Below are positions 1 to 35,706 of a DNA stretch of 35,706 nucleotides, one piece after another (positions within the stretch are counted from its first letter, which is position 1; every line of letters starts with the position of its first letter). A program made the translations under genes and the position numbers. Origin of the DNA: Rhodopirellula sp. (GTDB lineage Bacteria > Planctomycetota > Planctomycetia > Pirellulales > Pirellulaceae); assembly GCA_024644085.1 (NCBI GenBank), contig JAHELS010000040.1:1-35706 (forward strand), written 5' to 3'. The notes under the pieces were generated by a model that ran no database searches, was not told the DNA's origin, and saw only the letters and a list, made by a program, of their open reading frames with translations.

Positions 1-2
1 GA

Positions 3-137
3 CTAGGCACTGTCCCGTAAATGAAGAAAAGCCGATGGTGAGCCGACGGCGCTAGCCGCGGGCCTCATAACTGAACCGTTCTCAACGCGACGCCCGACGC
101 TAGCGCGTTCGGCTCACATTTGCGGGACAGTGCCTAG
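3..137. mobile_element. MITE-like palindromic element, copy A
   Basis: This 135-bp non-coding element has terminal inverted repeats: CTAGGCACTGTCCCGTAAATG at the left and its near-perfect complement, ending in CCTAG, at the right. The interior is also largely self-complementary, because GTGAGCCGACGGCGCTAGC mirrors GCTAGCGCGTTCGGCTCAC, so the whole element can fold into a hairpin. A second copy of the same length lies inverted at 34851-34985 with about three differences. The outer CTAG may be a 4-bp target duplication, as in some IS5-type elements, but this is inference. No transposase is encoded. The element ends 29 bp before the start codon of the next gene. Confidence 0.8.
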
Positions 138-166
138 TCCGTCCGAAAGAAAAAAAGGGAGAGAAC

Positions 167-517
167 ATGGCAAAGAAGATTCAGTGGAGCTACCACCGAA
201 AGGGATGAACGTCTTGCACCCGCGCACAGGAGTTTCTTGTGCCCCGCGACGTCAAGACGGTCGAACAAGTTGATGCCCGCAAGGAGCGAATGGGCGCCAA
301 GGATGCCTTGGCGTTGCTCGATGGGATGTCGAAATTGCTCGTTGCCAAAGGCAAGAAGGTCACCTCGATCGACTTGAAAAAAGACCGGCCCGATGATCAA
401 TCGATCGTCGACATGATGCTCGGACCGACCGGCAACTTGCGCGCTCCCACGATGAAAGTTGGCAAGACGGTGCTGGTCGGATTCAACGACGATCTGTACG
501 AAGAAGTTTTCGGGTGA
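167..517 (+). CDS. ArsC/Spx-like thioredoxin-fold selenoprotein (in-frame UGA = Sec14)
   Basis: The 116-residue protein starts at ATG 167, five bases after a GGGAGAG ribosome binding site. The frame runs through a TGA at 206-208 and then stays open to the stop at 517. A conventional caller would start at the GTG at 239 and lose the active site. Read as selenocysteine, codon 14 gives a K-G-U-T-S-C-T site (U14, C17), which is a U-x-x-C redox motif at the end of the first strand of a thioredoxin fold. The C-terminal part, with LRAPT (cis-Pro) followed by VGKTVLVGFND, matches the ArsC/Spx/glutaredoxin layout. A SECIS-like hairpin follows the UGA. From memory, an ArsC-like (seleno)protein family is annotated in Planctomycetota; the substrate is unknown to me. 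SelA/B/C/D would have to lie elsewhere in the genome. The start lies 29 bp beyond a MITE, so the promoter is probably in or next to that element. Confidence 0.85.
209..252 (+). promoter_or_regulatory. Candidate bacterial SECIS element
   Basis: Directly after the UGA (206-208) the RNA can fold. The outer stem pairs ACGUC (209-213) with GACGU (248-252), and the upper stem pairs GCACA (224-228) with UGUGC (238-242). A short CGC/GCG helix can form between them, sharing one base with the outer stem. The apical loop (229-237) starts with GG and lies about 20 nt after the UGA. That fits the known bacterial SECIS rule of a G among the first loop bases and a loop roughly 16-37 nt from the UGA. I folded this by eye, with no energy calculation. 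Confidence 0.65.
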
Positions 518-555
518 GGATCGGTTGATGTTCGTCTGCGGCCGTAAACGTGGCG

Positions 556-1332
556 TTAATGAACGCCTGAGTCCGAACCGACCTGAACCTTGATCGATCC
601 AAGCATCTTTGTGAGCTCGCGCTCCTTGTCACTGACAAACAGGATGTTGTCCAGAACAATCGCCCGTTTTTCGGTACTGGGATGCAAAATCAATCGGCCG
701 GCACCCAACAGCATGTACTCAAACACGTCGTTGATTTCTTTGTCAACACGAAGGTTGGGAGCAGGGTACCGTTTCAAGTCACTGAGGATTCCGTGGTGAT
801 GCAACAATTCGTTGTTACGCAATTCCCAGTAGTTGAATCTGACGCTGATGAATACAGCCACGTACATCAGCAGCATTGCGATCGTAATGCAAAGAAAGAA
901 GGTCGCATTGGCCGCCGGTCGCACTGCGGTGACCAAGGGTTGGATGGACGGGAGGAAGTCGGGTTTGGCAAGCACTAACAGCCAGAATCCAAGCGCTATG
1001 GTGGTGACGATGAAAACAAGCGTCAGTGACGTAGCGCGTGGGAAATCGAATACGATCACAAACATGTTGGCCATCATGACGACCAGAAACAATCCGGTCA
1101 TGACGACCGGAAGCGGGTCCGTGGTCGGGTCAATCGCATGATATCCGCCGATGTAGAGAATGACGGTTGCGATCGCCGTGACGATCAGCGTTGGGTACAT
1201 GAACACGAACTTGGGGTAGGGCACCAACAGAATCCGGTTCGTTTGATGGCGTTTGGCCGCAGTCTTTGGTTCTTCGTTGACTTCGGCCGTTGTCTCGGGC
1301 GCATCATCGTGGGGTGTATCGTCGTCGTTCAT
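556..1332 (-). CDS. Membrane protein with bacterial PH-like (bPH2/YdbS-type) domain
   Basis: This is a 258-residue inner-membrane protein. The ATG at 1332 is chosen because GGAAGAA lies five bases before it; a TTG at 1350 would add six residues. The first 30 residues are acidic and probably cytoplasmic. Hydrophobic segments follow at about 40-63, 73-96, 100-121 and 142-164. The soluble C-terminus, from about residue 165 (YWELRNNELLHHHG onwards), has the NELL-H-G-I pattern seen in bacterial PH domains of the YdbS/YdbT type. It contains an RLILHPS strand and ends in a helix. Its function is unknown. The gene lies about 270 bp downstream of the prenyltransferase-repeat gene on the same strand, so co-transcription is possible but not shown. 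Confidence 0.7.
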   Translation of the reverse strand: MNDDDTPHDDAPETTAEVNEEPKTAAKRHQTNRILLVPYPKFVFMYPTLIVTAIATVILYIGGYHAIDPTTDPLPVVMTGLFLVVMMANMFVIVFDFPRATSLTLVFIVTTIALGFWLLVLAKPDFLPSIQPLVTAVRPAANATFFLCITIAMLLMYVAVFISVRFNYWELRNNELLHHHGILSDLKRYPAPNLRVDKEINDVFEYMLLGAGRLILHPSTEKRAIVLDNILFVSDKERELTKMLGSIKVQVGSDSGVH

Positions 1333-1484
1333 CGTGGTTCTTCCATTCAATGGTCAGCGGGCATTACTCAAGTTTGCAAAATCATTCCCTGGCCACTCAG
1401 GCACATTCTGAAATCACAGAGGGCGCGGCAACAGACACAATCCGGACGATCCATTCCCGCCGCGATATCTTAGCATCCCATCGG

Positions 1485-1540
1485 CCGGCGAGGTCCCATT
1501 CCGGCGGTCGAGGTGCCTTTCCGGCGGTCGAGGTCACTTT
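1485..1540. repeat. Short tandem repeat, 20-bp unit
   Basis: Two 20-bp units beginning CCGGCGGTCGAGGT are adjacent (1501-1520 and 1521-1540), differing in a few bases near their ends. A shorter degenerate relative precedes them at 1485-1500. The repeat lies in the 267-bp spacer between the PH-domain gene and the prenyltransferase-repeat gene. I see no gene in this spacer. Confidence 0.6.
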
Positions 1541-1599
1541 CAGGCACGGGCAATTCGTTCCGCCATACAACTGGGGCGGGCCGCCACATTACAGCCGCT

Positions 1600-2802
1600 C
1601 TATTTCGGCGGCACGCACCGCTTGAGCGTCATCAAAGCGAATGCCGTTCCGTAGGGTTGGTGATAATCGTAAAGGGGATAGTCCCACCACGATCCATCTT
1701 TCTCCTGGCGATCGAGCATCAGCCGGGCGAGCATCGACTGGTAGGGCCCGCGATCGCTTTCGGGTAGAAGCTCGAGAATCAAACCGGCGTAGTAGTGGCC
1801 GTAGTAATAAAAGTAACCGGCGACCTGCATCCATGCTTCATGCGGAATCGGACGCTTGCGCCCAATGTCGAGCCATCCGTTGCGAACATACAGCCGATAG
1901 AGCCAGTGCTTGATGACGTTGTCGGTGACCTCGTCGTCGCCCCAATAACGCAGCGCACAATTGCAGCACTGCGATCTGCCAAGGCTGCCGCCGGGACGGT
2001 TGATTCCCCGCATCGGCTGGTACTGCAGGTATTCGCCGTACAAATAAGTGAAGTCCGGCTTTTGCTGGCGATGGACCGCAGCGATGGCGCGTTTCACAAC
2101 TCGCTCGGGCGGTTCGACGCCAATTTGTTTCGCTTCGGCAAATGCGACCAGCACCGTTCCGTTGACAAAGCTGATCGACGAAGAGGTCGGCTGATTCGCC
2201 TGGTATCGAAAATCGTAATAACCCCAGCCGCCGTCGACCGATTCGTAACGGCTGAGCATGTCGAATTGCAATTCGATCAGTTCAACAATCTTCGCTTGCA
2301 TTTCGGCATCGTCGCTGTGGCGGCCGTGCATTCGAACCAACGCCTGAATGGAATAGGCGTGTCCCCAAACGTTGTAAATCGCGTCGCCCGACGCACGGCG
2401 TAGTCGTTTGAGATGTTCAAGCAACCAGGCTTCGGCACGATCGAGGGATGCGGTTGCTTTGGGGTCGTCCGAATCGATCTCGATCAGCGCGGAAATGCAC
2501 AGCGACGTCGTTGCGGCGCGAAACGCGTGATGAGCCCCCGGTACCGGGGCATAGATGTTCAATCCCTTGGTTCGAGTCGCCGATCCCCATGACCCGTTGG
2601 CGTTCTGGTCGTCAACCAGGAACTCGACCCCGCGCCGGATCGACTTTCGTATCTCGTCCGTGGTGGGTGCATCGACCTCGGGCAGTGCCGGCTCGGCGCT
2701 GAAATCGAGCGGGTCCGCAAGGATTCCGCTACGCACGGCTTCCTGGCATGGCGCCGTCGCGTGGAATGCAACGGCGAGAAGAATCACGATCAGCTTACGC
2801 AT
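1600..2802 (-). CDS. Secreted prenyltransferase/squalene-oxidase-repeat protein
   Basis: The 400-residue protein has an N-terminal signal peptide (MRKLIVILLAVAFHATAPC), so it is exported. The Cys at residue 19 is not in a clear lipobox. The body shows QW-type alpha/alpha-barrel repeats of the terpene-cyclase/prenyltransferase superfamily: NGSWG near residue 70, DGGWGYYDF near 195 and DGSWWDYPLYDYHQPYGTAFAL near 375. No cyclase DXDD or DDTA catalytic motif is evident, so an enzymatic role is uncertain. Planctomycete genomes carry many such secreted repeat proteins of unknown function. It lies 51 bp downstream of the HlyD-like adaptor gene on the same strand, so the two are probably one operon. 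Confidence 0.75.
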   Translation of the reverse strand: MRKLIVILLAVAFHATAPCQEAVRSGILADPLDFSAEPALPEVDAPTTDEIRKSIRRGVEFLVDDQNANGSWGSATRTKGLNIYAPVPGAHHAFRAATTSLCISALIEIDSDDPKATASLDRAEAWLLEHLKRLRRASGDAIYNVWGHAYSIQALVRMHGRHSDDAEMQAKIVELIELQFDMLSRYESVDGGWGYYDFRYQANQPTSSSISFVNGTVLVAFAEAKQIGVEPPERVVKRAIAAVHRQQKPDFTYLYGEYLQYQPMRGINRPGGSLGRSQCCNCALRYWGDDEVTDNVIKHWLYRLYVRNGWLDIGRKRPIPHEAWMQVAGYFYYYGHYYAGLILELLPESDRGPYQSMLARLMLDRQEKDGSWWDYPLYDYHQPYGTAFALMTLKRCVPPK

Positions 2803-2853
2803 GGTTCAATCCGTCGCCTGGGTGTCGTCGCGGCCGAGAGCAAAAACAGTCAA

Positions 2854-4236
2854 TTACTTCTTGTCCTTGGCGTTGTCATTCTTCTTCCGCTGTTTGTCGG
2901 CATCTTCCTGGTCCTGCTTCGGGGTTTCACTCTTTTCGTTCTCGTTCTGTGAAGCGTCGTTTTGTTTCGTTTCCTTCTTCGTCACCTCACTCTTGTCCGA
3001 TTTGGGCGCCTCGAATTCCAATTCACAGGTCATCGTCGGCATGAGTTTCGGTTGTTTCTTGGAACCTCCGATCGCGACAACGCAGTCGTACTTGGTGCCG
3101 GCGTAGGGAACGTCGGAGACCGATTTGACAGTTCCTTTGGTCTCAAAATCGGTGTGGGCGTTGAAGCGGATTGTGCATTTGGTTCCCCTCGTCACGACGG
3201 GCAAATTCTTTTCTTCGAGATCGACGCGAATCTGGAGTTTGCCGGGGTCGACGACTGTCGCAACGATTTGGGACGGCGTGACTTTCGAACCCTCCTCGAG
3301 TGTGCTCGGCTTGTCGGACAACTTGCCGCGAGTGAGTTTTCCGTGAATCAGGATTCCATCGATCGGCGATGTCAACACGACCCGTTTACGTTCTTCCTTC
3401 AATTCAGCGAACTTTTCCTTCTGTTCCTTGAACTTGTCGCGCTTCTGCCCCATCTCGATGTCCTGGCGCTGCCGCGCGGAGTTCAGCTCGCGGATTGACT
3501 TCTGGTGGGCCATCTCGGCGCGGGCGAGCGAGTCTTCCTGTTGTGCCTGGGCTCGCGGAATGTCCTGTTTAACGGCGCGTGCCGATGTGATCTCGGTGCC
3601 TTCGAGGCGATATTGAGCGAACTCGACCGATTGCCGGGCTCTCTTGAGCACGATTTCCTCTGACTCTTCGGTCAAATCATCTTCCTTGTACATCTGCTCG
3701 AGCTGTTCGAGTTCTTCCATGGCATTTTCGAGCGATGCCTTGGATGACTTCAAGTTGTACTCAGCTGTTGCGCCCTGCCGTTCGCGATCGACCTGCACGA
3801 AGTTGTCATAACTCTGCTGGGCCTGTTTACGGGCACGCTGGGCAGCAGCTCGATCCAGTTTCTGTTTTTCGATGAACTGTTCGTAATTGAACTCGTCGTC
3901 ATCGAGCGTCAGCTGCGCGAGTCGTAATTCGGTTTCCGCGTCTTTGACCTTCTTGTCGATATCTTCGGTCTCGAACCAAACGATATTCTGACCCTTGTTG
4001 ACCTTCGTTCCGTGCGGAACGATTTTCTTGATTTCCAGTGATTCGATCTGTTCGGTGTCGGCGGAAACTTCAACCGCGACGATCGCTTCGACGACTCCAT
4101 TCACCTTGATGTTTTCCGGCTTGACGTCGCTCGCCGACTCGGGGTTGGCCTCTTGGCCGCGCGCCTGCGATACGGAGCAGCACAATCCGAACAGGAAGAG
4201 GGCCGTGAGAAACTTTCCGGGGAGCAAATAACGCAT
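2854..4236 (-). CDS. HlyD-family periplasmic adaptor (membrane fusion) protein
   Basis: The 460-residue protein has a signal peptide (hydrophobic residues 8-24, AxA-like site before QEANPE). A biotinyl-lipoyl-like half motif follows: VNGVVEAIVAVEVSADTEQI, then IVPHGTKVNKGQNIVWFET. A long charged alpha-helical hairpin runs over about residues 95-285. The second lipoyl half and a beta-barrel (LTSPIDGILIHGKLTRGK to about 400) complete the adaptor fold. The last 50 residues are almost entirely K, E, D, Q and N, which is unusual. HlyD adaptors normally link an inner-membrane pump to an outer-membrane channel, but no pump gene is adjacent. The downstream neighbour is the prenyltransferase-repeat gene, 51 bp away. 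The upstream neighbour is divergent. Confidence 0.85.
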   Translation of the reverse strand: MRYLLPGKFLTALFLFGLCCSVSQARGQEANPESASDVKPENIKVNGVVEAIVAVEVSADTEQIESLEIKKIVPHGTKVNKGQNIVWFETEDIDKKVKDAETELRLAQLTLDDDEFNYEQFIEKQKLDRAAAQRARKQAQQSYDNFVQVDRERQGATAEYNLKSSKASLENAMEELEQLEQMYKEDDLTEESEEIVLKRARQSVEFAQYRLEGTEITSARAVKQDIPRAQAQQEDSLARAEMAHQKSIRELNSARQRQDIEMGQKRDKFKEQKEKFAELKEERKRVVLTSPIDGILIHGKLTRGKLSDKPSTLEEGSKVTPSQIVATVVDPGKLQIRVDLEEKNLPVVTRGTKCTIRFNAHTDFETKGTVKSVSDVPYAGTKYDCVVAIGGSKKQPKLMPTMTCELEFEAPKSDKSEVTKKETKQNDASQNENEKSETPKQDQEDADKQRKKNDNAKDKK

Positions 4237-4468
4237 GTGAATCCCGCCTGGCGCAATGAACTTGGGGTGACAAACTTGGAACGCAATCCGCTTGATTCTA
4301 CTTGCCCTGCCGCTGCGATGGTTGGTTTTGGATGTCGAAACTTGGCCGCCGGATCGCTGCTATATTGTCCCCGATCGCTGGAATTCGGGACTTAGACGCC
4401 CTCCACGCACCCAACACAACCTCACCCGGACATCCACGCATCGCGTGCACACGCACTTGGGGACACTC

Positions 4469-5233
4469 ATGGTCAACCGTCTTTTGCCCTCGGTTTGCAT
4501 CGACGCCGTATTTGAGAACGTGCCGCCCGCGGAGGCAATTCGGCGTGTCTCCGAAGCCGGTCTGGGAGCATTCGAATTCTGGGGATGGTGGGAAAAGAAC
4601 CTCGACGACATCCTCACCGCTCGCGACGCTTTCGGTCTGCAGATATCGGCCTGTTGCACGCGTTTCATCAGCCTCGTCAACCCACCAAGTCGTGACGCTT
4701 ACTTGAAAGGACTTGAGGAGTCGATCTCAGCCGCGACTCGACTCGAGTGCCCTACGCTGATCTCACAGGTCGGCGATTTTATTCCCGGTGTCGATCGCGC
4801 CAGCCAGCATGCATGTCTGGTCGAGGGATTGAAAGCCGCCGCGCCGATGTTGGAAGCGGCCGATGTGACGTTGGTGATCGAGCCGCTGAACGAATTGGTG
4901 AACCATCCCGGATACTATCTCGTTCGCAGTGATGAAGCATTTGAAATCATTGATGAAGTTGCCAGCCCGCGGATCAAGGTGGTCTATGACATCTACCACC
5001 AACAGATCAGTGAGGGACAGTTGATCGCCAACATTACCGCGAACGTAGACAAGATCGCGCACTTTCATGCCGCTGGGAATCCTGGTCGCCACGAATTGAC
5101 GATTGGTGAATTGCATTACCCGTCAATTTTCGATGCGATTGCCGCGACCGACTACGAGGGCTATGTCGGACTTGAGTATTGGCCGGTGCACGATCCCATG
5201 GATGGCCTTCGTGAAGTAGCCGCGTGGTTTTGA
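4469..5233 (+). CDS. hyi: Hydroxypyruvate isomerase-like TIM-barrel protein
   Basis: This is a 254-residue TIM-barrel enzyme of the sugar phosphate isomerase/epimerase (AP endonuclease 2-like) fold. The open frame extends upstream to 4292, but ATG 4469 is preferred. It has GGGGA seven bases upstream and gives the usual family N-terminus. Metal and substrate motifs include VIEPLN near residue 140, VVYDIYHQQISEG near 170, HFHAAGNPGRHE near 195 and the C-terminal YEGYVGLEYWP. These match hydroxypyruvate isomerases, which interconvert hydroxypyruvate and tartronate semialdehyde, but related family members have other sugar substrates. It is divergent from the HlyD gene across a 232-bp spacer. A TATATT that could be a -10 lies near 4361. 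Confidence 0.75.
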   Translation: MVNRLLPSVCIDAVFENVPPAEAIRRVSEAGLGAFEFWGWWEKNLDDILTARDAFGLQISACCTRFISLVNPPSRDAYLKGLEESISAATRLECPTLISQVGDFIPGVDRASQHACLVEGLKAAAPMLEAADVTLVIEPLNELVNHPGYYLVRSDEAFEIIDEVASPRIKVVYDIYHQQISEGQLIANITANVDKIAHFHAAGNPGRHELTIGELHYPSIFDAIAATDYEGYVGLEYWPVHDPMDGLREVAAWF

Positions 5234-5252
5234 TCGTGCAGCGGATCGTGAC

Positions 5253-5275
5253 GGCAAGTTTGCTACAATGCCTGC
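5253..5275 (+). promoter_or_regulatory. Possible extended -10 just upstream of the Xaa-Pro peptidase gene
   Basis: TTTGCTACAATG at about 5259-5270 gives an extended -10 (TGcTACAAT) only about 8 bp before the ATG at 5276. Transcription from it would give a leaderless or nearly leaderless mRNA. No matching -35 at standard spacing is seen, and no strong ribosome binding site precedes the start, which is consistent with that reading. Confidence 0.3.
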
Positions 5276-6370
5276 ATGAATCAATTGCCGCCGCGCCTTG
5301 CAACGTTGACCGAATCGCTTGACAGTCTGAATGTCGACGCGTTTCTTGTCACCGATGAGATCAACGTTCGCTACCTGTCCGGCTTCACAGGTGACAGCTC
5401 CTATTTGCTTGTCACTCCGGACTCAGCGACGGTGTTGAGTGATGGGCGCTACGAAACGCAGCTCGCATCGCAATGCAAAGAACTGGCATGCATCATTCGT
5501 CCTCCGGCTCAGTTGCTCTCGGATTTGACGCAGTCGGTATTGAATGATCTTGGCAGGAAACGTATCGGGATCGAATCGGATCACTTCTCGCTGTCCTCGT
5601 TTCGCCGGCTTTCCAAAGTTTGTCCGGAACTGCACTTCGTGGAAACATCCGGAGTGGTTGAAAGGCAGAGGATGATCAAGGACGACGGCGAGATCGCCAC
5701 GACCCGCGCGGCAGTGCGAATTGCCGAGCGGGCGTTTCAATCCGTGTTGCCGGTGTTGACGTCGACGTGGAGTGAAATCGAAATCGCGCACGAACTTGAG
5801 TCAAAAATGCGGATGCTTGGTGCCGAGGGTTGTAGTTTTCCTCCGATTGTTGGCGCGGGTCCGGCCGGAGCGCTGCCGCACTATCATCCCGGTGAAAACA
5901 AGCTGGGTGACGCGACGACTTTGCTGATCGACTGGGGAGCCAACTACCAGGGTTACGCGAGTGATTTGACTCGGACGCTGCATCGCGAGAACGCGTCGGA
6001 TGCATTCCGCCGAGCATACGATGCGGTGCTGGAGGCCCAGCTTGCCGCGATCGACGCGATCCGTCCCGGCGCCGCCGCGTGCGAGGTCGACGCGGTCGCC
6101 CGCGGCGTGCTTGACAAGGCCGGGTTGGGCGAAGCATTCAAGCATGGTTTAGGACACGGCACCGGCTTGCAAATCCACGAATCGCCCCGAATGTCATCGA
6201 TCAGCGAAGAAAAGCTCGCTAGCGGCATGATTATCACCGTTGAGCCGGGAGTCTACTTCGAGGGTGATTTTGGGATCCGCATTGAAGATGATGTCCTGGT
6301 AACCGAAACGGGACACGAGGTTTTGAGTAGTCTGGCGAAGGGACTCGAAGAGTCGCGTTTCATCCTGTAA
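5276..6370 (+). CDS. Xaa-Pro aminopeptidase/dipeptidase, M24 family
   Basis: The cytoplasmic metallopeptidase has 364 residues, a typical length for short PepQ/YpdF-like members. The N-terminal creatinase-like domain (about 1-130) carries VRYLSGFTGDSSYLLVTP. The catalytic pita-bread domain follows. All five dimetal ligands can be recognised: the two Asp in LLIDWGANYQGYASDLTRT, the His in GLGHGTGLQIHESP, the Glu in VEPGVYFEGDFGIRIED and the second Glu in the same stretch. It removes or cleaves at proline in small peptides. It sits 64 bp upstream of accB. An M24 peptidase next to EF-P and accB/accC is a common bacterial gene order, so the neighbourhood supports the assignment. Confidence 0.9.
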   Translation: MNQLPPRLATLTESLDSLNVDAFLVTDEINVRYLSGFTGDSSYLLVTPDSATVLSDGRYETQLASQCKELACIIRPPAQLLSDLTQSVLNDLGRKRIGIESDHFSLSSFRRLSKVCPELHFVETSGVVERQRMIKDDGEIATTRAAVRIAERAFQSVLPVLTSTWSEIEIAHELESKMRMLGAEGCSFPPIVGAGPAGALPHYHPGENKLGDATTLLIDWGANYQGYASDLTRTLHRENASDAFRRAYDAVLEAQLAAIDAIRPGAAACEVDAVARGVLDKAGLGEAFKHGLGHGTGLQIHESPRMSSISEEKLASGMIITVEPGVYFEGDFGIRIEDDVLVTETGHEVLSSLAKGLEESRFIL

Positions 6371-6434
6371 AACTTCACCGTGGATTCTCCCCTCCGCGGC
6401 ACTACCAAGCGATCATTTTCACGGCGAATCAAGC

Positions 6435-6917
6435 ATGAGCAAAGGCGGAAAGCCCAAAGATGTGTTCGATGTCGGACGCATCCGCGAAATCATCGAGTTG
6501 ATGGAACAGCACGAGTTATGCGAGGTCGATCTTCAGCAGGGCGATGAGAAGATCAAGCTGAACCGGGGTTCTTCCGCGCCGATGCTCGCCGCACCGCAAT
6601 ATGCACCCGCGCCGGCCGCGGCTCAACCTGCTGGTTCTGCGCCCGCGGCGTCAAGCGATAGTCCGGCCGATGGAACCATCACAATCAACGCACCGATGGT
6701 CGGCACTTTCTATGCCCGGCCGAATCCTGATTCCGAATTGTTCGTCAAAGTTGGCGACACGGTCAATGACGACACCATCGTCTGTATCGTCGAGGCAATG
6801 AAAGTGTTTAACGAGATTCCGGCCGAGTGCAGCGGCAAGATCGTGGAAGTCCTGATCGGTGACCAACAGCCGGTCGACTTCGGGAAACCGATGTTTCGAG
6901 TGCAGCCCAATGCCTAG
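6435..6917 (+). CDS. accB: Acetyl-CoA carboxylase biotin carboxyl carrier protein
   Basis: The 160-residue carrier subunit of acetyl-CoA carboxylase shuttles carboxybiotin between AccC and the carboxyltransferase in the first step of fatty-acid synthesis. The N-terminal segment is DVGRIREIIELMEQHELCEVDLQQGDEKIKL. An Ala/Pro-rich linker follows at about residues 55-75. The biotinyl domain comes last, starting at INAPMVGTFYARPNPDS. The biotinylated lysine is K123 in EAMKVFNEI. The gene is followed after 57 bp by accC on the same strand, the usual accBC operon. Start ATG 6435 fits the family N-terminus. Confidence 0.97.
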   Translation: MSKGGKPKDVFDVGRIREIIELMEQHELCEVDLQQGDEKIKLNRGSSAPMLAAPQYAPAPAAAQPAGSAPAASSDSPADGTITINAPMVGTFYARPNPDSELFVKVGDTVNDDTIVCIVEAMKVFNEIPAECSGKIVEVLIGDQQPVDFGKPMFRVQPNA

Positions 6918-6974
6918 CGGTCGCACGGCGGCCGGGCGTTTCAGTCGATTCCCGATTTCTTCAGACGGTACGCT

Positions 6975-8318
6975 GTGTTTGAAAAGATTCTGATAGCCAA
7001 TCGCGGCGAAATCGCTCTTCGTATCATTCGTGCCTGTCGCGAAATGGGCATCCAATCGGTTGCCGTTCACAGCCAGGCCGACGCGGATTCGATGCACGTG
7101 TCACTCGCCGATGAAGCCTATTGTGTCGGACCCGCGCGAAGCGTCGACAGCTATCTGAAGATCGATCAAATCATTGCGGCGGCAGAAGTCGGAAACGTCG
7201 ACGCAATCCATCCCGGCTACGGCTTTCTTGCCGAAAACGCGCACTTCAACGAAGTGTGTCGCTCGAGCGGGTTCGAGTTCATTGGCCCAAGCCCCCAGGC
7301 GATGGAAAAGTTGGGGGACAAGAACACCGCGCGTTCGATGGCGGTCGCCAGCAACGTTCCTGTGGTTCCGGGTAGCGACGGGCTGATCGAAGATGACAAG
7401 TTGGCACTCGATATCGCTCGCGAGATCGGCTTCCCCGTCTTGATCAAAGCGACTGCGGGCGGTGGCGGCAAAGGAATGCGTGTCGCCGAAAACGAATCCA
7501 AGCTTGCTGCCGCTCTGAACCAGGCTCGAACCGAGGCGCAGGCTGCATTCGGAAATGGTGGTGTCTACCTCGAACGCTACGTTGGTAACCCTCGCCATAT
7601 CGAGGTCCAGGTCATCGCCGACCAACACGGAAACGTCTGCCACCTGTTCGAACGAGACTGCAGCGTTCAACGGCGGCACCAGAAATTGATTGAAGAAGCG
7701 CCGAGTCCGAATCTTCCCGATGATCGCCGCAAGGAGATTTGCGATGCGGCCGTCCGCATGATTCGCGGTGCCGACTATTCCAACGCGGGGACGGTCGAAT
7801 TCATCGTCGATGAACAGGACAACTTTTATTTCATCGAGGTCAACGCGCGGATCCAGGTCGAACATCCGGTTTCGGAAATGATCACGGGAGTCGATCTGAT
7901 CAAGGCGCAGATTCGCGTCGCCGCGGGCGAAAAGTTGCCGTTTTGCCAGGACGATATCAAGTGCGTTGGACACGCAATCGAATGCCGCATCAACGCGGAA
8001 AACCCCGATAAGAATTTTCAGCCGAATCCGGGCAAGATCACTCGTCTTTTCACGCCCGGGGGACTCGGGGTTCGTTTCGATTCGCACGTCTACGGCGGTT
8101 ACGTCGTGCCCCCCCACTACGACTCGATGATCGGGAAATTGATTGTGCACCGTCCCACCCGCGCCGAGGCGATCGCGACCATGCGGCGTGCACTCGAAGA
8201 AATGCAGGTGGAGGGGATTTCGACCACGGCACCGTTCCACGACCGAGTGTTGCAGCACCCCGAATTCATCGAAGGGCGTCACGATACGAAATTCGTCGAA
8301 CGCGCATTCGTAAAGTGA
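6975..8318 (+). CDS. accC: Acetyl-CoA carboxylase biotin carboxylase subunit
   Basis: The 447-residue ATP-grasp enzyme carboxylates AccB-bound biotin with bicarbonate and ATP. It starts at GTG 6975, giving the family N-terminus [20 protein letters not shown]. Visible motifs are the glycine-rich ATP loop [10 protein letters not shown] near residue 165, the metal/ATP region [20 protein letters not shown] near 285, and [12 protein letters not shown] in the C-terminal domain. Length and all landmarks are normal. It directly follows accB and is probably co-transcribed with it. The next gene starts 10 bp after its stop, so the operon may continue into that membrane protein. Confidence 0.97.
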
Positions 8319-8328
8319 GTCGAGCGAG

Positions 8329-9006
8329 ATGCTCACCGTTCTCGAATCGATTGACCCCTTCACGATCTTGCTGGCGCTCTTGCCGTTGATCGGATATTTG
8401 GTGGTGTTCAGCGTGATTCGTTTGTCCGGACGGGCGCTGGTCACAACGGGAGGCCGCGATTTCGCAGCCCTGGCGATCGCCATTGCGGGGTTGCTCGCCG
8501 TCGGCCCCGCGGAACTTTTCTTTCCGACTGCGGCGGCAACCATGTTCGGACCCATCGTATGGATCGCGCTGGCCGCATTTTACGGGTTGAGCGTTTCGCT
8601 GATAACGCTGACCAGCGCACCGCGAGTCGTTGTCTATGGCCGGACGCCGGACGAAGTCTTCAAGCCATTGCTCGCCGCGGCGAAAAAACTGGATCTGGCC
8701 GCAAGGGGTGATTCGGAATTGCTGCAGGTCAGTTTGCCTACGATCGGGATTCGGCTTCGCGTGGACGGGCAACGGGCAATCGATCATTCGCAGGTCGTTG
8801 CCTTTGAACCGAATGTTTCCTTGAAGTTTTGGAACCGGCTGCTTGCGGGCCTTCGTGAAGAGGTTCACGAGACGACCGCGCCGGTTCCGCGCCGCGGTTT
8901 CGGAATGCTGCTTGTGGCACTTTTCCTGAGCGTGCTATTGTTGTGGCAGAGCTTTGGAAACCGTGAACTGGTCGTCGAAGGTTTCCGACAATGGCTTTGG
9001 AGATAG
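8329..9006 (+). CDS. Hypothetical inner-membrane protein downstream of accC
   Basis: I do not recognise this 225-residue protein. It has hydrophobic segments at about residues 13-30, 44-60 and 70-92. A soluble stretch of about 105 residues follows (APRVVVYGRTPDEVFKPLLAAAKKLDLAARGD onwards). The final hydrophobic segment is near 193-209 (GMLLVALFLSVLLLW), then a short charged tail. The soluble part could be a small alpha/beta domain with a helix starting TPDEVFKPLL. The gene starts 10 bp after the accC stop and is almost certainly translated in the same transcript. A link to lipid synthesis or to the cell envelope is possible but only inferred from position. Confidence 0.75.
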   Translation: MLTVLESIDPFTILLALLPLIGYLVVFSVIRLSGRALVTTGGRDFAALAIAIAGLLAVGPAELFFPTAAATMFGPIVWIALAAFYGLSVSLITLTSAPRVVVYGRTPDEVFKPLLAAAKKLDLAARGDSELLQVSLPTIGIRLRVDGQRAIDHSQVVAFEPNVSLKFWNRLLAGLREEVHETTAPVPRRGFGMLLVALFLSVLLLWQSFGNRELVVEGFRQWLWR

Positions 9007-9125
9007 TGCACAGGCGATGGCGGGCCTCTCGCCGATTCGCATGACGGAGTCAACCATCGTGCCCAGCGCCGATACAATTTGGTTTCTCCATGGCGGCCGA
9101 CCTTCATTCCCAACTCGACGGATTC

Positions 9126-9689
9126 ATGCAGGCTAAAGACATCAAAACCGGGACCGTTGTCGTCTACGATGGGGATCCCGTCGTGATCGAAGGGATTTCA
9201 GTGCAATCACCTTCCGCCCGCGGCGCTGCGACGCTTTACAAATTCCGTGCAAGAAATGTTGTCACCCGAAATAAGATTGACATCACTTCGAAGGGCACCG
9301 ATTCGCTTGGTGAAGCCGATTTCTCGCGAAGGAATGTGCAAATGATGTACTCCGACGCTACACATTTGCATCTGATGGACCAGGAAGACTACCACCAATA
9401 CGAATTGCCGCTCGAGGATGTTGCCCAGCAATTGCCCTATATCACCGAAGGTCTCGAAGGGATGCGAGCGTTGATCTATAACGACGCTTGCGTCGGACTC
9501 GATATCCCAGCGGCGGTCGAGTTAAAGATCACCCAGTGTGATCCGGGTGTAAAAGGAAACTCCGCAACTTCGCGGACGAAGCCTGCAACTCTCGAGACGG
9601 GAATCGTGGTCCAGGTTCCCGAGTACATCAAGGAAGGCGAAACGCTGAAAATCGACACGCGCACTGGCGTGTTTCTCTCGCGGGCTTAG
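9126..9689 (+). CDS. efpL: Elongation factor P-like protein of the YeiP/EfpL type
   Basis: This 187-residue ribosome-binding factor has three beta-barrel domains like EF-P, which relieves stalling at proline stretches. The tip of the domain I loop reads SVQSPSARGAATLYK, almost identical to E. coli YeiP (IQSPTARGAATLYK as I recall it). It lacks the PGKG lysine loop of canonical EF-P, so an arginine (R32 from this start) sits where EF-P carries its modified residue. The family signature KGNSATSRTKPATLETG and the VQVPEYIKEGE end are present. ATG 9126 matches the homologous N-terminus. ATG 9090 would add 12 residues, and a TACAAT -10-like box lies at about 9074-9079. Its place after accBC is the position where many bacteria keep efp. 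Confidence 0.85.
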   Translation: MQAKDIKTGTVVVYDGDPVVIEGISVQSPSARGAATLYKFRARNVVTRNKIDITSKGTDSLGEADFSRRNVQMMYSDATHLHLMDQEDYHQYELPLEDVAQQLPYITEGLEGMRALIYNDACVGLDIPAAVELKITQCDPGVKGNSATSRTKPATLETGIVVQVPEYIKEGETLKIDTRTGVFLSRA

Positions 9690-10063
9690 GTTGCGCTCTG
9701 CTGAGCCGCACTTGCGGAACTTCCGATTCAAGCCGATTGCGCTGACCAGATGACCTCGAAACCGACAGCAGCCATGAGGGCCAATGTGAGCGCGACAAAT
9801 ATGGTCTAAACTCGCGGAGGGGAAGGGTCGACCGCCCCGCCGGATATCAATGTGCTTTCTTGACTTTCGCCGCCATCGTCCGTCGATGGATTGTCTTGCG
9901 ACTCGTCGCTCATCGCTCCGGCCCACCGTCAAATCGGACCCCTCTGATGTCAATTCGACAATCCGCTTGATCATTCTGGCGGTTCTTTGGTTCGTCTTGG
10001 GCATGACGATCGGTTACCATACCAGTCCACGTTTCATCCACCCTTTCCTCTCCCCTCGCGCGA
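9690..10063. other. Intergenic stretch with one uncertain small membrane ORF
   Basis: The 374 bp after efpL contain no recognisable gene except the small hydrophobic ORF listed separately at 9850-10089. A TCTAAACT stretch at about 9803-9810 resembles a -10 region. A GGAGGGGAAGGG purine run lies just after it. I see no terminator hairpin. Confidence 0.4.
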
Positions 10064-10089
10064 GTGTCGATAGTGACGCAAACCACTGA
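9850..10089 (+). CDS. Possible small membrane protein (uncertain)
   Basis: This 79-codon frame has one convincing transmembrane segment (STIRLIILAVLWFVLGMTIGY, residues about 36-57). A positively charged N-terminus precedes it and a short hydrophilic tail follows. It overlaps the start of the next gene by 26 bp in another frame, which would allow translational coupling. In-frame starts are ATG 9850 and ATG 9886; neither has a good ribosome binding site. The N-terminal 35 residues are rich in Arg, Ser and Cys and look non-coding. The true protein may be shorter, or the ORF may be spurious. Confidence 0.35.
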   Translation: MCFLDFRRHRPSMDCLATRRSSLRPTVKSDPSDVNSTIRLIILAVLWFVLGMTIGYHTSPRFIHPFLSPRASVDSDANH

Positions 10090-11422
10090 AAAGAAGCCTC
10101 ATTCTATCTCCTCCTCAACGTCATCGGTTTCACGACGCCGATTCATCCAATCCTCCACGGCCGCCGCACTATCAGCAGGCGTTTGGAGTGAAATCCCGGC
10201 CCAGGAGTCAAACTCGGCGAACGACAAGCTGAAGATCCTTTGCGTCGGAACCGCCAATCGAGCGTCGGCGAACATCGATGGCGTGCAGGATCAGGACATT
10301 GTTGGCTTGTGCGACGTTGACCAGAATTATCTCGATCGTGCGGCCGCAACCTTCAAAAGTGCACGGACGTACGCGGACTATCGAGAAATGATCGCCAGCG
10401 AATCGGACAGCGCCGACGCGATTGTCATTGCCACGGCGGACCACAATCACGCGCCGGCCGCCATTCGCGCAATCAATGCCGGGTTGCACTGTTACTGTGA
10501 AAAACCATTGACCCATACCGTCCGTGAAGCTCGCGTGATCGCGGAAGCTGCCAAGGCGAAGGGCGTTGCAACGCAAATGGGAACGCAGATTCACGCCGGT
10601 TCGAATTATCGCCGCGTGGTCGAGATCGTTCGTTCAGGCGCGATTGGTAACGTGGGAGAAGTTCATGTCTGGGTTGGAAAAGGTTGGGGCGGAGGAGAGT
10701 TGCCTGAGGAAACGACCGCGCCACCCGCGAATCTGAACTGGGATCTCTGGCTCGGGCCGGCACCGGAGCGGCCCTACGCGGCCGGCCGTTACCATCCGGC
10801 ACAGTGGCGTCGATGGTGGGACTTCGGACAGGGAACGCTGGGCGACATGGGGTGTCACTACATGGACTTGCCGTTCTGGGCCCTCGAACTGCGGCATCCG
10901 GTTTCTTGCGAAGCCGAAGGACCGGAGGTGCATCCGCATACCTGCCCGCTCGGGCTGACCGTGCGGTACAAGTTTCCCTCCCGCGGCGACTCACGGCCGC
11001 CAGTCGATTTGACTTGGTACGACGGAAACCAGACGCCGCGCGAGGTCGCCGGCGAACGCGTACCCGGCAGCGGCGTAATGTTTGTCGGTTCCGAAGGAAA
11101 GTTGTTTGCGACCTACTCGAACTACAAGTTGTTCCCGTCCGATAAGTTCGCCGAGTTCGAACCGCCGGAACCAACCATCCCCGATTCAATTGGTCACCAT
11201 GCCGAGTGGATCAAGGCCTGCAAAGATGGTTCGTCAACGACCTGTAACTTCGATTACTCCGGTGCGCTGACCGAATCTGTGTTGCTCGGTAACATTGCCT
11301 ATCGAACCGGCAAACAGCTCGACTGGGACGCCGGGAGTCTTGTTGCGACCAATTGTCCCGAGGCTGACAAGTACATTCGCAAGCAATACCGCAAAGGATG
11401 GGAAGTCGAATTCACCGCGTAG
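10064..11422 (+). CDS. Gfo/Idh/MocA-family oxidoreductase with Tat signal
   Basis: The 452-residue NAD(P)-dependent oxidoreductase probably acts outside the cytoplasm. Residues about 23-45 form a twin-arginine signal (SRRRFIQSSTAAALSAG). A Rossmann fold follows, starting at KLKILCVGTANRASANIDGVQ. The EKP motif of the family appears in CYCEKPLTHTVREARVIAEAAK. The C-terminal domain contains the planctomycete-type GQGTLGDMGCHYMDLPFWALEL. Such enzymes oxidise or epimerise sugars and inositols; the substrate cannot be read here. The start is GTG 10064 or GTG 10073, with no strong ribosome binding site. The two tatA-like genes of this window could supply its export route. Confidence 0.9.
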   Translation: MSIVTQTTEKKPHSISSSTSSVSRRRFIQSSTAAALSAGVWSEIPAQESNSANDKLKILCVGTANRASANIDGVQDQDIVGLCDVDQNYLDRAAATFKSARTYADYREMIASESDSADAIVIATADHNHAPAAIRAINAGLHCYCEKPLTHTVREARVIAEAAKAKGVATQMGTQIHAGSNYRRVVEIVRSGAIGNVGEVHVWVGKGWGGGELPEETTAPPANLNWDLWLGPAPERPYAAGRYHPAQWRRWWDFGQGTLGDMGCHYMDLPFWALELRHPVSCEAEGPEVHPHTCPLGLTVRYKFPSRGDSRPPVDLTWYDGNQTPREVAGERVPGSGVMFVGSEGKLFATYSNYKLFPSDKFAEFEPPEPTIPDSIGHHAEWIKACKDGSSTTCNFDYSGALTESVLLGNIAYRTGKQLDWDAGSLVATNCPEADKYIRKQYRKGWEVEFTA

Positions 11423-11436
11423 GCCAGCCACGAGAG

Positions 11437-11496
11437 CCCGACGTTCGCGACTCCGCTCGTCGGGTAGCATTCAATTTTCCCCGCAAGCGGAGTCGC
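11437..11496. terminator. Nested inverted repeats after the oxidoreductase gene
   Basis: Between the stop at 11422 and the next start at 11518, GCGACTCCGCT (11447-11457) is the exact complement of AGCGGAGTCGC (11486-11496), an 11-bp stem. CCCGACG (11437-11443) also pairs with CGTCGGG (11458-11464), so two alternative hairpins compete for the same stretch. There is no strong T-run, so this may be a terminator or a 5' leader structure of the next gene. Confidence 0.4.
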
Positions 11497-11517
11497 GGGA
11501 CCATTTCGGAGTTCGAC

Positions 11518-12627
11518 GTGCAACGATCAACAATCTGGGCTGCTTCGTTGATCCTGGTCGCGGCCTGCAATACCAACGCCCCGCCACCCGCGCCACCGAC
11601 GCAGTCCGCGGTTGTGAACGAGCCGGTCGCTACCGAGAGTGACGACGCGGACGCCGTCGCTGAGATCTTAGCGGTGACCGAGAACGTTCGCCGTGATTCC
11701 GCCGGGGCGATCATCGATGTCGACTTTCGTGGACTGCAAATTGACGACAGCCATCTCCCGCCGCTGACGAAGCTGCCGAAGTTGCGCGCCGTGCGACTCG
11801 CTGAGACCGGAATCAGCGACGATGGGCTGAAAACTCTCGGCCAAATCAGCTCACTCGAAGATCTCGACCTCCGGGATTGCGCCGTCACCGATACTGGACT
11901 TGCGCACCTGACATCGCTCAACAAGTTGAAGGCGCTTCGACTTTCCGGAAAGAGTGGTGACTGCAGCGTCAGCGACGAAGGAATGAAGCACGTTGCGAAG
12001 CTTCCGAATTTGAAGGTTCTCGCGCTCGACTTTCTTTGGATCAGCGAAGATGGGATTCAATCGTTGGGCGGGCTGGAGAGTTTGCAGGAACTCTACCTTG
12101 CCGAAACGACGATCGGTAATGAAGCCATCGAAGTGATGACCGCGCTGCCCAACCTCCGCAAGCTTCGCATCGCTCGCAACCAGATTGACGCGAGTGGATT
12201 AGCGAACATTCCCAAATTATCGAAGCTCGAAGAACTCGACATCAGCGAGTGCGCCCAGATATTCGACGACGCCATGAGCCCGTTGTCAGAATTGAAGAAT
12301 CTGAAAAAGCTGAATCTTTGGCGCGTGAACATTTCCGACGCCGGGATCAAGCCGCTCGAGGGACTGACATCGCTCGAATCACTGAACCTCGACAACACGC
12401 GGCTCAGCGACGCGGGCATGCCCTACTTGAGCGGACTGACGAAACTGACATTCCTGCACCTCGGTTCCACCCAGATCACCGATGCGGGACTTGTCCACCT
12501 GGAGAATCTGACGGCTTTGAAGGATTTGAAGGTGACTCGCACCGCCGTGACCCAGCAGGGCATCGACCAGCTGAAACAGAAATTGCCCGATACCGAGATC
12601 CAACTGGTGTACATCGAAGGCCAGTGA
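11518..12627 (+). CDS. Leucine-rich-repeat lipoprotein
   Basis: The 369-residue protein starts at GTG 11518 (GGAG seven bases upstream). This gives a lipoprotein signal ending in the lipobox LVAAC, with the lipidated Cys near residue 17 and a Pro-rich linker after it. From about residue 65 to the end it consists of about 12 LRRs of roughly 24 residues with the pattern L..L..L.L..T.I.D.GL..L, as in LRAVRLAETGISDDGLKTL. The last repeat ends with GIDQLKQKLPDTEIQL. These bacterial LRR proteins are abundant in planctomycetes and presumably bind partners at the cell surface. No partner can be named. A terminator follows directly. Confidence 0.85.
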   Translation: MQRSTIWAASLILVAACNTNAPPPAPPTQSAVVNEPVATESDDADAVAEILAVTENVRRDSAGAIIDVDFRGLQIDDSHLPPLTKLPKLRAVRLAETGISDDGLKTLGQISSLEDLDLRDCAVTDTGLAHLTSLNKLKALRLSGKSGDCSVSDEGMKHVAKLPNLKVLALDFLWISEDGIQSLGGLESLQELYLAETTIGNEAIEVMTALPNLRKLRIARNQIDASGLANIPKLSKLEELDISECAQIFDDAMSPLSELKNLKKLNLWRVNISDAGIKPLEGLTSLESLNLDNTRLSDAGMPYLSGLTKLTFLHLGSTQITDAGLVHLENLTALKDLKVTRTAVTQQGIDQLKQKLPDTEIQLVYIEGQ

Positions 12628-12657
12628 GCTTGCTGCCCCGGCGTCCACTCTCCTTCG

Positions 12658-12696
12658 TCCGCCCGCAGGTCACGTCTTTCCGCGGGCGGATTCTTT
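12658..12696 (+). terminator. Rho-independent terminator-like hairpin
   Basis: TCCGCCCGC (12658-12666) pairs with GCGGGCGGA (12682-12690), a 9-bp GC-rich stem with a 15-nt loop, followed by TTCTTT. It lies 30 bp after the LRR lipoprotein stop. Confidence 0.6.
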
Positions 12697-12785
12697 GCCC
12701 TGCGGGACCTCCCGCTCGAACTGAATCGGGATAAACTGAATGCTTTGTCTTTGATAGCAACCGCAGCCTGGGATCTCCGGCGGAC

Positions 12786-13154
12786 ATGGTGCGTTCATTC
12801 AGGATCGAGGAAATCATGCTCGACGGAATTTCGGGCGAGGTGCGCGGGACGTTCCGCGTGGATCCGCGGTCCGGGTTGATCCAGCGTGTCACGGCCAGCG
12901 TTTTTCTCTTTCGACACGACGACACCGACGCACCCGCAAACTTGAGCGAGTCGCAGCGCAGTCAGGCAATCGAGATCGTTGAAAGGACTCTGCGTGACGC
13001 GGACGTGAATGACATCGGCTTGATGTTCGTCGGCAGCGGCAAGGACCATTCACCATCGGTAAGCGTTTCGGCGAGCACAGGTGCGTTGGCAGAGTATCTG
13101 AGTACACCTCGTCAACATGTGGTACCAGGTCAGCGCAAGCGCCGCGCCGAGTAG
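12786..13154 (+). CDS. Hypothetical protein
   Basis: I do not recognise this 122-residue cytoplasmic-looking protein. No signal peptide or membrane segment is visible. It starts MVRSFRIEEIMLDGISGEVRGTFRVDPRSG and contains a beta-rich first half. A helix follows (SQRSQAIEIVERTLRDADV), and the tail is Arg/Lys-rich (PGQRKRRAE). An alternative start is the ATG at 12816. It precedes polA by 57 bp on the same strand and could share its promoter. A shorter antisense frame overlaps it and looks like a shadow. Confidence 0.5.
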   Translation: MVRSFRIEEIMLDGISGEVRGTFRVDPRSGLIQRVTASVFLFRHDDTDAPANLSESQRSQAIEIVERTLRDADVNDIGLMFVGSGKDHSPSVSVSASTGALAEYLSTPRQHVVPGQRKRRAE

Positions 13155-13211
13155 AGGGAATTGTTAGAGTGACGGGCGCGAAATCGCCGAAGATCCGCTT
13201 CACGGAATGAA

Positions 13212-16016
13212 ATGGCTGCAAAACCCAAAGAGCTTTTCCCGGAAACGAAGAAGCTGTTCCTGTTGGACGGGATGGCGCTGACGTACCGTGCGCACTTCGC
13301 GTTGATTCGCAGCCCCCGATTCACCTCATCGGGCCTCTGCACGTCCGGCGTATTCGGTATGGCCAACACGGTGCTGGATATCATCAAACGCGAGGAACCG
13401 ACTCACATCGCCGTCGCTTTTGACACATCCGAACCCACCCAGCGGCACGTCGATTTTCCCGAGTACAAGGCCCAGCGTGATGCGATGCCCGAAGACATCT
13501 CAGAGCAATTGCCGTACATCGATCGGCTGTTCGAGGCGTTGAACATCGCCACGATCCGGACCCCCGGGTACGAAGCCGATGACATCATCGGAACGCTCGC
13601 GCATCAGGCTGCCCAACAGGGGTTTCGGACATGGATGGTGACCCCTGACAAAGATTACGAGCAATTGGTTACCGACGACATCGTCATTTACAAGCCGGGG
13701 CGGCGCGGCTCCGACGCCGAGGTGATTGGAATCGAGGAAGTGCTCGACAAATGGGGCATCGGCCGGGTCGACCAGGTTATCGACATTCTCGGGTTGATGG
13801 GGGATTCAAGTGACAACATCCCCGGCGTTCACGGAATTGGTCCCAAGACCGCGCAAAAATTGATTGCCCAATATGGCTCCGTCGAGGAATTGCTCGAGCA
13901 CACCGCCCAGCTCAAGGGGAAACAGAAGGAGCGACTCGAAGAACACGCCGACATGGCACGATTGTCCAAGAAATTGGTGACGATTCAGTTGGACGTCCCA
14001 CACGACATCGACTTTGACAGCCTCAAACGGATGCCGCATGACAAGGAAAAGTTGAAAGAATTGTGCATGGAGCTGGAGTTCGACACGCTGGGCAAGAAGT
14101 TGTTCGGAAAATCCTTCACATCGGCGAGTTCCCGCGCAAAAGTCATTCGGGAAAAACGCGAGACGGAGATCCAGGCAACTCTGTTCGACGAGCCGGTCCA
14201 GGAGAAAACGATTCGGGATGTCGACCATGAGTACCACACGATCACGACCGCTAAACAGCGCGCTTCGCTGATCAAGAAACTGGGCAAGCAAGAAGTATTC
14301 TGCTTTGATACCGAAACGACGGGCCTTGACCCGCGCAGTGCCTTGCCGCTCGGACTTGCTTTTTGCTTCAAGCCGCACGAAGCCTATTACGTGGTTTGTC
14401 CCGATGACCCGCAGGACGCACGTGCGGTCATCGAAGAATTCCGCGGCGTGTTCGAGGACGTAGAAATCGCGAAGCTCGGACACAATCTGAAATACGATCT
14501 GACGCTGTTGAAATGGAACGGCATCGATGTGCGTGGCGAATTGTTCGACACAATGTTGGCGCATTCGATGAAGGAACCCGAAATGCGTCACGGGCTCGAC
14601 TACCTGTCCAAGCTTTATCTCGGATACGTCCCGATTCCGACCACCGCACTGATCGGCGAGCGAGGCGAGGGTCAAAAGAGCATGCGTGATGTCGACATCG
14701 AACAAATTGCCGAGTACGCGTGCGAAGACGCCGACGTAACACTCCAGGTGGCCGATGTGATTCGCCCCGACATCGAGGCCCGCGGCGTCAGCAAAGTTTG
14801 CTACGAAGTCGAGTGTCCGTTGATCCCTGTGCTCGTCGAGATGGAATACGAAGGGATTCGACTCGACACGGAGGCCCTGGCGATCTTCTCGAAAAAGCTC
14901 GACTCAGAAATCGAACAACTACAACAGCAGATTTTTGAAGCTGCCGGCCACGAATTCAATATCGACTCGCCGAAACAACTCGGCGTTGTACTTTACGAAG
15001 AACTGGAACTGGAAAAGAATCCCAAGCGGACATCGACCGGCCAGTACTCCACTCGCGAAACGGAACTGGAACGCTTATCGGGCAAGCACCAAATCATCGC
15101 TGACGTACTGGATTACCGTAACGCGCGTAAACTCAAGTCAGTTTATGTGGACCAATTGCCGGCCTCTGTCAACGCGAAGACGGGGCGTCTGCATACGCAC
15201 TACAGCCAGGCCTGGACGGCCACAGGTCGGATGCAATCGAACGACCCGAATCTGCAAACGATTCCGGTGCGGAAAGAACGTGGCCGCGATATTCGCGCCG
15301 CGTTCGTCCCCCGCGACGAAAACCACGAGATCCTCAGCGCCGATTACTCCCAGATCGAGCTGCGGGTGATGGCTGAACTGAGCGGCGATAGCGGAATGCT
15401 CGAGGCGTTCATCGCAGGCGATGACATCCATACCATCACAGCGTCGAAAGTGTTCAAGGTCACCGTCGACGACGTAACACGCGAAATGCGCGACAAAGCC
15501 AAGACGGTCAACTTTGGAATCATCTACGGGATTTCTGCTTTCGGTCTTCAGCAACGCCTCAACATTCCACGCTCCGAGGCGAGTGAATTGATCGACAATT
15601 ATTTCGAGAAATACCCCGGCGTGCGCGAATACATCGACCAAACGATTGCGTTCGCGCGTGAACACGGTTACGTGGCCACACGCACGGGACGGCGAAGGTA
15701 CATCCGCGACATCAACTCTCGCAGCCGGACCGTGGCCAACGCGGCCGAGCGGTTGGCGATGAACAGCCCCATTCAAGGCACCGCGGCGGACATGTTGAAA
15801 CTGGCAATGATCCGCGTCCATCGGGCACTTACCGGAGGCGGCTTCCAAACCAAGATGGTGTTGACAGTCCACGACGAGATCGTCTTTGACATGCTCAAAA
15901 GCGAACGCAGCGCCGTGATGGAGGTCATTGAAGAAGCGATGAAAACCACACTGCCCATGAAGGTCCCGATTGTGGTCGAAATGGGCGTGGGAGAGAACTG
16001 GCTCGTAGCTCATTGA
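13212..16016 (+). CDS. polA: DNA polymerase I
   Basis: The 934-residue polymerase handles Okazaki-fragment processing and repair, and all three activities appear intact. The 5' nuclease domain (about 10-300) shows LLDGMALTYRAHFA, EADDIIGTLAHQA, TPDKDYEQLV and GDSSDNIPGVHGIG. The 3'-5' exonuclease (about 335-525) has the Exo I motif FDTETTGLD, Exo II HNLKYDLTLL and Exo III YACEDADVTLQ, so proofreading residues are kept. The polymerase domain (about 560-934) has motif A SADYSQIELRVMAELS, motif B RDKAKTVNFGIIYGIS and motif C TVHDEIVFD. The O-helix aromatic is Phe, as in E. coli. Start ATG 13212 gives a normal family N-terminus. Confidence 0.98.
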   Translation: MAAKPKELFPETKKLFLLDGMALTYRAHFALIRSPRFTSSGLCTSGVFGMANTVLDIIKREEPTHIAVAFDTSEPTQRHVDFPEYKAQRDAMPEDISEQLPYIDRLFEALNIATIRTPGYEADDIIGTLAHQAAQQGFRTWMVTPDKDYEQLVTDDIVIYKPGRRGSDAEVIGIEEVLDKWGIGRVDQVIDILGLMGDSSDNIPGVHGIGPKTAQKLIAQYGSVEELLEHTAQLKGKQKERLEEHADMARLSKKLVTIQLDVPHDIDFDSLKRMPHDKEKLKELCMELEFDTLGKKLFGKSFTSASSRAKVIREKRETEIQATLFDEPVQEKTIRDVDHEYHTITTAKQRASLIKKLGKQEVFCFDTETTGLDPRSALPLGLAFCFKPHEAYYVVCPDDPQDARAVIEEFRGVFEDVEIAKLGHNLKYDLTLLKWNGIDVRGELFDTMLAHSMKEPEMRHGLDYLSKLYLGYVPIPTTALIGERGEGQKSMRDVDIEQIAEYACEDADVTLQVADVIRPDIEARGVSKVCYEVECPLIPVLVEMEYEGIRLDTEALAIFSKKLDSEIEQLQQQIFEAAGHEFNIDSPKQLGVVLYEELELEKNPKRTSTGQYSTRETELERLSGKHQIIADVLDYRNARKLKSVYVDQLPASVNAKTGRLHTHYSQAWTATGRMQSNDPNLQTIPVRKERGRDIRAAFVPRDENHEILSADYSQIELRVMAELSGDSGMLEAFIAGDDIHTITASKVFKVTVDDVTREMRDKAKTVNFGIIYGISAFGLQQRLNIPRSEASELIDNYFEKYPGVREYIDQTIAFAREHGYVATRTGRRRYIRDINSRSRTVANAAERLAMNSPIQGTAADMLKLAMIRVHRALTGGGFQTKMVLTVHDEIVFDMLKSERSAVMEVIEEAMKTTLPMKVPIVVEMGVGENWLVAH

Positions 16017-16033
16017 GCCAGGGACCTGTAATC

Positions 16034-16115
16034 GTGCGTGATCGCACACCCTCTGCGGCTTTCCGCCATTGGGGTTGTAGCGGTTATGCGGGCGGGAAGA
16101 CTCTTTCGGTCTTCC
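16034..16115 (+). terminator. Cluster of three small hairpins after polA
   Basis: Three perfect stems follow each other: GTGCG/CGCAC (16034-16047, loop TGAT), GCGG/CCGC (16055-16066, loop CTTT) and GGAAGAC/GTCTTCC (16095-16115, 7-nt loop). None has a long T-run. They probably mark the 3' end of the polA transcript, or the leader of the kinase gene that starts at 16245. Confidence 0.4.
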
Positions 16116-16244
16116 ACCGGTATCCGGCGGGAATTGATCATTGGGGCTGCGATTTAGGGGCTGTACGATAGGGGAGTCCGGGTTCCCATCCGAGGATTCC
16201 TCTTTTCATTCAGACGCCGCCCGGAAACCTTCTCGAAACGAACC

Positions 16245-19200
16245 ATGCCAGAAGCGACCCATCGTCACAAAGCCTATGTTCCGCTGCTGGTCGCTGCGCT
16301 GATTTTTCTGACCGGCAGCCTGCTGTCGATCAGTTCGTACCGGGCTTTGCAGAGTCGCGAATCGGGCTTGCGAGAAACGCAATTCCAACTTGCCGCACAG
16401 CATCGCATCCGGATTTTCGACGAGACGCTGCGCTTCAATCCGGTTTCGAGAAACGGATTGCAGCGAGTGTGGACCGATGGTGAGTTCAATTACAACGCCT
16501 TCGCCGACGTCGCCGCACGGCGCATCGAATCGAATCCACACGTGTTGGCGTTCTGCTGGATTCCGAAAGTCGACGCTGAGGATCTCGAGGCCCACGAGCT
16601 CGAAGTGACTGAGGCGGCATCGGTCCCCTATCAAGTGCGTTCCGCAATATCAGATGAAGACGGTCTCGGTCGTGATGCGATGTTCCCCGTGATGGCAGTC
16701 GAACCAGTATCGTCGAACCACGACGCACGGGGACTCGATCTCGGCAGCCTGCCCGAAATGCAGGCCGCGATCGACGACATGGTTGAATCCGGTCGCTTCG
16801 CCGTTTCCCGTCCGATCCAGTGGCCGTTCGAGAATGAAACGAGAACCGTCGTCGCGATGTTACGCCCCAGAATGCCCGGGCGGACTCCCGATGACAGCCA
16901 TGTTCAACGACGCGAAAAGCTGTCTGGATTCCTCGCGGTCATCATCGATCTCGAGTCGCTCTTGTCAAACGCACTGAAGCACTTCCCAGAGCGTATCGAT
17001 GTCGTGCTTGCGCATGCCGATATCAGTGGACAAGCTGTGCCGATCGCCGCATTCGATTCCGTTTCGCGGTCCGCACAATTCGATGGTCTCGATCATTACG
17101 AGGCTCGAGCGGACTCCGCCACGCTTTCGCTCACACGAGCGTTGAATCCGCCGATGAGCGAGTGGACGATGCATTGCGTTGCGAGTCCACAATACTTTGC
17201 CGCACGACTCAGCAATCTTCCCCTCGCCCTGTTGTTGCTGGGATTGCTGATCTCGTTGGTGTTGGCTGCATACGCCCGCACGCTGCTCGCACGCAAACAG
17301 GAGGTGGAACGGCTGATTGTCGAGCGAACCGCCGAATTGGCTGAGATGAATCAGAAGTACGCGATGGAGCACTTCTTGATGAAAATGCTGCTCGAGCGTT
17401 CCCCTGATCTGATCTACTTCAAGGACTCCGACAGCCGGTTCGTGCGAGTCAGCAATGCGCTGGCGAAGCATCTTGGATTCAATTCCGCGGAGGAACTCGT
17501 CAGCATGAGCGACTCGGATATCTTTCCGTCCGAGGAGTCGGGGGAATATCTCGCCGACGAACAGCAGATCATGTTGACCGGTGTTCCCATCATTGGAAAG
17601 GAAGAACGGCAAACTTCGAGCGATGGTTCGGAGGTTTGGTTGTCGACAACCAAGGCGCCGCTGCGAACCAAGGATGGCGAGACGGTTGGCATCTTTGGTA
17701 TTTCGCGCGACATCACCGACACCAAGTTGGCCAGGGAAGCGGCAGAGTCGGCCAATATGGCCAAGAGTGATTTTCTGGCGAATATGAGCCACGAAATACG
17801 CACGCCGATGAATGCGATCATCGGGATGACCGAATTGGCACTCGAGAGCGATGATTCCCGCGCCGTACAGGAATACCTGAGCGTCGTTTCGGAATCAGCC
17901 GATTCGTTGCTGGGGATCATCAACGAAATCCTCGACTTCTCGAAAATCGAAGCAGGCAAGTTGGAGCTGGAGTCGCTCGACTTTGAACTGCGAGAGGAAA
18001 TCGGATCGACGATGAAAGCCCTCGGCGTACGAGCGCATGCGAAAGACATCGAGTTGACGTGGCATGTCGACAAGAACGTTCCGGTATGGATCCGTGGCGA
18101 TGCGACGCGGATCCGACAAATGCTCGTCAATCTGGTGGGTAACGCGATCAAGTTCACCAACGCTGGAGAAGTCGACGTCGATGTCATGCTCGAGGCACAG
18201 GATGCCTCCACCATGACATTGCACTTTCTTGTACGCGACACGGGGGTCGGGATACCCAAGGAGCAGCATGGCCGAATCTTCACGGCGTTTGAACAAGCCG
18301 ACATGTCGACGACCCGTGAATACGGTGGTACCGGACTCGGGCTCGCCATTACCAAAAAGATCGCGGAGGTCATGGGCGGACGTATTTGGCTCGAAAGCGA
18401 ACTCGGCAAGGGAAGCGCTTTCCATTTTTGCATCCCCGTCCAGTACGCGCGGGTCGAGGTCTCGGCCCTCGAGCAATTGCCCGATTTGACCGGCATGAAT
18501 GCGCTGGTCGTTGACGACAACGAAACTAACTTGTTGATCCTGCAGGAGACTCTGCAAGCATGGGGGATCGCGGTCACGATTGCCCGTAGTGGTGCGGCCG
18601 CGTTGAGTCAGCTGAGAACATTTGCCAGCCAGGAAAAACCGCTGCCGCTCTTGATCAGCGACGTGCACATGCCGCAGCTGGACGGTTTTGGATTGGTTCA
18701 AACGATCCGAAGCGATCCTTCCCTTGCGAAAATAACGATCATCCTGCTGACCTCCGGCGGACGTCACGGCGACATCGCTCGCAGCAAAGAACTCGGTGTC
18801 AGCGCTTACTTGATCAAGCCGGCCAAGCAGTCGGAGTTGTTGACGGCAATTCTTACTTCCTCCGGGCCTGAGCAACGTCAGACCGTTTCGAATAAGTCAG
18901 ATCCACTGACTTTGCCTAAAATGAAGGTGTTGCTCGCGGAGGACGGAATCGCGAACCAGAAAGTTGCGCTCGGCTTGCTTGCGACGTGGAACCATGACGT
19001 CACAGTCGCGGTTAACGGCGAGGAAGCGGTCCAGCGCTATCGTGAGAAAGTGTACGATGTCGTCCTGATGGACATTCAGATGCCGAAGATGAACGGATTC
19101 GAAGCTACGAAGCGAATTCGGGAACTCGAGGCAGCCAACGGGCGTCGAACACCTATCATTGCGATGACGGCCCACGCGTTGAAAGGTGATCGCGCTCGGT

Positions 19201-19742
19201 GTTTGGAAGCCGGCATGGACGAATATTTGTCCAAGCCGGTGCGGCGCGGCGAATTGCACCGTGTCTTGAACGCGTTTACGGGTAAGATGAACAGCGGGGT
19301 ACCCATGTCAGAAAACCAGGACGACCGTCAGGAAGCAACGGGGCAACCAGCTACGGGTGGTGCGGGAGGAAGCAGCGCGCAGTCAGCGGACGTTGCCTCT
19401 CTGCCTGTGATCGAGTGGGAGGAAGCCCTCGCCAATGCAGCCGATGATCGCGATCTGTTCGCTGCAGTGCGTGATTCGGCGCTCGAGGAAATCCCCTCAC
19501 TGATGCCAAAATTGAGCGCCGCGATTGACGAGAAAGACGCGGCAACCTCACAGCGACTCGCCCATACCATCAAGGGTGCGGCACGAGTCATTGCCGCGGT
19601 GAAAACCATGACGGTAGCCGAACGCGTTGAACACGCTGCGAAACGCGAAGACCTCGACGCCGCAAAGCAGTCCATGCCGGAACTTCAGGTCGTGATCGAT
19701 GAATTGATCGAAACGCTCACGACGACCGAAATGCCGGAGTGA
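16245..19742 (+). CDS. Hybrid sensor histidine kinase: CHASE-PAS-HisKA-HATPase-REC-REC-HPt
   Basis: This is a 1165-residue membrane phosphorelay protein. TM1 lies at about 11-30 and TM2 at about 325-350, enclosing a CHASE-type periplasmic sensor region. A PAS domain (about 370-495, LLERSPDLIYFKDSDSRFV) follows. The HisKA phospho-acceptor is H516 in MSHEIRTPMNAIIG. The HATPase has N-box LVNLVGNAIKFT and G-boxes DTGVGIP and GGTGLGLAI. Receiver 1 carries phospho-Asp D806 (LLISDVHMP) and receiver 2 carries D943 (VVLMDIQMP). The HPt domain near the C-terminus has H1107 in LAHTIKGAAR. The protein therefore holds a full BarA/ArcB-like phosphorelay, but its final response regulator is not adjacent. 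No ligand can be inferred. It is a single-gene unit, convergent with the YihY-type gene. Confidence 0.95.
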   Translation: MPEATHRHKAYVPLLVAALIFLTGSLLSISSYRALQSRESGLRETQFQLAAQHRIRIFDETLRFNPVSRNGLQRVWTDGEFNYNAFADVAARRIESNPHVLAFCWIPKVDAEDLEAHELEVTEAASVPYQVRSAISDEDGLGRDAMFPVMAVEPVSSNHDARGLDLGSLPEMQAAIDDMVESGRFAVSRPIQWPFENETRTVVAMLRPRMPGRTPDDSHVQRREKLSGFLAVIIDLESLLSNALKHFPERIDVVLAHADISGQAVPIAAFDSVSRSAQFDGLDHYEARADSATLSLTRALNPPMSEWTMHCVASPQYFAARLSNLPLALLLLGLLISLVLAAYARTLLARKQEVERLIVERTAELAEMNQKYAMEHFLMKMLLERSPDLIYFKDSDSRFVRVSNALAKHLGFNSAEELVSMSDSDIFPSEESGEYLADEQQIMLTGVPIIGKEERQTSSDGSEVWLSTTKAPLRTKDGETVGIFGISRDITDTKLAREAAESANMAKSDFLANMSHEIRTPMNAIIGMTELALESDDSRAVQEYLSVVSESADSLLGIINEILDFSKIEAGKLELESLDFELREEIGSTMKALGVRAHAKDIELTWHVDKNVPVWIRGDATRIRQMLVNLVGNAIKFTNAGEVDVDVMLEAQDASTMTLHFLVRDTGVGIPKEQHGRIFTAFEQADMSTTREYGGTGLGLAITKKIAEVMGGRIWLESELGKGSAFHFCIPVQYARVEVSALEQLPDLTGMNALVVDDNETNLLILQETLQAWGIAVTIARSGAAALSQLRTFASQEKPLPLLISDVHMPQLDGFGLVQTIRSDPSLAKITIILLTSGGRHGDIARSKELGVSAYLIKPAKQSELLTAILTSSGPEQRQTVSNKSDPLTLPKMKVLLAEDGIANQKVALGLLATWNHDVTVAVNGEEAVQRYREKVYDVVLMDIQMPKMNGFEATKRIRELEAANGRRTPIIAMTAHALKGDRARCLEAGMDEYLSKPVRRGELHRVLNAFTGKMNSGVPMSENQDDRQEATGQPATGGAGGSSAQSADVASLPVIEWEEALANAADDRDLFAAVRDSALEEIPSLMPKLSAAIDEKDAATSQRLAHTIKGAARVIAAVKTMTVAERVEHAAKREDLDAAKQSMPELQVVIDELIETLTTTEMPE

Positions 19743-19765
19743 ACGCTCTCAGGTTGCCGGCTCGG

Positions 19766-21415
19766 TCACCAGTCCTGGACGTCGGCGAGCGTTTTCCCTT
19801 CCGCCGCCTCGCGTTCGGCTTGCTTCAGATTCGCGAGCGTCTTCCACGCCGGATGATTGCTGGTCGGTCGCACTCGGTGCGCCAGGCTCAGAATTTCGTC
19901 GATGCGGATTTTTTCCGCCGGCCTCGAAAGGGTCAATCCCTCTTCTTCTCCCACGCCAATGTTCACTCGGTGTATCAATTCGGCGTCGACCAGTTTGTGG
20001 GTCATGTCATGAACGATTCTGCTGGACAATGCCAGGCGGTCGGCAAGCTCCTGCGTTCCCAACGCAGTCCCTAGCTCGAAAGCATGGGCGACCTCGCACA
20101 TGATCGGCAGCATCCAATCCGGATCACCGGAATACAGCGTTCCCTCGCGGTGTTCCATTCGGCGCAGCGAACCTCCGCCGAGCGACTGTAGCGTGTACGT
20201 CAGGGTCAAGCCAAACAAAACGATCAACCAGGTCACGTAGATCCAGAACAGGAAAAGGGGGATCAGTCCGATTGAGCCGTAGATTGCGGAGTAGGGGACC
20301 GCCTTGGCGACATAAATCTGAAAACCGAATTTCGCGCCTTCCCACAGCAGCGATCCCACTAGCGAGCCGATCGCCGCATACCGCAACGACACCTGAGTGT
20401 TGGGCATCAGCGCGTAGAGCAGGAATAACAGCACCCAGCTGGCAAGAATCGAAAACACGTGGCTCAGCATCCACTTCGTCGTTGAACCCGCACCGATCGC
20501 GACGAACCATTCGACCACCTGGCCCGACATGTAAAGACTCATTGCCAGCAACCCGCTGCCGAGCGTGATGATGGACCAGTGAATTGCCAAACGAAGGTGA
20601 ACAGGCCGCTGGGAAGGTGCCTCATAAATTCGGTTGAACAAGTGCTCGACAGAATCGGCGAGCGCGACCGCGGCGTAGATGAATAATAACAACCCGATCG
20701 CCCCGATCGACTTGAAATCGAGCGCGGCTACCTGTGCCGTCGCCTCGCGCAACGTCCGCCGAATGCTGGCGCGCGCCTCACGGTCGCTTTCCGCCGCAGA
20801 CTTGGTTTCCTGTTCCGCATTGGATTCGGACATGTTCGTCGCAACATCTGGACTCTCGAGCGTTTCGCCATGTGACGGGTCCGACGTGTCTTCCAATCCG
20901 ACGCCGCCCGCGGTAGCGCCGCCGATGTCCGCGGTAGCGCCGCCGACGTCCCCGTTAGTGTCGTCGACGTCTGCGGTAGCTTCGTCGGGCGTAGTTTCGG
21001 GTGATGCACCGGGAACGACAACATCCTCGACCAAAAGCTCCGTGTCGCCCACGGTCATCCCTTGATCGCCTTCACCCCCTGCGCTGTCCTCGTCGACACT
21101 CGGGGTGATGTATTCCTCCGGAATCTCCGGAACACCGAAGAATGAATAAAGCTGGTTCTCGACCGTGTTCTGTACTTCCTCCAACCCACCGACGATTCGA
21201 AACATAACCAGCGCCAACACCACCACCGGAACCAACGAGAAGATTGTTCGGTAGGTCAATTCCGCGGCCATTCCCTCGGCCCGGTGACGCTGCAATTGGC
21301 GGTAACAATACGCTGCCAATTCCCAGCTATGTCGTACGAAATACTGGCCGCGCGAAAGTTGTTCACGGGGGCTGCGCACCGCATCAACGACGTAATCAAA
21401 CACTCGGCTCTTCAA
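19766..21415 (-). CDS. YihY/virulence factor BrkB family membrane protein with acidic repeat insert
   Basis: This is a 549-residue inner-membrane protein of the YihY/BrkB (formerly called RNase BN) family. TM1 is near residues 48-70 (TIFSLVPVVVLALVMFRIVGG). Five further TM segments lie between about 235 and 420, including LLWEGAKFGFQIYVAKAVPYSAIYGSIGLIPLFLFWIYVTW as the family hallmark. Between TM1 and TM2 is an insert of about 150 residues, very rich in D, E, G, A, T and S, which typical family members lack. Part of it is built from 21-bp DNA repeats. The C-terminus (about 440-549) looks like a winged-helix segment. The start is TTG 21415 or, with GAAGAG upstream, GTG 21403. Function in the family is unresolved. 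Confidence 0.85.
   Translation of the reverse strand: MKSRVFDYVVDAVRSPREQLSRGQYFVRHSWELAAYCYRQLQRHRAEGMAAELTYRTIFSLVPVVVLALVMFRIVGGLEEVQNTVENQLYSFFGVPEIPEEYITPSVDEDSAGGEGDQGMTVGDTELLVEDVVVPGASPETTPDEATADVDDTNGDVGGATADIGGATAGGVGLEDTSDPSHGETLESPDVATNMSESNAEQETKSAAESDREARASIRRTLREATAQVAALDFKSIGAIGLLLFIYAAVALADSVEHLFNRIYEAPSQRPVHLRLAIHWSIITLGSGLLAMSLYMSGQVVEWFVAIGAGSTTKWMLSHVFSILASWVLLFLLYALMPNTQVSLRYAAIGSLVGSLLWEGAKFGFQIYVAKAVPYSAIYGSIGLIPLFLFWIYVTWLIVLFGLTLTYTLQSLGGGSLRRMEHREGTLYSGDPDWMLPIMCEVAHAFELGTALGTQELADRLALSSRIVHDMTHKLVDAELIHRVNIGVGEEEGLTLSRPAEKIRIDEILSLAHRVRPTSNHPAWKTLANLKQAEREAAEGKTLADVQDW
20910..20993 (-). repeat. 21-bp coding tandem repeat inside the YihY-type gene
   Basis: On the plus strand, CGCGGTAGCGCCGCCGATGTC (20910-20930) is followed by a one-mismatch copy (20931-20951) and two more diverged copies ending near 20993. 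They encode seven-residue units of the type D-(I/V)-G-G-A-T-A in the acidic extracytoplasmic insert. The in-frame unit length allows copy-number change without a frameshift. Confidence 0.7.
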
Positions 21416-21527
21416 GGGACGACTCGGGGAAAGCAGAATTGAACGGGCGTCCGTTCGCCAGCGGTCATGTTAGAGAGGTGGCAACCTATCGCAAACCGAC
21501 GTTGACCGCCACGTTAACCTGGCCCGC

Positions 21528-21725
21528 TCAGGATTTCGAATTCTTTCCCAATTTCACCAGCGGCGTCGTGTCTACCGCTTCGGGATTCTTGTAACACGTC
21601 CCACAGCTGGAAATGTGACCTTCGCCGTCCCGCGATCCGCTGGTCACGATTCGACTTATCCGTCGGACCAACCAGATGGCCGCGGCTGCCACGATGATCG
21701 TCGCGATGATGGTTTGCCAGCCCAT
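21528..21725 (-). CDS. FeoB-associated Cys-rich small membrane protein
   Basis: This 65-residue protein has one N-terminal transmembrane helix (MGWQTIIATIIVAAAAIWLVRRI) and a short cytoplasmic tail. The tail carries a paired-cysteine motif, SSCGTCYKNPEA. Small single-helix, Cys-containing proteins encoded just after feoB are a recognised family of unknown exact role, possibly iron or redox handling for the transporter. It follows feoB by 161 bp on the same strand, with a five-unit tandem repeat in the spacer. A GAGTCTTTCCC stretch precedes the start (read on the minus strand), so the ribosome binding site is weak. Confidence 0.8.
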   Translation of the reverse strand: MGWQTIIATIIVAAAAIWLVRRISRIVTSGSRDGEGHISSCGTCYKNPEAVDTTPLVKLGKNSKS

Positions 21726-21780
21726 GGGAAAGACTCAGTAGAAAACGTGCGATCGGTCGGACGGGAGCTTCGCAAGCCCA

Positions 21781-21860
21781 GCGTTTCGGAAACTTGGCGT
21801 TTCGGAAACTGGGCGTTCCAGAAAACCAGCGTTCCGGAAAACCAGCGTTCCGGAAAACCA
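21781..21860. repeat. Five tandem 16-bp repeats between feoB and its small partner
   Basis: There are five adjacent 16-bp units: GCGTTTCGGAAACTTG, GCGTTTCGGAAACTGG, GCGTTCCAGAAAACCA, GCGTTCCGGAAAACCA and GCGTTCCGGAAAACCA. The last two are identical. Each carries a TTCCGGAA- or TTTCGGAAA-like palindromic core. The array starts 26 bp after the feoB stop codon (read on the minus strand) and lies in the transcribed spacer of the feo cluster. Confidence 0.85.
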
Positions 21861-21886
21861 AGTCTTGGAGACCCCGAAACCCTGAC

Positions 21887-24136
21887 TCAGAAGAATCTGT
21901 TGCCCACCTGATAGGTTACCAGCGCACCGAGGTAGGCCAAAACGGTCATGTAAGTGAAGCTGAGGACGGGCCAGAACCACGAGTTGGTTTCACGGCGAAT
22001 CACCAGCAATGTGCTGACACATTGGGCACACAATGCGAAAAAGACCATGATCGAGAGGGCGACCGGGATCGAGTACACGGGCGTCCCATCCTCGTACGTC
22101 GAGGCCCGGATCGCGCCCACCAAACCATCCTCGTCCGCGTCGCCGCCCAGGCTGTAGATCGTCCCCAACGTTGCGATGATGACTTCTCGGGCGGGAAAAC
22201 TTGCCACAGCCCCAACACCGATTTTCCAATCCCAACCCAACGGAGCCACGACCGGTTCGATGGCGTGGCCGACCGTGCCGAGCATGCTGCCTTCCAACAA
22301 ACTCGCGCTCTCGACACGTAATTCTTTCTTGAGAACTTCCAACTGCGGCGACGAATCGGAAAGTGATTCAATCTGTCGCTCGAGGGCGTACTGCTTTGTG
22401 TGGTCGCCGGGCCAATACCCGGAAAACCAGATCACAATCGAGGCGGCAAAGATCAGGGTCCCTGCGCGAATCACAAATGCCTTACTTGCTTCCCAGACGC
22501 GTGCCAATATGACGCCGGCCGAGGGAACCTTGTACTCGGGCAACTCCAGAACGAACGGCGCGACCTCACCCTTCAAGATCGTTTTCTTCAAAATCCAGGC
22601 AACCGGAATCGCCGTCAGAATGCCGACCGAATACATCGACATCAATACGATCGCGGGCAACGATACCCATCCGCCCAGGTACGTCGTTGCGGGAATGAAC
22701 GCGGCGATCAATAGCAGGTAGACCGGTAATCGGGCACTGCAACTCATCAAAGGTGCCACCATGATGGTCGCCAGACGATCGCGGCGATTCTCGATCACCC
22801 GCGTCGCCATCACGCCCGGAACGGCGCAGGCAAAGGAACTCATCATCGGCAAAAAGGATTTGCCACTCAAACCAAACGTCGTCATGACACGATCGACGAG
22901 GAACGCCGCGCGGGCCATGTAACCGCAATCTTCGAGAATCGCCAGAAAGAAAAACAACAACGCAATCTGCGGCAAGAAGATCAAGACGCCGCCCACACCG
23001 GCAATCACTCCATCGGTGATCAGGCTCCGCAAAACGCCTGGCGGCATGACCGTTTGGACACCCCCGGCAATCGCCGTCGTCGCCCCGTCGATCTGGTCCA
23101 TCGGCCAGGAAGCAAACGAATAGATCGATTGAAATATCAGGAACATCACCGCGATGAAACAAACCAGACCGCCGATCCGGTGCGTCAGAACGGCGTCGAG
23201 ACGGTCCGTGAGACTCGAAGTGGTTTCCGAAACGTCGTTGAGCACGCCCACGAGAATCGTTTTTGCCCATGCATAGCGCGAGTTGCATTCCATGTCGATC
23301 GGATCACCGACTTCAGCGGCAAGCTGCTCGCGAGCTTTCGCGAGTGACGGCGCCGCATCGCCCCCGAGTCGATCGATCCAACGACGCTCCGATTCACCGC
23401 CCCGGTCCAACAGCATTCGCTCGACCAGGTAATCATCCGGAAGCCGCGAAGCGAGTTCGATTTCCGACACGCCGCTTTCATCACTGGCCGCGGAGCTGAG
23501 TGCGTTACGAAACTCGTCACGAATGCGATAAAAAACATCCGGCAAGACGCGCTCGCGTCCGGCCGGTACCGGATCTGCCAACGTCTGCTGGATTGTTTTT
23601 TTCAATTCCGCGATGCCGCGCCGCTTTGAAGCGCACGTCGCGACGACCGGAACGCCCAGGTTCTTGGATAACTTCTCAATGTCAATGGATACGCCACGCG
23701 ACTCTGTCGCATCGATCATGTTCAGCGCAATCACGATCGGCTTGCCCAACTCGAGCAACTGGCTGACCAGAAAAAGATTCCGCTGCAAGAGTGCTGCGTT
23801 GACCACGCAGACGATCAACTCGACCGGCGGTTCGCTCTCGAGGTCGTCGGTCAGAACTTCGACCGCTACCAGTTCATCGGGCGAGCGTGGGGCCAGTGAA
23901 TAGGTTCCGGGTAGATCCAGCAAATCGATTCGTTGATCGCCGAGATCGCAGCGGCCGATTTTTTTTTCAATCGTGACGCCGGGATAATTTCCGGTCCGTA
24001 CTTTCATCCCCGCAAGCGCATTGAACAACGTACTCTTGCCGGTGTTCGGGTTGCCCACCAATGCAACCCGGTGATTCTTTACGGCAACGCTCGCGGAGAA
24101 TGCACTGGAGGCGGTCGCCATAGGATGCAGCGGCAT
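21887..24136 (-). CDS. feoB: Ferrous iron transport protein B
   Basis: This is a 749-residue Fe(II) transporter. Start ATG 24136 is chosen because it lies 34 bp after the feoA stop; a longer frame to 24235 would overlap feoA. The N-terminal G domain has G1 GNPNTGKS (28-35), the switch region NYPGVTIEKK, G3 DLPGTYSL and G4 ALNMID. A helical GDI-like region follows. The C-terminal membrane domain has Gate motifs, including FLPQIALLFFFLAILEDCGYMARAAFL and SCAVPGVMATR-like SFACAVPGVMATR with a conserved Cys. Length and order are typical. It forms an operon with feoA upstream and a Cys-rich small protein downstream, and iron control is suggested by the palindrome before feoA. Confidence 0.96.
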   Translation of the reverse strand: MPLHPMATASSAFSASVAVKNHRVALVGNPNTGKSTLFNALAGMKVRTGNYPGVTIEKKIGRCDLGDQRIDLLDLPGTYSLAPRSPDELVAVEVLTDDLESEPPVELIVCVVNAALLQRNLFLVSQLLELGKPIVIALNMIDATESRGVSIDIEKLSKNLGVPVVATCASKRRGIAELKKTIQQTLADPVPAGRERVLPDVFYRIRDEFRNALSSAASDESGVSEIELASRLPDDYLVERMLLDRGGESERRWIDRLGGDAAPSLAKAREQLAAEVGDPIDMECNSRYAWAKTILVGVLNDVSETTSSLTDRLDAVLTHRIGGLVCFIAVMFLIFQSIYSFASWPMDQIDGATTAIAGGVQTVMPPGVLRSLITDGVIAGVGGVLIFLPQIALLFFFLAILEDCGYMARAAFLVDRVMTTFGLSGKSFLPMMSSFACAVPGVMATRVIENRRDRLATIMVAPLMSCSARLPVYLLLIAAFIPATTYLGGWVSLPAIVLMSMYSVGILTAIPVAWILKKTILKGEVAPFVLELPEYKVPSAGVILARVWEASKAFVIRAGTLIFAASIVIWFSGYWPGDHTKQYALERQIESLSDSSPQLEVLKKELRVESASLLEGSMLGTVGHAIEPVVAPLGWDWKIGVGAVASFPAREVIIATLGTIYSLGGDADEDGLVGAIRASTYEDGTPVYSIPVALSIMVFFALCAQCVSTLLVIRRETNSWFWPVLSFTYMTVLAYLGALVTYQVGNRFF

Positions 24137-24170
24137 GTCAAAGCCGCGCCGTATCGACAGGGGGAAGACT

Positions 24171-24401
24171 TCAGTTGACGAGTTCCACCAACACGCGACG
24201 CGCCTCGCCGCTGCGAACCGCGATCCGACATCCATGAATCGAGCATTTCACCGGATCACCCAACGGCGCGCGACGTACATACTGGACCGACTCGCCGGGG
24301 ACGAAACCCATTTCGCGCAGGCGCGACGCAATTCCATCCACACCGTCGATGCGGACGATTTGCCCAACTTGCCCCGGTTGAAGCTCATTCAAGGTGGTCA
24401 A
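24171..24401 (-). CDS. feoA: Ferrous iron transport protein A
   Basis: This 76-residue SH3-like cytoplasmic protein assists FeoB. The family pattern is clear: LNELQPGQVGQIVRIDG, then RLREMGFVPGESVQYVRRAPLGDPVKCSIHGCRIAVRSGEA. The start is TTG 24401, with AAGGAT seven bases upstream (minus strand). The stop is 34 bp before feoB. A Fur-box-like palindrome lies 16-30 bp upstream of the start. Confidence 0.92.
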   Translation of the reverse strand: MTTLNELQPGQVGQIVRIDGVDGIASRLREMGFVPGESVQYVRRAPLGDPVKCSIHGCRIAVRSGEARRVLVELVN

Positions 24402-24416
24402 TGCACATATCCTTAT

Positions 24417-24431
24417 TGAGAATCAGTCTCA
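24417..24431. promoter_or_regulatory. Fur-box-like 7-1-7 palindrome upstream of feoA
   Basis: TGAGAAT-C-AGTCTCA is a 7-1-7 inverted repeat close to the TGATAAT-N-ATTATCA Fur consensus. On the minus strand a perfect -35 TTGACA lies at 24467-24462. A weak -10 (GAAACT) follows 17 nt later at 24444-24439, which places the palindrome at the transcription start. This is the expected geometry for iron repression of feoAB. Confidence 0.6.
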
Positions 24432-24935
24432 GTAAGGCAGTTTCACTTGCCGGCCGCAATTTGTCAAGTAGCGGGCGCGGTTTAGGCCCGAGACATGCCG
24501 ACGCTGGAGCATGCCAGGGAACATTCGAGCCCGGGAAACCGCGGCCTCAAACAGTCGTGCCCCTGCACCTCGGCGCCCGTGCATTGCGGCTCCCCGTGCA
24601 TTGCGGCTCCCCGTGCACTACACAACGACCCCCGATTGTCCTCCCGCTTCACGCCACAGTTGGACTTTAGCCCCCGTTCGACTGGGAATCATCACTCCGG
24701 GGATTCGTTCGGCCGCAAGATCGATTCCGGCTTCACTTGACCTCGCTGGCAGGACGAGCCTTTGACGAAAGCAAAGCTGGCAATAGAATAGGTTTGTGTG
24801 GTGGACGTCTCCATCACAACTCACCCCCCCGACCACATCGGTTCAGGAGGTGTTCGGCTAAGCCGATCGACCTACCCGCTTTCGCCGGTCCTGTGTCAGG
24901 GTTCTCCTTTCAGAACCTCATTGCGAGAGTGAACC
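24432..24935. other. Intergenic region between feoA and tatA, with a 17-bp direct repeat
   Basis: No gene is supported in these 504 bp. The divergent promoters of feoA (left end) and tatA (right end) must lie here. CCGTGCATTGCGGCTCC is repeated exactly at 24577-24593 and 24594-24610, with a third partial unit at 24611-24618. I looked for riboswitch-like structures and saw none. Confidence 0.5.
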
Positions 24936-25145
24936 ATGATCTTGAACTGCCTGTTACTGGGATTCTTTTCCCCGGGACCGCTCGAATTGGCGATCATCGC
25001 CGGAATCGTGCTGTTGCTTTTCGGCGGCGCGAAGCTGCCGAGTCTGATGCGGAATCTGGGCCGCAGCACGAACGAATTCAAACGCGGGATGAACGAGTCG
25101 GTCGATGAAGACGAGCCGACCAATAAGCAAGACGAGAACCACTGA
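24936..25145 (+). CDS. tatA: Twin-arginine translocase TatA-type subunit
   Basis: This is a 69-residue pore-forming Tat component. The short N-terminal transmembrane helix (about 11-29, GPLELAIIAGIVLLLFGGAKLP) ends in the family FGGAKLP motif. An amphipathic helix follows (LMRNLGRSTNEFKRGMNE), then an acidic tail. TatA oligomers move folded, Tat-signal-bearing proteins across the inner membrane. The next tatA-like gene starts 2 bp after its stop, so the pair is one operon. tatC is not in the window. Confidence 0.9.
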   Translation: MILNCLLLGFFSPGPLELAIIAGIVLLLFGGAKLPSLMRNLGRSTNEFKRGMNESVDEDEPTNKQDENH

Positions 25146-25147
25146 GC

Positions 25148-25417
25148 ATGTTCGGGCTCGGTCCGTTTGAAATGGTGGTCATCGGAGTGATCGCGGTCAT
25201 CCTGTTTGGCGGCAACCTTCCTGAGGTTGCGCGGAAGCTGGGTGGCAGTTATCGCGAATTCCGACGCGGCTTGAATGAAGTCCAGCAGCAATTCCGCATG
25301 GCGGAGAATGAAGTCAAGAAGACTTTCACGCCGGACGATTCGAGTGCGCCGGAAGCAGATGAAGACGAGGACGAACCGTCGGGACCTTCCGTTCCGAAGT
25401 TCAAACCACCTGCGTAG
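25148..25417 (+). CDS. Second TatA/TatB-type subunit
   Basis: This 89-residue Tat component starts MFGLGPFEMVVIGVIAVILFGGNLPEVARKLG. It has the transmembrane helix, the FGG-(N)LP hinge and an amphipathic helix (SYREFRRGLNEVQQQFRMAENEVKK). The tail is Asp/Glu/Pro-rich. The longer amphipathic helix could make it a TatB-like partner of the preceding TatA, but the sequence alone does not decide between TatA and TatB. It is separated from tatA by two bases. Confidence 0.85.
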   Translation: MFGLGPFEMVVIGVIAVILFGGNLPEVARKLGGSYREFRRGLNEVQQQFRMAENEVKKTFTPDDSSAPEADEDEDEPSGPSVPKFKPPA

Positions 25418-25536
25418 GCTCGCCCCGAGAGCCGCGTGAATTTTAGCCCCCTTTCCCGTCATCGCATGTGGCGGAAAGGGGTGTCGGTGATTTCGGCAAC
25501 GCTCGTCCACGGACGTCGCGAACCCAGGCCGCCGAC

Positions 25537-25565
25537 TTGTCTCTCTGTAGTGGTGGCGTTACGCT
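25537..25565 (+). promoter_or_regulatory. Possible sigma70-type promoter for tRNA-Val
   Basis: TTGTCT (25537-25542), a 17-bp spacer and TACGCT (25560-25565) lie 16 bp before the tRNA 5' end. Both hexamers match the consensus moderately and the spacing is ideal. Confidence 0.35.
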
Positions 25566-25581
25566 ACGAAGCATCGATGAA

Positions 25582-25655
25582 GGGCGATTAGCTCAGTTGG
25601 TTAGAGCGCCGTGTTCACACCGCGGAGGTCAGAGATTCGAGTTCTCTATCGCCCA
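25582..25655 (+). tRNA. tRNA-Val (anticodon CAC)
   Basis: The cloverleaf can be drawn by hand. Acceptor GGGCGAT pairs with ATCGCCC, with discriminator A. The D arm is GCTCAGTTGGTTAGAGC. The anticodon stem CCGTG/CGCGG encloses loop TTCACAC, giving anticodon CAC (codon GUG, Val). The T arm AGAGA-TTCGAGT-TCTCT is complete. The 3' CCA is not encoded. Bases 25614-25657, covering the anticodon loop to just past the 3' end, are repeated exactly at 34809-34852. The tRNA is probably therefore the attachment site of an integrated element. Confidence 0.93.
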
Positions 25656-25657
25656 CT
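25614..25657 (+). repeat. attL-like repeat: 3' half of tRNA-Val
   Basis: These 44 bp, from the anticodon loop (TTCACAC) to two bases past the discriminator, are identical to 34809-34852 in the same orientation. Tyrosine-recombinase elements commonly integrate into tRNA 3' halves, leaving an intact tRNA at one end and a 3' fragment at the other. The last two bases (CT) could instead be shared by chance with the CTAG end of the MITE at the distal copy. Confidence 0.75.
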
Positions 25658-25666
25658 GCACGCAGC

Positions 25667-25686
25667 CATCACGCTCCGCCGTGATG
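25667..25686 (+). terminator. Hairpin after tRNA-Val
   Basis: CATCACG (25667-25673) pairs with CGTGATG (25680-25686) around a 6-nt loop, 11 bp after the tRNA. A 7-bp stem without a T-run suggests a weak terminator or a processing structure. Confidence 0.45.
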
Positions 25687-25765
25687 AAAGCCCAAGCAAC
25701 AAATCTCCAATCGCGCTAGTGGAATCTGCGACGCGGTCTTAATGGATCATTTGCAATTTGACCCC

Positions 25766-25819
25766 CGTCCCCTTTGGTCTCGTCGTCCCCTTTGGTCTCG
25801 TCGTCCCCTTTGGTCTCGT
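25766..25819. repeat. Three exact tandem 18-bp repeats
   Basis: GTCCCCTTTGGTCTCGTC occurs three times without mismatch (25766-25783, 25784-25801, 25802-25819). The array follows CATTTGCAATTTGACCCCC. On the other strand this reads GGGGGTCAAATTGCAAATG, a sequence I associate from memory with dispersed repeats in planctomycete genomes. It lies about 110 bp inside the putative island, in the 342-bp stretch between the tRNA and the SufC-like gene, which otherwise holds no gene. Confidence 0.85.
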
Positions 25820-25899
25820 CCAGGGATCAGTCGTGCCTGGGTGCCAATAAGCACTTAGCCAGTCGACACGGCGGCACATGAATTGCTGAAGTGAATGAT

Positions 25900-25938
25900 T
25901 TGGCACGAACTTTCCGTCACATCGCATTTCCTGTGACG
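25900..25938 (+). promoter_or_regulatory. Sigma54-like -24 box and adjacent perfect palindrome upstream of the SufC-like gene
   Basis: TTGGCACG-AACT-TTCC (25900-25915) matches the sigma54 consensus TTGGCACG-N4-TTGC except for one base, but that base lies in the normally invariant -12 GC. Immediately after it, CGTCACA (25915-25921) is the exact complement of TGTGACG (25932-25938), a 7-bp inverted repeat with a 10-bp spacer suited to a dimeric regulator. The SufC-like start lies 60 bp further on. Confidence 0.3.
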
Positions 25939-25997
25939 CGGTGTGCCCACATGACACATGCAGGCGTGCGAAACGAAGACGCGGAGGCCAAGGGAAG

Positions 25998-26729
25998 TTG
26001 ACGAACAATATCCTGGAAGTACGAGATTTGGACGTCGACGCGGGCGATGTGGCGATACTACGAGACATCGATCTTCTTGTTGCGGAGGGCGAATTGCACG
26101 TCTTGCTGGGGCCCAATGGTTCGGGCAAGTCTTCGCTCTTGGCGGCTTTGATGGGCCTACCGCCCTATCACGTCGTGCGAGGCGAAATCCGCTTTCGAGG
26201 CAATCGCATCGACCAGTTGCCGATCGACCAGCGCGCGAGGCTTGGTCTTGGAATGGCGTTTCAACGGCCGCCGAGTTTGGATGGAGTCACCGTCGGCGAC
26301 TTTCGTGAAGCACTGGATGCCGCTTCGAACTTCAAACAGGAATCATCCGCGCTCGACCTGGAGGGATTTGCGAACCGTCATATCAACGTCGGCTTTTCTG
26401 GTGGTGAAATCAAACGCTGGGAAGTCCTGAAACTCTTTCTGCAGTCGCCTCAGTTCCTTTTGTTTGACGAACCCGAGAGTGGTGTCGACCTGGAGCATAT
26501 CGCGGCGGTGGGAGACGCCATCAACCGGTTACTTCGAACTCCGGGAAGCAGCGGCGAGGCACGTTCTGCCCTGATCATTACTCATACGGGCTTCATTCTC
26601 GACTACGTGCAGGCCGACTTAGGTCACGTGATGATTGACGGGAGGATCGTCACCTCGGGAGATCCCCGCGAGTTGTTCAAGAATATTCAGCGGAACGGAT
26701 ACGGATCTGTTTCGTGTCAACGTGTTTAA
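25998..26729 (+). CDS. SufC/SmsC-like ABC ATPase (Fe-S cluster assembly)
   Basis: The 243-residue soluble ABC ATPase starts at TTG 25998, which gives a normal N-terminus (NILEVRDLDVDAGDVAILRDI). A GTG at 25941 would add 19 residues that look unlike the family. Walker A is LLGPNGSGKSS, the Q-loop region is GMAFQRPPSLDGV, the signature is FSGGEIKRWEVLKL and Walker B is FLLFDEPESGVDLEHI, with the H-loop in LIITHTG. The SGGE-KR signature and DEP-SGVD are characteristic of SufC. From memory, the DEPxSGVDLE form resembles archaeal/minimal-system SmsC. Its partner is the SufB-like gene 21 bp downstream. It would power Fe-S scaffold assembly in the cytoplasm. Confidence 0.85.
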   Translation: MTNNILEVRDLDVDAGDVAILRDIDLLVAEGELHVLLGPNGSGKSSLLAALMGLPPYHVVRGEIRFRGNRIDQLPIDQRARLGLGMAFQRPPSLDGVTVGDFREALDAASNFKQESSALDLEGFANRHINVGFSGGEIKRWEVLKLFLQSPQFLLFDEPESGVDLEHIAAVGDAINRLLRTPGSSGEARSALIITHTGFILDYVQADLGHVMIDGRIVTSGDPRELFKNIQRNGYGSVSCQRV

Positions 26730-26750
26730 TCAGGCAAAGGAGACACGGCC

Positions 26751-27872
26751 ATGTCAACGGACCAACTTCAAGACTTCTCGGGTCTCACCGAAGAAGAAAA
26801 GACGCTGCTCAGCAAAGTAGGTTACCAATCAGATGATCACCGATCAGGGACTTGCGTGCTGGTCGACCAGGATGTCCGGTATTCGGTTTCTAATAACGAA
26901 CAAGTCGAAGTCATGCCGCTACGTCAAGCGCTGGATCGCTACGACTGGGTCCAAGACCTGATGTTTGGTTTGATAGATCCCGATGAAAACGAACATGTCA
27001 AAAGAGTCGCCGAACGCGCGCATGATCCGATTGGTCACTTCATTCGTGTGCGCGAAGGAGCAAAGATCAAACTGCCGCTTCAGACTTTTTCGGCAATCGA
27101 AATCCCCCAGGGAAGGCAGTTCATTCATAACGTAACGGTCATCGAAAAGGACGCCGAAGTGGAGATGATCTCCGGATCAGCTGTACCCGACAGCATTCAC
27201 GCCGGCCACCACATATCGATAGGCGAGTGTTATCTGCGGGAAGGATCCCGCCTTCGGACAGTTTCGATTGAGCAATGGGGTGCTGAGATGGAAGTCCACA
27301 GCTACACACGAACGCAAATTGGCAAAGCTGCGCATTCGACCACCAATCAGGTCTTGATGACACGACTGAGGCACCATTTCTCGCAGGGAAAAACCTTTGT
27401 CGAAGAAAATGGCCGATCCAACGACCAAGCTGTGATTTTCGCTCCCCCCGGCACCAATCGAGTAATGGAAAGCGAATGTCACTTGAAAGGTGCAGGCGCG
27501 AATTCCGAAAGCTTGACGCGCGTTGTGGCCGCCGGCGGAAATGTGACCAACAGAACCATGCTGATCGGCGAAGCCAACGGAACGAAAGGATTTGTCGGCT
27601 GCGATGGATTGAAGCTGTCAGCGGAAGGCGAAGTGTTATCCGTACCAGGCTTGTTAGCGAAAACCAGCAGTGCGCAACTTTCCCACGAAGCATCCGTCGG
27701 AATGATCAGCGAGGAAAAGTTGGCGTACTTGATGGCCAGCGGCATGACGGAGGACGCTGCACGCGACTTGATCATCCAGGGATTCCTCAATCTCAAGGAG
27801 CAGCACCTGCCTGAGCCGATTCGCAAATCAGTGGAGAATATGATCGCGGCCGCCAAGTCGGGTTCAATGTAG
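26751..27872 (+). CDS. SufB/SmsB-like Fe-S scaffold protein
   Basis: The 373-residue partner of the SufC-like ATPase starts at ATG 26751, with AAAGGAGA about 9 bases upstream. The N-terminal region (about 1-75) is helical and acidic. A beta-helix core follows (IKLPLQTFSAIEIPQGRQFIHNVTVIEKDAEVEMISG onwards). The SufB/SufD signature is near the C-terminus: FVGCDGLKL with Cys284, then SAQLSHEASVGMISEEKLAYLMASGMTEDAARDLIIQGFL with H312 and E313. These correspond to the cluster-building Cys and His-Glu of SufB. The protein is shorter than SufB (about 470-495) and stands alone with SufC, with no sufD, sufS or sufU beside it. That matches the two-component SMS layout known mainly from archaea and anaerobic bacteria. 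Confidence 0.85.
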   Translation: MSTDQLQDFSGLTEEEKTLLSKVGYQSDDHRSGTCVLVDQDVRYSVSNNEQVEVMPLRQALDRYDWVQDLMFGLIDPDENEHVKRVAERAHDPIGHFIRVREGAKIKLPLQTFSAIEIPQGRQFIHNVTVIEKDAEVEMISGSAVPDSIHAGHHISIGECYLREGSRLRTVSIEQWGAEMEVHSYTRTQIGKAAHSTTNQVLMTRLRHHFSQGKTFVEENGRSNDQAVIFAPPGTNRVMESECHLKGAGANSESLTRVVAAGGNVTNRTMLIGEANGTKGFVGCDGLKLSAEGEVLSVPGLLAKTSSAQLSHEASVGMISEEKLAYLMASGMTEDAARDLIIQGFLNLKEQHLPEPIRKSVENMIAAAKSGSM

Positions 27873-28363
27873 TTGACCGTTCAACCGCTTGTGCATTGGC
27901 TGCGGTAAGCGGTAAGCAACCAGGACGTGAGTGTGTTGCAGGATTGCCGAATCAGTTCTTCGGCAGCCAGCGCGGAAGAAGCACCGGCTACGATGACACG
28001 CCAGCGTGGAGCGTCGAATAACACTAGCGACAGCACCGCCGTGGGCGATATCACCACATTCAACCTCGGCAGATTGGCCGGGTGTTTTGCGTGCGGTGTT
28101 TCCGGTGGAGACGTGTACGGATTGCCGTCGGGCCGCGTATCGTTAATGGCAACTTTGATACGCCTTGATGCCCACCCGCGATAAGATAACCGTAAGCAGC
28201 GCCCGCAAGCTCGATCAGTACATCCGCGAGGCGGAACTTGTGCAGAGACTGCGCCGCAGGATACAGGCGCTGGCCGGCTTCGCGGCGAGTGAAAGCGGGA
28301 GCAAGACCGACCTGGAGCGTCTGTGCGCCAGAAGCTGTCTCGCATTGCATGGCAGAAGCATCG
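27873..28363. other. Stretch without a supported gene
   Basis: About 490 bp between the SmsB-like gene and the lipoprotein gene hold only short frames on both strands that do not look like proteins. The best of them, 28165-28404 on the plus strand, contains a charged helical stretch (SARKLDQYIREAELVQRLRRRIQAL), but it overlaps the 3' end of the convergent lipoprotein gene and has no ribosome binding site. It may be a gene remnant. Confidence 0.4.
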
Positions 28364-28912
28364 CTACAACTCAAATGCGTTCTTCATGTCATCAACCGAC
28401 TTAAAGTAGGCATGCAACTCGGCCTCTCGCGTCACTTTCCACGCTTGCAGGGCCAACATTGACGTCTTTAGCTCCGCCAGCTTGGCATCACCACCCCACG
28501 TCGTGGCGTCACCGTACAGAAGGGGGTAAAAGACTCCGGGCGCAATCTTCCATCCTGAGGAGGTGCGCACCAGGTAGATAGGATCGATGTCATAATCGCG
28601 CTCGCTGAGTTGCTCATGAACAAGCACTACAGCCGTGTCCCCGATTACGTGGAAATCGAGGACATCACGGGGATACGTCTTTCTGGATGCTTTCGGCTTT
28701 TCCAGGTAACGACCGGTTGAGCTGGATGCGAATCTTTTTTGCTTTTCCGGATAGTCTGCGATGAGCGACAGCGCGGTTTCCTTGTCCCCCGCGGCAACCG
28801 CATCGTAGAAAGCATTGACGACATCGGGTGGAGACGCCTCGAACGCACAACCAACCAGCAACAGATGTAGAAACGCGCCGCCAATTACAACGAAGTGTGC
28901 AATTGATTTCAT
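28364..28912 (-). CDS. Small lipoprotein, possibly NTF2-like
   Basis: This is a 182-residue exported lipoprotein. ATG 28912 is chosen over the longer frame because it starts a clear lipoprotein signal (MKSIAHFVVIGGAFLHLLLVGC; lipobox LLVGC, Cys22). The mature part begins ASPPDVVNAFYDAVAAGDKETALSLI, the pattern of a DUF4878/SnoaL-type NTF2-like domain. It continues with KTYPRDVLDFHVIGDTAVVLVHEQL and a WKIAPGVFYPLL strand. Such domains bind small ligands or act as stress-related lipoproteins; the role here is unknown. A 95-bp repeat shared with the LamG gene lies 84 bp upstream of the start. Confidence 0.7.
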   Translation of the reverse strand: MKSIAHFVVIGGAFLHLLLVGCAFEASPPDVVNAFYDAVAAGDKETALSLIADYPEKQKRFASSSTGRYLEKPKASRKTYPRDVLDFHVIGDTAVVLVHEQLSERDYDIDPIYLVRTSSGWKIAPGVFYPLLYGDATTWGGDAKLAELKTSMLALQAWKVTREAELHAYFKSVDDMKNAFEL

Positions 28913-28995
28913 GAATCCCGCAGCCTCCCGCCCGAATTTTAACCGAATCACACGAGTTGCAAAACGGCTGGACGCTGAAGTCGTCGACCTACTCG

Positions 28996-29090
28996 CCTTC
29001 CTGCAACCGATCGATTTGCAAAGCACTATCGGCGTATTCGCCGGCACCTGTTCGCCGGCGCTGCACAACGTCTACTATTCGGCCGTCGGA
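28996..29090. repeat. 95-bp dispersed direct repeat, copy 1
   Basis: These 95 bp are identical to 30948-31042 except for two bases (near 29025 and 29028). The sequence contains a 7-bp hairpin, CGCCGGC/GCCGGCG, around an 8-nt loop. Each copy lies shortly upstream of a minus-strand gene for an exported protein, so it could be a shared upstream module or a recombination footprint. Confidence 0.85.
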
Positions 29091-29246
29091 AAAGACGATG
29101 TTGACGTTTAGCCAAGGAGCATACGCTCTTTACTCCGGGATTCAAGCTCTCGTCAAATCGATCAGCTGAGCACGACGTTGAATGCACACATCACATCGAT
29201 AGCCTGTGCGCATTAGCACATTCACCGCACACCCTGAGAGTCCTGA

Positions 29247-29510
29247 GATGGCTTCCAGATTGCAGTCCGCCACCACGGCACCAGCGACCGAATCGGCCTG
29301 GCCGAAACGCTGCAGCGGTTCGCTGACGAAGAATGGAAACTGCCACGTTCGGTGGCGAGATTTCGCTCCGTTTGGGCCGCTAGAGGTCCCTCAGCCAGTA
29401 TCGAAGCATCGGACGAGTTGTTCGGCACAGATGTTCGATTCCGTTCGCCCGTTCCGAAAATGCTCCGCGGGCAAACCAGTTTGGCGGGCAAACCTGTTTG
29501 GAGAGCCTAG
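29247..29510 (+). pseudogene. Open frame of 87 codons without start, possible gene remnant
   Basis: Between a TGA at 29244 and a TAG at 29508 the plus strand stays open. The translation has protein-like composition (GLAETLQRFADEEWKLPRSV, then VRFRSPVPKML), but there is no ATG, GTG or TTG in the first two thirds. It lies in the 594-bp interval between two minus-strand genes that holds no other supported gene. It may be the 3' remnant of a larger gene, but I cannot name a family. Confidence 0.25.
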
Positions 29511-30793
29511 TTCTGGCTGGGGCGGAATCGCATTTCGACAACCTCCATTCGCCAGCCCTCACCCCGTGGCTTGATTTCAAACACGGTTTTCACAATCTCT
29601 TGCAGCGTCCTGTGCTGTTTTTTTCCATACTCTAGCTCGATCGCGGCAAACTGGTTTTCTAATGCGGGCGGGAAGAAATGCATGACCGTGCGGGCTGATG
29701 TTTCGATTCCTGAATTGTGAAGCAATTGTTGATTGAGCTTCTGCAAGTCTGCCTCATTCTGAATCACATATAGACGTTTCTCGTGCTCTCGAGGAGCGTT
29801 GCGAGTTGTCGGCGTGCGTTTTGACAGGTTTGAAGCGTAAGCCAAATTCTTCTCGTCAGTGCCTATCACCCCAAGTTCAATTCTGAAGAAGTCGAGTTGA
29901 CGGGCATAAATTTGCGAATTCGGCGCTGCAAATTTGATCTCCCAACGTTTGAAGCGCGGCACGAAACCAGCGCTTGTACGCCGTATGCCCAACGGCCCCT
30001 CAATGATGACTTCATGAACTGGCATCGAAACGGAATCAGCATCGCGAAAAATCCACGTTGCGCCGCGGATCGTCCCATGGTGTTCACGGCCGGAGAGATC
30101 GGTTATTTGCTTGTCGCCGGGATGGGAGAAGTCGAGTAATACCAGAGTATCGGGCCGCTTCTCGAACTTTACTGGTGGGTTAAACTCATCGGTGTAGAGG
30201 CAGGTTGATGAAATACGCAGATCACCAACATCGACCTGGTGGCCACGGATCGCCGGTGAATACATCGTTGTGCCAAGGTGCAAGTTGATGGGACTGGTTT
30301 TCCACTTGATCTTGTCTCCAGGGTTATGCTCACCACGGCGTCTCCCGTTGATATAGATACTCAGGCCATCTGGCGCATTCGCTGCCGCGATGTGGCACCA
30401 TTTCCCCTCGCTGTCTCGCAGAGGCACGCCAATCTCGAATCCTGGGAATCTGGCGTTGAACGACAGAGCACCGCCAGTGGTTCGCCCGACTCCGAGGAGC
30501 CAACCAGCCCGATCCGGATGCCGAACGCTCGGATGTTTGTGATCGACGAAGTCGCCCAATAGGGGAAAGGTTCCTTGCTTCCCTACCTGCGCGCGGACCC
30601 ACATTTCGACCGTAAATGGAGTCTGTTGCTGCAGCAATTCCGTGGTGTTTGTCAACTCGACGTGGCTCGCGCTATCCAATCGCAGCACGCTGCCGTGGAT
30701 TGGCAGGTCTCTGGTTTGCTGGCTGCGGGCAATCTGTGGTTGGATCGCAAGCGTTAGCACGCAAGCAACCAAGTGGATCGTGTTTGAGGTCAT
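29507..30793 (-). CDS. Secreted LamG/concanavalin-like domain protein
   Basis: The 428-residue protein starts at ATG 30793, the first start giving a signal peptide (MTSNTIHLVACVLTLAIQPQIARS). A longer frame to 31132 would run through the 95-bp repeat and is unlikely. Residues about 30-225 form a LamG jellyroll: SVLRLDSASHVELTNT, FTVEMWVRAQ, WCHIAAANAPDGLSIYINGRR, then DVGDLRISSTCLYTDEF and DTLVLLDFSHPGDKQITDLSGREHHGTIRGATW. These are typical of planctomycete surface or secreted proteins that bind glycans or other ligands. The C-terminal 200 residues are unrecognised. It sits in the putative island on the minus strand. Confidence 0.75.
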   Translation of the reverse strand: MTSNTIHLVACVLTLAIQPQIARSQQTRDLPIHGSVLRLDSASHVELTNTTELLQQQTPFTVEMWVRAQVGKQGTFPLLGDFVDHKHPSVRHPDRAGWLLGVGRTTGGALSFNARFPGFEIGVPLRDSEGKWCHIAAANAPDGLSIYINGRRRGEHNPGDKIKWKTSPINLHLGTTMYSPAIRGHQVDVGDLRISSTCLYTDEFNPPVKFEKRPDTLVLLDFSHPGDKQITDLSGREHHGTIRGATWIFRDADSVSMPVHEVIIEGPLGIRRTSAGFVPRFKRWEIKFAAPNSQIYARQLDFFRIELGVIGTDEKNLAYASNLSKRTPTTRNAPREHEKRLYVIQNEADLQKLNQQLLHNSGIETSARTVMHFFPPALENQFAAIELEYGKKQHRTLQEIVKTVFEIKPRGEGWRMEVVEMRFRPSQN

Positions 30794-31192
30794 CACCAAC
30801 AAGATCTCCGTGCTATCGGGCTTTCCATACGCGTAAGGGCGAGAGGCACCAAGAGCAGTAATTCGGGGCGCAATGGGAAGAAACTGTCGGTAGTTTATCC
30901 TGCCGCAAACTGCATCGGTCGCCCCACCGATGGCATTTGGTCGCCGCCCTTCCTGCAACCGATCGATTTGCAAAGCGCTTTCGGCGTATTCGCCGGCACC
31001 TGTTCGCCGGCGCTGCACAACGTCTACTATTCGGCCGTCGGATCGGAGCCAATGACCAACCCCACCGCTACGCCGCCCGTGCCGATTACGAAGCGGCGGC
31101 GAGGATGAGGGAGACCGAACTGAACCCAACATTCACATGTGCCGATTATAGTAGCGAACCGATGAACCAATGACCAAGTGCCCAATAGCAAA
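30794..31192. other. Divergent intergenic region containing the second 95-bp repeat
   Basis: The 399 bp between the divergent LamG and EEP-family genes contain the repeat copy at 30948-31042 and no supported gene. Open frames through it (for example 30937-31173, plus) have arginine-rich, low-information translations. Only the short stretch HRYAARADYEAAARMRE looks protein-like, and it may be a fragment. Confidence 0.4.
30948..31042. repeat. 95-bp dispersed direct repeat, copy 2
   Basis: This is the second copy of the repeat at 28996-29090, in the same orientation and with two substitutions. It lies 155 bp upstream of the LamG gene start (minus strand), against 84 bp for copy 1 and the lipoprotein gene. 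Confidence 0.85.
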
Positions 31193-32023
31193 ATGACAAG
31201 AACGATTCTCAGGCGCAGCGTAACTCGAATTGCAGCAGCACTTGTCGCGCTGACAATGAGCTCCGGTCAGTGTGATGCTGAGGAAACGATTCGTATCCTT
31301 TGTTACAACATCCACTACGGACAGGGAACCGACGGCGAGTATGACATCGAACGACTGGCGAACGTGATCAATCAGGCACGGCCCGATCTTGTTGCTCTGC
31401 AGGAAGTCGATGTCGGGGTCAAGCGTTCGGGACGAGTCCATCAAGCCCGTCGATTGGCGGAGCTAACGGGAATGGCTGTTCGCTTTGGGCCGACGCAACA
31501 CTTCGAAGGCGGGTTGTTTGGTAACGCAGTGTTGACACGACATGAGATCCTCGATGTTCTGATTCATCCGTTGCCCTATTCCGAGAGCACTCCGCAGAGA
31601 ACAACGTATCCGCGTGGTGCGATCGCCGTGACGGTTCGTACCTCCGGCGGTCAACCACTGCGTTTTATCAGCACGCATTTCCAGCACAATGTTCCCGAGG
31701 ATCGCGTTGCCGAGGCCAAAGCGATTAACCAGCTGTTCGCGAAGGGCATAAATTCGATGCCGACGATCCTCTCGGGCGACATGAATGCGTCGCCACAAGC
31801 AGAGCCGATCAAGATTCTGCTCCAAGAGTGGAAGGTTGCCATCGAAGAGCCACCGGCACCGTCCGCACCGGCAACGGTCCCTCGGTCACGAATCGACTAC
31901 ATATTCTTTCTGCCGTCTGACAAGTTTCGCCTGGTGAGCTCAGAAGTGATCGACGAACGCGTGGCTTCGGACCATCGACCCGTATTCGCCGAGCTTGAAT
32001 TGCTGAATCAGGCGCAGCCATAG
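31193..32023 (+). CDS. Secreted endonuclease/exonuclease/phosphatase-family protein
   Basis: The 276-residue exported hydrolase belongs to the EEP (DNase I-like) superfamily. ATG 31193 is favoured; GTG 31178 adds five residues. A signal peptide (TRTILRRSVTRIAAALVALTMSSGQC) is present. The catalytic set is complete: ILCYNIHYG (Asn), VALQEVDVG (metal Glu), STHFQHN, LSGDMNASP (Asp/Asn), RIDYIFF and the terminal SDHRPVFAEL (Asp-His). Members cleave phosphodiester or phosphate-ester bonds in nucleic acids, inositol phosphates or lipids; which one applies cannot be told. Export suggests extracellular phosphate or nucleic-acid scavenging, as an inference. Confidence 0.85.
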   Translation: MTRTILRRSVTRIAAALVALTMSSGQCDAEETIRILCYNIHYGQGTDGEYDIERLANVINQARPDLVALQEVDVGVKRSGRVHQARRLAELTGMAVRFGPTQHFEGGLFGNAVLTRHEILDVLIHPLPYSESTPQRTTYPRGAIAVTVRTSGGQPLRFISTHFQHNVPEDRVAEAKAINQLFAKGINSMPTILSGDMNASPQAEPIKILLQEWKVAIEEPPAPSAPATVPRSRIDYIFFLPSDKFRLVSSEVIDERVASDHRPVFAELELLNQAQP

Positions 32024-32062
32024 CTGAATTAACGCCATCGGCTCAGTCTCTTAGGAGACGAA

Positions 32063-32344
32063 ATGCTGTGGGCAGATTTGCAGCGGTTCGCCAACAAAAA
32101 ATGGGTCGCCGATCATCTGACGCCCGAGCAGACCGCCCGCGATGTACTGGACCGGTTCACGAGGATCGTCACCGATGCAGGTTTGAGTGCGTGGCAGCAC
32201 GCTTTGTGTGCACGGCTGCGCGCTAATCTACATTCCACTTCGGTAGGTGGACTGCCCCCAGTCGTATCGGGATGGCGACGATGTGATGGCATGGGAATTG
32301 CTATTTCGTTGGGTCTTCAAGAGATGGCCGTTGGAGGGACAAAG
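32063..32344 (+). other. In-frame upstream ORF segment, possible gene fragment
   Basis: An ATG at 32063 with an AGGAG box five bases upstream opens a frame of 94 codons that runs without a stop into the next gene. Its translation (LWADLQRFANKKWVADHLTPEQTARDVLDRF) looks like a real cytoplasmic helical protein and is unlike the secreted protein that follows. It could be the 5' remnant of another gene fused in frame, or a genuine N-terminal extension. The downstream gene has its own strong ribosome binding site and signal peptide. Confidence 0.35.
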
Positions 32345-34531
32345 ATGAACATTCGCTTAAAGATGTGCTGGGTATGGCTGCTGTTATGCCCGATGGTTCT
32401 CATCCCTTGTTTACGAGTAGAAGGCCAAACCTACACGTGCAAAATAGAACAGTACCCCGACGAGGAATTTCCGAACCGTAGCCACTGGGTGGTCCACGAG
32501 AAGAAGGGAACTCACTTGACCATTCACATTGGGAATGACAAATCCTATAAGCGGATCTACAGACAGGCACACGGAACGGAGCCTCCTTTTTTTAGGGAAG
32601 TCCCGCAAAGAAGTTGGGATGGCGAATTGCGGAAAGCTGAAGAGGATTGCCGGAAGTGGCGTAACCAGACTCCCGGAGCCAGCGGAGAGGACGACCAGCC
32701 TCTCGAACTAGGGCAATTCCGCTTCAAGACGGTGGAGTGGTCACCCCATCAACCGCTGGTCATCAAGGCGGTTGTCGAAGAACGGGTCGGGGGCGCGGGG
32801 AGGGAATGGGCGGCACTAAGTGAACCGGTCTATGTTTCCGCGACACTTCGACGTGTGGACGCAACGAACGACGGTGTGCCGGTGCGCGCATTGACCGACG
32901 CATTTGATTTCGACTGGGCAATGAAGCCCGGTCGGTTCAGCGATAGGCCCTATCTTCCCAGCCCATCCACAGACTCAATCGAGTTTGAGGGTCAACGAGG
33001 GTTCCTCGCACACAATCCCAGATTCCAGACCGTCGGCAACGGGGTCGTACGTATCGACCTCGGTCCAGCCGCATTTTCGGGTATTGGCGATTACCGAATC
33101 ACCAACTCTCTCAATCCTGAGAAACTTGGACTGCTTTGGCGTGAAATGAAAAAGGAATCGCGTAACGTGGATGAGCCCGGCAGGGTGGCCGGGGATGTTG
33201 TATTGCGAGCTTACAGGATGGATCGTTCAAATTACAAATACTTGGCAACTAGCAAGCCTTTTCGAATCTACCTTGACCGAATCGCGCATGTTGTCGCTGT
33301 CGATACGGTTCCTAGCAAGAGCACGCACAGCTACGTGGCGCGCCCTCATGAAGGAGTAGCGAAACAGATCGCTGAATTCAAAACTGCGATCGAGTTGGAT
33401 ACGGATGAATTCGTTCGCCTAATCCCGGATGACAAGATCGAGCTGGGACGGTACGACGGAGTCCTTATCGTGAACGTGATCGATGGGAGCCTGATGGAGA
33501 TTCAATCGAACAGAGAGGAAGGTCGCCACACTTTCTATGTCAGCCCGTCGGGTGCAAGGCCGCCGGGATGGGGGCGAAAGGCTGGGCATTTTCTGGTCGG
33601 TGTCGGTTCATCGGTTTGTTGGGCGTTGTTTACAACAGGCGCTGGTCCCGTCTATATCGTTGGAACGTCTTTGGGGGCGGGTGTTATGGGCGCGACGATC
33701 TCTACTACTGCAGATAACTGGTTGTTTCCAAAGAATGTCACTTGGGCCGATCTCGGACCAGCAGGCACGGTCATCGGGCTGGACGCGGCAGGCCGAACAA
33801 TGACTGTATACCTGTTCGAAGGTAAAGCGTCCGTGCGTGGGATTCGAGGCGATCCGGTGCAGGTTTCGCAAGGCCGAGTCGTGCAGGTGACTCAGTCAGG
33901 CGTTTCACAACCGAGGGAGTGGGTCCGTGCAGACCTGCCAAAAGCCTTGATCGACGCGGTAGAAAAGATTCCGCGCAGGATTGCGGCAGATTCCCGCCTA
34001 GGCGAAGAATCTGACTCAGTAGTGAGTCCTCCTCCGCCGCGTACTCAAGCTCACGGCTCACATGCACGTGATCGGCTTCCGTGGTTGATGGATGCAATGC
34101 GAAAAGAACAACAACAATCCACGCCGCGAAAAATAGAACTAGGGCGACGCCATCCACCACCGGTAGTCGAGAGAGTTCCGAATGTTGCCGGCAGTTATCG
34201 AGGAGAAACGGAGAACGAACGCTTCGAGATAAAGCAGGAAGGGCAACGGATCTCTATGAAGCATGCTGGCAAGTATGGAATACTCATATTCGACGGGGAG
34301 TATCAGGAAAAAGAGCTTATTGGCAAGGACGGAGAAAAGATTGTTCGGCAATGTTTCTACGGTTCTTCACAGTTCTACGAGCACTTCCGCAAGCCAACAT
34401 TCGGCGTCAGTGCTTTCTATCCACATCCCACGCTTCCGGCTACGTTCGTTCTCGAAAATTGGGAGTCCACCGAAACAGGGTATGTTTCGAAGAGCACGAT
34501 TCGCTTAAAGAAGGTTGCCGAGGAACCGTAA
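32345..34531 (+). CDS. Large secreted protein with FecR-like region, function unknown
   Basis: The 728-residue protein starts at ATG 32345, five bases after GGAGGGAC. A signal peptide follows (MNIRLKMCWVWLLLCPMVLIPCLRVEGQ). The N-terminal half is beta-rich and unrecognised. A Gly/Ala-rich hydrophobic segment lies at about residues 415-465 (GHFLVGVGSSVCWALFTTGAGPVYIVGTSLGAGVMG). After it, GTVIGLDAAGRTMTVYLFEGKASVRGIRGDPVQVSQGRVVQVTQSG resembles a FecR domain, including the E-G-x-x-x-V pattern and G-x-x-V-x-V-x-x-S-G end. The last 120 residues (VAGSYRGETENERFEIKQEG onwards) look like a small beta-sandwich. Base composition looks more AT-rich than the housekeeping genes to the left. Confidence 0.7.
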   Translation: MNIRLKMCWVWLLLCPMVLIPCLRVEGQTYTCKIEQYPDEEFPNRSHWVVHEKKGTHLTIHIGNDKSYKRIYRQAHGTEPPFFREVPQRSWDGELRKAEEDCRKWRNQTPGASGEDDQPLELGQFRFKTVEWSPHQPLVIKAVVEERVGGAGREWAALSEPVYVSATLRRVDATNDGVPVRALTDAFDFDWAMKPGRFSDRPYLPSPSTDSIEFEGQRGFLAHNPRFQTVGNGVVRIDLGPAAFSGIGDYRITNSLNPEKLGLLWREMKKESRNVDEPGRVAGDVVLRAYRMDRSNYKYLATSKPFRIYLDRIAHVVAVDTVPSKSTHSYVARPHEGVAKQIAEFKTAIELDTDEFVRLIPDDKIELGRYDGVLIVNVIDGSLMEIQSNREEGRHTFYVSPSGARPPGWGRKAGHFLVGVGSSVCWALFTTGAGPVYIVGTSLGAGVMGATISTTADNWLFPKNVTWADLGPAGTVIGLDAAGRTMTVYLFEGKASVRGIRGDPVQVSQGRVVQVTQSGVSQPREWVRADLPKALIDAVEKIPRRIAADSRLGEESDSVVSPPPPRTQAHGSHARDRLPWLMDAMRKEQQQSTPRKIELGRRHPPPVVERVPNVAGSYRGETENERFEIKQEGQRISMKHAGKYGILIFDGEYQEKELIGKDGEKIVRQCFYGSSQFYEHFRKPTFGVSAFYPHPTLPATFVLENWESTETGYVSKSTIRLKKVAEEP

Positions 34532-34659
34532 TGTGGTCGCGGGAATCCTCGATGAAAATCGTCTTCGACTCAACCTACCACTGGGACTTCGACGCCCCGA
34601 CGCTCGATGCCGAGATGCACCGCGACGACGGCGGCGTTGTCCGGCTGCGAGTCTTCTGA
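34531..34659 (+). CDS. Short ORF overlapping the preceding stop (uncertain)
   Basis: This 42-codon frame has its ATG overlapping the preceding stop codon (TAATG). An internal ATG at 34552 gives MKIVFDSTYHWDFDAPTLDAEMHRDDGGVVRLRVF. The composition is plausible but the size suggests a fragment of a larger gene. TAATG coupling would allow translation after the large secreted protein. Confidence 0.3.
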   Translation: MWSRESSMKIVFDSTYHWDFDAPTLDAEMHRDDGGVVRLRVF

Positions 34660-34808
34660 CCGCACTGCCAGTGTGTTCCATTGCTTGCTTCGCCACGCTT
34701 TCATCCCACGTGTTGCGAAGCGTTTAACACTTCGCTACGCTTGAGAAGTCCGTGTGAGGCAGTGTTTTCCTGCAAGATCGGGACTTATGCCGAGGGCAAT
34801 TCGGCGGC

Positions 34809-34852
34809 TTCACACCGCGGAGGTCAGAGATTCGAGTTCTCTATCGCCCACT
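34809..34852 (+). repeat. attR-like repeat: orphan 3' half of tRNA-Val
   Basis: This is an exact 44-bp copy of 25614-25657. The upstream sequence does not supply a D arm or acceptor 5' strand, so it is not a functional tRNA. Its last two bases are also the first two bases (CT) of the CTAG end of the adjoining MITE. Confidence 0.8.
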
Positions 34853-34985
34853 AGGTACTGTCCCGTAAATGTGAGCCGAACGCGCTAGCGTCGGGCGTCG
34901 CGTTGAGAACGGTTCAGTTATGAGGCCCGCGGCTAGCGCCGTCGGCTCACCATCGGCCTTTCTTCATTTACGGGACAGTGCCTAG
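34851..34985. mobile_element. MITE-like palindromic element, copy B (inverted)
   Basis: This copy has the same 135-bp length as copy A at 3-137, in opposite orientation, with about three substitutions (for example GGTACTG instead of GGCACTG in the left terminal repeat). Both copies are followed by TC after the last CTAG. It touches the orphan tRNA-Val fragment directly. Confidence 0.8.
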
Positions 34986-35013
34986 TCAGGAAGGACTTGC
35001 GGAGTCGCAACTC

Positions 35014-35154
35014 TTGAAGCCGCCTGTGTGGCGTGGGATTGCCGTCGTTCTTGCGGTAATCGCGCTCCGGTCACGCTTTGTCTTGCTCGGCGGCTATATT
35101 GTGGACTTGTTGATCTGGATGCTTTTCACCGCATCGTGGTCGCGATGGGGTTGA
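35014..35154 (+). CDS. Possible tiny membrane protein next to MITE B (uncertain)
   Basis: TTG 35014 opens a 46-codon frame with two hydrophobic stretches (WRGIAVVLAVIAL and FVLLGGYIVDLLIWMLF). The frame stays open upstream into the MITE, with a GTG at 34978 inside the MITE end. The N-terminus may therefore have been replaced by insertion of the element. There is no clear ribosome binding site, so this could be a remnant. Confidence 0.3.
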   Translation: MKPPVWRGIAVVLAVIALRSRFVLLGGYIVDLLIWMLFTASWSRWG

Positions 35155-35200
35155 GAAGCGAAGTTGATCCGATCTTCCGTCGCCTCGCTTAGAACTGTCA

Positions 35201-35395
35201 ATGGAGTTTTCGATCGGTATTACGGTAATGGCTCTCGTTGCACTCGGAATCGTTGTCGTCATGGCAATCGCGGTGGCCATCGGTCTCGTTGTGTTTATGA
35301 TGCGCAGAGGTGAAAGCAACCGACGCGGTGATCCAGGGGTGCAACCGACGGAGTATTCCAATAGCGACAACCCGTATGATCCGCCGCGTTCCTGA
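35201..35395 (+). CDS. Small single-helix membrane protein, hypothetical
   Basis: The 64-residue protein starts at ATG 35201. One long transmembrane helix covers residues 5-33 (IGITVMALVALGIVVVMAIAVAIGLVVFMM). A basic stretch (RRGESNRRGD) comes next, then a Pro/Asn-rich tail ending NPYDPPRS. The positive-inside rule suggests a cytoplasmic C-terminus. Its function is unknown. It lies 81 bp before the next gene on the same strand. Confidence 0.55.
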   Translation: MEFSIGITVMALVALGIVVVMAIAVAIGLVVFMMRRGESNRRGDPGVQPTEYSNSDNPYDPPRS

Positions 35396-35476
35396 TCGAT
35401 ATCGATGACGTGTCGCAGATGGAAGATCGGATCGGCGGCGACGAACGTCGGACGTAACCAGCTGGGGAGAATCGAA

Positions 35477-35706
35477 TTGAATCGAGCGTTTCTTTTTGCC
35501 TGGTTGGTTTTCTGTCCGGTCATGACGGTGTCGTTGCGTGGGCAAACATTCGAGGTTTCCGAGGACGATGATCAAATCACCATCGTGACGCCGCAGATCG
35601 AGGCGTCGATTCGCAAGGCCGGATACGTCAGCGGTGTCGCCGGCGGATCCTTTGTCGACACCAAGACCGGGGCAAAAGACCTTGGGTTCGGTCTCGATAT
35701 CGTTGA
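35477..35706 (+). CDS. Secreted protein, start only (cut by window edge)
   Basis: TTG 35477 with GGGGAGA six bases upstream opens a frame running to the window end, giving 76 complete codons. The signal peptide is MNRAFLFAWLVFCPVMTVSLRGQ. An acidic patch follows (SEDDDQITI), and then TPQIEASIRKAGYVSGVAGGSFVDTKTGAKDLGFGLDIV. From memory, this start resembles a family of large planctomycete secreted proteins. The downstream ATG at 35522 would destroy the signal peptide, so TTG is preferred. The function cannot be told from the fragment. Confidence 0.7.
   Translation, partial: MNRAFLFAWLVFCPVMTVSLRGQTFEVSEDDDQITIVTPQIEASIRKAGYVSGVAGGSFVDTKTGAKDLGFGLDIV

Follow-up and report, generated by a model that had tools for sequence, protein, structure and literature searches.

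The window (the whole stretch of DNA analyzed, 35,706 nucleotides of a Rhodopirellula sp. contig) carries near its start an arsC-like gene with a TGA in frame at codon 14 (Table 1). The gene opens with the ATG at 167 and closes with a TGA stop at 515-517, and when the internal TGA is read as U, the translated protein begins MAKKIQWSYHRKG-U-TSC. A first-pass annotation had warned that ordinary gene calling would lose the active site, which is what happens: the plain list of open reading frames (ORFs) opens at GTG 239 with a 92-aa ORF. It had also placed a ribosome binding site before the ATG, and the GGGAGAG found there looks like one.

Table 1. Features of the arsC-like selenoprotein locus, in window positions.
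Feature	Position	Strand	Basis
Ribosome-binding-like GGGAGAG ahead of ATG 167	157..163	+	Sequence
arsC-like selenoprotein gene, 116 aa	167..517	+	Translation with TGA as U; NF041106 match; homologues
In-frame TGA, codon 14 (Sec14)	206..208	+	TGA/Cys exchange among homologues
Codon of Cys17 (presumed resolving residue in UxxC)	215..217	+	Invariant in 27/27 homologues and in 80/80 (best 80 of at least 555 loci)
Bacterial SECIS core: 8-bp stem 224-231/235-242, GUU loop 232-234	224..242	+	Fold, covariation, loss in most Cys forms, synonymous codons

The read-through product matches NF041106, “ArsC family (seleno)protein” (ArsC_rel_Se_1, NCBIfam), over profile positions 1 to 107 of 107 at 141.8 bits (curated cut-off, 85 bits), in agreement with the first-pass description of an ArsC/Spx-like protein with a U-T-S-C site. 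It shares the UxxC site and the encoding of Sec by UGA with that family, from which it shows no substantive difference. Literature on such proteins is found under other names. Tables in PMC1794560 list “ArsC-like” selenoproteins, and Table 2 of the GOS study (PMC2398784) gives “Arsenate reductase 2” (cd03032, UxxC) with 42 sequences. An arsenate reductase-like UxxC family is listed in one selenoproteome review (PMC9312934), and another (PMC13188914) equates its UxxC “arsenate reductase-like protein” with NF041106, citing PMC2398784, and describes most such selenoproteins as functionally uncharacterized. The Sec-containing arsenate reductase, also a selenoprotein of the ArsC superfamily, has UxxS instead and stands as a separate family in the review tables. 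Selenoproteins were reported in two planctomycetes, one of them a Rhodopirellula (PMC4807772); within the article itself, “ArsC” occurs only as an author name in the reference list. A search for an “ArsC family” seleno protein returned no literature, the printed name being “arsenate reductase-like protein.” NF041106 and the two reviews already catalogue the family, so the protein does not represent a new kind, and the gene is a well-supported further member of that family.

Of the 98 other genomes searched, 26 have a homologue, which makes 27 of 99 when the window's own genome is counted; 24 of these 27 genes have TGA at codon 14, and the remaining 3 have TGC. Residues W7, Y9, R11, C17, G62, G86, P87, G89, L91-R92-A93-P94, and G105 are invariant in all 27, as is residue 14 if Sec and Cys are taken together. 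Named genomes, when scanned, yielded at least 555 confirmed loci, of which the best 80 were retained; read by tblastn in all 80, residue 14 is encoded by TGA in 73 and is Cys in 7, and Cys17 is present in every one. Alignment column 14, which the first-pass annotation had singled out, holds only Sec or Cys in both sets (27/27 and, for the best 80 of at least 555, 80/80). The expected conservation of codons 1 to 13 was also found: homologues align from residues 1-5 onward, which together with the invariance of W7, Y9, R11, residue 14, and C17 indicates that these codons are translated.

Among the matches listed, the closest named relatives by protein are in assemblies titled Rubripirellula and Rhodopirellula. 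Records titled as MAGs supply 77 of the best 80 of at least 555 loci, and the taxa beyond planctomycetes within these 80 are Acidobacteria, Bryobacterales, Tectomicrobia, KSB1, Obscuribacterales, Verrucomicrobiales, and Actinomycetota. In a Planctomycetota sample, 81 of 294 genomes had a match (86 match rows). Sixty-seven rows reached at least 63 bits, 57 with one TGA counted anywhere inside and 10 with none; the 19 rows in the 20-36 bit range (3 with a TGA) are probably general ArsC relatives. One genome (G143) has both a TGA copy and a TGA-free copy (at C12:140605-140952 and C5:56886-57224). PLSDB plasmid records gave no match (tblastn, E 1e-5).

The first-pass annotation had also described a SECIS-like hairpin after the UGA, with an apical loop beginning GG. 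Covariation among the homologues bears out the hairpin; the loop does not start with GG, and the Gs at 229-230 are paired in the stem. The GUU loop is closed by an A-U pair (AGUUU if the closing pair is counted open), and the apical loop lies 22-23 nt after the UGA. Criteria for bSECIS elements given in PMC13188914 are a loop of 3-9 nt with G in the first two positions, a stem of 4-16 bp, a distance of 16-37 nt from the UGA, and a minimum free energy of at most -7.5; the corresponding values here are GUU, 8 bp, 22-23 nt, and -16.1 kcal/mol. This energy is that of the 206-256 fold (z = -1.70; 14/200 shuffles as good), and the 209-252 fold is similar (z = -1.48; 18/200). As evidence for the long hairpin, folding of a single sequence is weak; only the core, 222-244, departs clearly from its shuffles (z = -3.06; 2/200 as good).

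Pairing and codons were counted over 81 Sec and 10 Cys distinct 51-nt sequences, and covariation was assessed on all 80 distinct 45-nt Sec rows, including those with a shifted hairpin; the hairpin counts leave out 6 of the 107 loci of the L020-L126 set (L064, L082, L105, L120, L122, and L123), which the motif missed. In the 80 rows, 81.1% of cells are paired. Cells changed on both sides number 37, versus 12.5 in shuffles, and the covariation score is 0.220, versus 0.131 (0/500 shuffles as high for each). Two of the five covariation measures, double-change pairs (166/500) and pair types (236/500), were no better than shuffles. Sliding the stem partners reduces both the paired cells and the score, the nearest value being 0.180 at a slide of -2. 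The window's own hairpin is double-changed in this way, with GCACA...TGTGC versus the majority GCGCA...TGCGC.

At least six of the eight pairs are kept in 66 of 81 distinct Sec genes, versus 1 of 10 distinct Cys genes; 15 Sec genes keep fewer. Folding energy alone does not split the groups, as 77/81 Sec and 8/10 Cys segments reach -7.5 kcal/mol or lower. Codon usage in the stem is also skewed: CTT encodes the Leu in 66 of the 81 Sec genes, versus 71 of the 848 Leu codons found outside the stem in those genes, and the Phe codon is TTT in 49 of 81 genes, versus 62 of 195 Phe codons. Furthermore, GGG occurs with TTC in 13/13 cases and GAG with TTT in 49/62, a coupling that preserves the loop-closing pair. 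These patterns agree with a hairpin preserved through synonymous codon choice. Six Sec genes (L063, L074, L077, L090, L107, and L109) are without the GAGTTTCTT hairpin and seem to use another stem after the UGA.

Of the Sec machinery genes that the first-pass annotation proposed to look for, the search covered selA, selB, and the tRNA-Sec gene (selC), and each was found in the window's genome (6.9 Mb in 468 contigs, 94.57% complete, 5.5% contaminated). selA (497.1 bits) and selB (329.5 bits) adjoin on one contig (C278), and tRNA-Sec (76.1 bits) is on another (C360), with the anticodon loop CTTCAAA and the anticodon TCA when read on the opposite strand. A second tRNA hit in this genome, at 48.3 bits, is barely above the cut-off of 47. 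Of 14 control genomes, one passed the cut-off for selA, two that for selB, and five that for tRNA-Sec, which makes the last model the least specific of the three. Across the 99 genomes, 54 have selB above its cut-off, comprising 25 of the 27 with the arsC-like gene versus 29 of the 72 without it (Fisher P = 2e-6). In both exceptions, G009 (70.3 bits) and G023 (65.8 bits), tRNA-Sec exceeds the cut-off. selA likewise passes its cut-off in G009, where the selB match, at 183.8 bits, falls short. In G023, which is 99% complete, a TGA gene with an intact core hairpin (L039, C40:7115-7462) is accompanied by tRNA-Sec, with neither selA nor selB above its cut-off, perhaps owing to an assembly gap. The three genomes with the Cys form (G050, G074, and G090) all have selB and tRNA-Sec over the cut-offs, so lost decoding does not explain their Cys; selA passes its cut-off in two of them, G050 and G074, and not in G090 (83% complete).

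Neighboring genes were surveyed at 80 loci (flanks of up to 10 kb; a simple caller set to ORFs of at least 90 aa; by-eye judgment of the 25 largest clusters), and within this scope no neighbor is common to the family, the largest clusters covering 11 of 80 loci. There are three such clusters: two consist of antisense ORFs across the arsC-like gene itself, and the third, sulfatase-looking by eye, is scattered at varying distances. A gene that appears LarA-like by eye lies upstream in 5 of the 80 loci, all of Rhodopirellula type, and is lineage-bound rather than family-wide. In four Gemmata-type loci (L082, L105, L122, and L123), a phosphoesterase-like gene, again judged by eye, is directly upstream on the same strand; this synteny is not family-wide. 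Overall, the neighbors at these 80 loci, as judged by eye, give no pointer to the substrate. The contig begins with an inverted repeat that lies immediately upstream of the gene (window 1-139; arms 1-23/117-139 and inner arms 38-66/89-117). Its 17-base end has 29 copies in the genome at no more than one mismatch, versus none in a reversed control, and it recurs within the window at 34971-34987. The repeat resembles a small repeated element, perhaps a MITE-like one.

Codon 14 is very probably decoded as selenocysteine within a U-T-S-C site, judging from the sequence comparisons. The outcomes that the first-pass annotation had named as refuting its reading (no selB or selC, homologues without Cys or Sec at position 14, codons 1 to 13 unconserved) were all checked, and the results went in favor of the reading. 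The opposite case, in which translation ends at the TGA and a 92-aa protein starts at GTG 239 instead, draws on the ORF that does open there, but it is extremely unlikely given that codons 1 to 13 are conserved across an order and beyond and given the Sec/Cys pairing, the SECIS covariation, and the Sec machinery in the genome. The AlphaFold model (A3 alignment of 64 rows, residue 14 modeled as Cys) has a mean pLDDT of 93.8 and a pTM of 0.86, with a strand (4-10) and a helix (15-27) flanking residue 14. Foldseek matched eight solved chains at E <= 0.001, every one of them Spx, and YffB and ArsC-related chains came next; TM-scores for the nearest chains are only about 0.5, with rmsd of 6-8. A profile search of solved structures likewise has Spx at the top (first five E values, 2.7e-9 to 6.5e-9), with U14-T-S-C17 aligned to C-T-S-C of Spx and, at the C terminus, VGFN against VGYN. 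YffB and the ArsC-related proteins (1rw1, 3gkx, and 2kok) share the general ArsC architecture; they match more weakly than Spx and differ by the Sec of the present protein.

A selenium version of Spx/MgsR, binding RNA polymerase and sensing oxidants through a Sec14-Cys17 selenylsulfide, would accord with these best profile matches and with the UxxC in the position of the CxxC switch. We nevertheless regard it as very unlikely. The score against Spx/MgsR (TIGR01617) is 29.7 bits, far under the cut-off of 75.05. Gly52 of Spx is required for polymerase binding, and the aligned position 53 (Spx numbering counted from the alignment) is Gly in just 26 of 64 rows, including the window's protein, and is thus not conserved. 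Spx R60 corresponds to K61 (K in 54/64 rows, R in 10/64) and Spx R91 to the invariant R92, but in the profile alignments Spx R92 is replaced by the invariant Ala93. Both Spx and the putative ArsC 2m46, to which this comparison is confined, carry Arg before the proline at this point, an Arg that we take to be the catalytic R94 of ArsC. Its absence argues against a Spx-like switch and against arsenate reduction alike. A true arsenate reductase, with Sec replacing Cys as the arsenate-attacking nucleophile, is accordingly also very unlikely, although the protein is a member of Pfam ArsC (PF03960; 31 bits, cut-off 24) and its Y-H-x-x-x-nucleophile start resembles the His8/Cys12 spacing of plasmid ArsC. 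Besides Ala93, the second Cys, as in Spx-type sites, the Spx identity of the nearest solved relatives by profile, and the lack of any arsenic gene recognized by eye in the 25 largest neighbor clusters weigh against it.

We therefore favor, at a probability of about 0.75, a joint explanation in which the gene encodes a Sec-decoded, thioredoxin-fold redox protein of the ArsC/Spx superfamily that combines SelB-hairpin decoding with Sec14/Cys17 chemistry. The decoding and fold part is supported by read-through conservation, SECIS covariation, the Sec machinery, and the predicted fold. Weighing against the explanation are the G023 genome, the 15 Sec genes with fewer than six stem pairs, the overlap of Sec and Cys segments in folding energy, the two covariation measures no better than shuffles, the low Foldseek TM-scores, and a gene neighborhood that points to no substrate. 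SelB would deliver Sec-tRNA to the UGA by binding the GUU-capped hairpin. From the UxxC site we infer the redox chemistry, partner, and substrate, with Sec14 as nucleophile, Cys17 as the resolving residue, and a donor of the thioredoxin or glutathione type. Sec14, just ahead of helix 15-27, would attack an oxidized substrate (a disulfide, sulfenic acid, or peroxide), Cys17 would resolve the intermediate to give a Sec14-Cys17 selenylsulfide, and the donor would re-reduce it. The protein is thus most likely a thiol-disulfide-type reductase cycling through this selenylsulfide, and it is probably cytosolic, as no hydrophobic leader is visible in the sequence.

A broader role is speculative and very unlikely: the protein would then be a widespread redox switch with the Spx/ArsC fold, dependent on Sec and mostly standing alone, that responds to oxidants by acting on a regulatory partner and that helps to retain Sec decoding in Planctomycetota. 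The locus represents a case in which ordinary gene calling discards an active site, in an ArsC-like family that is common in Planctomycetota. With its Sec/Cys pairs and a SECIS element inside the Q-E-F-L stretch, this family is a good test bed for the exchange of Sec to Cys.
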